In this document: positions 1-46,796 of the stretch, one piece after another | Position numbering within the stretch: the stretch's first letter is position 1 | Layout of the letters: each line of letters opens with the position of its first letter | Origin: Bacillota bacterium | Lineage (GTDB): Bacteria > Bacillota > Desulfitobacteriia > Desulfitobacteriales > JAJXUE01 | Length of the DNA stretch: 46,796 nucleotides | Direction: 5' to 3' | Assembly: GCA_021783135.1 (NCBI GenBank) | Contig: JAJXUE010000021.1 | Location: 1-46,796, forward strand | Translations under genes and position numbers: made by a program | The notes under the pieces: generated by a model | Seen by the model: the letters and a program-made list of their open reading frames with translations, nothing else | What the model was told of the DNA's origin: nothing | Database searches by the model: none

Positions 1-1133
1 GCATGGTGCGTACCCCTTGGAGCGAGGAACCTATCCCGTTTCAGGAAGCGGCAGAAATCGGTACCAGAAAGGTAATTACCGACCATTCTACCATCGGGAT
101 TGTAATTACCACCGACGGTACTATTACGGATATAGCGCGGGAAAATTACCTGGAAGCAGAAGTAAAGATAATTAGCGAGCTTAAGGCCCTCGACAAGCCC
201 TTTGTAGTTTTACTCAACACGGACCGTCCCTTTGCGGAAAACAGTATTGAGCTGGCGCGGGAAATGGAAGATAAGTATGGGGTACCGGTATTAGCGGTAG
301 ACTGCGCAGAATTGACCCAAGAAGACATCATGCAGATTTTAGAAGAAGTGCTCTATGAGTTCCCGGTGGCAGAAGTAAACATCAATTTACCGCTGTGGAT
401 TGACGAGCTGGAGGGGACCCATTGGCTGCGTGAAGGCTTTACAGATGCAGTTAAAGCTGCCACAGCCGAGGTAAACAGATTGCGCGATATAGACGGCATA
501 CTAGATAAGTTATCCGAGTACCAGTATGCCCAGGACATAGTTCTGCAGGAGATGAATCTTGGTACCGGTATAGCTAATATCGATGTAACTGCGGTTGATG
601 GTCTGTTCGATCAAGTGTTGAAGGAATTGACCGGCATTGAAATTGAGGGCGAACACACTTTGCTGCGCGTATTGCGCGATTATACTGTAGCCAAGAAAGA
701 GTACGATAAAATAGCAAAAGCCATGGTTGAAGTAGACAGTAACGGTTACGGTGTCGTGACACCATCCTTAGATGAAATGATTTTAGAAGAACCGGAACTG
801 ATCAAACAGGGTGGAAGATTTGGCGTAAAACTAAAAGCAAGCGCCCCGTCCTTGCATATCATTCGTGCCGATATTACCACCGAAATCACGCCGATAATTG
901 GTACAGAAAAACAATGCGAAGAATTGGTACGGTATATGCTGGATGAGTTTGAGTCTGATCCCCAAAAACTATGGCAGTCTAATATATTCGGCAAATCTTT
1001 ACAGGACTTGGTGCGCGAAGGTGTGCAAAATAAGCTGTATAGAATGCCGGAAAATGCGCAACAAAAATTGCAGGACACCTTGCAGCGCATTGTTAATGAA
1101 GGTAGTGGAGGATTAATCTGTATCATCATCTAA
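1..1133 (+). CDS. spoIVA: Stage IV sporulation protein A (SpoIVA), 5'-truncated by the window edge
   Basis: The reading frame is open from the first base, so this is the C-terminal part of the gene (about 376 residues visible; Bacillus SpoIVA has about 490). SpoIVA is an ATPase that polymerises on the outer forespore membrane and anchors the spore coat basement layer. The visible part lacks the N-terminal Walker A region but begins in the conserved EEPIPFQEAAEIGTRKVI-type segment, continues through DHSTIGIVITTDG and PFVVLLN, and ends in the family-typical GLICIII tail that helps bind the forespore surface. The frame is intact, with no internal stop. A terminator hairpin overlaps the stop codon, so the gene ends its transcript. 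It shows that the organism is an endospore former. Confidence 0.96.
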   Translation, partial: MVRTPWSEEPIPFQEAAEIGTRKVITDHSTIGIVITTDGTITDIARENYLEAEVKIISELKALDKPFVVLLNTDRPFAENSIELAREMEDKYGVPVLAVDCAELTQEDIMQILEEVLYEFPVAEVNINLPLWIDELEGTHWLREGFTDAVKAATAEVNRLRDIDGILDKLSEYQYAQDIVLQEMNLGTGIANIDVTAVDGLFDQVLKELTGIEIEGEHTLLRVLRDYTVAKKEYDKIAKAMVEVDSNGYGVVTPSLDEMILEEPELIKQGGRFGVKLKASAPSLHIIRADITTEITPIIGTEKQCEELVRYMLDEFESDPQKLWQSNIFGKSLQDLVREGVQNKLYRMPENAQQKLQDTLQRIVNEGSGGLICIII

Positions 1134-1158
1134 CGGTCCAAACGGACCGTTCTTTGTT
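1132..1158 (+). terminator. Rho-independent terminator of spoIVA
   Basis: Perfect 8-bp stem AACGGTCC / GGACCGTT (1132-1139 and 1144-1151) with a 4-nt loop, followed by the T-rich run CTTTGTTT. It begins inside the spoIVA stop codon. Confidence 0.8.
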
Positions 1159-1172
1159 TGGCGCCGAGCATA

Positions 1173-1202
1173 TTGCTGTGAATCAGTGCAAAATGGTATA
1201 AT
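1173..1202 (+). promoter_or_regulatory. Sigma-A-type promoter of the ACT-domain gene
   Basis: Candidate -35 TTGCTG (1173-1178) and a perfect -10 TATAAT (1197-1202) with an 18-bp spacer, about 20-30 bp upstream of the pheB-like start. Assigned by eye. Confidence 0.6.
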
Positions 1203-1222
1203 AGCCTCAGTAAAAGGTAGAG

Positions 1223-1693
1223 GTGAACGTATTGATTCGCTCAAAAAGTAAAGATTTAAATAAAAATTTCTTTATAGTAGATAAAGAAATTTTACCAGAA
1301 GCAATTTTGAAAACGGCCCGGGCCAAGGAATTATTGATTAAAGGTGATGCGCTAACAGTAAACGAAGCGGTTGAAGCGGTGGGTTTAAGCCGCAGCGCAT
1401 TTTACAAGTACAAAGATGGGGTCTTCCCATTTTACCAGGCCAGCAAAGAGAGAATTATTACAATTTCATTAATTTTAGACAACATGAGCGGGGTGTTGTC
1501 ACACGTCTTGACAACAATTGCGGATACCCAAGGAAATATCCTCACTATTAATCAAGGTATACCGCTCCAAGGAATTGCCAACGTTTCCGTATCTATAGAC
1601 ACTACAGGCATGGGAGGGACTCCGGAGGAACTGCTTAACACCTTGGGCAGCCTTGTCGGGGTTAAAAAAGTTGAATTGATAGGACAAAATTAG
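1223..1693 (+). CDS. pheB: ACT-domain protein of the PheB/UPF0735 family
   Basis: A protein of about 156 residues with two parts. The N-terminal half (about 10-75) holds a short helical segment with AVEAVGLSRSAFYKYKDGVF, resembling a helix-turn-helix. The C-terminal ACT domain (about 78-153) has the pattern ISLILDNMSGVLSHVLTTIA and ends in a KKVELIG strand. ACT domains usually bind amino acids, and relatives are annotated as PheB or UPF0735 regulators linked to threonine/phenylalanine metabolism; the exact role is not established. Two starts are possible: GTG at 1223, or TTG at 1232, which sits 6 bases after AGGTGA and gives a protein starting IRSKSKDL. I favour the TTG but keep the longer span. 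The gene is monocistronic with its own promoter. Confidence 0.82.
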   Translation: MNVLIRSKSKDLNKNFFIVDKEILPEAILKTARAKELLIKGDALTVNEAVEAVGLSRSAFYKYKDGVFPFYQASKERIITISLILDNMSGVLSHVLTTIADTQGNILTINQGIPLQGIANVSVSIDTTGMGGTPEELLNTLGSLVGVKKVELIGQN

Positions 1694-1706
1694 CGTTTTT
1701 TACTTG

Positions 1707-1735
1707 TTGCAATCTCTGGGCTAATCAATTATAAT
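1707..1735 (+). promoter_or_regulatory. Promoter of tRNA-Pro
   Basis: TTGCAA (1707-1712), a 17-bp spacer and a perfect TATAAT (1730-1735), ending 33 bp before the tRNA 5' end. Confidence 0.8.
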
Positions 1736-1768
1736 AGCCCTTGTGGCACTGCAAGGTGCTATTATTGT

Positions 1769-1845
1769 CGGGGCGTAGCTCAGTTTGGTAGAGCGCTACC
1801 TTGGGGTGGTAGAGGCCGCACGTTCAAGTCGTGTCGCTCCGACCA
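1769..1845 (+). tRNA. tRNA-Pro (anticodon GGG)
   Basis: A full cloverleaf can be drawn. The acceptor stem CGGGGCG (1769-1775) pairs with CGCTCCG (1835-1841, one G-U). The D arm follows GTAGCTCAG. The anticodon stem CTACC / GGTAG encloses the loop TTGGGGT with anticodon GGG at 1803-1805. The T arm contains GTTCAAGTC. The 3' CCA is encoded (1843-1845). GGG reads proline codons CCC and CCU. The gene stands alone with its own promoter and terminator. Confidence 0.96.
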
Positions 1846-1859
1846 GTAAAAAAATATCC

Positions 1860-1902
1860 AAAACCCGTTAAACCGCATTCTAAGCGTGTTTGCGGGTTTT
1901 TT
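1860..1902 (+). terminator. Terminator of tRNA-Pro
   Basis: Stem AAAACCCG (1860-1867) pairs with CGGGTTTT (1893-1900), with an inner CGC/GCG pair in the loop region, followed by TTTT. Confidence 0.7.
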
Positions 1903-2088
1903 ACATTATATGCTTGGAAGAGTGGCAGGTACTGGAGTCGGCGATATGGAAGTGGACCATGCGAATTTGCAGGTTTATTTTTGCGTTCTAGCTTAGAATG
2001 AAGGATATCAGAAAATATTGCAGAAATGGTGTTGAACACAATATTAATCTGGATACTGTAGAACGTAAGGTGTTTAATGGAGGATGAA

Positions 2089-2991
2089 ATGGACAATATA
2101 TTTAGTGCCAATATCCTGATTTGGGATCAGGTAAGCTCTATTAGATCCCGACTACGAGCAATATTTGAGAAGTTGAACATATCTGTGTATGAAGCGTCAA
2201 ACTCCACCGAAGTGTTTAATATAATGGACGAATTAAATAATAACCTTGATGCTGTAATCATGGATATTGAAAATGATATTGAAATGGGCTTTGAGGTTTT
2301 GGCCAAAATTAAACGCATAAATCCGCAGATACCAATCATTATTCTTACTGCAAATAGTAAAAGACATATATTTACGCGCGGAATTATCGAAGGTGCTTCT
2401 GATTATATTTTAAAACCGTTTGAAGATGATGTGCTTAGGGCGAGGGTTCTTGCCCACTTACGTAAACGCCATGACCAGGCAGCAGACAATGAAACTGTTA
2501 ACGAAGCCACTACTGATGCTGTTAATGAAGTATTGTTGGATATTCGCGGTTATTTGCATGCGGAATTTAAGAAGGCAGATAAAGGCAAATATGACGTCAC
2601 AGTTATGATGTGCACATATTTCTTGCCAGTTAAAGTTTTTACCAGTCAACTTGAAAAAAGTTACTTAAGCCTGTCTGATTACATATATTCTGGTATAAAA
2701 AGTGTAGTGTGGGACACCGATATATTCGTAAAGTATGGTTCCCAAGCTTTCATAGGTATTTTTCCTTTCTGTGACTCGGCCAGCAGATTAACGCTTACGC
2801 ATAAACTTGAAGAAAAATTTGCCGTGCTTAAAGCTGAAAATACTTCTTTAGCCAAGTTTCATTTGGCATTTTCAGCCGTCTCGTTTCCGTCGGAATCTGT
2901 TGACGCTCAAGGCGTGTTGACGATATTAAGTGATGGCATGAAAAAGTCGATTGATGCGATAAAGGCAGGAGAGATAAGCGATGGCAGCTGA
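2089..2991 (+). CDS. Response regulator: REC domain plus degenerate GGDEF-like domain
   Basis: A protein of about 300 residues. The receiver domain (1-120) keeps the phospho-acceptor D59 (in VIMDIEND), T87 and K109 (LKPF), but the acidic pocket has only one clear acid (D13 in IWDQ). The C-terminal half (about 165-295) has the outline of a GGDEF fold, but the signature reads KYGSQAFIGIFP, so the catalytic GGDEF is replaced by GSQAF (217-221) and diguanylate cyclase activity is not expected. It may act as a c-di-GMP or protein-interaction sensor. The ATG at 2089 is chosen because GGAGG ends 5 bases upstream; an ATG at 2077 with a weaker AAGG site is the alternative. The 3' end overlaps the DUF1847 gene by 11 bases, implying translational coupling. 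Confidence 0.8.
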   Translation: MDNIFSANILIWDQVSSIRSRLRAIFEKLNISVYEASNSTEVFNIMDELNNNLDAVIMDIENDIEMGFEVLAKIKRINPQIPIIILTANSKRHIFTRGIIEGASDYILKPFEDDVLRARVLAHLRKRHDQAADNETVNEATTDAVNEVLLDIRGYLHAEFKKADKGKYDVTVMMCTYFLPVKVFTSQLEKSYLSLSDYIYSGIKSVVWDTDIFVKYGSQAFIGIFPFCDSASRLTLTHKLEEKFAVLKAENTSLAKFHLAFSAVSFPSESVDAQGVLTILSDGMKKSIDAIKAGEISDGS

Positions 2992-3580
2992 ACACAACAC
3001 ATATGGTTGTAACTACTGTAAGAGCGCAGCTAGTTTTAAGGGTGATTATGCTAAGATGCCAAAAACTTGCCCGACCTTAACGCATGCTGAACTTACCAAA
3101 GAAGTTTCTGGTTATCTCGTTGAGCCCTATCGCTCCATAATGCAGGTTGCCGATCAAACCCCGTTTGATGCCAATCGAGTTTTGCGTAACCGTGTCGAAG
3201 AATTAATCGTTTACCTTAAAGCACTTGGCCTAAAACGGGTAGGCATTGCTTTTTGTGTTACCTTATTGAAGGAGACGCAAAATTTAATTAAGTATCTCCA
3301 CCAAGAAGGCCTCGACAGTATTGCGGTATGCTGTCGGGTAGGCGCAGTGGACTACACGGAAATTGGCTTGACTAAAGCGCATCCGGATAAATTCGCCGCT
3401 ATTTGCAACCCTCTGGCCCAAAGTAAATTACTAAATCAAGCTGATGTAGACATTGTAGTGCAGATGGGACTTTGTTTGGGCCACGATATTATTTTGCAGC
3501 AACAATGTACGGCACCGGTTACTACTTTAGTAGTTAAAGATCGGGCCTTGGATCACCATAGTGTGCTCGCGCTCCGATAG
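2981..3580 (+). CDS. DUF1847 family cysteine-rich protein
   Basis: A protein of 199 residues matching the DUF1847 pattern: N-terminal cysteines C10, C13 and C30 (CNYCK, KTCP), then RVGIAFC, AVCCRVGAVDYTEIG, AICNPLAQSKLLN, GLCLGHD and a C-terminal PVTTLVVKDRALDHH. The many conserved cysteines suggest metal or iron-sulfur binding. The family is common in anaerobic bacteria and archaea and has no assigned function that I know of. It overlaps the preceding response-regulator gene by 11 bases, with its ribosome site (GGAG) inside that gene, so the two products probably act in one context. The fold is cytosolic; no membrane segment is seen. Confidence 0.85.
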   Translation: MAAEHNTYGCNYCKSAASFKGDYAKMPKTCPTLTHAELTKEVSGYLVEPYRSIMQVADQTPFDANRVLRNRVEELIVYLKALGLKRVGIAFCVTLLKETQNLIKYLHQEGLDSIAVCCRVGAVDYTEIGLTKAHPDKFAAICNPLAQSKLLNQADVDIVVQMGLCLGHDIILQQQCTAPVTTLVVKDRALDHHSVLALR

Positions 3581-3724
3581 ATTGTTTAATTATATTAATT
3601 GTAGCAAATACGTTAAATTAACTGTTAGAGTTTAGCAGATTTTTGGTATAAAAATTAATGTTCAGTAATGGTAGGTAAAGAGTATAATAAGAATTAACGA
3701 TTAATTTATTCAGAAGGTGCTCAT

Positions 3725-5053
3725 TTGGACAGTGCAACTAACAATTTAAGCTTGGGCCAAGATTTTGTGGATAAAATGTTTCGCTTCATTCCGGGTGGCG
3801 TATCCATTGCTACTGACGCAATGTGCAGTACAATTACGCATAATCCGATTGCGGCTGCTTTTCTGCGCGTTGAACCTTGGCAAAACTTAGTTGTTTCAGC
3901 GCAGGACCTTACAGTTTTTCGGGGCGGAGCTGCACTCAAGTCAACTCAACTTCCCTTGCACCGGGCGGCACTCTTTGGTGAAATAGTTATGGACGAAGAA
4001 TTAGAATTTGTGTGGGCAGACGGCGTGGTCAAGACAGCAATGTGGTCTGCTAAACCCGTGATGGATGAGCAAGGAAAAATCTGCGGTGCGATTGCCACGT
4101 TGCAAGACTTAACTCTGCGCAAGCAAATTGAGGCAGACCTGCGCGCCAGCGAGGAGCGCTACCGTATATTATTCACCAACAATATGGACGCCATTTTGCT
4201 GACTAGCCCCGAAGGCCAAATTTATCATGTGAATCCTGCCACCTGTGAGATGTTCCAGCGCACTGAAGCGGAACTCTGCGCTATTGGCAGGCTAGGAATC
4301 ATCGATGTAACTGATCCGCGGTTAAATTTGATTTTAGATGAGCGAAGCTCGCAAGGCAGCACCAGACGCGAACTTACCATGGTGCGCAAGGACGGTTCCA
4401 AATTCCCGGCCATCATTTCCACTGCAGTTTCCAAGGATCGGAATGGACAGGAACTCGCAACTACAATTATTCATGATATTACAGAACGCAAAAAGATTGA
4501 GGAGAACCTACGCCAAGCCAAGGAAGAGGCAGAAAGAATTGCCACCTTTGACTATATAACAGGATTGTTGAATCGCCGGGCATTTATGAACCGGGTTGAG
4601 CAAGAAATTGAGCGAGCTAAGCGACAAACGACGCCTACTGCGTTGATTATTGTCGATGTCGATTTATTCAAGGAAGTTAACGACACTTATGGTCATGTAG
4701 TTGGTGACCTTGCCTTACAAAAATTTAGCCAATGCCTAACGCAATCGGCACGACCGTATGATTTAATTGGTCGTTATGGTGGAGAAGAGTTCATTATCTG
4801 TCTCCCGAATACAACGCTGAATGATGCCGTCAAAGTCGCTGAACGAGCGCGGGTAGCGGTTGAACAATTAGAGATTATGCTTGACGCCTCGCAACGTATT
4901 TATTTGACCGCCAGTTTTGGCGTTGCGTACATGGAGTATGACTCAGCTGAAAGTATTGATGCGTTTATTGCGCGGGCTGACAATGCGATGTATCGAGCGA
5001 AGGCAGTGCGTAACCTGGTCTGCGTCGACGCACAGGAAAAATCTAGTTCATAG
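3725..5053 (+). CDS. PAS-PAS-GGDEF diguanylate cyclase
   Basis: A soluble protein of 442 residues. PAS 1 (about 10-130) and PAS 2 (about 140-262, the latter with a typical PAC end HDITERKKIEENL) are followed by a GGDEF domain (about 270-437). The active signature is RYGGEEF (GGEEF at 352-356), with metal-binding VDVDLFKEVND upstream. The inhibitory I-site RxxD is present as RPYD (343-346), so product inhibition is expected. It should make c-di-GMP from two GTP in response to a PAS-sensed cue, and a PilZ receptor lies in the flagellar operon of this window. The start is TTG, preceded by AGAAGGTG. A TATAAT at 3683-3688 lies upstream, without a convincing -35. Confidence 0.92.
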   Translation: MDSATNNLSLGQDFVDKMFRFIPGGVSIATDAMCSTITHNPIAAAFLRVEPWQNLVVSAQDLTVFRGGAALKSTQLPLHRAALFGEIVMDEELEFVWADGVVKTAMWSAKPVMDEQGKICGAIATLQDLTLRKQIEADLRASEERYRILFTNNMDAILLTSPEGQIYHVNPATCEMFQRTEAELCAIGRLGIIDVTDPRLNLILDERSSQGSTRRELTMVRKDGSKFPAIISTAVSKDRNGQELATTIIHDITERKKIEENLRQAKEEAERIATFDYITGLLNRRAFMNRVEQEIERAKRQTTPTALIIVDVDLFKEVNDTYGHVVGDLALQKFSQCLTQSARPYDLIGRYGGEEFIICLPNTTLNDAVKVAERARVAVEQLEIMLDASQRIYLTASFGVAYMEYDSAESIDAFIARADNAMYRAKAVRNLVCVDAQEKSSS

Positions 5054-5102
5054 GAGTGCACAAGCAAGTGAGGAGTGGTGTCTCTCAGACCAGAGGCTAA
5101 AC

Positions 5103-5257
5103 AATATTGCCCGAATTCCCACCATATTACACCCTCACGGTTTAATTGCATATCCTAATATGAGCAGTCAAGTTGATTATGAGGCGGAATTAGCCGTCGC
5201 ATAATGACCCTGGAACTGGGGGATGTTATATTGACTGGAGCTTCACAAGTAGTTTAA
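5103..5257 (+). pseudogene. Remnant of a fumarylacetoacetate hydrolase (FAH) family gene
   Basis: Two adjacent scraps match distant parts of FAH-family hydrolases. In the first (about 5103-5204) the translation includes AYPNMSSQVDYEAELAVA followed by a stop, like the family's N-terminal YP..S..VDYEAELAVVIG. In the second (5207-5257), one frame over, it reads TLELGDVILTGASQVV and stops, like the C-terminal LEPGDVILTGTP motif. The roughly 100 residues between, which include most metal ligands, are missing, and the two scraps are in different frames. This is best read as a deleted, decayed gene. It sits in the 345-base gap between the diguanylate cyclase and speD; apart from this remnant and the speD promoter and leader, I see nothing in that gap. 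Confidence 0.6.
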
Positions 5258-5286
5258 AAAACGTGGATTTTTGGTTGAATAATTTA

Positions 5287-5314
5287 TTGACATTATTTAA
5301 GTTTATGTTACAAT
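5287..5314 (+). promoter_or_regulatory. Sigma-A-type promoter of speD
   Basis: Perfect -35 TTGACA (5287-5292), a 16-bp spacer and -10 TACAAT (5309-5314), 85 bp upstream of the speD start. The transcript would begin near 5321, just before the leader hairpin. Confidence 0.7.
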
Positions 5315-5324
5315 TTAATTCGAT

Positions 5325-5360
5325 GGAATTTGGGTGCCGCGGAATGGCGGTCCGAATTCC
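5325..5360 (+). promoter_or_regulatory. Hairpin in the speD 5' leader
   Basis: GGAATT (5325-5330) pairs with AATTCC (5355-5360). The next bases TGGG and TCCG pair with two wobbles. CCGC (5337-5340) pairs with GCGG (5347-5350) after a 2-nt bulge. The loop is GGAATG. It would lie almost at the 5' end of the transcript and does not cover the start codon. It could be an mRNA-stabilising or regulatory element; no known riboswitch class was recognised. Confidence 0.45.
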
Positions 5361-5398
5361 TTCATATTTTGTACAAAAAAGGGGGCATCGGTTACGAG

Positions 5399-5776
5399 AT
5401 GACAAATTCTCTGGGACGTCATGTATTGGCCGAAATTTATGGATGCAGCTTCGATATTCTTAACGACATTAACCGCGTTGAGGAAATCATGGTAAACGCA
5501 GCTTTGGAGGCAGGTGCCGAAGTTCGTGAGTGTGTATTTCATAAGTTTAGTCCTCAAGGGGTTAGCGGAGTCGTGGTAATTTCCGAATCCCACCTCGCTA
5601 TTCACACTTGGCCTGAGCTCGGCTATGCTGCGGTAGACGTCTTCACTTGTGGGGAGAGAGTTAATCCCTGGGATGCGTGTAACTATCTCACCGAAAAGTT
5701 TCAAGCCGCGAATATGACGGCAACGGAAATCAAGCGAGGAATCGTGGAGAGTCCAAAACAAGCTGTAAATCTTTAG
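5399..5776 (+). CDS. speD: S-adenosylmethionine decarboxylase proenzyme (class 1B)
   Basis: Decarboxylates S-adenosylmethionine to supply aminopropyl groups for spermidine. With the ATG at 5399 the protein has 125 residues and starts [16 protein letters not shown], the usual start for the small bacterial enzyme. The self-cleavage site is E63-S64 in [11 protein letters not shown]64 would become the pyruvoyl cofactor, with the processing and catalytic residues H69 and C84 (VFTCG) at family positions. A longer in-frame opening to 5330 exists, but its extra residues overlap the leader hairpin and lack homology. The ribosome site GGGGG (5381-5385) is rather far, 13 bases away. No speE is adjacent. 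It is monocistronic, with its own promoter and terminator. Confidence 0.94.
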
Positions 5777-5824
5777 GAGGGATATTTATTTTATTCCGGA
5801 TAAAGATCAAAGAGGGTTAGCGCA

Positions 5825-5856
5825 AGCCTTACAACCAAGAAGTTGTAGGGCTTTTT
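5825..5856 (+). terminator. Terminator of speD
   Basis: AGCCTTACAAC (5825-5835) pairs with GTTGTAGGGCT (one T-G wobble), loop CAAGAA, followed by TTTTT. Confidence 0.8.
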
Positions 5857-5929
5857 CAATATATTTGCAAACCTTTGGCAGGAAACAGAAGTTTGTGAGA
5901 CGAACTTAGCATTCTAAGCGAACCTTATA

Positions 5930-5953
5930 AGCTGACCTTAAAAGCTGATCTTA
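5930..5953 (+). repeat. Tandem 11-bp direct repeat upstream of hdrC
   Basis: AGCTGACCTTA (5930-5940) and AGCTGATCTTA (5943-5953) differ at one base, with a 13-bp period. The second copy runs into the hdrC ribosome site. An inverted pair CTTAG/CTAAG lies just upstream (about 5905-5918). This could be a protein-binding site or chance. Confidence 0.4.
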
Positions 5954-5963
5954 GAAGGGAAGA

Positions 5964-6500
5964 GTGAGTGCAGTGGTTGTGTCGGACAATAAGCTGAGTT
6001 TGGAGTTAATACGTATCAGCGGTATCGACCCCAATACCTGCTACCAGTGCGGCAGATGCTCCGGAGCGTGCGGCTTTGCTTCAATTATGCAGTATTCTCC
6101 GGCAGCAATTATGCGGTTATTGCAATTAGGCAAAGTAGAAGATGTTTTAAGCAGCAATTCACTCTGGGTATGCACGACCTGCGCAAATTGTGACGCGCTC
6201 TGTCCGAGAGAGATAAAATTTACCGGTTTAATAAGCGCTTTGCGCCTAATGGCTCAGCACACTAACTCTACCCACCAGGGCAAGGCCGTAATTGCAGCCC
6301 AAGAGCGCTTTATGGTCTCATTGCGCGCCCATGGCAGGGTGTCTAATCCTACCCTTAGTGCCTTCCTGGAGGATCTGCCCTTAGCGTATCGAATAGTCCG
6401 CAAGGGCAGGGTGCGTCTGTGGCCGGAAAAGATCAAGCGCAATCAGTCCCTTAAAAATATGCTCACGGCATACCTAAAGCAAAAGGAGGAGCATAGGTGA
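5964..6500 (+). CDS. hdrC: HdrC-like 4Fe-4S dicluster protein
   Basis: A protein of 178 residues with two complete 4Fe-4S motifs: C26-x2-C29-x2-C32-x3-C36 (CYQCGRCSGAC) and C70-x2-C73-x2-C76-x3-C80 (CTTCANCDALCP). This is the arrangement of heterodisulfide reductase subunit C, which relays electrons to the HdrB site. There is no membrane segment. The start is GTG, 5 bases after AGAAGG. The stop overlaps the HdrB start by 4 bases (GTGA), so the two subunits are translationally coupled. No HdrA or hydrogenase gene is nearby. In non-methanogens such pairs serve various thiol/disulfide or electron-bifurcating complexes; the physiological substrate here cannot be told. Confidence 0.88.
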   Translation: MSAVVVSDNKLSLELIRISGIDPNTCYQCGRCSGACGFASIMQYSPAAIMRLLQLGKVEDVLSSNSLWVCTTCANCDALCPREIKFTGLISALRLMAQHTNSTHQGKAVIAAQERFMVSLRAHGRVSNPTLSAFLEDLPLAYRIVRKGRVRLWPEKIKRNQSLKNMLTAYLKQKEEHR

Positions 6501-7366
6501 GCAAGTTTGCGTATTATCCGGGTTGTTCACTACATGGCTGCGCGCAGCAGTATGATTGCTCCACCCGTCTTGTGAGCCAGAGGCTGGGTATAGAACTTGA
6601 GGAAATCCCTAATTGGAACTGCTGTGGTGCGGTAACGGCCTCTGCCACAGACCCATTTTTGGAGGTTGTCTTAAATGCGCGAAATTTGACGCTGGCGGGG
6701 CAAGCTGGCTTGGATATCGTTACACCATGTACGCAGTGTTATGCTCACCTCCAAGGGTCACACAGGGCTCTGACGCACAGTCCTGAACTTAGCCGCAGGG
6801 TTGCTGAACGACTGCAACATAATCTCGAGCTGACTGGTGCAGTCAGGAGTTTGCCGGAAGTTCTAAGCAACCCGCAAGTCCGGGACAAATTACAGCGTAT
6901 AGCTCATAAAAGTCTCAGCGGGCTGAAAATAGTAGTGTATTATGGCTGTGCTTGGGGCAGGACCACCGCAGCCAGTGGAACAACAAGTGAACCTAAGTTG
7001 TTGTTGCTTGAGGATTTGGTTGCTGCTATGGGTGGTGAAGCTTTGCCTTGGCCCTATACGACGGAATGCTGTGGCGGGCAGCAAGCTATAGCAGATAATA
7101 CCATCACCCATCTGGCCACGACCAAATTGTTGGGTATGGCGGCTGCCTGTGGCGCGGACTGTATTATGACTGCCTGTCCGTTTTGCCAACTTAACCTTGA
7201 GTTAGGACAGTTGAGGTTGTCCAAGCAGGATAGTGCTCGGCAAAACATCCCGGTGCTCTTTTTCACCCAGTTAATGGGCTTAGTATTAGGCTATCAAGCT
7301 AAACAACTTGGGTTGCCTAAGCAATTGATTGACCCGAGCTCCATGCTTAAAAACATTGGTTTATAA
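6497..7366 (+). CDS. hdrB: HdrB-like CCG-domain protein
   Basis: A protein of 289 residues with two cysteine-rich CCG domains. Domain 1 has C10 (YYPGC), C42-C43 (NCCGA), C78 and C81 (CTQC). Domain 2 has C151 (YYGC), C191-C192 (ECCGG), C227 and C230 (CPFC). Both sets are complete, as in catalytic HdrB subunits that carry non-cubane 4Fe-4S clusters and reduce heterodisulfides. The start GTG overlaps the hdrC stop by 4 bases. With HdrC it should form an electron-accepting thiol:disulfide module. The partner that feeds electrons (HdrA, a flavoprotein or a membrane quinone protein) is not in this window. A strong bidirectional terminator follows. Confidence 0.9.
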   Translation: MSKFAYYPGCSLHGCAQQYDCSTRLVSQRLGIELEEIPNWNCCGAVTASATDPFLEVVLNARNLTLAGQAGLDIVTPCTQCYAHLQGSHRALTHSPELSRRVAERLQHNLELTGAVRSLPEVLSNPQVRDKLQRIAHKSLSGLKIVVYYGCAWGRTTAASGTTSEPKLLLLEDLVAAMGGEALPWPYTTECCGGQQAIADNTITHLATTKLLGMAAACGADCIMTACPFCQLNLELGQLRLSKQDSARQNIPVLFFTQLMGLVLGYQAKQLGLPKQLIDPSSMLKNIGL

Positions 7367-7407
7367 AAAAACTAAGAGGCCCGACTTCGGTCGGGCCTCT
7401 TAGTTTT
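7365..7407. terminator. Bidirectional terminator between hdrB and the motAB operon
   Basis: Perfect 15-bp stem ACTAAGAGGCCCGAC / GTCGGGCCTCTTAGT (7371-7385 and 7390-7404) closed by a TTCG tetraloop, with an A-run before it and a T-run after it. It serves the converging hdrB and yaaR-like transcripts. Confidence 0.93.
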
Positions 7408-7840
7408 AAGTGAACAAATCCACCAGTAAACCTTTAATCGTGTCTATTTTTGTTAAGACCTTCACGTTGTTAACGTTTTTGGCCGTTAGCTCAGCGCTCA
7501 GGTCGTTAAGGGTTGCCTCGATTTTGTGAATGGCAATTAAAATTCTGTGTTGGCCTCTGCTATTTAAGATTTGCTCTGAGTTCAAACCGTAATTCTGCGC
7601 TACCTTTTGTAACAGCTTCTGAAGAGCTGATTTATAATTTTCCAAGTTGGCCAGGCTGGTTTGACCTGCTAATGTCACGCCCGCAGCTTCGACGTTCTTG
7701 GCGAGAACATCAATTTCCGCGGAGCTTGTATTTTGGATATTAGTAAGCTCCTGGCGAAAACTCTCGACCTTAGGTGTAAAGCTAACAGGTTGATTTTTAT
7801 TGGCGCGGATAGAGGTAGCTTGATCAATGCGCAGGCTCAA
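7406..7840 (-). CDS. YaaR-like protein (DUF327)
   Basis: With a TTG start at 7840 (ribosome site GGGGTG 6 bases upstream) the protein has 144 residues, close to the 146 of Bacillus YaaR. It is predicted all-helical with no membrane segment. The C-terminal IDTIKGLLVDLFT matches the family's IGEIKGLLINLYT end, and NLENYKSALQKLLQKV matches the central YK.LVK.F... helix. YaaR/DUF327 proteins have no settled function. Being the third gene of a motA-motB operon suggests a motility link. The start lies inside the motB 3' end (17-base overlap). A longer in-frame extension to 7909 would run far into motB and looks like a shadow. Confidence 0.72.
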   Translation of the reverse strand: MSLRIDQATSIRANKNQPVSFTPKVESFRQELTNIQNTSSAEIDVLAKNVEAAGVTLAGQTSLANLENYKSALQKLLQKVAQNYGLNSEQILNSRGQHRILIAIHKIEATLNDLSAELTAKNVNNVKVLTKIDTIKGLLVDLFT

Positions 7841-8696
7841 ATGAAGCACCCCCTGTAGCTTGGGTAGTGGTCGAGGCACTGGCGGTAACGGGAACTTCAG
7901 TGGCGTCAAAGGAATTGCGCAAAATCACCAGATCTACGCGACGGTTTTCCTCGCGGTTGGCATCTGAAGTATTTGGCACAATCGGACGGTACTCACCGTA
8001 GCCTGTGGCAGACAATTCGTTGGGGGAAACCCCGTATGCGGCCAGTACTTCTAGTACGTTTACAGCCCGCGCAGTCGAAAGCTCCCAGTTGGAGGGGTAT
8101 TGCGGAGTGTTAATTGGCAGATTATCTGTGTTGCCCTCCACCCGGATATAGTTGTGCAGAGTACTTAAAATAGTACTCAGTTTAACTAAAATAGAGTGAG
8201 CTTCAGGCGAAATGGCGGCAGAGCCGCTGGCGAAAAGTAAAGTATTGCTAATTCGCACCACTAAGCCTTGCTGTTGAATGCTTGTATTAACCTTAGCTTG
8301 GAGACCGGAAGCTTTGATGAATTGGTCAATCTGCTGCTTTATGCCTTGTAGGGTTCTTGTTTCAGCGGCATTAGCCGCAGCAGCTGCCGCAGCATTAGCC
8401 GCGGCAGCTGCTGCGGCGGCTGGGTTAAGTTGATCCGGTTGCGTTGTTTGCGGACCGCCAGTGTTAAACTGGATTAAAGATTGCCCGGATTGGGTTTGCA
8501 TCGACATTTTAGCCGGCGTGCCTCCCCCAATGGCTGCATTGAGTGATTCAGCCATGGCCTGGAATTTAGTAGCATCAACTTTACTTAAAGTGTACATAAC
8601 AATAAAAAAGATCATAAGCAAGGTGATAAGGTCGGAATAAGTTAGAAGCCAACGCTCGTTATTTTCTTTTTCCGGCTCATGCTGCTTGCGTCTCAC
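7824..8696 (-). CDS. motB: Flagellar motor stator protein MotB
   Basis: A protein of 290 residues. The single membrane helix (about 16-39, RWLLTYSDLITLLMIFF) carries the proton/sodium-binding aspartate D22. The C-terminal OmpA-like peptidoglycan-binding domain (about 140-265) contains VEGNTDNLPINTPQYPSNW and ELSTARAVNVLEVL. Between them, residues 92-111 are almost pure alanine (eight, then seven As in a row), an unusual linker in the plug/periplasmic region. It anchors the stator to the wall and forms the ion channel with MotA. Its start overlaps the motA stop by 4 bases. Whether the ion is H+ or Na+ cannot be settled here. Confidence 0.95.
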   Translation of the reverse strand: MRRKQHEPEKENNERWLLTYSDLITLLMIFFIVMYTLSKVDATKFQAMAESLNAAIGGGTPAKMSMQTQSGQSLIQFNTGGPQTTQPDQLNPAAAAAAAANAAAAAAANAAETRTLQGIKQQIDQFIKASGLQAKVNTSIQQQGLVVRISNTLLFASGSAAISPEAHSILVKLSTILSTLHNYIRVEGNTDNLPINTPQYPSNWELSTARAVNVLEVLAAYGVSPNELSATGYGEYRPIVPNTSDANREENRRVDLVILRNSFDATEVPVTASASTTTQATGGASFEPAH

Positions 8697-9505
8697 GCCA
8701 CGTCCTCCGTTACCCTATTGTCAGCCGGGGTGCCCTTGTTAAGCTCCTTATTGAGCGCAGGCCCCAAGTGCGTTTTGAGTTTTTCTTTTAAAATGCTGGG
8801 GTTTTCTCCGGCTTGAATGGAAAGTACGCCATCTAAAATGAGGTCACGTAGTTGAACTTCGCGTTTGTCTTTATTTTTTAATTTTCCCGCCATAGGTAAC
8901 CAGACCAAGTTGGCGGAACCAACACCATACAAAGTAGCGATAAATGCCATAGCGATAGCGGGACCGAGAGCGTTGGGGTCAGAGAGATTGCCGAGCACAT
9001 GAATCAAGCCCATTACTGTGCCGATAATGCCCATGGTAGGTGCGTAACCACCGGCTGCTTCCAACATGGAGATGCCAATCTTATGACGGGATTCCATTGC
9101 ATTTATTTCAATCTCCAGAATTGTATTGGTTAATTCCGGGTCTGTGCCGTCAACAACTAATTGCAGACCTTGACGTAAAAAACCATCGGTAACAGCGGCT
9201 AAATCCTGTTCCAAACTTAAGAGGCCTTCGCGCCGCGCCTTCTCGGCACTTTTAATTAGAATTTCATAGGTGCCGAGAAAATCAAAGTTTTGTTGTTTAA
9301 ATAGAATCTTAAAGTATGCCGGCAAGGACAAAAATTCCTTGATGCTAAAAGATAAAATCAGCGAACCTATGGTACCGCCGAACACAATCATCGCTGCCGT
9401 AGGTTGAAATAACACTGCAATACTTCCACCCTCCAGCACATAAGCCACTACGATGCTGGAGATGCCTAAAACCAAACCAATAATAGTTGCAATATCCAAA
9501 GCCAA
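8693..9505 (-). CDS. motA: Flagellar motor stator protein MotA
   Basis: A protein of 270 residues with four membrane segments (about 4-24, 31-52, 150-172 and 184-206) and the large cytoplasmic loop between the second and third that pushes on FliG. The conserved stretch AAGGYAPTMGIIGTVMGL before helix 3 contains the key proline, and helix 4 has TLYGVGSANLVWLP. The start is TTG, preceded by GGGAAGGA. It is the first gene of the minus-strand motA-motB-yaaR operon, divergent from flgM. A TATAAT on the minus strand (9550-9555) lies 45 bases upstream. Confidence 0.96.
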   Translation of the reverse strand: MALDIATIIGLVLGISSIVVAYVLEGGSIAVLFQPTAAMIVFGGTIGSLILSFSIKEFLSLPAYFKILFKQQNFDFLGTYEILIKSAEKARREGLLSLEQDLAAVTDGFLRQGLQLVVDGTDPELTNTILEIEINAMESRHKIGISMLEAAGGYAPTMGIIGTVMGLIHVLGNLSDPNALGPAIAMAFIATLYGVGSANLVWLPMAGKLKNKDKREVQLRDLILDGVLSIQAGENPSILKEKLKTHLGPALNKELNKGTPADNRVTEDVA

Positions 9506-9549
9506 TCGTTCCTTCCCTTATACCAATGTTATCTACTTTATCTAACGTT

Positions 9550-9555
9550 ATTATA
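9550..9555 (-). promoter_or_regulatory. Putative -10 element for motAB
   Basis: TATAAT on the minus strand, 45 bp upstream of the motA TTG. No good -35 is seen and no sigma-28 consensus (TAAA-N15-GCCGATAA) was found in the motA-flgM gap. The gap (9506-9782) also holds inverted repeats CGTG/CACG (9697-9709) and ACTGGC/GCCAGT (9715-9741), nearer flgM. Confidence 0.35.
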
Positions 9556-9782
9556 CAGCTATTCCCTTAATCGAAAATACCCCATTTAAGCCAAATTTAC
9601 TAAGTATTTCTGTAATAATCGCCATATTTAGTCAACATATAACTTATTTATAAAAAGCTATCTAAGGGTGAAATATAGCGCAATAAAGAGATATTTCGTG
9701 AAAAACACGATTAAACTGGCCAAATGAGACTGACTGCCAGTGAGTATTACGACGTTAATAAACATAATAGGGGGTAGATACT

Positions 9783-10052
9783 ATGAAAATTGATAGAGTC
9801 AGTGAACTTGTTCCATTGCGAGAAGATGCGCCTGGGATCCGTAAATACACAAATCAGTCTGCACCTGCCAACGACAATGTAGAAGTTTCCCAACTTGGAA
9901 GGCTCTCGCAGGAGATTAATGTTGCGGTGCGTAATTCTGATGCGGTCCGCGCTGAAAAGGTAGCTTCGCTTAAACAAGCTATTGACAATAACACATATAA
10001 TGTGAATGCCCAAACGGTCGCAACCAAATTGCTGCAACAACGCGCTGATTAG
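9783..10052 (+). CDS. flgM: Anti-sigma-28 factor FlgM
   Basis: A protein of 89 residues that binds FliA (sigma-28) and keeps it inactive until the hook is complete and FlgM is exported. It has the expected start MKIDRV, a low-complexity middle and a C-terminal sigma-binding helical part (about 55-88) with RAEKVASLKQAIDNNTYNVNAQTVATKLL, the hallmark of the family. The ATG follows GGGGGTAG. It heads the block flgM-flgN-flgK-flgL. Its target FliA is encoded 26 kb downstream in this window. Confidence 0.93.
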   Translation: MKIDRVSELVPLREDAPGIRKYTNQSAPANDNVEVSQLGRLSQEINVAVRNSDAVRAEKVASLKQAIDNNTYNVNAQTVATKLLQQRAD

Positions 10053-10117
10053 GTTTTACCTATGCCCCCTAAGAGTAATCACTTTCCGCAAGCCAGCTTT
10101 TCAGGAAGGGGAAAATT

Positions 10118-10612
10118 ATGAGTAGTACCAACTGGGATAATCTGGTCGGAATTTTAGAACAGTTACACACTGAACTGGTGGCTATGTTAGTGCTTGGTAA
10201 ACGCAAACAACAAGTGTTAATTGACGGTAACGTAGATGAACTGAACAACATCGTAAACGAAGAAGAAACGCTGATTGCCGAAGTAGGTAAACTGGAACGA
10301 CTCCGGACGGAACAGTTTGGCAATTTGGCCAAAGGCTTAAATTTATCGGAGCATGCGACTATTAAAGAAATAGCCGACTTTTTTCCTCCACCATTAAACA
10401 CTGTTATCCAAGAGCAGGGAGTGCGCTTGACAGACTTGACTGTCCAACTAAAGCGGGTAAACGCGGACAACATTAGTCTGATCAAGCAGGCTATGGACAT
10501 TATTCAATTCACGTTGGAATCGGTTGTGGGTTATGAACGCCAACCGGCTTATGGTACCTCTGACAAGCCAACTAAACCTAGACGGACTTTGCTGATTGAT
10601 CATAAAATTTAA
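10118..10612 (+). CDS. flgN: FlgN-type export chaperone for FlgK and FlgL
   Basis: A protein of 164 residues, mostly amphipathic helix, in the standard place between flgM and flgK. Residues 1-60 include ILEQLHTELVAMLVLGKRKQQVLI and EEETLIAEVGKLE, typical of FlgN-family coiled coils. FlgN escorts the hook-filament junction proteins FlgK and FlgL to the export apparatus. The C-terminal 25 residues are basic and proline-rich. The ribosome site AGGAAGGGG lies before the ATG. Identity rests on both the helical pattern and the neighbours. Confidence 0.85.
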   Translation: MSSTNWDNLVGILEQLHTELVAMLVLGKRKQQVLIDGNVDELNNIVNEEETLIAEVGKLERLRTEQFGNLAKGLNLSEHATIKEIADFFPPPLNTVIQEQGVRLTDLTVQLKRVNADNISLIKQAMDIIQFTLESVVGYERQPAYGTSDKPTKPRRTLLIDHKI

Positions 10613-10636
10613 TGTTTGACAAAGTGGGTGAATCGC

Positions 10637-12151
10637 TTGAATAGTTTTTTTGGTTTACAGATAGGTTTAAGGGCCTTACAAACGAACCAAGCTGCAATCG
10701 ATGTTACCGGCAATAATATCGCGAATGCTAGTACCACAGGATATAGCCGGGAAGTAGTCGATTTGACAGAAACAGACCCCTATACCCCGCCTGCGTTTGA
10801 TGCACCAGTAATGGCGGGTCAAATGGGCACAGGTGTCCAAGTTGCCCAAATTCAACGGATGCGGGATACTTTTACGGATAGTATGTATCGCGAACAGACT
10901 GGCAGACAAAATTTTTATACTGCGCAAAATGATGTATTGAGTAAAATTCAGGCGGTTGTGAATGAACCGTCGTCTACCGGGCTCAGCAACGCGTTGCAGA
11001 GTTTTTTTACTGCGTGGCAACAGGTAAGTCAAGATCCGAGCGCGAGCAATCGCGCAGTTTTGGCCCAGGATACGGGTGCTCTCACGGACATGCTGCACTC
11101 CATGTCCAGTGATTTAACGCAACTAAATACGTATATCAACCAAACAGTCAGCGCGAATGTGGACTCTGTCAACAGCTTAACTTCACAGATTGCCGCCCTT
11201 AACGGTCAGATACAAGCTGTTGAGGCTAATAAAGCTAACACTGGGCAGAATGCTAATACTTTGCGAGATCAAAGGGATGTACTTATCGATCAATTGTCCC
11301 AATATGGTGCTATTACTGTAAATGAAGCTCCCGCGACCGGGATGGACACTATCACTATGGGCAATATGACCACACCGTTGGTAAGTGGCACGACGGCAAA
11401 CGCGCTCACGGCGGCAACAGATGCCAATGGCAATAAGGTTGTTGACGACAGTTCGGGCACTCAAGTCGATTTAGGCTACGTCAGCGGCAGCGGTAGTAGC
11501 ACTGATGATAATAGCGGGCTCGTTCAAGGCTATATTGCAGCGCGCGACGGAGCTACCTCAGGCTCGAATGGTTCAGACCTTACAGCTCAGATTAATAATT
11601 TGAATATCTTAGCACAGCAATTGGCAACTTCCGTCAACGCCCAGCAAACGCAAGGGTATGACACTAGCGGCAATCCCGGGGTGAATTTTTTCACTTCCGG
11701 TACATCTCCTACAGTAGATGCGTCCAATATTGAACTTAATCCACTTATTGCGGCGAATACGGACTTGATAGCAGCCGCTTCCAGTACGCCTGCTGCAGCC
11801 GGTGATGGCGGCAATGCCTTGAAAATTGCTAACCTGCAAAGTGCGTTTCCGGCGGGAACGACATTTGTTACGGGCTTCCCGTCAACCCAAACCTTCTCAG
11901 GTTTTTGGCAGACCTCCGTCTTTAATTTAGGCCTGGCCGGACAAACCGCCAACAGCCAAGAAACGAGCTACCAAGCGATGGTCAGCCAATTAGATAATCA
12001 ACGTCAACAGACCTCAGGTGTTTCTAATGATCAAGAGATGACCAATCTGTTGCAATATCAGCATGGTTATGAAGCTGCAGCTAGGGTGATTAACACGGAA
12101 GATTCGATGTTGGATACCATTGTTACAGGCTTAGGAGTTATAACTGCGTAG
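10637..12151 (+). CDS. flgK: Flagellar hook-associated protein 1 (FlgK)
   Basis: About 504 residues. The N-terminus NSFFGLQIGLRALQTNQAAI followed by DVTGNNIANASTTGYSRE is the FlgK rod/hook-family signature, and the C-terminus with YQHGYEAAARVINTEDSMLDTIV is the matching coiled-coil half. It forms the first junction between hook and filament. I place the start at TTG 10637 because GGGTG ends 6 bases before it and family members begin M.SFF; an ATG at 10616 would add seven unlikely residues. The central region is Ser/Gly/Asn-rich and variable, as usual. It is followed 11 bases later by flgL. Confidence 0.95.
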   Translation: MNSFFGLQIGLRALQTNQAAIDVTGNNIANASTTGYSREVVDLTETDPYTPPAFDAPVMAGQMGTGVQVAQIQRMRDTFTDSMYREQTGRQNFYTAQNDVLSKIQAVVNEPSSTGLSNALQSFFTAWQQVSQDPSASNRAVLAQDTGALTDMLHSMSSDLTQLNTYINQTVSANVDSVNSLTSQIAALNGQIQAVEANKANTGQNANTLRDQRDVLIDQLSQYGAITVNEAPATGMDTITMGNMTTPLVSGTTANALTAATDANGNKVVDDSSGTQVDLGYVSGSGSSTDDNSGLVQGYIAARDGATSGSNGSDLTAQINNLNILAQQLATSVNAQQTQGYDTSGNPGVNFFTSGTSPTVDASNIELNPLIAANTDLIAAASSTPAAAGDGGNALKIANLQSAFPAGTTFVTGFPSTQTFSGFWQTSVFNLGLAGQTANSQETSYQAMVSQLDNQRQQTSGVSNDQEMTNLLQYQHGYEAAARVINTEDSMLDTIVTGLGVITA

Positions 12152-12162
12152 AGGTGAGTTTA

Positions 12163-13098
12163 ATGCGAATTACCCAGAATATGATGACCAATACTGTAGT
12201 CCAAAACTTACAAACAAATCTTAATGAACTAAATACCTTGAATGATCAAATTGCTTCCGGGAAAAATTTCTCCGTGCCTTCCGATAATCCGTTAGGTGTT
12301 CTAGACTCTATGCAGCTTACCGATGCAGTTAATGCGAATACGCAGTATATCCAAAATGCTAATCAGGGGATGTCTTTGCTCAATTCAGCGGATGGTAGTC
12401 TGGGCAATTTAACAACTATCATCAACCGGGTTAATGATTTGGCGGTGCAAGGCGCCAGTGACACGCTGACGACGCAAGACCGCATGAGTATTGCCCAAGA
12501 AGTTGCTCAGTTACAAGGTCAAGTCATGTCGATCGCCAATACAGACGTTGCCGGTAATTATATTTTTGCCGGCACGAACAACAACACTCCCCCCATGACT
12601 AGCACCACGAGTGGTGCTACTACAACTTATACTTGGAGCGGCAATAGTAACCCGGCTATCCCGAGCACGCAAATTAGCTACCAAATAGGTGCGAACACCA
12701 ATTTGCAAGTAAATGTTGACGGCAGTTCAATTTTCGGTACTACAGCGCCTACAGGTGCAACTAGTTCGTTAATGCAGACTATGACTAACTTGATTTCTGA
12801 CCTGCAATCTGGTAATGGGCAGCAAATTAGTAGTCGCGACATCGGGGATATTCAGGCGAATCTCGACAACGTTTTGCAAGTCCGTACAGATATCGGTGCG
12901 CGAGTCAACCGTATTCAAAGTATGCAAAATACGCTGACAGGTCAAAATACTAACCTGCAAGAACTGCTCTCGAATGTGCAAAATGTGGACTTAGCACAGG
13001 CGATTACGCAAATGGAGTCACAAAAAGAAACCTATACTGCTTCCTTACAAGCGTCGGCGCAAATTCTGCAACCCACGTTATTGCAGTTTTTATCCTAG
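12163..13098 (+). CDS. flgL: Flagellar hook-associated protein 3 (FlgL)
   Basis: About 311 residues. It starts MRITQNMMTNTVVQNLQTNL, has the flagellin-like N-terminal SGKNFSVPSDNPLGVLDSM motif, AQLQGQVMSIANTDVAGNYIFAGT in the middle and a C-terminal helical end typical of FlgL. It forms the second junction layer between FlgK and the filament. The ATG at 12163 lies 5 bases after GAGGTGA; an upstream in-frame GTG (12154) is part of that ribosome site. The long perfect hairpin just downstream lacks a T-run. Confidence 0.95.
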   Translation: MRITQNMMTNTVVQNLQTNLNELNTLNDQIASGKNFSVPSDNPLGVLDSMQLTDAVNANTQYIQNANQGMSLLNSADGSLGNLTTIINRVNDLAVQGASDTLTTQDRMSIAQEVAQLQGQVMSIANTDVAGNYIFAGTNNNTPPMTSTTSGATTTYTWSGNSNPAIPSTQISYQIGANTNLQVNVDGSSIFGTTAPTGATSSLMQTMTNLISDLQSGNGQQISSRDIGDIQANLDNVLQVRTDIGARVNRIQSMQNTLTGQNTNLQELLSNVQNVDLAQAITQMESQKETYTASLQASAQILQPTLLQFLS

Positions 13099-13125
13099 GA
13101 ATAGTATGAGTAATGCATATAAGCG

Positions 13126-13170
13126 CATGTAGTAAACCCTGTCCATGCAAATGGCAGGGTTTACTACATG
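13126..13170 (+). repeat. Long perfect inverted repeat (hairpin) downstream of flgL
   Basis: CATGTAGTAAACCCTG (13126-13141) pairs perfectly with CAGGGTTTACTACATG (13155-13170). Inside, CCAT and ATGG add four pairs after a one-base bulge, leaving a GCAA (GNRA-type) tetraloop. There is no T-run on either side, so it is not a typical intrinsic terminator. It may be an mRNA 3'-end or processing element, or a structured RNA. Confidence 0.75.
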
Positions 13171-13367
13171 ACAGCCCCCCATGCCGCGGGCGCGGCACCA
13201 ACGGAAAATAAAACAAGGGCCGCTTAGCTAAAGGGTGAGTTTACTTTCTACGCAGAGAAGCATTGCGGAAGCGCCGTTAGCATACTCGGCGGGCGCCTGA
13301 ACGAGAGCACGCATGCTCGCGCCGTATGAAAATGAAGAAAAATAAGCACAAGGTGGTGTATATCTGG
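13171..13367. other. GC-rich non-coding stretch between flgL and fliW
   Basis: About 200 bases with no convincing gene on either strand. It is richer in G+C than its neighbours and contains short hairpins, for example CGCCG/CGGCG (about 13272-13291) and GAGCA/TGCTC (about 13304-13318). No known riboswitch was recognised. It could be the fliW-csrA leader or hold a small RNA. Confidence 0.3.
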
Positions 13368-13787
13368 ATGCAAAGCATAACAACTCGTTGGGGTGAGGTT
13401 GAGATTAAACCGGAAAATATAGTGAATTTTCCACAGGGTCTACCGGCATTTACCCACGCTCGGCAATTTATCATTTTACAGCCCGAAAATCCGGTCAGTG
13501 TCCTGCAATGCATTGAAGATACGAGTCTTAGCTTTCCCGTGATTAATCCCTACACTGTTGTGGCAGACTACCAACTTGATGTGCCTGAGGAAGACCTGGT
13601 TGAGTTAGAAGTAGCAGATGTCAACAAAGTATTAGTGTACGTTTTATTGGTCATAGCGCACACAGCTGAAAACACCACAGTGAATCTACTAGCGCCGGTA
13701 GTAATCAATGCGGAAAAAATGCTAGCAAAACAAATCATCATGACTGGCGACCTCTACAGAACGGAATACCGCCTTTTTGCTCGATAA
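13368..13787 (+). CDS. fliW: Flagellar assembly factor FliW
   Basis: About 139 residues. It has the FliW core TRWGEVEIKPENIVNFPQGL followed by PAF, and VLVIAHTAENTTVNLLAPVVIN in the C-terminal half (family: NL.APIVIN). FliW binds either flagellin or CsrA: when unassembled flagellin accumulates, FliW leaves CsrA, which then blocks flagellin translation. The ATG at 13368, after AGGTGGTG, gives the normal N-terminus MQSITTRWGE; an in-frame ATG at 13326 adds a lysine-rich extension without homology. It is followed 13 bases later by csrA, the usual partner. Confidence 0.93.
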   Translation: MQSITTRWGEVEIKPENIVNFPQGLPAFTHARQFIILQPENPVSVLQCIEDTSLSFPVINPYTVVADYQLDVPEEDLVELEVADVNKVLVYVLLVIAHTAENTTVNLLAPVVINAEKMLAKQIIMTGDLYRTEYRLFAR

Positions 13788-13800
13788 AGGAGGAAAACAA

Positions 13801-14046
13801 ATGTTGGTATTAACTAGAAGAGTGAACGAGCGGATTAAAATCGGGCCGGATATTGAGATAATTATCACTGACATTAAGCCGGACGTGATTAAAATCGGCA
13901 TTAACGCCCCTAAAACGGTGGCGATTTATCGGGCCGAAGTGTATGCTGCCATCGAAGATGCGAATCGCCTCGCGGCATTGCCTATCGATGCTACACCTGA
14001 GTTAAACAATATTCTGAGCGAACTCAACACAAAACTAGATAAATAG
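13801..14046 (+). CDS. csrA: Carbon storage/translational regulator CsrA
   Basis: A protein of 81 residues starting MLVLTRRVNERIKIGPDIEI, the canonical CsrA opening, with beta-strand pattern VIKIGINAPKTVAIYRAEVY. The C-terminal tail is longer than in the roughly 61-residue enterobacterial proteins, as in FliW-regulated CsrA of Firmicutes. It binds GGA motifs in mRNA leaders and represses translation. Two candidate sites lie in the flagellin leader that follows. The start follows AAGGAGG by 8 bases. Confidence 0.97.
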   Translation: MLVLTRRVNERIKIGPDIEIIITDIKPDVIKIGINAPKTVAIYRAEVYAAIEDANRLAALPIDATPELNNILSELNTKLDK

Positions 14047-14054
14047 TTAAATCG

Positions 14055-14084
14055 TAGAGAAAAATAGAGAAAAATAGAGATAAA
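14055..14084 (+). repeat. Short tandem repeat in the csrA-flagellin gap
   Basis: Three 10-bp units of TAGAGAAAAA (14055-14064, 14065-14074, 14075-14084; the third has a T for an A). AT-rich; no function apparent. Confidence 0.6.
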
Positions 14085-14119
14085 TGTTGATAAATTATCT
14101 ATTTAAACCATTATTAGCT

Positions 14120-14147
14120 TAAAGCTGGCGTAGCATCATGACGATAC
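14120..14147 (+). promoter_or_regulatory. Sigma-28-type promoter of flagellin
   Basis: TAAA (14120-14123), a 16-bp spacer and GACGATAC (14140-14147), which matches 6 of 8 positions of the sigma-28 -10 GCCGATAA, including the CGAT core. Transcription would start near 14154, giving a leader of about 100 nt. Confidence 0.6.
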
Positions 14148-14170
14148 ATTGACTATAAGTGAGTGACGCA

Positions 14171-14246
14171 CAGTTGGCGGCCGACAACTGTATGGCAATA
14201 CTTACTCGTCTAAGCAAGGATGCTTAGAAATAGAATTCAAGGAGGA
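14171..14246 (+). promoter_or_regulatory. Flagellin leader with two candidate CsrA sites
   Basis: Within the leader, a 5' hairpin CAGTTG/CAACTG (14171-14190) is followed by CTAAGC (14210-14215) and GCTTAG (14222-14227), which close a six-base loop AAGGAT presenting GGA. That is a typical high-affinity CsrA site. The second candidate is the ribosome site itself, CAAGGAGGAA (about 14238-14247). This two-site layout mirrors the Bacillus hag leader. It is inferred from sequence and from the neighbouring csrA and fliW. Confidence 0.65.
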
Positions 14247-14252
14247 ATATCA

Positions 14253-15080
14253 ATGATTATCAACACTAACATGAGTGCCTTGATTGCGGAAAGTAACCTA
14301 AGTAATACGCAAAGCGCTATGGCATCCGATGTGCAAAAGCTGTCTTCCGGTCTGCGCATTAACAGTGCAGCCGACGACGCCGCAGGTCTGGCCATATCGG
14401 AAAAAATGAAAGCGCAAATCAACGGCTTGACCCAAGCTCAACGTAATTCCCAAGACGGTATCTCGATGCTGCAAACCGCTGAAGGCGGCATGAGTCAAGT
14501 ACAAAGTATCCTGCAGCGGATGCGGGAACTTGCTGTACAGTCTGCCAGTGATACCAACACCAGCTCTGACCGTACCCAGATTTCCACCGAGTTTAAGCAG
14601 TTGCAATCTGAAATTGGTCGTATTGCTGGTGCAACCCAATTTAATACCAAGGATTTGATTAATGGCGCAGGTGCAACCGGTATCGCCTTTACGATTCAAG
14701 TTGGTGCCAATAAGGATCAAGTTATTGGTTTCTCTATCTCAGGAGTAGGTGCCACTTCCTTAGGCGTTAATACCACCCAAGCAGCCGTTACCAATCAGTC
14801 AGTTGCAGCATCAGCAATCTCCACCATTTATGTATCTATCAATTCGATCTCCACTGACCGCGACAAACTCGGCGCACTGCAAAACCGTTTCCAATATGCG
14901 ATTAATAACCTGGGAACTTCGCTCTTAAATATTACTTCTGCCCAGTCCCAGATTGCAGATGTAGATATGGCGACGCAGATGTCAGACTTTACCAAAAATC
15001 AAATTCTCAGCCAAGCCGGTACATCAATGTTGGCGCAAGCTAACCAGATGAACCAAAGTATTTTGAAACTATTCCCGTAA
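14253..15080 (+). CDS. hag: Flagellin
   Basis: A protein of 275 residues and the only flagellin gene in the window. The N-terminal D0/D1 region MIINTNMSALIAESNLSNTQ, LSSGLRINSAADDAAGLAIS and the C-terminal D1/D0 region TSLLNITSAQSQIADVDMAT through ANQMNQSILKLFP are complete. The central variable domain is very short, so the protein is little more than the filament core. The ATG at 14253 follows AAGGAGGA by 6 bases. An apparent upstream ATG (14220) lies in the leader stem and is rejected. It is expected to be under FliA transcriptional and CsrA/FliW translational control. Confidence 0.97.
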   Translation: MIINTNMSALIAESNLSNTQSAMASDVQKLSSGLRINSAADDAAGLAISEKMKAQINGLTQAQRNSQDGISMLQTAEGGMSQVQSILQRMRELAVQSASDTNTSSDRTQISTEFKQLQSEIGRIAGATQFNTKDLINGAGATGIAFTIQVGANKDQVIGFSISGVGATSLGVNTTQAAVTNQSVAASAISTIYVSINSISTDRDKLGALQNRFQYAINNLGTSLLNITSAQSQIADVDMATQMSDFTKNQILSQAGTSMLAQANQMNQSILKLFP

Positions 15081-15134
15081 GCTTAAACGTGTGGCGGGCC
15101 GGCACATGCCGGCCTGTCTGCGCATACCCAAGTT

Positions 15135-15160
15135 AGCCAGTCGCAGGGTGCTGGCTTTTT
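15135..15160 (+). terminator. Terminator of the flagellin gene
   Basis: Stem AGCCAG / CTGGCT (15135-15140 and 15151-15156) followed by TTTT. A second, GC-only hairpin GGCCGGC-ACAT-GCCGGCC lies just upstream (15097-15114) without a T-run. Confidence 0.65.
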
Positions 15161-15191
15161 GCTCAAAAGAAGTTGATGTGAGGTGGAAAAA

Positions 15192-15563
15192 ATGCGGATT
15201 GAGCCTTTTCCTCTGTCGCGTGGGGCAGCTGATGTTAAGCCACAGGAGCAACAACAACAATTGGTTCCTAAAACATTTGAAGAAGACGGTAAGAACAAGC
15301 CGGAACGAGATGGAAGCAATGGCTTAAACCTCAACCAAATAGTCGACAAAACCAATAAAGCTATGGAGCTTTATACCCACCTCAAATTTTCCGTATCTAA
15401 AGTAAACGAAGAACCTACTGTTGACGTTATTGACAGTCAAACAGGACAGGTGGTTACGCAATTGTCTCCTCCTAAGTTTATTGCAATGGCACAAGATATT
15501 AGTAACGCAGTTAGTAACGCAGTTGGCAAGGCAGTAGGCCTAATTGTGGACAAATATATTTAG
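15192..15563 (+). CDS. flaG: FlaG family protein
   Basis: About 123 residues. The N-terminal half is charged and Gln-rich (EQQQQ). The C-terminal FlaG domain (about 55-120) has LKFSVSKVNEEPTVDVIDSQ followed by TGQVVTQLSPPKFIAMA. FlaG proteins are small cytoplasmic or filament-associated factors affecting filament length; their mechanism is unclear. The ATG at 15192 lies 5 bases after AGGTGG. It is placed between flagellin and fliD as in many Firmicutes, 13 bases from fliD. Confidence 0.88.
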   Translation: MRIEPFPLSRGAADVKPQEQQQQLVPKTFEEDGKNKPERDGSNGLNLNQIVDKTNKAMELYTHLKFSVSKVNEEPTVDVIDSQTGQVVTQLSPPKFIAMAQDISNAVSNAVGKAVGLIVDKYI

Positions 15564-15576
15564 GTGGTGAGCTAAA

Positions 15577-17526
15577 ATGTCAGTGAGCAGTACATCGATC
15601 AGCAGTGCGACAGGGGCTAGTCCTATCACCTTCAGTGGATTAGTTTCCGGCGTAGACACCTCCAGTATTATCCAAAAATTGATGGCTGTCCAAAGTCAAC
15701 CGTTGGTGGCCATGCAAAACGAACAAACCCAACTCCAACAACAACAGACCGACTATATGACGCTCAACAATGACTTGATGAATTTGTCGAATGCAGTAAA
15801 TACTCTTCAGGATCAGACTACATTTGACTCCATGACAGCCACGTCGAGTTCTCCTACTGTGCTCAGTGCGACAGCGGCGAGCGGCACGAATGCCGGAACC
15901 TACAATGTAGTAGTCAGTGGTCTCGCCCAAAACGCAGAGGTCGCAGCGACTAATGCATTTACTGACTCCACCACTCAAACAGTCGGGTCGTTATTAGGTA
16001 GTAATTTTACCGCCGGTACGATTAGTGTAGGAGGTGCCAACGTTTCGGTCGCCTCTACTGACACCTTAAGTGACATCGTTAATAACATTAATGCTGCCCA
16101 ATCAAACCTAACCGCTACCGAGATTGGCAATAAGCTCGTGTTAACTGCAGCCCAAGGCGGAGCAACGAATCAAATTACGGTTGGTACGGCCGGTCCCTAT
16201 ACCCTGTCAGACGGTACGTCTAATCTCTTAAGTCAACTCGGAGTTTACACTGGAACTACGGTAAACAGCGTGCAGCTTGGTACCAGTGCCAATCTCACTG
16301 TTAACAATATCCCGGTCACGAGTAATTCCAATACCTTAACCAATGCAGTCGCAGGTTTAACTATAAACCTTGCTTCAACTGGCAGTTCAACTGTGCAGGT
16401 GGCAACGGATACCAAGACGGCCAGTGACGCAGTACAAAACTTCGTTACGCAGTACAACGCAGTAATGGACTTTATTGATTCCAACTCACAATATGACAGC
16501 ACTTCTAATACAGCCGGGGTCTTTATGGGCGACATAACAGTTATGCAACTGCAACAATCCCTGCGGGATATGATTAGTACCACTGTCAGCGGCCCGGGTT
16601 CATCTACCAACTACAACACCTTGTTCCAGGTTGGCATTAACACCTCAAGCACAAACAATGATTTGTCATTTAATACCAACTCCTTTGCGACTGCAATGTC
16701 GGCAGACCCTTCGGCAGTGTCGACATTATTTGGCGCTAGCACCCGGACTAACATTGCCTTGAGTTCAAGTGGAGCCACAGCAACTTCCAGTGTGAGTGAT
16801 ACAAACTTTAATCCTAATGCCGTGTTATCCGGCAACACTTCAGATGCAAACTGGGGCGACGGTGCGCTTGATGGAGGCTGGCAAAGCGCAGCGCTAACCG
16901 GGACACAGACCCTGGCAACGAATCCGGCCGATTTGTACATCAATTTAAACGGAACTCAAAATGTCAACGAAGTAATGTTACAAACGGTCAATTCTGCTTC
17001 AATGCCGACTAGCCAGTACGGTATTAGCAATGTCGAAGTGGATTATTTGGACCAAAATGGTACTTGGCAGACAGCTCAGTCGATTACAGGTAATACCAAC
17101 GAATATATGGATATGACTTTTAACAGTGTGAGTACCTCCCAACTGCGGGTGCGGGTTACAGGTGCGAACGGTACTGGTGATACGCAAGCTCGCTTGGTGA
17201 GCGCTCAAGTGTTTCCTACCAATAATGGTGTAGCTTCGCAGATGAATGATCTCATTCAGAATTATACCATGTACGGTACGGGAATTTTACCGGGAGTACA
17301 GGCTTCACTTAGTTCCCAGATCCAAGACTTGAGCACCCAGATGAGTGACTTAAACAACCAGCTGACCTTGGAACAGACGAATTTGCAAAATGAATTTAAT
17401 GCGATGGAAACAGCCATTCAAGGTTTTCAATCACAAGGCTCGGCGCTTTCTAGTATGTTAAGTACTTCGACCTCAAGCACTTCGACCTCAAGTTCATCAA
17501 CAACAGGCACCAGTACTATAGGGTAG
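15577..17526 (+). CDS. fliD: Flagellar filament cap FliD with an inserted discoidin-like domain
   Basis: A protein of 649 residues, long for a Firmicute FliD. The N-terminal part (1-110) has ITFSGLVSGVDTSSIIQKLM and the FliD_N helix. The FliD_C region begins near 260 (TASDAVQNFVTQYNAVMDFI) and resumes after the insert with IQDLSTQMSDLNNQLTLEQT and LQNEFNAMETAI. Between about 403 and 546 lies an extra segment with the pattern of an F5/8 type C (discoidin, galactose-binding-like) domain: NVNEVMLQTV, YGISNVEVDYLDQNGTWQTA, SVSTSQLRVRV and ARLVSAQVF. The C-terminus is a Ser/Thr tract coded by short repeats. The cap sits at the filament tip and helps flagellin fold in; the insert would be exposed there and may bind a carbohydrate or surface. 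GGTGGTGAG precedes the ATG. Confidence 0.93.
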   Translation: MSVSSTSISSATGASPITFSGLVSGVDTSSIIQKLMAVQSQPLVAMQNEQTQLQQQQTDYMTLNNDLMNLSNAVNTLQDQTTFDSMTATSSSPTVLSATAASGTNAGTYNVVVSGLAQNAEVAATNAFTDSTTQTVGSLLGSNFTAGTISVGGANVSVASTDTLSDIVNNINAAQSNLTATEIGNKLVLTAAQGGATNQITVGTAGPYTLSDGTSNLLSQLGVYTGTTVNSVQLGTSANLTVNNIPVTSNSNTLTNAVAGLTINLASTGSSTVQVATDTKTASDAVQNFVTQYNAVMDFIDSNSQYDSTSNTAGVFMGDITVMQLQQSLRDMISTTVSGPGSSTNYNTLFQVGINTSSTNNDLSFNTNSFATAMSADPSAVSTLFGASTRTNIALSSSGATATSSVSDTNFNPNAVLSGNTSDANWGDGALDGGWQSAALTGTQTLATNPADLYINLNGTQNVNEVMLQTVNSASMPTSQYGISNVEVDYLDQNGTWQTAQSITGNTNEYMDMTFNSVSTSQLRVRVTGANGTGDTQARLVSAQVFPTNNGVASQMNDLIQNYTMYGTGILPGVQASLSSQIQDLSTQMSDLNNQLTLEQTNLQNEFNAMETAIQGFQSQGSALSSMLSTSTSSTSTSSSSTTGTSTIG

Positions 17527-17538
17527 GGGGATAAAGTA

Positions 17539-17940
17539 ATGCAAAACGGAGTAAATGCGTATAAGAAGGCGGCAATTCAATCTACTCCCCAAGATAAATT
17601 GCTGATTATGTTATATGATCATGCTATTCGTTACTTAAAGGTAGCCAAAGATGCGTGTGCAACTAAAGATTATGAAGCTACGAACGATAACTTACTTAAA
17701 GCCCAAGATATCGTAACCGAACTAATCGTGCAATTGAATATGGAGTATGAAGTAGCCCAAAGCCTGTACCGGTTATATGATTATTTTCGTCGCAGGTTGA
17801 TTGAAGCCAACATGCAAAAAAACATGAAACACGTCGATGAGGTTATCGGACACTTGACGGAATTGCGTGAAACATGGATCCAAGCTGCCTTAATCATTAA
17901 ACAAGAGGGTACTAATCGAGGTTTAAGTTATGCAGGATAG
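17539..17940 (+). CDS. fliS: Flagellin export chaperone FliS
   Basis: A protein of 133 residues, all-helical, with the family signature near the start (NGVNAYKKAAIQSTPQDKLL followed by IMLYDHAIRYLK) and a helical C-terminal half with LYRLYDYFRRRLIEAN. It binds the flagellin C-terminus and prevents premature polymerisation. It lies 12 bases after fliD and overlaps the next gene by 11 bases. Confidence 0.96.
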   Translation: MQNGVNAYKKAAIQSTPQDKLLIMLYDHAIRYLKVAKDACATKDYEATNDNLLKAQDIVTELIVQLNMEYEVAQSLYRLYDYFRRRLIEANMQKNMKHVDEVIGHLTELRETWIQAALIIKQEGTNRGLSYAG

Positions 17941-18397
17941 TAGTTCAGCTTCCTTAGCAGAACACTATCACCATAGGTTGAGTGAATTTGAAAAACTTCT
18001 GGCGATTACGCATGAAATTAGAGCCCTGAGCCGTGATACTCGTACAGGAGTGCTGCTAGAAAAACTCAAAGCTCGGGAGCAAATCTTTCAACAGTTAGTA
18101 GAACTTAATGAACTCATCAAACCGCTAGAGGCCTCAATCTCAGATGCTCCCGCCACAATAAACCGAGACGATTATATTTTAAGTAAGCTCACTGAGTCTG
18201 ACCAAAGGTGCGTGATGCGCACCAGAGAAATTCTTGCAACCATACTCAAACTGGACCAAGAAATCTCAATTGATTTTTCGGGTTATTTCCAAAATATTAT
18301 TGAGCGCATGCGCGATGTGTCCGCAAAAAAACGCCTTACTGATGTTTACCGTAATTTACGAACGTTGAACCCGCGGTTTTTAGATGCGGAGATCTAG
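17930..18397 (+). CDS. FliT-like flagellar chaperone (putative)
   Basis: A protein of 155 residues with heptad-like helices throughout (HRLSEFEKLLAITHEIRAL, then LLEKLKAREQIFQQLVELNEL). There is no membrane segment and no catalytic motif. Its position directly after fliS, overlapping it by 11 bases, is the usual place of fliT or a FliT/FlgN-like chaperone, often for FliD. Sequence similarity to FliT is not evident by eye, so the call rests on position and helical character. It is the last gene of the late block and is closed by a strong terminator. Confidence 0.55.
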   Translation: MQDSSSASLAEHYHHRLSEFEKLLAITHEIRALSRDTRTGVLLEKLKAREQIFQQLVELNELIKPLEASISDAPATINRDDYILSKLTESDQRCVMRTREILATILKLDQEISIDFSGYFQNIIERMRDVSAKKRLTDVYRNLRTLNPRFLDAEI

Positions 18398-18427
18398 TGC
18401 TATCCTGTGTGGATAGCACTTTTTTAT
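18396..18427 (+). terminator. Terminator after the fliD-fliS-fliT block
   Basis: AGTGCTATCC (18396-18405) pairs perfectly with GGATAGCACT (18411-18420), loop TGTGT, followed by six Ts. It separates the late block from the large flgC operon. No clear promoter motif was found in the 93 bases between it and flgC. Confidence 0.92.
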
Positions 18428-18520
18428 ATTTTTTAGAGGAAAAAAACTTAATACGTCGAAACATTAGAACTGAGCACGAATGAACGCAATATCACCGACA
18501 ATATTGGAGGGGAAATTACG

Positions 18521-19006
18521 ATGTCTCTGTTTCAGTCGCTTGACATCAGTGGATCCGGTTTGACAGCTGAACGCCTACGGATGGACTTGATTGCAAATAA
18601 CATTGCCAATGTCAACACAACGCGTACCGGCAATACCACCGCAAGTGGTAATCAAATTCCCTATCAGCGCGAGGTTCCTGAATTCGAGTCGCGAACCCTC
18701 CCGTTTCAAACCTTACTTAATGAGCAGATGCAAGGGGGACAGCTACAATCGTCTGGGGATGGCGTGGAAGTGAGCGCTATTGTTAACGATCCAGCGCCTT
18801 TTAAGGAGGTTTACGATCCGTCCAGCCCTGATGCGATTAAGGTTGCCGAACCTGGATTACAACCTGGGTATGTCCGGACACCTAATGTAGAAATGGTCAA
18901 CGAAATGGTGGATATGATTTCGGCCTCACGTGCCTATGAAGCCAACGTCACGGCGATTAATGCCGGGAAGTCTTTAGTGCAAAAGGCCTTGACTATCGGA
19001 CAATAA
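18521..19006 (+). CDS. flgC: Flagellar basal-body rod protein FlgC
   Basis: A protein of 161 residues with the rod-family N-terminus FQSLDISGSGLTAERLRMDL then IANNIANVNTT, and the C-terminal signature TPNVEMVNEMVDMISASRAYEANV. It forms part of the proximal rod. The ATG follows GGAGGGG. Normally flgB lies directly upstream; here it does not, and flgC opens the 23-kb operon. Confidence 0.96.
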   Translation: MSLFQSLDISGSGLTAERLRMDLIANNIANVNTTRTGNTTASGNQIPYQREVPEFESRTLPFQTLLNEQMQGGQLQSSGDGVEVSAIVNDPAPFKEVYDPSSPDAIKVAEPGLQPGYVRTPNVEMVNEMVDMISASRAYEANVTAINAGKSLVQKALTIGQ

Positions 19007-19025
19007 GCTGGAGGCAGGTGTAAAG

Positions 19026-19334
19026 ATGCAAAATATAACGTCAATTATGCCAATTAGTGGGATTTTACCTACTCAGAACACTACCGGCAGTACAAGCGCG
19101 CCCGGACAAAGTAATGGTGATTTTGCGAAGTTTTTAAGCGATGCCTTAGATAGTGTAAATAATTCGCAACTGGCAGCGCAGCAAGCCGACACAAATTTGG
19201 CGGCAGGCAATACTTCTGACGTTGCCAGTGTTATGGTAACTACGGAAAAAGCAGAATTAGCCATTGACGCAGCTGTCCAGATTCGTAATAAGGTAATCGA
19301 GGCCTATCAGCAAATCATGCAAATGCAGGTATAG
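19026..19334 (+). CDS. fliE: Flagellar hook-basal body complex protein FliE
   Basis: A protein of 102 residues. The conserved C-terminal half (DFAKFLSDALDSVNNSQ, then VMVTTEKAELAIDAAVQIRN and KVIEAYQQIMQMQV) identifies FliE, the adaptor joining the MS ring and export gate to the rod. The N-terminal 35 residues are low-complexity Thr/Ser/Gly. It lies 19 bases after flgC. Confidence 0.96.
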   Translation: MQNITSIMPISGILPTQNTTGSTSAPGQSNGDFAKFLSDALDSVNNSQLAAQQADTNLAAGNTSDVASVMVTTEKAELAIDAAVQIRNKVIEAYQQIMQMQV

Positions 19335-19366
19335 TCGTTATCACTGGTTGATTAGGAGAGGTCAAT

Positions 19367-20908
19367 TTGAATTTTTCGATACAAAATGTGATAGCCTCTT
19401 TACGCAGTATGTGGCAAAAATTGAGTAAAGGGCAAAGAATGGTCACAGTTATTATACCGGTTGTGCTTTTGACCTCTATCTTGACCTTGGTTTGGTGGGC
19501 TGGCCGGCCGGATTACACTTCTTTGTTTCAGGGGGCTCTGTCTCCAACAGATGCCGCAGCAGTTACAACTAAACTGAAGGATCTTAAGATTCCCTACCAG
19601 TTAAGTGACGGTGGCGCGACTATTCTCGTTCCTAAAGCGCAAATTGATGAAGCTAGGCTTGATTTGGCCTCTGCCGGCGTCCCACAAGGTAGCAAATTCA
19701 GCTTCGACTACTTGAACAATACCATGCAATTCGGCGAAACAGATGCCGATCGCAAAGTTCAGTATGACCTTGCCTTGCAAAGCGAATTGGCTGCTACACT
19801 AAAAACACTCGCGCCGATCGAGGATGCCACTGTTAATCTTGCCATACCTGATCAGTCGCTGTTTACTGATCAACAACAAAGCCCGACTGCGGCGGTTACT
19901 GTAAAACTAACTCCTGGTTCTACTCTGTCAGATGAACAAGTGCGAGGTATAGCTAATTTATTGGCGGCGAGTGTTGATGGCTTAAAGCCGCAAAATATTA
20001 CTATTGTCGACACTAATGGACAACTGCTGTCACAAGTATTGAACAATACTGATGGTGCAGCCTTAACCGGGTCACAATTGCAAATGCAACAAGCCGTGGA
20101 ACAAAATCTGCAGAATGCGGCGCAAACTATGCTTGATCAGGCTTTCGGGCCGGGACAAAGTGTGATTCGGGTTGCAGCAACCTTAAACTTTGACCAAGTA
20201 CAAATTAACAAGGACACCTATGGCAACAATGTCTTGCTGAGTAAACAAGACAATGAAGAATTAAGTGTGAACGGTACCGGAACGGGGGGCTTGACGGGGA
20301 CTATAAGTAATGTTCCCGGTTACCAAGCAACTTCAACTCAGACCATTACAGGGACTGTCAACGACAAAAAGTCTGACACTACCGATAATTACGACGTCGA
20401 TAAAACTTCAGAGCAAAGGGTGGTTAGCCCTGGGAGTATTCAACAACTTTCAGTTTCCGTATTAGTAAATGCTAAAACGGCAAACCCGCAGACCATTCAA
20501 GCAATCAAGAATTTGGTCACCAATGCTGTGGGGATTAATCCTCAGCGGGGCGATCAAATCCAGGTCGTGGCGATGCCATTTAATAACCAATATTTAGTAA
20601 CACAGCAACAGGCCATGTTGAAACAAGAACAAACCCAGCGCTACTTGCAGTATGGTATTGCCGGTGCGGTCGTTGTGTTGGGCTTATTACTGGGGTTGAC
20701 GTGGTTAATCCGGCGCAAGCGCAAAGCGCAGCATCAAGCAATTTTGTTGGATCAAGTAAAAACTTCCCAATCAGCTGCAACGCTTGAATCCCCTGCCGCG
20801 GCGCCCAACGCCGAAGACACTAGGTACAAGCAGATTGTTAACGCGGCCGGTAAGGCCAGCCCGGATGAAGTTGCCAATGTAGTTAAGATGTGGTTAAACG
20901 AAGAGTAG
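19367..20908 (+). CDS. fliF: Flagellar MS-ring protein FliF
   Basis: A protein of 513 residues with two membrane helices (about 24-44, MVTVIIPVVLLTSILTLVWW, and about 430-450, YGIAGAVVVLGLLLGLTWLI) flanking a large external part of ring-building motifs (DYTSLFQGALSPTDAAAV, DQSLFTDQQQSPTAAVTVKL). The C-terminal tail (about 480-513), with the FliG-binding end EVANVVKMWLNEE, is present. It forms the membrane ring that houses the export gate. The start is TTG after GGAGAGG. fliG follows after 11 bases. Confidence 0.97.
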   Translation: MNFSIQNVIASLRSMWQKLSKGQRMVTVIIPVVLLTSILTLVWWAGRPDYTSLFQGALSPTDAAAVTTKLKDLKIPYQLSDGGATILVPKAQIDEARLDLASAGVPQGSKFSFDYLNNTMQFGETDADRKVQYDLALQSELAATLKTLAPIEDATVNLAIPDQSLFTDQQQSPTAAVTVKLTPGSTLSDEQVRGIANLLAASVDGLKPQNITIVDTNGQLLSQVLNNTDGAALTGSQLQMQQAVEQNLQNAAQTMLDQAFGPGQSVIRVAATLNFDQVQINKDTYGNNVLLSKQDNEELSVNGTGTGGLTGTISNVPGYQATSTQTITGTVNDKKSDTTDNYDVDKTSEQRVVSPGSIQQLSVSVLVNAKTANPQTIQAIKNLVTNAVGINPQRGDQIQVVAMPFNNQYLVTQQQAMLKQEQTQRYLQYGIAGAVVVLGLLLGLTWLIRRKRKAQHQAILLDQVKTSQSAATLESPAAAPNAEDTRYKQIVNAAGKASPDEVANVVKMWLNEE

Positions 20909-20919
20909 GAGTGAAATGA

Positions 20920-21921
20920 TTGCAAAATTTATCTGGACTACAAAAAGCAGTTATCTTACTGATTACTCTCGGCACAGAAACCTCGGCGAAAGTTATCCGC
21001 TGCTTAAGTGAAGCTGAAATTGATCAAGTTACCGCTGAAATGGCTAATGTCAATAAAATACCGGCAGAAATCAGGCAAGAGGTTCTGAAAGAATTCGAGG
21101 AATTATTTCATGCGCACGGACTGTTTCTCAGCGGTGGTTTGGACTATGCCAAAGAGGTTTTGGATCGAGCGTTAGGGAATCAGAAGGCGATGGAAATTAT
21201 TGGGCGACTCGTGCAAAATTCCAGCGTCCGTCCCTTCGAATTTGTGCGCAAGGCCGATCCTAAACACTTGACAGCCTCCATTCAGGGTGAACACCCCCAG
21301 ACGATCGCACTGATTTTGGCCCATTTGTTACCGGAACGGGCCGCTATGGTGCTTTCCGCCTTGCCGCAGGATGTGCAACCGGAGGTTGCCAAACGGATTG
21401 CTTTGATGGGACAGGTTAACCCGGAGATAGTCCGTGAAATTGAAGAAGTATTAAAACGCAAGTTTGCTAATTTCAGTACTGGGGCGACAGCCAATGTCGG
21501 CGGCGTCAAAACCATTGTCGAGGTTTTAAATAGAGTCGATCATGGTACGGTTAAGACCGTTATGAGTATGTTGGAAACCAATGAACCGGAACTGGCTGAG
21601 ACCATTAAGGGTCAAATGTTCGTATTTGAAGATATCGTGCAACTCGATGATCGTTCCATTCAGCAGGTGCTACGCCAAGTGGAAATTCGCGATTTGGCTG
21701 TTTCACTTAAAGGTGCCAGCGACACAGTGGCTGCTAAGATCAAAAAGAATATGTCTTCGCGCGCATCTGCTATGCTCAAAGAGGATATGGATTACATGGG
21801 ACCGGTAAGGCTCAGGGACGTGGAAGAAGGACAGCAAAAAATTATTAAGATTATCCGACAACTTGAAGAATCCGGTGAAATTGTGATAGCCAGGGGTGGT
21901 CAGGATGAGCTCATCTACTAA
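20920..21921 (+). CDS. fliG: Flagellar motor switch protein FliG
   Basis: A protein of 333 residues with the three FliG domains: N-terminal FliF-binding (about 1-100, LSGLQKAVILLITLGTE), middle with EHPQTIALILAHL, and C-terminal torque domain with the charged helix around IQQVLRQVEIRDLAVSLKGA and the terminal GPVRLRDVEEGQQKIIKIIR. It transmits torque from MotA to the rotor and switches direction with FliM and FliY. The start is TTG, 6 bases after AGGAGTG. Confidence 0.97.
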   Translation: MQNLSGLQKAVILLITLGTETSAKVIRCLSEAEIDQVTAEMANVNKIPAEIRQEVLKEFEELFHAHGLFLSGGLDYAKEVLDRALGNQKAMEIIGRLVQNSSVRPFEFVRKADPKHLTASIQGEHPQTIALILAHLLPERAAMVLSALPQDVQPEVAKRIALMGQVNPEIVREIEEVLKRKFANFSTGATANVGGVKTIVEVLNRVDHGTVKTVMSMLETNEPELAETIKGQMFVFEDIVQLDDRSIQQVLRQVEIRDLAVSLKGASDTVAAKIKKNMSSRASAMLKEDMDYMGPVRLRDVEEGQQKIIKIIRQLEESGEIVIARGGQDELIY

Positions 21922-22663
21922 GGTTTTCAAATCTGAACAAGTTGAGTATTTAGCTGAGGCCACCGTATGTGATACACCTACGGAGATTTGTGCTTGTCAG
22001 TCGTCGCCTGAAATACCGGCAAGTGAAATCGATGCTATGGCGAATCCTGACATCAACTCCGAGCAAGAATTGGCAATACTGGAACTGGCCAACGGGGAAG
22101 CTGCTAAAATTGTAAGCGCTGCTCAAACGCAAGCAGCCTCAATCATCGCGCAGGCTGAGCAAGCTGCGCAAGAGTTGCAGCGCCAAGCCGCAGAATCAGG
22201 ACGAACAGAAGGTTTTGCTGCCGGTCAAAAGGAAGCAGAAACCACAGCAGCTGCGATCATCGGTGAAGCTAAACAACTTTTAGCAGCCGCTGAAGCCAAG
22301 AGCACTGAACTCATGCTCACTGCCGAAAATGAATTAGTTGAAGCGGCTATTAAGATTGCCGCGAGGGTAATTGAGAAGGAAGTTTCCCTTGACCCTAATC
22401 TGATTTTACGCACGGTGCGTAAAGCTTTGCAGGGGATTAACCAAAGGGACAATTTAATCTTAAAAGTATGCCCCCAAGACGTGGAGTTGCTCGTAGCAAC
22501 AGACCTATTGGAGCTAGGCATTTCTGACGTTCGTATTATCGCAGATGCACAGCTTCTGCCGGGAGAATGTATTGTAGATGGAGGTCACGGCCGATTAGAT
22601 GCCACATTCGATACTCAGCTCGCAACGATTAAAAGGAAATTGGAGGTGGTGAACGGTGTCTAA
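21905..22663 (+). CDS. fliH: Flagellar export ATPase regulator FliH
   Basis: About 252 residues. A poorly conserved N-terminal part is followed by a long Ala/Gln/Glu-rich helix (about 55-150, AAQTQAASIIAQAEQAAQEL), including a G...G...G stretch, SGRTEGFAAGQKEAE, typical of FliH. The C-terminal V-ATPase-E-like domain has AAIKIAARVIEKEV and ECIVDGGHGRLDATFDTQLA. It holds FliI and regulates it at the export gate. The start overlaps fliG by 17 bases; ATG 21905 lies after AGGGGTGG. The end overlaps fliI by 8 bases. Confidence 0.93.
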   Translation: MSSSTKVFKSEQVEYLAEATVCDTPTEICACQSSPEIPASEIDAMANPDINSEQELAILELANGEAAKIVSAAQTQAASIIAQAEQAAQELQRQAAESGRTEGFAAGQKEAETTAAAIIGEAKQLLAAAEAKSTELMLTAENELVEAAIKIAARVIEKEVSLDPNLILRTVRKALQGINQRDNLILKVCPQDVELLVATDLLELGISDVRIIADAQLLPGECIVDGGHGRLDATFDTQLATIKRKLEVVNGV

Positions 22664-23963
22664 ATTAAAGCTAATCACTGATGCGCTGGATAAAATTGAC
22701 ACCGTTCAGCGCTATGGGCTAGTGTCAAAGATGATCGGTCTGGTGATTGAGGCGGACGGACCGGAAGCGCAAGTGGGAGAATTATGTATAATTTCTTCCA
22801 ACCTGTCGCACAAAGGGGTCATGGCTGAGGTGGTTGGTTTCAATGCAGGCAAAACTTTGCTCATGCCCATTAGTTCTGTGGAAGGAATTTACCCTGGTTC
22901 GACCGTATACGCTACGGGCGAAACCCTCAACGTTCAAGTTGGGCCGGAGCTGCTGGGCAGGGTCGTTGACGGACTGGGCAATGCGCTGGATCGGGGACAA
23001 GCTATATCCGCCGGTACTGCATATGCGTTAAATGCATCTCCCCCTGATCCTATGAGTAGGCCCAGGATTACCCAACCCTTGAGTCTGGGCGTCAAGGCAC
23101 TTGACTCCCTATTGACTATGGGTAAAGGGCAGCGCCTGGGTATTTTTGCCGGCTCCGGTGTGGGCAAAAGTACTTTGTTGGGGATGATTGCCCGTAACAC
23201 TACTGCCCAAGTTAACGTCATCGCGTTAGTGGGCGAACGTGGCCGTGAGGTGCGCGAGTTCATTGAACGTGATCTGGGAGAAGAAGGCCTGGCACGTTCC
23301 GTTGTCGTTGTGGCAACATCAGATCAACCAGCCCTAATGCGCTGCAAGGCTGCCTTTACCGCTACGGCAATCGCCGAATATTTCCGTGATCAAGGTGCGG
23401 ATGTGTTGCTAATGATGGATTCCGTGACTAGGTTTGCGATGTCACAGCGTGAAATCGGTTTGGCAATTGGTGAACCGCCGGCCACTAGGGGATATCCCCC
23501 TTCCGCTTTTGCGATCCTGCCCAGACTATTGGAACGAGCGGGGACTTCCGAACATGGCTCGATCACCGCCCTATACAGTGTTTTAGTTGAAGGTGATGAT
23601 CATAATGAACCAATTGCTGACGCAGTAAGAGGCATTTTAGACGGACATATTGTCCTGACCCGGGAATTGGCAGCCAAAAACCACTATCCGTCAATCAGTA
23701 TTTTGGATTCCGTCAGCCGGGTAATGGGAGATGTGGTTACCCCGGAACATCAGGCTTTGGCGAAACAAATCAGGCAAGTTTTGGCCACGTATGAAGGGGC
23801 ACGTGATTTGGTAGAGATAGGTGCTTATGCCAAAGGCTCAAACAGCAAAATCGACTATGCGATCGACAAGATCGAGTTGTGTGAGGAGTTCCTGCAACAA
23901 GGAGTTTTCGATAAATTCAGTCTTAAACAAACCTTAGCCGCGATGGAACAAATCTTTGCCTAG
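22656..23963 (+). CDS. fliI: Flagellum-specific ATP synthase FliI
   Basis: A protein of 435 residues from the F1-beta-like type III export ATPase family. Walker A is GSGVGKST (166-173). The region VIALVGERGREVREFIERDL follows and the Walker B stretch ADVLLMMDSVTRFAMSQREI is intact. It ends with the FliI C-terminal domain. It unfolds and delivers export substrates with FliH and FliJ. The start is GTG after GGAGGTGGTG, overlapping fliH by 8 bases. Confidence 0.97.
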   Translation: MSKLKLITDALDKIDTVQRYGLVSKMIGLVIEADGPEAQVGELCIISSNLSHKGVMAEVVGFNAGKTLLMPISSVEGIYPGSTVYATGETLNVQVGPELLGRVVDGLGNALDRGQAISAGTAYALNASPPDPMSRPRITQPLSLGVKALDSLLTMGKGQRLGIFAGSGVGKSTLLGMIARNTTAQVNVIALVGERGREVREFIERDLGEEGLARSVVVVATSDQPALMRCKAAFTATAIAEYFRDQGADVLLMMDSVTRFAMSQREIGLAIGEPPATRGYPPSAFAILPRLLERAGTSEHGSITALYSVLVEGDDHNEPIADAVRGILDGHIVLTRELAAKNHYPSISILDSVSRVMGDVVTPEHQALAKQIRQVLATYEGARDLVEIGAYAKGSNSKIDYAIDKIELCEEFLQQGVFDKFSLKQTLAAMEQIFA

Positions 23964-23977
23964 CAGGAGGATATGTC

Positions 23978-24421
23978 ATGGCATTCAAATTTCAGCTCGG
24001 TACCGTATTAGACCTGCAACAGCAGTTGGAAGAGATGGCAAAGATCAACTTCCAGAACAAAACAGAGTTGCTCCGGCTGGAGACAGATCGGTTAAGCGAT
24101 TTGCGAGAGGAGCAATTGAGTCTGTACGGCCATTATCGAGAACAAGCTCAAACAGATGTCTGCACCTTGCGTCAGCTTCACTCCTTTGCGCTAGCTTTAA
24201 ACGCCCGCATCGACATACAGAAAGTCTCAATTCACACAGCTCAATTAGCGGTCGATCAGGCACGGGATGAGTTAGCGGCAACAAGGTTAGAAGTCAAAAA
24301 GCTGGAGCGACTTAAGCATAAACAGTTGACGGAGTTTTTGTATCAGGAACAACGCAAGGAGCAAGCATTCCTTGACGACATTGCTACCGGACGCTTTATT
24401 CGGCAACGCCAAGCGCTTTGA
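23978..24421 (+). CDS. fliJ: Flagellar export protein FliJ
   Basis: A protein of 147 residues forming an almost continuous coiled coil (FKFQLGTVLDLQQQLEEMAK, then ARDELAATRLEVKKLERLK) with FliJ-typical conserved start AFKFQLGTVL and end KEQAFLDDIATGRF. It acts as the stalk-like partner of the FliI hexamer and links to FlhA. The ATG follows AGGAGG. flbD follows directly. Confidence 0.92.
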   Translation: MAFKFQLGTVLDLQQQLEEMAKINFQNKTELLRLETDRLSDLREEQLSLYGHYREQAQTDVCTLRQLHSFALALNARIDIQKVSIHTAQLAVDQARDELAATRLEVKKLERLKHKQLTEFLYQEQRKEQAFLDDIATGRFIRQRQAL

Positions 24422-24435
24422 GGGGGTGAAACAAT

Positions 24436-24648
24436 CTGATCGCATTGCACCGGTTAAACGGTAAGGAGATAGTTATAAATGCAGATTTGGTTGAATTCTT
24501 AGAAGAAACTCCTGATACAATTATCACGTTAACCAACGGTAAAAAGTTTGTTGTATCGGAAACAGTAGATAACATTGTAAAACTTGTTATAGAGTATAAG
24601 CAAAGATGTACTTGTAGACCGCAGCGAAAGAGGGTGAATTTAGAGTGA
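24436..24648 (+). CDS. flbD: FlbD family flagellar protein, probable CTG start
   Basis: A small protein of 70 residues. The family reads MI.LTRLNGKE and here the translation is (M)IALHRLNGKEIVINADLVE, followed by ETPDTIITLTNGKKFVVSET. To recover the family-standard start, translation must begin at CTG 24436, which lies 7 bases after AGGGGGTGA. The next usable codon, TTG at 24445, is 15 bases from that site and would drop three conserved-register residues; an in-frame stop lies at 24427. FlbD is a conserved gene near fliL or flgE in Firmicutes; its role in motility or swarming is unclear. The stop overlaps the fliL start by 4 bases. Confidence 0.87.
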   Translation: MIALHRLNGKEIVINADLVEFLEETPDTIITLTNGKKFVVSETVDNIVKLVIEYKQRCTCRPQRKRVNLE

Positions 24649-25082
24649 AGAAAGCGGTTATAGTGATTGTAGGCTTAGTGCTTGTTGCCGCTGTATCGGC
24701 AGGGGTATCATATTTTTTTCTTAGTACAGGTGGCAAAGGACTAGCCAAAACAAGTACCGCCCCGCCTAAAAATGTTCAGAAGGTCTTTGGACCTATTGTC
24801 GATATTGGCACATTTACAGTTAATTTGCAGGGCGGGACCTCATTTCTGAAGGTTGACGTAAATCTGGAGTTAACAGGCAAGCCGGCCTCAACCGAGGTTC
24901 AGGGTGCTCTGCCGGTTGTTGAAAATACTATTATTAATGTATTAACTACCAAGTCACTGCAAGATGTGTCTACCACGAGCGGTAAGCAAAGTTTGCGCCA
25001 GCAAATCATGTCAACTGTGAATCAGGCGCTTGGGGGTTCACCAGTCCAGGATGTATTGTTTACGAGTTACATGTACCAGTAA
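24645..25082 (+). CDS. fliL: Flagellar basal body-associated protein FliL
   Basis: A protein of 145 residues: one N-terminal membrane helix (about 4-26, AVIVIVGLVLVAAVSAGVSY) and an extracellular FliL domain with VDIGTFTVNLQGGTSFLKVD and QSLRQQIMSTVNQAL, ending DVLFTSYMYQ. It surrounds the stator and stabilises it under load. The GTG start overlaps the flbD stop (GTGA). Confidence 0.94.
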   Translation: MKKAVIVIVGLVLVAAVSAGVSYFFLSTGGKGLAKTSTAPPKNVQKVFGPIVDIGTFTVNLQGGTSFLKVDVNLELTGKPASTEVQGALPVVENTIINVLTTKSLQDVSTTSGKQSLRQQIMSTVNQALGGSPVQDVLFTSYMYQ

Positions 25083-25099
25083 GGGCAGGTGAAGTAAAA

Positions 25100-26074
25100 G
25101 TGGAAGACGCCCTCTCGCAAAGCGAAATTGACCAGTTGCTAAAAGCTATGGGCGATGGTAATTTGCAACCGGAACAACTCGAAAGCTCACCGGCCAGTAA
25201 GGTGAGGAATTATGACTTCAAACGCCCCAATAAATTTTCTAAGGACCAAGTAAATACATTACATAATATTTATGAAAATTATATCCGTTCCTTGTCAACG
25301 CAGCTTTCCAGCGAACTGCACGCAGTAATTGAAACTCATTTGGTAAGCATCGAGCAGATCACCTATCTTGAGTTTATTAGGTCTCTGCCCAACCCTTCGA
25401 TTATTGGTATTTGCAACCTCGAACCGTTAGGCAATGCAATGATTGACATTAGTCCGGGACTCGCTCTCACGATGGTAGACTTGCTTTTGGGCGGTCAGGG
25501 TGAAAGCAGCCAAGGTACGCGGGAGCTGACCGAGATTGAACGCTTGATTGTGGAAAAAAGGATTAAAGCTATGGTGGAACTGCTGCCGGAAGCGTGGGAA
25601 AATATTATTCCCCTGGAGGCAACGTTGCTCTCGGTTGAAACAAATCCGCAATTCACTCAAGTAGTGGCTGGAACCGAAATGGTAGCCTTAGCTACGATTG
25701 AAGTAAAGGTCGGCAGCAAAAATGAGCTTGTGCATATGTGTCTGCCATATCTGGTGCTCGAACCGGTTTTACCCAAATTAAGTACCCAGGTATGGTTTAC
25801 AACTAAACAACCCCAACCCACCGACAAGAGTGAATTGTTGCGCAGAATCGATAAAGTAAAAGTACCGATAAAGGTTCAGTTGGGTACTGCTTCCATAAGT
25901 GTTCAGGATCTTTTAAATATTAGCGTAGGAGATGTAATACCTCTTAACCGCAAGTTAACGGAGCCCATGGAAGTATTAGTTGGCCGCGAGCCGAAATTTC
26001 TTGGGGTACCGGGTATAGTCGGCAACAAAGTAGCGGTCCAAATAACCGAACGGTTGGAGGAGGGAGATGACTAG
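25100..26074 (+). CDS. fliM: Flagellar motor switch protein FliM
   Basis: A protein of 324 residues. The N-terminal CheY-P-binding peptide is present (LSQSEIDQLLKAMGDG). The CheC-like middle domain (about 40-230) contains YDFKRPNKFSKDQVNTLHNI, and a C-terminal SpoA/FliN-like domain (about 248-318) contains VPIKVQLGTASISVQDLLNI. It forms the switch ring between FliG and FliY. The start is GTG. The next gene begins immediately after the stop codon. Confidence 0.97.
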   Translation: MEDALSQSEIDQLLKAMGDGNLQPEQLESSPASKVRNYDFKRPNKFSKDQVNTLHNIYENYIRSLSTQLSSELHAVIETHLVSIEQITYLEFIRSLPNPSIIGICNLEPLGNAMIDISPGLALTMVDLLLGGQGESSQGTRELTEIERLIVEKRIKAMVELLPEAWENIIPLEATLLSVETNPQFTQVVAGTEMVALATIEVKVGSKNELVHMCLPYLVLEPVLPKLSTQVWFTTKQPQPTDKSELLRRIDKVKVPIKVQLGTASISVQDLLNISVGDVIPLNRKLTEPMEVLVGREPKFLGVPGIVGNKVAVQITERLEEGDD

Positions 26075-27208
26075 ATGAGTAATAGTATTTTGTCGCAAGA
26101 AGAAATTAACGCGCTGATGAATTCTACCAAGGATAATGCTGTTGAAGCTCTAACTCCTGTTGGAGAGCTAACTCCTGTGGAGCTAGACGCCTTAGGTGAA
26201 GTTTCGAATATTGCGATGGGTAGCGCGGCCACAGCCCTTTCCACCCTCTTATCGCGCAAAATAGAAATAGCTGCGCCTACGGTCGAAGTAGTCAACCTCG
26301 AAGACATCTCAAAAAAAGGAATCAGCGATACTTTTGTGGCGGTGGTAGATTTTGTTTCCGGGTTTACCGGGTCTAATGTCCTACTTTTGTCACAGAAGGA
26401 TGGAGCGATTATTATTGATTTGTTGATGGGTGGTGATGGAACTAATCCGCCGATGGACTTTAATGAAATTCACATCAGCGGGATTGCCGAAGTAATGAAT
26501 CAAATGATGGGCTCCTCTGCTACTTCTCTGTCGACCATGCTGGACCGAGAGGTGAATATTTCACCACCTAAGGTATCGTTTGATTGGCAAAATGTCTTAA
26601 ACGATGCTTTCCCAGAGGGTAATGGTCAAGCGGTATATATCTCTTTCAAGCTAAAAGTAGAGGGTCTGGTGGATAGTTCGCTCAATCAACTTATCACTAT
26701 GGATGTGGCTCGGGAAATGATCGATAGCCAGCTCGGTGTGGTGCGCAACTCTTTAGCTGGAGCAGGCAAAACCGCAACAGCAACCCACCAAGCGCCAATT
26801 GCCCAAGCCAGCCAACAGCAGGCTGTTGGCAGTGGATCCATGTATGCCAATCCCTCCAGTTCTGCCCTAGGAAAAACTGCAGCCGGGTCGGTCCAGGTGC
26901 AACCGGTGCAATTTACCAGTTTTCAGCCAGTGGTTAACACCAGTGTAGACGGCAATAACCTCGGCTTGATTTTAGATGTGCCCATTCAACTAAGTGTGGA
27001 GCTGGGCCGGGCGCAAAAAACTATTAAAGAAATTCTGGACTTTTCCCCGGGTTCTATCGTTGAACTCGACAAGTTAGCCGGCGAAAGCGTTGATCTAATT
27101 GCCAATGGGAAGTTTTTAGCCAGAGGAGAAGTAGTCGTTATTAACGAAAATTTTGGCATTAGGATTAACGAAATTATCAACTCTTTCGGCATGAAAATGC
27201 CTAATTAA
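26075..27208 (+). CDS. fliY: Flagellar motor switch phosphatase FliY
   Basis: A protein of 377 residues with an N-terminal CheY-binding-like peptide (LSQEEINALMNS) and a CheC-like phosphatase domain with both active sites intact (E42-x2-N45 in GEVSNIAMG and E139-x2-N142 in AEVMNQMMG). A Gln/Ala/Ser-rich linker (about 228-285) and a C-terminal FliN/SpoA domain (about 293-375, LDVPIQLSVELGRAQKTIKE) follow. It is both a C-ring subunit and a CheY-P phosphatase, as in Bacillus. cheY follows after 16 bases. Confidence 0.96.
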   Translation: MSNSILSQEEINALMNSTKDNAVEALTPVGELTPVELDALGEVSNIAMGSAATALSTLLSRKIEIAAPTVEVVNLEDISKKGISDTFVAVVDFVSGFTGSNVLLLSQKDGAIIIDLLMGGDGTNPPMDFNEIHISGIAEVMNQMMGSSATSLSTMLDREVNISPPKVSFDWQNVLNDAFPEGNGQAVYISFKLKVEGLVDSSLNQLITMDVAREMIDSQLGVVRNSLAGAGKTATATHQAPIAQASQQQAVGSGSMYANPSSSALGKTAAGSVQVQPVQFTSFQPVVNTSVDGNNLGLILDVPIQLSVELGRAQKTIKEILDFSPGSIVELDKLAGESVDLIANGKFLARGEVVVINENFGIRINEIINSFGMKMPN

Positions 27209-27224
27209 CTGTGAGGAGAAAATT

Positions 27225-27587
27225 ATGAGCACAAACATTTTGATTGTCGACGATGCTGCCTTTATGCGCATGATACTGAAAGATCTGCTGTCTAAGAATG
27301 GGTACAATGTGATTGGAGAAGCAGAAAATGGCCTGATGGGCGTTGAAAAGCAGCGCGAACTTAAACCCGACCTCACCTTAATGGACATAACTATGCCGGA
27401 AATGGATGGGATTGAGGCGGTTAAGGAAATCAAGAAGCAAGATCCAAACGCCAAAGTCATCATGTGTACCGCCATGGGTCAACAAGCCATGGTAATTGCC
27501 GCGATTCAGGCCGGTGCGTGGGACTTTATTGTCAAACCTTTTAAACCGGAACGGGTAATTGAAGCTGTGCAAAAGGCTCTGGCGTAG
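27225..27587 (+). CDS. cheY: Chemotaxis response regulator CheY
   Basis: A protein of 120 residues consisting of a single receiver domain. Acidic pocket D9-D10, phospho-acceptor D54 (LMDITMPEMDG), T82 (CTAMGQ) and K104 (VKPF) are all present. Phosphorylated CheY binds the FliM and FliY N-terminal peptides to change rotation. No cheA, cheW or receptor gene is found in this window, so the kinase must lie elsewhere. Confidence 0.96.
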   Translation: MSTNILIVDDAAFMRMILKDLLSKNGYNVIGEAENGLMGVEKQRELKPDLTLMDITMPEMDGIEAVKEIKKQDPNAKVIMCTAMGQQAMVIAAIQAGAWDFIVKPFKPERVIEAVQKALA

Positions 27588-27604
27588 TAAGAAGGGGATA
27601 ATTT

Positions 27605-28150
27605 GTGGCCTTAAGTAATAATAGGTTCCTTCTACTTATTAATGTTACAGTTTGGCTGACGTTAGTGTATCCCGCCAAGGTTATGGCGGCAAGTGTGGTT
27701 CCGGGTTCAAGTATTGAAGCTAAACCTTTTCCTAATGTTCAGCCCGTATCGACAAATCAGATCAACACCTTTTCCTGGGGCAGTTTTGTTGTAATCGTTG
27801 TTGTTTTTCTCGCTCTATTGTTATTTTTTGCCGTAGCAGTTAAAAGATTTAGTCGCTCGACCTCCGGCTCAAGCTCATGGTTTAAGCTTTTAGACCGGCA
27901 ACAAATGGGTCCCGGTCATAATCTTTACTTGGTGGAATTGGCCGGCAGGATGCAAATATTGGGAGTTACTAATCAAACCATGGTGAAAATTGCTGACCTG
28001 GATGATGCGGAACTGGCAGGAGAAATTTTGCAGGATCTGGCATGGCGTAATGAACAAATTTTACCCCCTTGGTGGTCGCAATTATTGGCAAATATTAAGG
28101 GCAGTAAATTTGCCGATGAACTAAAGCGCTTTGATAAGGGGGGAGATTAA
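27605..28150 (+). CDS. fliO: Flagellar biosynthetic protein FliO (FliZ-type)
   Basis: A protein of 181 residues. It has a likely signal peptide or first membrane helix (about 8-29, ending in VMAASV), a short external segment, a strong membrane helix (about 59-82, FVVIVVVFLALLLFFAVAV) and a cytoplasmic FliO domain with LLDRQQMGPGHNLYLVELAG. It assists assembly of the FliP ring. The GTG start is preceded by GAAGGGGA. The stop and the fliP start share one base (TAATG). Confidence 0.9.
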   Translation: MALSNNRFLLLINVTVWLTLVYPAKVMAASVVPGSSIEAKPFPNVQPVSTNQINTFSWGSFVVIVVVFLALLLFFAVAVKRFSRSTSGSSSWFKLLDRQQMGPGHNLYLVELAGRMQILGVTNQTMVKIADLDDAELAGEILQDLAWRNEQILPPWWSQLLANIKGSKFADELKRFDKGGD

Positions 28151-28785
28151 TGACAGCTACCACGACTCTTCCCATACAACTATTTCTCATCATGACAGCC
28201 TTATCGTTAATTCCGGCAATTTTAATCATGACTACTTCATTTACTCGCATTGTCGTGGTTTTAGGGTTTGTGCGCAACGCCTTGGGTACGCAGAACTTGC
28301 CACCGAATCAAGTTGTTATTGCTCTAGCCCTGATGTTAAGCTTCTTTGTGATGGCGCCGACGTGGCAAACCATCAATACCAACGCTTTACAACCCTACCT
28401 CAAACAACAAATTTCCCAAACCGAAGCAATAAAGCAGGCCGAAGAGCCGTTGCGGGTATTTATGTTGAAGCAAACCAGACCGCAAGACTTAAGCCTTTTC
28501 GTGCAACTGGCCAAAATACCGCAGCCAAAGACTTACAAGGATATCCCCACCTACGTAGTTATTCCGGCATTTGTCATCAGCGAATTAAAGACTGCTTTCC
28601 AAATTGGCTTCGCGATATTTTTACCCTTCATCGTTATCGACCTGATCGTTTCCAGCGTCCTAATGTCGATGGGGATGATGATGCTACCGCCTATGCTGAT
28701 ATCTCTCCCGTTTAAAATCCTCTTATTTGTGATGGTAAACGGTTGGGACCTGATAATTAAATCGCTTGTAGCAGGATTTCACTAA
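28150..28785 (+). CDS. fliP: Flagellar export gate protein FliP
   Basis: A protein of 211 residues with the FliP signatures TSFTRIVVVLGFVRNALGTQ and LPPNQVVIALALMLSFFVMA in the N-terminal half, and FVISELKTAFQIGFAIFLPF, IDLIVSSVLMSMGMMMLPP and LPFKILLFVMVNGWDLI in the C-terminal half. Five FliP subunits form the core of the export channel with FliQ and FliR. Length and start match Bacillus FliP. Confidence 0.97.
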   Translation: MTATTTLPIQLFLIMTALSLIPAILIMTTSFTRIVVVLGFVRNALGTQNLPPNQVVIALALMLSFFVMAPTWQTINTNALQPYLKQQISQTEAIKQAEEPLRVFMLKQTRPQDLSLFVQLAKIPQPKTYKDIPTYVVIPAFVISELKTAFQIGFAIFLPFIVIDLIVSSVLMSMGMMMLPPMLISLPFKILLFVMVNGWDLIIKSLVAGFH

Positions 28786-28799
28786 AGGAGGGAACCACT

Positions 28800-29072
28800 G
28801 TGACACCAAATTATGTGATCTATCTTGCTAAGCAAGCCCTTTCGGTTGTAGTACTTGTCGGCGGGCCTGTATTGGGAGTAGTTCTAGTTGTTGGCTTCGT
28901 AGTGAGCGTTATGCAGGCGCTCACCCAGATTCAAGAGCAGACCCTTTCGTTTATCCCAAAGTTAATTGCGATTGCGCTCGTGTTACTATTGTTAGGGCCT
29001 TGGATGCTGCAGGTATTGATGGGGTTCACTACCAATTTATTTAATAGCTTGGCTAGCTTTAGTAACTTCTAA
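28800..29072 (+). CDS. fliQ: Flagellar export gate protein FliQ
   Basis: A protein of 90 residues with two membrane helices (about 15-38 and 55-77). Between them runs the conserved VSVMQALTQIQEQTLSFIPK segment that forms the inner constriction of the export gate. The start is GTG after AAGGAGGG. Confidence 0.96.
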   Translation: MTPNYVIYLAKQALSVVVLVGGPVLGVVLVVGFVVSVMQALTQIQEQTLSFIPKLIAIALVLLLLGPWMLQVLMGFTTNLFNSLASFSNF

Positions 29073-29088
29073 GTGAAGGAGACATGCT

Positions 29089-29865
29089 TTGAACCTGCAA
29101 GTCTTGGGCGTAAGCATAACTGTGTTCCTTATGGTTCTCTTTCGGTGGGCAGGCTTTGTAATGTTGGCACCAGTATTTGGGGCAAAAACTGTCCCCACTT
29201 ATATCAAGATTGGTCTTGCTATGGCCTTTACGGTGGTGGTTTTTCCGATTGTAAGCCATGGCTATACCCCGCCGTCTAACCTAATTGAGTATGGCATGGC
29301 CCTAGTACAAGAGACCATGGTTGGTTTAAGCATTGGGTTTATCTCGCAAAAAATTCTCTACGTTTTGCAAGGCGCCGGTCAAATCATCGATTTGCAAATG
29401 GGATTGGCCATAGGTAGTTTGCTTGACCCGATTAATGGCGTAGCGTCGCCGCTGTCAGGCAATTTTTACACAGTTGTAGCCACTCTGCTATTGCTGGCTA
29501 CCAACGCCCACTATTATTTGATTGCCGCCATGGTGCGAAGCTATTCTTTTATTCCTTTACAGGGTTCTATTCAGATTAACCATTCTCTTGTTGACTTTGC
29601 CATGCAGTTTGTTACCGGAACCTTTGTTGAATCCATTCAGATTGCCCTGCCCATCTGGGGCGTTTTGGTTATAACTGAAATATTTTTAGGGTTTGTCTCG
29701 AAAGCATTGCCCCAAATGAACATTTTCGCATTGAGTTTTCCACTCAAAATTATTTTGGGTTTTTTGTTAATGATTTGGGTATTATCCGCATTTAGTGTGC
29801 AGGTAGACAATCTAGTCCAGGATATGCTCAATCAAATGTATTATTTGCTCAAAGGCTTGGGGTAA
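29089..29865 (+). CDS. fliR: Flagellar export gate protein FliR
   Basis: A protein of 258 residues with six or more membrane segments. Family motifs include FRWAGFVMLAPVFGAKTVPT near the start and a GQIIDLQMGLAIGSLLDPI stretch in the middle, ending in a hydrophobic helix with KIILGFLLMIWVLSAF. A single copy completes the FliP5Q4R1 gate. The start is TTG after GAAGGAG. flhB follows after 3 bases. Confidence 0.96.
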   Translation: MNLQVLGVSITVFLMVLFRWAGFVMLAPVFGAKTVPTYIKIGLAMAFTVVVFPIVSHGYTPPSNLIEYGMALVQETMVGLSIGFISQKILYVLQGAGQIIDLQMGLAIGSLLDPINGVASPLSGNFYTVVATLLLLATNAHYYLIAAMVRSYSFIPLQGSIQINHSLVDFAMQFVTGTFVESIQIALPIWGVLVITEIFLGFVSKALPQMNIFALSFPLKIILGFLLMIWVLSAFSVQVDNLVQDMLNQMYYLLKGLG

Positions 29866-29868
29866 GAT

Positions 29869-30930
29869 ATGAGTGGTGAAAAGACACATTCCGCGACTCC
29901 ACGCAGGCGCAGCGAAGCGCGCAATAAGGGCCAAGTTTTAAAGAGCGCCGAACTTTCTTCCGCTATCTTGTTTGTGGTGATTACTGCGGTGTTAAAGTTT
30001 TGGCTCCCAACGCTGGTTAATAATGTTGGTAATTATTCCGTTCATGTATTTAGTGCTACTCCGGTGGCGGACTACTCCTTTGCATATGCGCAGGGTGTTA
30101 TCCTGCAGACTTTCATGCTGGTGGTGGAGGGCATAGCACCGGTAGCAGTAAGTGCATTCGTGGTTAGCATGGTGGTCAACTACTTGCAAGTCGGTAATCT
30201 ATTTTCCGTGCAAGTCATTACGCCGGATTTTCAAAAGATCAACCCGATTGGTGGTTTGCAAAAGTTTTTTAGTCTGCGCAGCCTTGTGGAATTGGCTAAG
30301 TCATTAATCAAACTTTCTATCATGAGTTATCTCTTATATTCGACCTTGTATAGTCAAATTTTACCGCAATTGCCCGTGTTTGAAGGTGCAAATCTGGCTG
30401 TCAGCCTTGCGATATTTAGTCAAATCTTAGTTGGAATTGTATGGAAAATAGCAATTTTTTTTCTATTGCTTGGCATTGCAGATTATTTTTACCAATGGTG
30501 GAATTATGAAAAATCACTCAAAATGTCCAAGCAGGAGTTAAAGGATGACTTTAAAAGTTCTGAGGGTGATCCCCTCGTTCGCAATGCAATAAAGCGCAAG
30601 CAGAGAGCCATGTCCATGCAACGCATGATGCAGGATGTGCCTAAGGCCGATGTAATTGTCACCAACCCCACTCACTTTGCAGTTGCCATCCGTTATGAAG
30701 CCGCTATGGGTGATGCCCCGATAGTTCTCGCCAAAGGGCAAGACGAGGTAGCTTTACGCATCAAGAGTATCGCAATCGAACATAATGTGCCGACGGTGGA
30801 AAACCCACCGCTCGCACGTAGTTTGTTTCGCAACGTTGAAATTGGACAGCCTGTTCCGCCGGAATTATATAAAGCAGTGGCGGAAGTCCTGGCTTTTGTC
30901 TACAGGTTAAACCGTAAGCGGAGTTCTTAA
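29869..30930 (+). CDS. flhB: Flagellar export switch protein FlhB
   Basis: A protein of 353 residues. The N-terminal EKTHSATPRRRSEARNKGQV is the family start. Four membrane helices (about 28-210) are followed by the cytoplasmic autocleavage domain with the intact NPTH motif at 266-269 (VTNPTHFAVAIRYE). Cleavage at N-P switches export from rod/hook to filament substrates together with FliK, which is encoded 6 kb downstream. Confidence 0.97.
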   Translation: MSGEKTHSATPRRRSEARNKGQVLKSAELSSAILFVVITAVLKFWLPTLVNNVGNYSVHVFSATPVADYSFAYAQGVILQTFMLVVEGIAPVAVSAFVVSMVVNYLQVGNLFSVQVITPDFQKINPIGGLQKFFSLRSLVELAKSLIKLSIMSYLLYSTLYSQILPQLPVFEGANLAVSLAIFSQILVGIVWKIAIFFLLLGIADYFYQWWNYEKSLKMSKQELKDDFKSSEGDPLVRNAIKRKQRAMSMQRMMQDVPKADVIVTNPTHFAVAIRYEAAMGDAPIVLAKGQDEVALRIKSIAIEHNVPTVENPPLARSLFRNVEIGQPVPPELYKAVAEVLAFVYRLNRKRSS

Positions 30931-30942
30931 GGAGGATTGCAG

Positions 30943-33000
30943 GTGGCAGTTAAACAATCAAAGACTAATGTACTCAAAGACTATGCTGATGTCTTTGCCG
31001 CCGCAGCAGTCGTTGCCGTTGTGGTGATGATGATTATCCCGATACCTTCTTGGTTGCTCGATTTTCTTTTAGCGCTTAACATTACAGGTGCCGTAGTTAT
31101 CTTACTATTGGCGTTTTTCATCAAAGATACTTTGGAATTTTCTATTCTACCTTCCTTGTTACTGATTATGACCTTGTTTCGCCTGTCCCTCAATGTATCC
31201 AGTACGCGGCTGATCTTGCTTAACGGATACGCGGGTCAAGTCATACAACAGTTTGGGACATTTGTCATTAGTGGAAATGCAGTGGTAGGTTTTGTCGTAT
31301 TTGCAATTTTGGTGGTTATTCAGTTTATTGTTATCACCAAGGGCGCAGAGCGGGTATCAGAAGTGGGCGCTAGGTTTACTTTAGATGCAATGCCAGGTAA
31401 ACAAATGAGTATCGATGCTGATTTAAACTCCGGCCTGATCACGGATAAGGAAGCCCGGGAGCGGCGTAAGGCCATCCAGATGGAAGCAGATTTTTACGGC
31501 GCGATGGATGGTAGCAGTAAGTTTGTCAAAGGTGACGCGATTGCCGCAATTATTATTTTATTAATTAACTTAACCGGGGGATTCATCATTGGCATAGTCA
31601 TTAAAGGTATGAGTTTCCAGACCTCGTTACAAACTTATACCTTGCTCACCATTGGCGACGGTCTTGTAACCCAGATACCCGCCTTGTTAATCTCGACAGC
31701 AACTGGTTTGGTTGTTACCCGAGCAGCTTCGGATAGTAATTTAGGTCAAGATATGGCGAAACAACTCTTGCGTGTGCCTAAGGCGCTGAACATTGCCGCG
31801 GGGGTTTTGGTCGCAATGTCCTTACTTGGTTTACCTACCATACCCCTATTTTCGATTGCCGTGGTATTGGTTGTTACAGCCTATTTTATCAAAAAGACCA
31901 ATGCCGACAAGGTCAATAACGAGTTGCTGTCCGCGCAGGCCAATCAAGCAGCGCAAGACCGCAAACCGGAAAATGTCCTGTCGATGATTTCTGTAGATCC
32001 GATGGAGCTGGAGATTGGCTATGCCCTAATACCGCTGGTGGAAGCAGCGCAAGGTGGGGATCTACTCGACCGCATCCTGCTAATTAGGCGGCAGTGTGCC
32101 AGCGAATTGGGTTTTGTAGTGCCGGTAATCCGTTTGCGCGACAATATTAACCTAAAGTCTACGGCCTACAGTATTAAAATTAGAGGCGCTGAAGTTGCCA
32201 AAGGGGAACTGATGCTGGACCACTATTTGGCTATCTCGGCTGACGCGCTTGATTTACCGGGGATACCCACCAAAGAGCCCGCATTTGGGATTGACGCCAA
32301 ATGGATACCCACTTCTTACCGCGAGCAAGCTGAATTACGTGGCTTTACGGTTGTCGACCCGCCCACTGTGTTGGCTACACATCTGACAGAAGTAATTAAA
32401 GTGCATGCCGGGGAACTATTAAGTCGTCAGGATGTCCAGGCCTTGCTCGATAACTTTAAACTTGTTGCACCCGCTGTGGTTCAAGAACTTGTACCCGATA
32501 TTTTGAGTCTTGGTCAAGTGCAAAAAATTCTTGCGCAGCTCCTGGCAGAACGTGTATCGATTCGTGATTTAAGTACTATCTTGGAGACTATGGCCGACAG
32601 TGGCAGAATAACCAAAGATGTCGATAAACTTACGGAACATTGCCGTCAGGCCTTGGGACGGCAAATTTTGCAGACGTATTTAAGTGAAGATTCCACCTTA
32701 AATGTGGTTACGTTAGATCCTGTTTTAGAGCAACAAATCCTCAATAGTATTCAATCTTCAGAATATGGCTCCTACATTGCGCTTGAGCCTAAAATCCTGC
32801 AGACAACGCTAAATAACCTGGCGTTAGAAATAAATAAACTTGTGAGCAAAGGCATGACCCCGATTGTGGTATGTGCGCCAATGGTAAGAATTAATGTCAA
32901 AAGGTTGACCGAAAAATCCATACCTAATTTAGTAGTGTTATCCTACAATGAGTTGGTCACAGGCGTAAAAATACAATCGATTGGAATGGTGGCAGCATAA
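30943..33000 (+). CDS. flhA: Flagellar export gate protein FlhA
   Basis: About 685 residues. The N-terminal membrane half has eight helices and the conserved loop with GAERVSEVGARFTLDAMPGK and QMSIDADLNSGLITDKEARE. The C-terminal cytoplasmic half forms the nonameric docking ring. GTG 30943 is chosen because GGAGG ends 7 bases upstream; a TTG at 30937 is too close to that site. It overlaps flhF by one base (TAATG). Confidence 0.97.
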   Translation: MAVKQSKTNVLKDYADVFAAAAVVAVVVMMIIPIPSWLLDFLLALNITGAVVILLLAFFIKDTLEFSILPSLLLIMTLFRLSLNVSSTRLILLNGYAGQVIQQFGTFVISGNAVVGFVVFAILVVIQFIVITKGAERVSEVGARFTLDAMPGKQMSIDADLNSGLITDKEARERRKAIQMEADFYGAMDGSSKFVKGDAIAAIIILLINLTGGFIIGIVIKGMSFQTSLQTYTLLTIGDGLVTQIPALLISTATGLVVTRAASDSNLGQDMAKQLLRVPKALNIAAGVLVAMSLLGLPTIPLFSIAVVLVVTAYFIKKTNADKVNNELLSAQANQAAQDRKPENVLSMISVDPMELEIGYALIPLVEAAQGGDLLDRILLIRRQCASELGFVVPVIRLRDNINLKSTAYSIKIRGAEVAKGELMLDHYLAISADALDLPGIPTKEPAFGIDAKWIPTSYREQAELRGFTVVDPPTVLATHLTEVIKVHAGELLSRQDVQALLDNFKLVAPAVVQELVPDILSLGQVQKILAQLLAERVSIRDLSTILETMADSGRITKDVDKLTEHCRQALGRQILQTYLSEDSTLNVVTLDPVLEQQILNSIQSSEYGSYIALEPKILQTTLNNLALEINKLVSKGMTPIVVCAPMVRINVKRLTEKSIPNLVVLSYNELVTGVKIQSIGMVAA

Positions 33001-34100
33001 TGAAGGTTAAAAGGTATGTGGCTTCAGACATCCAAGAAGCCATGGCAAGGGTCAAAGCCGAATTAGGAGAAGATGCTGTCATCCTTCATGTGCGTCAAGT
33101 TAAGGAAGGCGGGGTACTCGGTTTTTTTGCCCGTACGAAAACGGAAGTAACTGCAGCTTTAGAAGACAAAAAACCGACAGTTCAGGTTGCCGCTCCACTG
33201 CCTCCGCTCACCTTTAGTGAACCTAAACCCAATCCGGAAGATGAGATGCGCGAGTTGCGCCGCGTCCTTGGTCAAGTGTCGCGTCAATTAAAGGATATGG
33301 GCAATGGCGCTGAACCAACTGGTAAATTGGCGTGGTTGCGCGCAGAGTTGCTGGATAAAGAGTTGGATGATAAACTCGTCAAGAACCTGCTGACCAGTAT
33401 TGAGGAGAGTATACCAAGCGAAAGCAGCCAAGACGAAGTCAGAGAACAGCTTGGGCAAAGCCTGCTAGGTTTGATGCCGGAACCGGCGCCGATAACTTTA
33501 GCCAAAGAAGGCCCGTTAATTGTAGCCCTTGTCGGGCCTACAGGAGTTGGCAAGACCACTACTGTAGCCAAATTGGCTGCCAATTTTGCACTGGTAGATA
33601 AGCATAAGGTCGCATTGGTAACTGCCGATACCTATCGGGTGGCCGCGGTAGATCAACTTAGAACTTTCGCGGAAATAATTCGGGTTCCGATTGAAGTGGC
33701 TGTGTCCCCGAGTGCAATTCAGCAGGCTATCGCGCGCCATCAAGATAAAGAAATTATTTTAATTGACACTGCGGGACGCAGTCCCAACAACAGAATTCAT
33801 ATGTCCGAGTTACGGGCATTTTTAGATAAGGCGCAGCCGGACCGAGTTATATTGACGCTAAGTGCCACGACCCGGGGCAAAGACCTCTTGGACTTAGTCC
33901 AGAAATTTGATTTGCCCAGTATTGATTCCCTTATTTTTACGAAAATAGATGAAACCACCACTTTAGGAGGAATTTTTAATCTGGTTAATTTTTGTAAGAA
34001 ACCCCTAGCGTATCTGACGAATGGGCAGAATGTACCGGACGATATTGCGCTGGCAAATTCAGACTACATCGTACAGCGCTTTCTGGGGAGGGAGGTATAG
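33000..34100 (+). CDS. flhF: SRP-type GTPase FlhF
   Basis: A protein of 366 residues. N-terminal region KRYVASDIQEAMARVKAELG and a Pro-rich linker (about 60-90) are followed by the NG domain of SRP GTPases with P-loop GPTGVGKTT (179-187), VTADTYRVAAVDQLRTFAEI, DTAGRSPNN and SLIFTKIDETTTLGG. It controls the place and number of flagella together with FlhG, encoded immediately downstream. Confidence 0.96.
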   Translation: MKVKRYVASDIQEAMARVKAELGEDAVILHVRQVKEGGVLGFFARTKTEVTAALEDKKPTVQVAAPLPPLTFSEPKPNPEDEMRELRRVLGQVSRQLKDMGNGAEPTGKLAWLRAELLDKELDDKLVKNLLTSIEESIPSESSQDEVREQLGQSLLGLMPEPAPITLAKEGPLIVALVGPTGVGKTTTVAKLAANFALVDKHKVALVTADTYRVAAVDQLRTFAEIIRVPIEVAVSPSAIQQAIARHQDKEIILIDTAGRSPNNRIHMSELRAFLDKAQPDRVILTLSATTRGKDLLDLVQKFDLPSIDSLIFTKIDETTTLGGIFNLVNFCKKPLAYLTNGQNVPDDIALANSDYIVQRFLGREV

Positions 34101-34985
34101 ATGCAAGACCAAGCATCACAACTTCGGGCATTAATTGCGCGGGAAGAAAAAACGCTCGGTGGTACCACCAAAGGCACACGCGTAATTGCGGTCAGCAGTG
34201 GTAAGGGCGGAGTGGGTAAAACCAATATCAGTATTAATTTAGCAGTTTCCTTGGCGAGCTCAGGCAGCAAAGTTGTGGTTGTTGACGGGGATTTAGGTCT
34301 TGCGAATGTCGACGTTATGTGTGGCCTCATGCCAGTTTATAATTTGGAAGATGTTATTCGTGGTAACGGCACGCTGACGGAAGCTTTGCTTGACGGGCCT
34401 AATGGCATCAAAATCTTGCCTGGCGGTACTGGAGCGGGCTTAGTGGATATGGGAGCGAGTGATCTGGAAAACCTGTTTTATTCGCTTAAACCGTTGGAAG
34501 AAATGGCGGATATTTTGATCTTAGATACCGGAGCCGGAATTGCGCGCAGTGTAATTGGTTTACTCAATGCTGCCGATGAGGTTGTCGTGGTGGTGACACC
34601 GGAGCCAACCTCAATCACTGATGCGTATAGTTTAGTCAAAACTCTCCTCACTACCGACAAGCAGCGGCGCGTAAGTTTACTCGTCAATAGGGTGCACTCG
34701 AAGGAAGATGCCGAAAATACTTATGTGCGTTTATCTGGGGTCATCGATCGTTTTTTGCAATACAAGGTCGATTACTTAGGTTTTATATTTGAAGACCCAG
34801 CATTAGTTAAGGCGGTAATGCGGCAAACTCCGGTGACCATAGCTTTTCCTACGGCTCCGGCCAGTAGGTGTTTTGCCACAGTGGCAGATAAACTTGTTGG
34901 TACAATTAGGCAGGTCCCCAGTCAGAGCAAAGGGCTGCGAGGATTAATGGAGGGCTTAGTGGCGCATGTAATTCGGGGAAGATAA
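34101..34985 (+). CDS. flhG: MinD/ParA-like ATPase FlhG (YlxH)
   Basis: A protein of 294 residues. The N-terminal FlhF-activating peptide (QASQLRALIA) precedes a deviant Walker A SSGKGGVGKT (32-41). Then come VVVDGDLGLANVDVMCGL, ILDTGAGI and VVVTPEPTSITDAYSLVKTL, as in FlhG/FleN. It limits flagellar number and stimulates FlhF GTPase. It starts immediately after the flhF stop codon. Confidence 0.95.
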   Translation: MQDQASQLRALIAREEKTLGGTTKGTRVIAVSSGKGGVGKTNISINLAVSLASSGSKVVVVDGDLGLANVDVMCGLMPVYNLEDVIRGNGTLTEALLDGPNGIKILPGGTGAGLVDMGASDLENLFYSLKPLEEMADILILDTGAGIARSVIGLLNAADEVVVVVTPEPTSITDAYSLVKTLLTTDKQRRVSLLVNRVHSKEDAENTYVRLSGVIDRFLQYKVDYLGFIFEDPALVKAVMRQTPVTIAFPTAPASRCFATVADKLVGTIRQVPSQSKGLRGLMEGLVAHVIRGR

Positions 34986-35012
34986 ACGATAAATGACGGC
35001 AGGAATGTAAGC

Positions 35013-35642
35013 ATGAAAAAATTATTCAGTGTAAACCAACTAGTAGAGGTGGAACCGTTAAATGAGGACTGGGCCGGCTCATACAAAACCCGGCTTGAAG
35101 ATATTAACGAAGATTTACTTATCTTTGGCGTTCCCTACGTCAATGGGGGCTTGTTGCCTTTACGGGTGAACGACGAAATTGTGATTCGGGTCTGTAACAA
35201 GACGGCAATGTTCAAGTTTAATGCCAAAGTAAAGACTGTAATCAGAGGAGATTTGCCGCTCTTCGCAGTTGACATTCCCGCGGAATGCGTCAAGGTGCAA
35301 CGACGCGAGTTTGTGCGTATTGATGTGAGCATTCCATTACGCTATAGGGACAAGCCGGAAGCGGAATTTATCAAAGCCCACTCCTTGGATGTAAGCGGGG
35401 GTGGCGTAAGATTTGCCGCCGATAAAAACTTGGCAATTGGGACAAAATTGGAGATGGTTTTAGACTTTTTGGGTGACTTCAGTATCACCACTAGAGTAGA
35501 GGTGCTACGCAGTGTGGAGGCTGACGCGCGCCAGTATCATATTAGCGCCCGCTTTTACGAGCTCGAGCATTCGTTAGCGGATAAGATCCTCCAGTGGACC
35601 TTTAAATATCAACTCAGCTTAAGACGAAAGGGTTTAATATGA
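35013..35642 (+). CDS. PilZ-domain c-di-GMP receptor, YcgR-like
   Basis: A protein of 209 residues. The N-terminal YcgR/YpfA-type beta domain (about 1-90) is followed by a PilZ domain with both binding motifs: RREFVR (RxxxR, R98-R102) and DVSGGGVRF (DxSxxG, D126-G131). It should bind c-di-GMP and brake the motor or affect stator-rotor contact, as YcgR and Bacillus DgrA/MotI do. Its place in the flagellar operon after flhG fits. The diguanylate cyclase at 3725-5053 could supply the ligand. The stop overlaps the next gene by 4 bases. Confidence 0.92.
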   Translation: MKKLFSVNQLVEVEPLNEDWAGSYKTRLEDINEDLLIFGVPYVNGGLLPLRVNDEIVIRVCNKTAMFKFNAKVKTVIRGDLPLFAVDIPAECVKVQRREFVRIDVSIPLRYRDKPEAEFIKAHSLDVSGGGVRFAADKNLAIGTKLEMVLDFLGDFSITTRVEVLRSVEADARQYHISARFYELEHSLADKILQWTFKYQLSLRRKGLI

Positions 35643-35977
35643 GTCAGGATGCAGGCACGCTACGCTTGGTGAACAGGTTGAAGGAAGTTTCCCGCTTAGT
35701 GGTTTTAGGGTGCTGTGCTTTGGTCTTGCTGGTAAGTCTTGCGGCTGATGCTACAATAGAAGCAATTGCCTGGCGTGTGGTGGTTACCGGCGTTTTGATG
35801 TTCAGTGTGAGCAGATTCATCATTATGCTGGTAGAGGTTGTTTGGCAAGATGTAGCGCAAACAAAGCTTGCAGCGCAGGAGTTGAATTCGCAAATTGATG
35901 AACAGTTGGGGCAAGCATTAAATGATGACCCGGAGCGCATGGCCGAGTTGGCGCGGAAAATGGACATTGGATTGTAG
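35639..35977 (+). CDS. Small two-helix membrane protein of unknown function
   Basis: A protein of 112 residues with two hydrophobic helices (about 18-36, SRLVVLGCCALVLLVSLAA, and about 44-67, AWRVVVTGVLMFSVSRFIIM) and a charged helical C-terminal tail (about 70-112, TKLAAQELNSQIDEQLGQAL). I do not recognise the family. It is translationally coupled to the PilZ gene (ATGA-type overlap of 4 bases) and lies just before fliA. The Bacillus gene swrB adjoins sigD on the other side, but there is no clear similarity. It may be a membrane anchor for a flagellar regulator. Confidence 0.75.
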   Translation: MSQDAGTLRLVNRLKEVSRLVVLGCCALVLLVSLAADATIEAIAWRVVVTGVLMFSVSRFIIMLVEVVWQDVAQTKLAAQELNSQIDEQLGQALNDDPERMAELARKMDIGL

Positions 35978-36005
35978 GCTGTTCTTAGCGAGGTAGGTGA
36001 ACAAT

Positions 36006-36776
36006 TTGGCTGACTACCAACGGAGTGTAGCAGAGACTAACGGGCAAGGTCCGGTTTCCCCGAGCATAGACTCTCGATTGATTGAAGAATATGCTCCATT
36101 AGTGAAATATATTGCCGGTAGAATCGCCATCGGCTTGCCAAAACAAGTCGAAGTCGATGACCTGATTGGGTACGGCATTATCGGGTTAGCCGATGCGTTA
36201 CTGCGTTATGAAAGTAATCGAGGGGCAAAATTTACCACCTATGCTTCTGTCAGGATTAGAGGAGCTATCTTTGATGGATTAAGAAAGATGGATTGGGTGC
36301 CACATAGTGTCAGAACCAAGGCTAAGGAACTGGAAAATATTATTAGGCTCTTGGAAACTGAACTGGGACGCACCCCAACGGGTGAGGAAATTGCCGCAAC
36401 AATGGGTATTACCTTGCAGGAATATTATCAGAAACTTGACCAAGTGAAGGCTACTAGCTTGATATCCCTGGATGAAAGTGTTGGCACTGAGCCGGAAGGC
36501 GATCTGCGCGTCATTGATCTGGTTGGTGATGAGCAGGCGACCCAGGATTTTCAAGCAATTGAGCGGGAAGAGGTTCAACAGGTTTTGGCCCGCGCTGTGG
36601 AACTTTTGCCCGAAAAGGAGAAGTTGGTCGTAGCTCTTTACTACCAGGACGAACTTACCTTACAAGAAATAGCCGCGGTCTTAAATGTCTCGGAATCACG
36701 TATTTCGCAGTTGCACACCCAAGCTATTTTGCGGTTGCGCGGCAGACTCAGTCGCTCGAAGAACAAACTGTTTTAA
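36006..36776 (+). CDS. fliA: RNA polymerase sigma-28 factor for flagellar genes (FliA/SigD)
   Basis: About 256 residues. Region 2 has YAPLVKYIAGRIAIGLPKQV followed by EVDDLIGYGIIGLADALLRY and TTYASVRIRGAIFDGLRKMD. Region 3 contains GRTPTGEEIAATMG, and region 4 has LQEIAAVLNVSESRISQLHT. It directs polymerase to late flagellar promoters, such as that before flagellin, and is inhibited by FlgM. TTG 36006 follows AGGTGA by 5 bases; GTG 35997 is an alternative start three codons earlier. Confidence 0.97.
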   Translation: MADYQRSVAETNGQGPVSPSIDSRLIEEYAPLVKYIAGRIAIGLPKQVEVDDLIGYGIIGLADALLRYESNRGAKFTTYASVRIRGAIFDGLRKMDWVPHSVRTKAKELENIIRLLETELGRTPTGEEIAATMGITLQEYYQKLDQVKATSLISLDESVGTEPEGDLRVIDLVGDEQATQDFQAIEREEVQQVLARAVELLPEKEKLVVALYYQDELTLQEIAAVLNVSESRISQLHTQAILRLRGRLSRSKNKLF

Positions 36777-36799
36777 GGTCATTTAAGGAGGTGATGAAA

Positions 36800-38428
36800 T
36801 TGCCTGTAACACCAGTTAACGAAGTTATCAGTACTGGAACGGGAGGAGCAGGATCCCCCACTAAGCCAACGCAGACCGGAGGCTTTGAGGGGCTTATTAG
36901 CGGGATAATGAATGACGGAAGCCCTTCTATGGGCGCGCAACCGGCTGCAGCAAAAGGAAACGACAAAAAATCCCTTGTAACTAACGCCACTATGCTCGGA
37001 TTGTTGGGTGTACCAAGTCAAATCCAAACGGCTAGTCAACCAGCAGTGCAGCAAGGTCCCGCTGCTGAAAGCCCAACTCAACCCAGTGTTTCAGGTCCAA
37101 TGGCTGGTACTGCTGTAGCAAGAGGTGATGCTTTGACTTCAGCGGTTAAGGGAAAAGATGCTAACGCGAGTATGCTTACGCCCGCAACGATAAGCACCAT
37201 TCTCTTGGACGCAACTCCACAGACTGTAACTTCACAGACTGTAACTCCACAGACTATAACTCCACAGACCGTAACTCCACAGACTATAACTCCACAGACT
37301 GTAACCTCACAGACTGTAACCTCACAGACTGTAATTCCCCAGACTGTAACTCCTCAAGTCGCCAATCCTCTAAGCGTAACCCCGCAAAACGCTAAAGTAA
37401 GCGGGGTACCTGTAGGCAGAGTTCTAAATTCATCTGGGCCGGCGCAACAAAACTCTGTGCTACAAGACCAGCTTACAACACTGCAAAATGGGTCGGTAGC
37501 AGAGTCCCAGCCCGGATTACCTGCCGCAACAGCGCAGCTTAATGCCGGGGTTGCTGCGGCTAACGCCAAAGCAGCGGGCGGCGTAGCAAATACGACACCT
37601 GGTATAACCTTAAATACCTTGTCAGCTGTACCCCTAATGAACTACACGCCACAACAAGTCAAAACTCAGAGTGGTCAACCGGGAGTCAAAGCAAGCAAAG
37701 ACAATTCCCTGTTCAAACAACCCGATTTAACAGAACCAATGGCAGGTTCAATCATCACAGAGAATCAACCAGAGTCAGACGTGTCAATTGCCGTCGAACC
37801 TGAAACAGCTATTCAGCAGCTTACGGCTCAAGCTGCTGACGTGAAGGGTACCGACAGCCAAGCTCTAGGGCCAACTAAACACAGTTCCGACCCTTTCACG
37901 CCGACCGCGACTGTGGCCGCCCCGATTGACATTACGGGCGGAGGACCTATGCCACTTAATTTACCAACCTTGAATTTGGCGCCCGCCTTAAAGGGTGACA
38001 CTTCGGGCTTTATCAGTTACCTTAATCAGCATTTGGCGCCGGCCGTTCTTGACAACTTAAGTGAACTTGCCTATAGCTCAACCCCAAATATGCAAAGTTT
38101 TCAAATTAAATTGCAACCTGAACATTTAGGCGATATGCTGATTAAAGTAGACCTTACCAATGGACAGTTAACCACACACTTTATAGTGGACAACCCCCAA
38201 GTAGGCCAAATGTTAAGTAATCTCACGCACCAGTTGCGGGAAGTATTGCAAAACCAAGGGCTGAGTATGGGGCATATGGACGTAAATGTGCAGCAAAATC
38301 CCCGGCAAAATTCATTTGGCATTGCTGCCAAGCCGGGCAGACGCTTTCAAACTGATGCTGAGGAGGTGGAAACTGTCGACAACAGGCCCATGGGTGATAA
38401 TAGAAAAATTTTGGATTTATGGGCATAG
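36800..38428 (+). CDS. fliK: Flagellar hook-length control protein FliK
   Basis: About 542 residues. A long, low-complexity Ser/Thr/Pro/Gln-rich ruler (about 1-370) includes nine five-residue repeats of the type TPQTV near residues 139-183. The C-terminal Flg_hook domain (about 415-510) has [20 protein letters not shown] and [20 protein letters not shown]. It measures hook length and triggers the FlhB switch. TTG 36800 is chosen, 8 bases after the strong AAGGAGG; GTG 36791 and ATG 36794 lie within or too near that site. Confidence 0.92.
37214..37350 (+). repeat. 15-bp tandem repeat inside fliK
   Basis: About nine head-to-tail 15-bp units of the type ACTCCACAGACTGTA, with T/C changes, coding the peptide (T/S/I)PQT(V/I) or TSQTV. 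The period keeps the frame, so gain or loss of units would alter the FliK ruler by five residues each. Confidence 0.88.
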
Positions 38429-38439
38429 GGGGGTATAAT

Positions 38440-38898
38440 ATGAGTGTTAACATGCCAAACAGTACGCAGGGAACGACAAACACTGCAAACACGCAAAACT
38501 CAGCCAATTCAGCCGATGTCTTAGGCAAGGACGACTTTCTTAAACTGTTAGTGGCGGAGTTGCAAAATCAGGACCCAACGCAGTCAATTGACCCCACTCA
38601 GTATGTTGCCGAGATGGCTCAATTCAGTTCGCTGGAGCAAATGCAAAATATCGACACTGATGTGCAAAAAACCAACACTCTCATGCAGTCCATGCTGACC
38701 TCAACTTGGCTAACGGAAGGCAGTAGCTTAATTGGTAAGTCGGTTGTCGGTACAGATCCTACTACCGGAAAGCCTGTAAGCGGCAATGTTACCGGGGTAA
38801 ATTACGATGGCACCAATGTAACCGTGCAACCCTTGGGAATTCCAATTCAAAATATCACGAGTGTAACAAGTGCGGCAAGCACATCAACAACAGTATAG
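38440..38898 (+). CDS. flgD: Flagellar hook-capping protein FlgD
   Basis: About 152 residues. The conserved N-terminal export/cap part has [20 protein letters not shown] and [16 protein letters not shown], followed by a short C-terminal part ([11 protein letters not shown] and beta strands). It is shorter than enterobacterial FlgD because the Fn3/Tudor part is reduced, as usual in Firmicutes. It scaffolds hook polymerisation. ATG 38440 follows a run of Gs; the in-frame ATG at 38419 overlaps fliK and is rejected. Confidence 0.94.
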
Positions 38899-38913
38899 GG
38901 GGTTTGATAAATT

Positions 38914-39726
38914 ATGATGCGTTCTCTTTATTCGGCAGTATCCGGTTTGCAAGCACATCAAACTATGATGGATGTCATCGGTAACAATATTGCCAACGTC
39001 AACACTGCCGGTTTCAAATCAGGCAGGGTAACCTTTAAGGACTTACTGAGTCAAACTTTGCAGGGTGCCTCGGCACCTTCCACTACACCTGTGCAAGGCG
39101 GTTCTAATGCAGTTCAAGTTGGTTTGGGTGTCGGCGTTGGCAGCATTCAGACCATGATGACCCAAGGCAGTGCGGAGACGACAGGTGTGCCGACTGACTT
39201 GATGATTCAAGGAGATGGATTTTTTGTTTTAAAAGACAATGGCACCACAGTATATACTAGGGAAGGATCATTCGGCACGGATGCGGCCGGCAACCTGGTA
39301 GATCCAAACACCGGAGCATATGTCCAAAGCGTTTCTGGCGCTAATATCACGATTAATCCAACTACTTACACGTCATTCTCCATCGACAACACCGGGACAA
39401 TCACCGGAGTGACTCCTGCCGGCACAACCGCAACTATCGGCCAAATCGGACTTACAGTATTTAATAATCCGGGCGGACTGGTGAAAGATGGCAATAACTA
39501 CTATTCACCTTCCAATAACTCTAATACAACAACCCCAACCATAGTTGCGCCAAATTCCGGCGGCGCCGGTTCTATTGCCACCGGAATGTTGGAGATGTCT
39601 AACGTTGACCTTTCTGTGGAAATGACCAACATGATTGCGGCGCAGCGCGGTTTCCAAGCTAATGCTCGCGTTATTACAGTTTCCGATACGCTTTTGCAAG
39701 AACTGACCGATTTAAAACGTAGTTAA
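38914..39726 (+). CDS. flgE: Flagellar hook protein FlgE (short type)
   Basis: A protein of 270 residues with the rod/hook family N-terminus RSLYSAVSGLQAHQTMMDVI then GNNIANVNTAGFKSGRVTFK, and C-terminal LEMSNVDLSVEMTNMIAAQR then GFQANARVITVSDTLLQELT. The FKSGRVTFKDL and LLQELTDLKR signatures match the short (about 264-residue) hook protein of Bacillus rather than a rod protein. Its place directly after flgD supports the call. FlgG is the main alternative annotation. Confidence 0.85.
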   Translation: MMRSLYSAVSGLQAHQTMMDVIGNNIANVNTAGFKSGRVTFKDLLSQTLQGASAPSTTPVQGGSNAVQVGLGVGVGSIQTMMTQGSAETTGVPTDLMIQGDGFFVLKDNGTTVYTREGSFGTDAAGNLVDPNTGAYVQSVSGANITINPTTYTSFSIDNTGTITGVTPAGTTATIGQIGLTVFNNPGGLVKDGNNYYSPSNNSNTTTPTIVAPNSGGAGSIATGMLEMSNVDLSVEMTNMIAAQRGFQANARVITVSDTLLQELTDLKRS

Positions 39727-39744
39727 GAAGGACGGTGAGCCGTT

Positions 39745-40503
39745 GTGATTGACGCGCTAAACACCGGCGCCAGTGCCGTGTTGGCTCAACAGACCGGATT
39801 AGATGCTATTGCCAACGATGTTGCCAATGTCAATACTTCGGGCTACAAAGCAACCAGGACCAATTTTGCGGACTTGCTCTACTCGCCGACGCGGGACGAT
39901 GTACCTGCCAACCAGGCCCCGTTAAACGGCACAGGCGCTAAGGTGGCCGGAATCCAAACCATCTTTAACCAAGGCTCGTTGGTTCAGACCGGGCAAAGCA
40001 CGGATTTAGCTATTGCAGGGGACGGTTTTTTCGCGGTTACCCTGCCGGACGGGACTCAAGCTTATACCCGTAACGGTAGTTTTGCCCCGGATGCTAACGG
40101 TACGTTAGTCAATAGTGATGGCTACATGCTAAATCCACCTTTAAAAGTTCCCGCTGGAGCAGCTGTTAAAATTACCAGTGACGGTAAAGTTTCGACCCTG
40201 CAAAACGGCAAAAGTATAGTGCTTGGTCAACTTACTTTGGCCACTTTCGCTAATCCTGACGGCTTGAACAAATTGGGCGATAATTTGTATCAGGTGTCCG
40301 CTAATTCCGGTGCAGCCATAACCGGTACGCCGGGCAACGGCAACAATGGCACGATTCGTTCCGGGTATTTGGAAAGCTCCAATGTTGATCTGGCTAATGC
40401 TATGACATCTTTGATTGAGGCGCAGCGGGCTTACCAGGCCAACGCGCGAGTAATTACCAATGCGGATCAGATGATGAGTATCGCCAATAATCTGAGGGGG
40501 TAA
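39745..40503 (+). CDS. flgG: Flagellar distal rod protein FlgG
   Basis: A protein of 252 residues. It has the family N-terminus TGLDAIANDVANVNTSGYKA, with D in place of the usual second N of IANN. The middle reads GQSTDLAIAGDGFFAVTLPD and the C-terminus has LESSNVDLANAMTSLIEAQR then AYQANARVITNADQMM, the FlgG hallmark. It is followed 5 bases later by flgB. The GTG start is preceded by GGACGGTGAG. Confidence 0.85.
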   Translation: MIDALNTGASAVLAQQTGLDAIANDVANVNTSGYKATRTNFADLLYSPTRDDVPANQAPLNGTGAKVAGIQTIFNQGSLVQTGQSTDLAIAGDGFFAVTLPDGTQAYTRNGSFAPDANGTLVNSDGYMLNPPLKVPAGAAVKITSDGKVSTLQNGKSIVLGQLTLATFANPDGLNKLGDNLYQVSANSGAAITGTPGNGNNGTIRSGYLESSNVDLANAMTSLIEAQRAYQANARVITNADQMMSIANNLRG

Positions 40504-40508
40504 TTGTT

Positions 40509-40907
40509 GTGTTTGATCCAAGCTATCTTCAAGTCTTGCAAAATGGCTTGCACGCAGCCAGCTTGCGCCAAAATGTCATCGCCAATAATCTGTCAAATCT
40601 TGATACCCCAGGCTTTAAGGCCAGCAGTGTGCAGTTTGAAAACATTTTGGCTCAGAGTTTAGATCAGGGGGCTAACTTGCCGCTGTTAACCAATGCTCCC
40701 AATCAGTTTGGCACACCTGCCTCTGATGCGGTTACCCCGGAAATTACGCAAAATAATACCACCTCACTGCGCCCGGATGGCAACAATGTGGATATCGACC
40801 AACAGATGACGGATTTAGCCAAAAACAACCTGTACAATGACAGTTTGACGGCACAAATCTCCGCTCAATTGGGCATATTGCGCATGGTAATCAGTGAAAA
40901 ACCATAG
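40509..40907 (+). CDS. flgB: Flagellar basal-body rod protein FlgB
   Basis: A protein of 132 residues. It has FlgB features: a short rod protein with LQNGLHAASLRQNVIANNLS then NLDTPGFKASSVQFENIL, the central DGNNVDIDQQMTDLAKNNLY and C-terminal ISAQLGILRMVISEK. It is the proximal rod subunit next to FliE. It is normally the partner directly upstream of flgC, but here it lies between flgG and flgF, about 21.5 kb away. No second copy was found upstream of flgC. Confidence 0.93.
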   Translation: MFDPSYLQVLQNGLHAASLRQNVIANNLSNLDTPGFKASSVQFENILAQSLDQGANLPLLTNAPNQFGTPASDAVTPEITQNNTTSLRPDGNNVDIDQQMTDLAKNNLYNDSLTAQISAQLGILRMVISEKP

Positions 40908-40925
40908 TATTAAGGGGTGTGACCA

Positions 40926-41687
40926 ATGCTTAGGGGATTATATCTGGCCGACTCGGGTTTGTTGGCAGCACAGCATTTAAATGATGTCGTCGCTAACAAT
41001 CTGGCCAATGTCAGCACGCCCGGTTTTAAGAGCGATGTTGCTACAGACAAGACTTTTGATCAAGTCCTGATGGAACGGTTACAACAAGAACCTTCACCGC
41101 AAGGTAATGGCGCAAGCGCGGCGCCGATTGGCTATGAAGCATCAGGTGTAGTTGTGGATTCGATTGTCCCCAATTTAACGGCAGGTGCGATAGTTCCAAC
41201 GGGCAACGTTACAGACTTGGCCATTGATGGTACAGGTTTATTTCAGGTATCAACGCCTAGTGGCATCAGATACACCCGTAGTGGTAATTTCTTGACAGAC
41301 AAAAACGGTGATCTCGTAACCACGCAAGGCTACAATGTAATGGGGACTAAAGGCCCGATTCAAGGCCTGGCGGGACAAAAATTTACGGTTTCTGCTGACG
41401 GGACTGTTACCGCCAACGGACAAGTGATTGATAAGCTGGCCGTGCAAAGCTTTGCCCCCGGCAGCTTGCGTAAAGACGGGGATAATTTGTTCCTAGCGCA
41501 AGGACAATCGGTCAACAGTGTCAACGTAATTAAACAAGGTTATTTAGAACAATCCAATGTTAGTATGGCGACAGAGATGACAAATATGATTAATGCCATG
41601 CGCACCTATGAAGCTAATCAAAAGGTGGTACAAACCTTAGACGGTACTTTAGAAAAAGCCGCAAATGAGATTGCCAAGATATCGTAG
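40926..41687 (+). CDS. flgF: Flagellar rod protein FlgF (FlhO/FlhP-like)
   Basis: A protein of 253 residues. It starts MLRGLYLADSGLLAAQHLND then VVANNLANVSTPGFKSD, with TDLAIDGTGLFQVSTPSG in the middle and C-terminal LEQSNVSMATEMTNMINAMR then TYEANQKVVQTLDGTLEKA. The MLRGLY opening and NAMRTYEANQKVV end fit FlgF and the Bacillus FlhO/FlhP group; FlgG is the alternative. It is the last gene of the flagellar operon, closed by a terminator 16 bases on. No flgA, flgH, flgI or flgJ follows, consistent with a cell without an outer membrane. Confidence 0.83.
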   Translation: MLRGLYLADSGLLAAQHLNDVVANNLANVSTPGFKSDVATDKTFDQVLMERLQQEPSPQGNGASAAPIGYEASGVVVDSIVPNLTAGAIVPTGNVTDLAIDGTGLFQVSTPSGIRYTRSGNFLTDKNGDLVTTQGYNVMGTKGPIQGLAGQKFTVSADGTVTANGQVIDKLAVQSFAPGSLRKDGDNLFLAQGQSVNSVNVIKQGYLEQSNVSMATEMTNMINAMRTYEANQKVVQTLDGTLEKAANEIAKIS

Positions 41688-41703
41688 TCGCTCAAACAAG
41701 TGT

Positions 41704-41739
41704 AAACCCTTCGGAAACAGCGGATTCCGGAGGGTTTTT
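41704..41739 (+). terminator. Terminator of the long flagellar operon
   Basis: AAACCCTTCGGAA (41704-41716) pairs with TTCCGGAGGGTTT (one T-G wobble), followed by a short T-run. Confidence 0.9.
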
Positions 41740-41825
41740 GCTTGTGCGTAAGGCTCCATAAACGTGCATATACTATGGCAGGCAAACAAACGCTATTAAG
41801 TGAAGTAAATTTTTAAGAGGATTTT

Positions 41826-41859
41826 TAGATAAAGCATCGAATATTACTTGAGTTATCTA
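41826..41859. repeat. Inverted repeat upstream of the menaquinone/Tat block
   Basis: TAGATAA (41826-41832) and TTATCTA (41853-41859), 20 bases apart, about 17 bp before the next start codon. Possible operator or weak leader stem. No clear -35/-10 pair was found in this gap. Confidence 0.35.
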
Positions 41860-41875
41860 TAAACAGGAGGGTATC

Positions 41876-42598
41876 ATGCTGCCTTTTTTTGACAACTTAA
41901 GGACTGACTTGGAACTTCTCGACCAAGAAATCAATCAAGAACTAAAATTAAAGACGGGCAGCATATATGAACTTGTGCCTTTGCGGCTGGACAGTGTCGA
42001 CTATTATTTACGGCCATTTTTGCTGCTGGCAATATCACGGGCCTATGGCTGTCGCGATAAGCGCGCTATTTCCGTGGCCAGCGTCATTCAGTTTATTTAC
42101 TTGGCCAGTCGCGTACATGATATTGTGCATGACAACGACCAGACTGAAGAATTTCAATTTCCGGTTTTAGTCGGTGATTATCTATATGGGCAGTTTTTTC
42201 TTCATTTATGTCAGGCAGAGGCCTTGAGTTACCTTGCTCCGCTGGCTACGACTATCTGCCAGATGCATGAAGGCGGCATATTGCGCCAACAATTTTTGGC
42301 AGGTAAACTTGACGCAGACATTAGTGAAATAGATATTGTGGAAAAGGAAGAAGCGATGCTGTTTGCTGTAGCGTGCAAAATAGGGGCGAGCTTGGGCGGA
42401 GCTTCTGTACAGGAACAAGAACTGTTTTGGCGTTTCGGCAAATACTTGGGTCTGGGTGTAACCGCACTGTCTCAAGGCTTAGGCAAACAAGTTGTCGGCA
42501 AAGCCCTACGCGCGGCGAAAGATGTGCTTACCTTGTTTCCCGTGCCGGTACCTGGCTTAAAGGAAATTAGTAATTTTTTAGAAGCGCAAATGACCTGA
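41876..42598 (+). CDS. Degenerate trans-prenyl-diphosphate-synthase-like protein
   Basis: A protein of 240 residues that follows the polyprenyl synthetase outline without its catalytic acids. RPFLLLAISRAYG (46-58) matches the substrate-binding RP.L segment. SVIQFIYLASRVHDIVHD (69-86) stands where active enzymes have E.IH.ASLVHDDVVD, so the first DDxxD is reduced to HDIVHD. VGDYLYGQFF (99-108) fits the GDxL motif. KIGASLGGASVQE (168-180) and FGKYLGLGVTALSQ (187-200) fit the later helices, but the second DDxxD is absent (ALSQG). It may be a non-catalytic partner of the intact synthase at the end of the window, or have a new role. ATG follows AGGAGGG. Confidence 0.72.
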   Translation: MLPFFDNLRTDLELLDQEINQELKLKTGSIYELVPLRLDSVDYYLRPFLLLAISRAYGCRDKRAISVASVIQFIYLASRVHDIVHDNDQTEEFQFPVLVGDYLYGQFFLHLCQAEALSYLAPLATTICQMHEGGILRQQFLAGKLDADISEIDIVEKEEAMLFAVACKIGASLGGASVQEQELFWRFGKYLGLGVTALSQGLGKQVVGKALRAAKDVLTLFPVPVPGLKEISNFLEAQMT

Positions 42599-42652
42599 GT
42601 TATGGCTAGATGACAGCATGGTTAGACTGATAGTTAGACTGGAGTTAGCACT

Positions 42653-43534
42653 TTGAGTAAACTTAAAGTTTTTTTGGAAATGATAAAATTTGAACATACT
42701 ATATTTGCTCTGCCTTATGCTTATTTGGGTGCCTTTCTAGCGGCGCGGTTTTTTCGGGCAGGAGGATGGCCGTCTTGGGGAGAGTTAATTTGGATTACCC
42801 TCGCGATGGTAGGGGCGCGCACTGCGGCCATGGGTTTTAATCGCCTGATTGATTGGCGCATCGACGCCAAGAATCCACGCACATCATCCCGTGCCATCCC
42901 TAAAGGCTTGCTCGCGCCGCGCGAAGTAATTATCTATATTGTGGCAGCTTTGCTGTTAATGGGCTATGCGGCGTACCGGCTCAACCCACTCTGCTTTAAA
43001 CTAATGCCTGTGGCAGTAGTGTTTCTAACCGTTTATTCGTACACTAAGCGCTTTACTTGGCTGTGCCATCTGGTACTGGGGATTACCGACGGTCTGGCCC
43101 CCATGGGTGGCTGGATCGCCATTACCGGCTCGTTTAACCTTCCTGGTGTTCTCCTTAGCTTAGCTGTAGCCATTTGGATTGCCGGCTTCGACATTATTTA
43201 TGCATGTCAAGATTGGGAATTCGACAAAAGCACAGGATTAAAATCTATACCTGTCCGGTTTGGCATCCCGCGTTCCCTCACGATATCTTCGGTCGTTCAT
43301 GTCCTAACAGCTTTGCTGTGGGCGATGACGGGGGTTCTGTTGGGACGCGGCTTACTATATTTCTTAGGAGTGGCAGTGGCCAGTGTGCTGTTATACAGAC
43401 AGCATCAACTGGTTCCCCCCGAAGATCTGTCGCGTTTAAACTTTGCCTTTTTCAACATTAACAGCTATATCAGCCTGGTGATGTTTCTGTTCACTGTCGG
43501 TGATTTACTGTGGAAAGTACCTATTTTTTACTAG
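42653..43534 (+). CDS. mqnP: UbiA-family prenyltransferase (probable MqnP)
   Basis: A protein of 293 residues with about eight membrane helices. Both aspartate motifs of UbiA enzymes are present: NRLIDWRIDAKNPRTSSRAI (near 64-83) and DIIYACQDWEFDKSTGLKSI (near 181-200). It transfers a prenyl chain to an aromatic acid. Next to mqnC and an MqnE-like gene, prenylation in the futalosine menaquinone route is the likely job, although the family is also annotated as 4-hydroxybenzoate prenyltransferase. The start is TTG with GGAG upstream. Confidence 0.88.
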   Translation: MSKLKVFLEMIKFEHTIFALPYAYLGAFLAARFFRAGGWPSWGELIWITLAMVGARTAAMGFNRLIDWRIDAKNPRTSSRAIPKGLLAPREVIIYIVAALLLMGYAAYRLNPLCFKLMPVAVVFLTVYSYTKRFTWLCHLVLGITDGLAPMGGWIAITGSFNLPGVLLSLAVAIWIAGFDIIYACQDWEFDKSTGLKSIPVRFGIPRSLTISSVVHVLTALLWAMTGVLLGRGLLYFLGVAVASVLLYRQHQLVPPEDLSRLNFAFFNINSYISLVMFLFTVGDLLWKVPIFY

Positions 43535-43549
43535 ACCTGGGAGGATAAG

Positions 43550-44164
43550 ATGGTTAACCGGTTATTTGCCGCCAGTGAGCTGGCAGATCTAATTGCTAAG
43601 GTTGAGAGTAATACACGACTTGATTTTGCCGACGGAGTGAGGCTTTTTTGTTCACCCGATTTGTTGGCAATTGGCTATATGGCGGATTTAATTCGCCAAC
43701 GTAAACAGGGTGACTTGGTATTATTTATGTACGATGACGCAATATCAGACCAGGAGACACCTAGCCAAACTACGGCCACCATGCTATATGGGCAGGGTGA
43801 AACAGTAGAGGAAAAGGTCAACCGCCTGTTGCAATTGCGTGAACTACAGGAGCATAATGCAGGCTTTAGAGCGTTTGCGCCAATTGCCTCCGCACCTTCA
43901 GACTCAGGCAATCTAACCGGTTTTGATGATTTAAAAACCTTGGCGATTGCCCGGATAATGTTGGATAATTTTGATCATATTAAAAGCTTCTGGCCGCAAA
44001 TTGGGGCTAAATTGACTCAGGTGTCACTTTCCTTTGGGGTGGATGACCTTGAGGGGAACGCCCCGTCTGCGCGTGCGATGAGCAAGGCAACTTTGCTGCG
44101 CCTGATACGTACAGCAGGACGCCGCCCGATAGAACGGGACGCAATGTATAGATTTGAGGAATAG
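43550..44164 (+). CDS. MqnE-like protein lacking the radical-SAM core
   Basis: A protein of 204 residues in one open frame. Residues 1-60 match the N-terminus of aminofutalosine synthase MqnE and MqnC (LLAIGYMADLIRQRKQGDLV). The expected NRxxNxTNxCxxxCxxC segment and the following ~145 residues of the radical-SAM barrel are absent. At about 77 the sequence resumes in the MqnE C-terminal part: TMLYGQGETVEEKVNRLLQL, FDDLKTLAIARIMLDNFDHI, AKLTQVSLSFGVDDLEG and the end LIRTAGRRPIERDAMYR. There is no cluster-binding cysteine motif, so radical-SAM catalysis is not expected. Ribosome site, frame and downstream coupling (11-base overlap with mqnC) are good, which argues for a functional remnant or partner protein rather than a dead gene. 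Confidence 0.8.
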   Translation: MVNRLFAASELADLIAKVESNTRLDFADGVRLFCSPDLLAIGYMADLIRQRKQGDLVLFMYDDAISDQETPSQTTATMLYGQGETVEEKVNRLLQLRELQEHNAGFRAFAPIASAPSDSGNLTGFDDLKTLAIARIMLDNFDHIKSFWPQIGAKLTQVSLSFGVDDLEGNAPSARAMSKATLLRLIRTAGRRPIERDAMYRFEE

Positions 44165-45254
44165 GAGGATTGACATGGATTACCAAGCAATTCTGCTCAA
44201 AGCGTTAAATGGGGCGAGGCTTTCGGCTGAAGAGGGTCTGACTTTATTTGCAGAGGCACCCCTGCTGGAACTGGGTCAAGTTGCGGATCAAATTCGCACC
44301 AAGCTGCATCCCGATAATAAGGTTACCTTTGTGATTGACCGCAATATCAACTACACCAATATTTGCACCTGTGCTTGTAAGTTTTGTGCTTTTTTTCGTG
44401 CGCCGGGGCACAAAGACGGCTATGTTATTACCCGAGAAGAGCTGCATGCCAAAATTAAAGAAACATTGGACCAGGGCGGAACCCAACTGCTGATTCAAGG
44501 CGGGTTAAACCCGGAACTTAGCCTTCCATACTATGAAGCGATGCTGGAAGATATTAAGGCCAATTTTAATATTCACATCCATTCGTTTTCACCGCCGGAA
44601 ATAGTGCATATGGCTCGAACGTCCGGTTTGTCGCTTAAAGAAGTAATTGGCAGGCTTAAAGCCGCGGGGCTCGACTCTATTCCGGGCGGCGGTGCGGAAA
44701 TCTTGGATGATCGGGTGCGTAAACATATCAGTCCGCGCAAAATCGGTTGGGAACAGTGGATGGAGGTAATGGAGACAGCCCACGGCTTAGGCATGAAGAC
44801 TACGGTGACCATGGTAATCGGCAGTGTGGAGAGTATGCAAGAAAGAATCAACCATTTCATGCACATACGCGCCACGCAAGATCGCACGGGCGGATTTACC
44901 GCCTTTATTCCCTGGAGTTTTGCGCTTGCCAACACTGAATTAGGTGGGGAAGAGACCACGGGGGTAGATTATTTGCGCACCTTGGCAATTGCCAGAATCA
45001 TGCTGGACAACGTACCCAATGTTCAGGCCTCGTGGGTCACCCAAGGAGCCAAGATGGCGCAAGTGGCGCTTCGCTTCGGAGCTAATGATTTTGGCTCCAC
45101 CATGTTAGAAGAAAATGTAGTGCGGGCAGCAGGAGTAACCAACCGGGTCCCGTTAACTGAAATCATTCGCAGTATTCAAGCTGCAGGGCATATTCCGGCC
45201 CAACGTAACACTTTATATGAGCTTCTCCAAGAATACCCCGGAGGTGCAAGCTGA
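44154..45254 (+). CDS. mqnC: Cyclic dehypoxanthinyl futalosine synthase MqnC (radical SAM)
   Basis: About 366 residues. It has the radical-SAM cluster motif CxxxCxxC within NICTCACKFCAF, then GGTQLLIQGGLNPELSLPYY, IHIHSFSPPEI, GLDSIPGGGAEILDDRVR and the C-terminal IARIMLDNVPNVQASWVTQG. These are the MqnC signatures. It makes cyclic de-hypoxanthine futalosine in menaquinone synthesis. An in-frame ATG at 44175 (MDYQAILLKAL) follows AGGAGG and is the more likely start, about 359 residues. Its end overlaps tatC (TGATG). The neighbour upstream is the truncated MqnE-like gene. Confidence 0.95.
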   Translation: MRNRRIDMDYQAILLKALNGARLSAEEGLTLFAEAPLLELGQVADQIRTKLHPDNKVTFVIDRNINYTNICTCACKFCAFFRAPGHKDGYVITREELHAKIKETLDQGGTQLLIQGGLNPELSLPYYEAMLEDIKANFNIHIHSFSPPEIVHMARTSGLSLKEVIGRLKAAGLDSIPGGGAEILDDRVRKHISPRKIGWEQWMEVMETAHGLGMKTTVTMVIGSVESMQERINHFMHIRATQDRTGGFTAFIPWSFALANTELGGEETTGVDYLRTLAIARIMLDNVPNVQASWVTQGAKMAQVALRFGANDFGSTMLEENVVRAAGVTNRVPLTEIIRSIQAAGHIPAQRNTLYELLQEYPGGAS

Positions 45255-46006
45255 TGGGGGATAGAGAAACTAAAGCGATGTCGCTGGTAGCACATCTTAA
45301 GGAACTACGTAAGGTTTTGATTATTTCCGCTTATGCCATTTTGATCGCCACAGTGGTAGGCTTTTTCCTTACTGATCCTTTGTTCGGTTATCTAACCCGT
45401 CCGCTGCAGTTGCTCGGCAGTCGAGCCACTTTTGTTACCATGACGGTTACTGAGCCGATTATGGTCAAATTGAAAGTCTCCGTGTTAGCGGGTATCCTAA
45501 TGTCTTTACCTGTAGTCGTGTGGCAGTTGTGGAGTTTTATCTTGCCTGCGTTGAAAAAAAACGAGCGTAAATACGTTTACATCATTGCCCCCGTTTCGAT
45601 CCTCTTATTTTTTGCCGGCGTTGCCTTTGCTTTTTACTTCGCGTTACCGGTGGGGTTAAAGGTATTGTTGTTCATCCAAAGCGGGGTGGCGTATCAACCT
45701 TTAGTGACGCAGAGTTCTTATTTTGGTTTTCTGCTGGGCTTTTTACTTACCTTTGGTTTAGTCTTTGAGTTGCCGGTCGTGCTGCTGGCTTTGGTGCGAC
45801 TTGGCGTAATTACACCGCAGTTTTTGAGCAAAAACAGGAAATACGCGATATTTATCATTGCGATTATCTCGGCGATTGCGCCACCTGTGCAGGACTTATT
45901 TTCGTTACTGCTTTTTGCCGGTCCTATGTATTTGTTATACGAAGTTTCCATCTGGCTGTCCTATTTGGTAGTCAGACGTCGTAACAAAGCTTTGCAGCAA
46001 CGCTAG
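45254..46006 (+). CDS. tatC: Sec-independent protein translocase TatC
   Basis: A protein of 250 residues with six membrane helices. The family N-terminus HLKELRKVLIIS, the first loop with SVLAGILMSLPVVVWQLWSF followed by ILPALKKNERK, and FYFALPVGLKVLL are visible. It recognises twin-arginine signal peptides and forms the receptor of the Tat system. It overlaps the mqnC stop by one base and precedes tatA by 12 bases. Confidence 0.95.
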   Translation: MGDRETKAMSLVAHLKELRKVLIISAYAILIATVVGFFLTDPLFGYLTRPLQLLGSRATFVTMTVTEPIMVKLKVSVLAGILMSLPVVVWQLWSFILPALKKNERKYVYIIAPVSILLFFAGVAFAFYFALPVGLKVLLFIQSGVAYQPLVTQSSYFGFLLGFLLTFGLVFELPVVLLALVRLGVITPQFLSKNRKYAIFIIAIISAIAPPVQDLFSLLLFAGPMYLLYEVSIWLSYLVVRRRNKALQQR

Positions 46007-46018
46007 GGGGGTGTCAAA

Positions 46019-46318
46019 ATGGATTTTCCGGAGATGGGGTTTCTCGTAGTACTGGCCCTGATTTTATTTGGGCCAGATGAATTGCCCAATATAGCCCGTA
46101 AACTGGGCGGAATTATACATGAGGTCAAGAAGGTAACTCAGGATGTGCAGCAGGAAGTGCGTAAATCGGTGCTGGAGGCCGACTTGCGCAATATGGCGAC
46201 CCAAACAAAACCCGCCCCGGTTGACAATACTCCCACTGTGCCCACCGAAGAAGTAGAAGCGGAAATTGTGGACTTTGCTCACTCGGAGGAGGCTCCGGTT
46301 GCTAAGGACGAAAATTAA
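46019..46318 (+). CDS. tatA: Twin-arginine translocase TatA/TatB component
   Basis: A protein of 99 residues: one N-terminal membrane helix (about 5-17), FGPDELPNIARKLGG at the hinge, an amphipathic helix (about 22-55) and an acidic tail. FGP followed by an amphipathic helix is common to TatA and TatB; the ELPNIARKLG form and the length do not separate the two. It forms the translocation pore with TatC. The ATG follows AGGGGGGTG. Confidence 0.9.
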   Translation: MDFPEMGFLVVLALILFGPDELPNIARKLGGIIHEVKKVTQDVQQEVRKSVLEADLRNMATQTKPAPVDNTPTVPTEEVEAEIVDFAHSEEAPVAKDEN

Positions 46319-46351
46319 GCTGACAAGCGCTGATAAAGGTTGTGAACAGAG

Positions 46352-46796
46352 TTGAAACAGCTGTGGCTATTTAAAGAGATATCTGGCGAATTGGATGCTG
46401 TAGAAAAACGACTTGAACAATATGTGCGGACCGATCAAGCGCTATTGAGCCAGACCTCTATCCATCTTTTGGCAGCCGGTGGGAAAAGATTGCGACCGGC
46501 TTTTGTACTATTGGTAGCAAAGCTGTTTAACGCTAAGTCCGAATCTGTAATGTCGTTGGCCATGGCCCTCGAATTGATTCATATGGCATCATTAGTCCAC
46601 GATGATGTGGTTGACGCTGCTCTAACCCGACGTGGGCGTCCCACAGTGCGGGCTAATTGGGGTAATCAGATTTCAGTCCACACAGGCGACCACCTGTTTG
46701 CCAAGTCGCTCCTCTTAATCGCTGAAATAGATAACCCGGAGATTAGTCGGATCTTAGCCGAAGTAAGTATCCAGATGAGCGAGGGTGAAATTCAGC
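46352..46796 (+). CDS. hepT: Polyprenyl (heptaprenyl-type) diphosphate synthase, cut at the window end
   Basis: Reads through the last base; about 148 residues are visible. GGKRLRPAFVLLVAKLF (substrate binding) and the first aspartate-rich motif ELIHMASLVHDDVVDAALTR then RGRPTVRANWGNQ are intact, followed by GDHLFAKSLLL. The second DDxxD lies beyond the window. It should elongate isoprenoid diphosphate to supply the menaquinone side chain. The TTG start is the best candidate (KQLWLFKEISGELD), but its ribosome site (AAAGG, 12 bases away) is weak, so the start is uncertain. Confidence 0.88.
   Translation, partial: MKQLWLFKEISGELDAVEKRLEQYVRTDQALLSQTSIHLLAAGGKRLRPAFVLLVAKLFNAKSESVMSLAMALELIHMASLVHDDVVDAALTRRGRPTVRANWGNQISVHTGDHLFAKSLLLIAEIDNPEISRILAEVSIQMSEGEIQ

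Follow-up and report, generated by a model that had tools for sequence, protein, structure and literature searches.

Domain insertions in the flagellar cap protein FliD are known and have been described as not unusual (PMC7316729). The closest described system is the FliD of Campylobacter jejuni (PDB 6SIH, 9GSX; PMC7316729, PMC12221982), which contains an extra domain D4 of approximately 134 residues (about 424–557 in the numbering of 9GSX) inserted in its D1 bundle. This domain is absent from the other FliD orthologues compared (PMC7316729, PMC12221982), and a role in adhesion has been proposed for it, with a link to heparin binding being postulated (PMC7316729). The D4 domains are distant from the cap cavity and are hence assigned no part in the incorporation of flagellin (PMC12221982), and in the structure of the C. 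jejuni tip at the junction stage they are located between D3 of a neighboring subunit and FlgL, where they are held to affect the angle between D2 and D3 (PMC12221982). A cap protein is likewise reported to act as tip adhesin in Pseudomonas aeruginosa, where FliD is described as mucin adhesin in a review (PMC8306008), the passages considered not ascribing this property to an inserted F5/8 type C domain. In flagellinolysins, which are proteolytic flagellins (PMC5595980), a domain inserted in a protein of the flagellar filament similarly confers an extra function on the flagellum. However, in that case a metallopeptidase is carried by flagellin throughout the filament, whereas the protein described here is predicted to display a binding-type fold in about five copies at the tip.

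This protein is a FliD encoded on a 46,796-nucleotide stretch of DNA from a Bacillota bacterium (in the following termed the window), which contains a complete domain of the F5/8 type C family. Its sequence profile and predicted fold resemble the PF00754/CBM32 modules of glycoside hydrolases. In contrast to the CBM32 modules of secreted enzymes, which are terminal or flanked by linkers, this domain is nested within a structural protein of the flagellum, where it features a putative ligand site.

Insertion of an F5/8 type C domain into FliD

The fliD gene resides in a flagellar gene cluster, in a window that also contains the sporulation gene spoIVA. The features relevant for this study are:

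14220..15080, + strand: flagellin of 286 residues, near-minimal in length (NCBIfam flagellin models)
15577..17526, + strand: fliD, filament cap protein of 649 residues (Pfam matches to FliD_N and FliD_C exceed the cut-offs; flanked by flagellin/FlaG-like ORFs and by fliS)
16747..17220, + strand: inserted segment, residues 391–548 (two-piece alignment to the 489-residue FliD of the sister genus G002; 162-residue gap between flanking profiles)
16777..17181, + strand: core of the F5/8 type C (discoidin, CBM32-like) domain, residues 401–535 (PF00754, 30.7 bits in the genome search; AlphaFold2 and Foldseek)
16852..16881, + strand: WGxG...GGW motif, residues 426–435 (alignments A3 and A4)
17221..17484, + strand: rest of FliD_C with the NNGVASQM junction following the insert and the C-terminal helix, residues 549–636 (43% identity to the G002 FliD; C-terminal FliD profile 550–636)
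17539..17940, + strand: fliS (PF02561, E 8e-36)

The FlaG-like ORF beside fliD was assigned by eye. Between fliS and flgC, an ORF of 155 residues (17930–18397) shows no match in Pfam, and its position suggests a FliT-like chaperone. The gene flgC (18521–19006) is found alone downstream of the fliS cluster, and flgB (40491–40907) is located at a distance of about 22 kb, together with further genes of the rod/hook type.

The assignment of the protein as FliD is based on Pfam matches of the whole sequence to FliD_N (85.3 bits compared to a cut-off of 24.8, residues 24–119) and FliD_C (125.7 bits compared to 25.4), the latter covering residues 235–394 before being interrupted and continuing in a second stretch after the segment. 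The reading frame, its length, the boundaries of the segment and the F5/8 motifs quoted in the original prediction are all found in the sequence, and the proposed insertion of an F5/8 type C domain was borne out by a match of the isolated segment to PF00754 (E 2.4e-7, 31.3 bits) above the curated cut-off of 28.2 bits and by the fold comparison described below. In a scan of the whole 649-residue protein, PF00754 was not listed and the galactose-binding family PF22633 was reported instead, matching residues 432–525; the isolated segment also scores above the cut-off of this family. The FliD of G002, a sister genus of the same family, comprises 489 residues with a short linker in place of the segment and aligns to the window protein on both flanks (residues 15–388 at 52% and 550–636 at 43% identity), thus confirming that the insertion is clean. 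We rejected an assembly join or foreign DNA as origin of the segment, since its composition (GC 0.479, GC3 0.462) does not shift relative to the remaining fliD (0.468 and 0.485) and a single open frame is maintained. Judged by this composition, the domain, if acquired, was not acquired recently. The segment is neither an ordinary D2 nor D3 domain, as the normal D2/D3 and the D1 helices are complete besides the insert.

The insert is not located in the D2/D3 head. It separates the last segment of D1 (LFGA) from the C-terminal helix, at the junction LFG|G(V/L)A. By profile alignment, this is the site of D4, as illustrated in 9GSX, where the profiles of the flanking regions cover the sequence up to residue 423 and again from residue 558 onward. 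The linker at this junction has a median length of 16 residues in 101 FliDs and comprises 148–169 residues in the five proteins carrying F5/8 type C domains. The likeness to D4 observed here concerns the junction, and 9GSX is absent among the 50 listed Foldseek matches of the insert model.

Our AlphaFold2 model of the insert, predicted from a shallow alignment of five rows (the insert and four relatives), is a beta-sandwich with a mean pLDDT of 73.5 and a pTM of 0.75, which agrees with the jelly roll anticipated initially. Its loops 46–62, where ligand loops could be located, have a pLDDT below 50. In a Foldseek search of the PDB, the best match is the CBM32 module 2xqx of EndoD (E 2e-8), followed by chitosan-binding modules, galactose-bound CBM32s and then discoidin domains, and several of the matching CBM32 modules are structures solved with bound sugar. 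Independently of the model, a sequence profile built from the inserts of all five FliDs retrieves the PDB chains of 2xqx (3e-9), neuropilin-1 and factor V. Streptavidin fusions also appeared as hits in the PDB, but look like low-complexity matches and were set aside. The model of full-length FliD (pLDDT 63, pTM 0.49) is of a quality that suffices only to show that FliD and CBM32 structures each match parts of the protein.

The FliD of the window contains 8 Lys and Arg compared to 39 Asp and Glu in its 649 residues, and its insert contains neither Lys nor His and 3 Arg. The low content of basic residues extends to FlgK and FlgL (10616–13098), but not to flagellin, and may reflect an acidic habitat. 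In combination with spoIVA and the size of the class (83 genomes), the low charge of FliD would suggest a small class of spore formers close to the Alicyclobacillales, possibly acidophilic.

Occurrence and history of the insert

Upon inspection of long FliDs in 398 Bacillota genomes, we found similar inserts at the same junction in two proteins, L072 (27% identity to the insert of the window) and L062 (32%; alignment A8), and a profile of the three sequences retrieved two more, L133 and L137. A first scan of named genomes with the segment of the window alone as query had not provided a match. All five inserts score above the PF00754 cut-off, either isolated or in place (L072 in the whole protein), and each of the five proteins contains FliD_N and FliD_C. 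Among the carriers are the Bacillota isolate JPMR_maxbin.032 (L133, also L138), Firmicutes UBA3943 (L072, also L139) and Clostridia DTU022 (L137, also L140), and the carrier loci that were read show the order flagellin-FlaG-FliD-FliS or FliD-FliS-flgB-flgC, with neighbors assigned by eye. The flgB-flgC pair, which is split in the window, is adjacent in L140. At pairwise identities of 27–53%, the five inserts share conserved core positions, including the W, both following G and the closing GW of the WGxG...GGW motif.

The high-scoring domain was found in four genomes in each of two overlapping samples of 398 genomes, in every instance within FliD. The insert is thus rare (about 1%), yet present in five Bacillota families, which are that of the window and four others. 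The expectation that relatives would share the domain therefore holds for distant Bacillota but not for the close relative G002. In the 82 further genomes of the same class, a BLAST search with the insert yielded no relative, and it is hence not a class-wide trait; an order-wide search with PF00754 missed even the copy of the window and is thus not evidence of absence. Weaker profile matches in Bacillota (31–39 bits) were rejected as FliD inserts, since their loci contain no FliD match.

Different sequences are found at the same junction in other FliDs. L047 (938–3064), L118 (339–3791) and L124 (260–3772) contain a beta-type domain of about 110–120 residues, which is unrelated to F5/8 type C domains and by eye resembles Flagellin_IN repeats, and L054 (368–2104) a Thr-rich low-complexity linker with TTTT runs. 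In L112, L113, L114, L115 and L116, repeat-like domains interrupt FliD_C elsewhere (profile positions of about 112–118), which is another insertion point.

In a tree of the FliD trunks, calculated after removal of the inserts, the protein of the window is joined first by its insert-free sister and next by insert-free relatives of the class, with strong support, and a single clade of the five carrier trunks is rejected (p-AU 9e-9). A single clade of the five inserts themselves is not rejected (p-AU of 0.37) and is recovered in 8% of bootstraps, in a tree of 8 sequences with long branches whose weak support neither establishes nor rules out a single origin in FliD. The separate placement of the carrier trunks implies that the domain was either present in an ancestor and lost repeatedly or has moved between fliD genes. 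The nearest relatives found outside FliD are from Actinomycetota, namely Micromonospora (40% identity to L133 over the best segment) and Nonomuraea (37%). In the Micromonospora protein, which is the closest non-FliD relative with a recognized partner domain, the module follows a GH106 rhamnosidase-like enzyme. The respective gene (L141, 2219–6363) is apparently a frame-shifted pair of ORFs with the F5/8 type C module in the second frame. No phage relatives of the insert were found by sequence, and the structural matches to viral proteins are generic for F5/8 type C domains. A scenario that we consider unlikely, although worth stating, is that of a mobile, FliD-specific lectin-like module that would be exchanged between distant Bacillota from one fliD gene to another, using the D4 site as a single permissive junction and thereby equipping the tip with interchangeable ligand-binding specificities, in a tip-adhesin system resembling the exchangeable tips of phage tail fibers.

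Possible roles of the domain at the flagellar tip

The described features identify this FliD as a normal cap protein with an additional CBM32-like jelly roll at the junction between D1 and the C-terminal helix. By analogy to C. jejuni, a pentameric cap would place five of these domains on its outer flank, just below the head plate and remote from the cavity used for the folding of flagellin. It is the insertion at the D4 site that leads us to expect this location rather than the distal face. The near-minimal length of the flagellin (286 residues) should leave the cap exposed. The domains would most likely bind a polysaccharide or another surface ligand, both the binding and the carbohydrate nature of their target being inferred, with about five putative binding copies per filament situated at the tip. 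We give an even chance to a role in ligand binding, by which the flagellar tip would become an organ of adhesion or contact. This role would be in line with the sugar-bound CBM32 modules among the fold matches, the GH106-like partner of the Micromonospora relative, the link of D4 to heparin binding postulated for C. jejuni (PMC7316729) and FliD of other bacteria being a reported mucin adhesin (PMC8306008). Speaking against ligand binding, the copy of the window is diverged, poor in basic residues and degenerate at the DG position, loops that could contact a ligand are modeled at low confidence, and the same flagellar gene lacks the insert in the sister genus. The DG position, which we take to be part of a calcium site, is SG in the window (LSGN), NG in L062 and DG in the other three inserts.

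F5/8 type C domains also bind proteins or lipids or act as spacers, and the main rival to ligand binding is a structural role, which we regard as rather unlikely. The domain would in that case act as a D4-like wedge between neighboring FliD heads and the layer below, and determine the geometry or stability of the cap without engaging an outside ligand. The position of D4 between D3 of its neighbor and FlgL and its assumed effect on the D2-D3 angle (PMC12221982) argue for such a role, as do the unrelated beta domains that L047, L118 and L124 contain at this junction, some of which resemble Flagellin_IN by eye. However, one would hardly expect a spacer to adopt a ligand-binding fold, and a short linker suffices in the sister genus.

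Two further explanations appear still less probable. The domain might recognize glycans of its own cell, present on glycosylated flagellin or a surface polymer, and thereby seat or release the cap or hold cells in aggregates. This is consistent with the frequent sugar binding in this fold family and with flagellar glycosylation being reportedly widespread within the genus Clostridium (PMC13317340), but the ORFs scanned, which cover part of the window, contain no match to a glycosylation family, and we consider this explanation improbable. An insertion that is tolerated without a selected role, in a permissive loop where both domains and low-complexity linkers accumulate, would account for the rare and patchy distribution of the F5/8 type C domain and for the Flagellin_IN-like domains and the Thr-rich linker at the junction in other species. 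We find it very improbable in light of the recurrence of the same subfamily at this junction across five families, its core positions being conserved despite identities of 27–53%.

No description of an F5/8 type C domain in FliD was found in the open-licence literature searched, which is not proof of novelty, and the architecture may be listed in public domain-architecture databases. Provided that the domain does bind a ligand, an adhesin or contact probe would be an integral part of the flagellar tip, and its specificity would depend on one defined domain located at one defined junction. The adhesion by FliD, which is debated for pathogens, would then become testable in non-pathogens by removal of a single domain. 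In addition, our study reveals the D4 site to be a general point of insertion, which allows the diversity of FliD proteins to be surveyed for functions of the flagellar tip.
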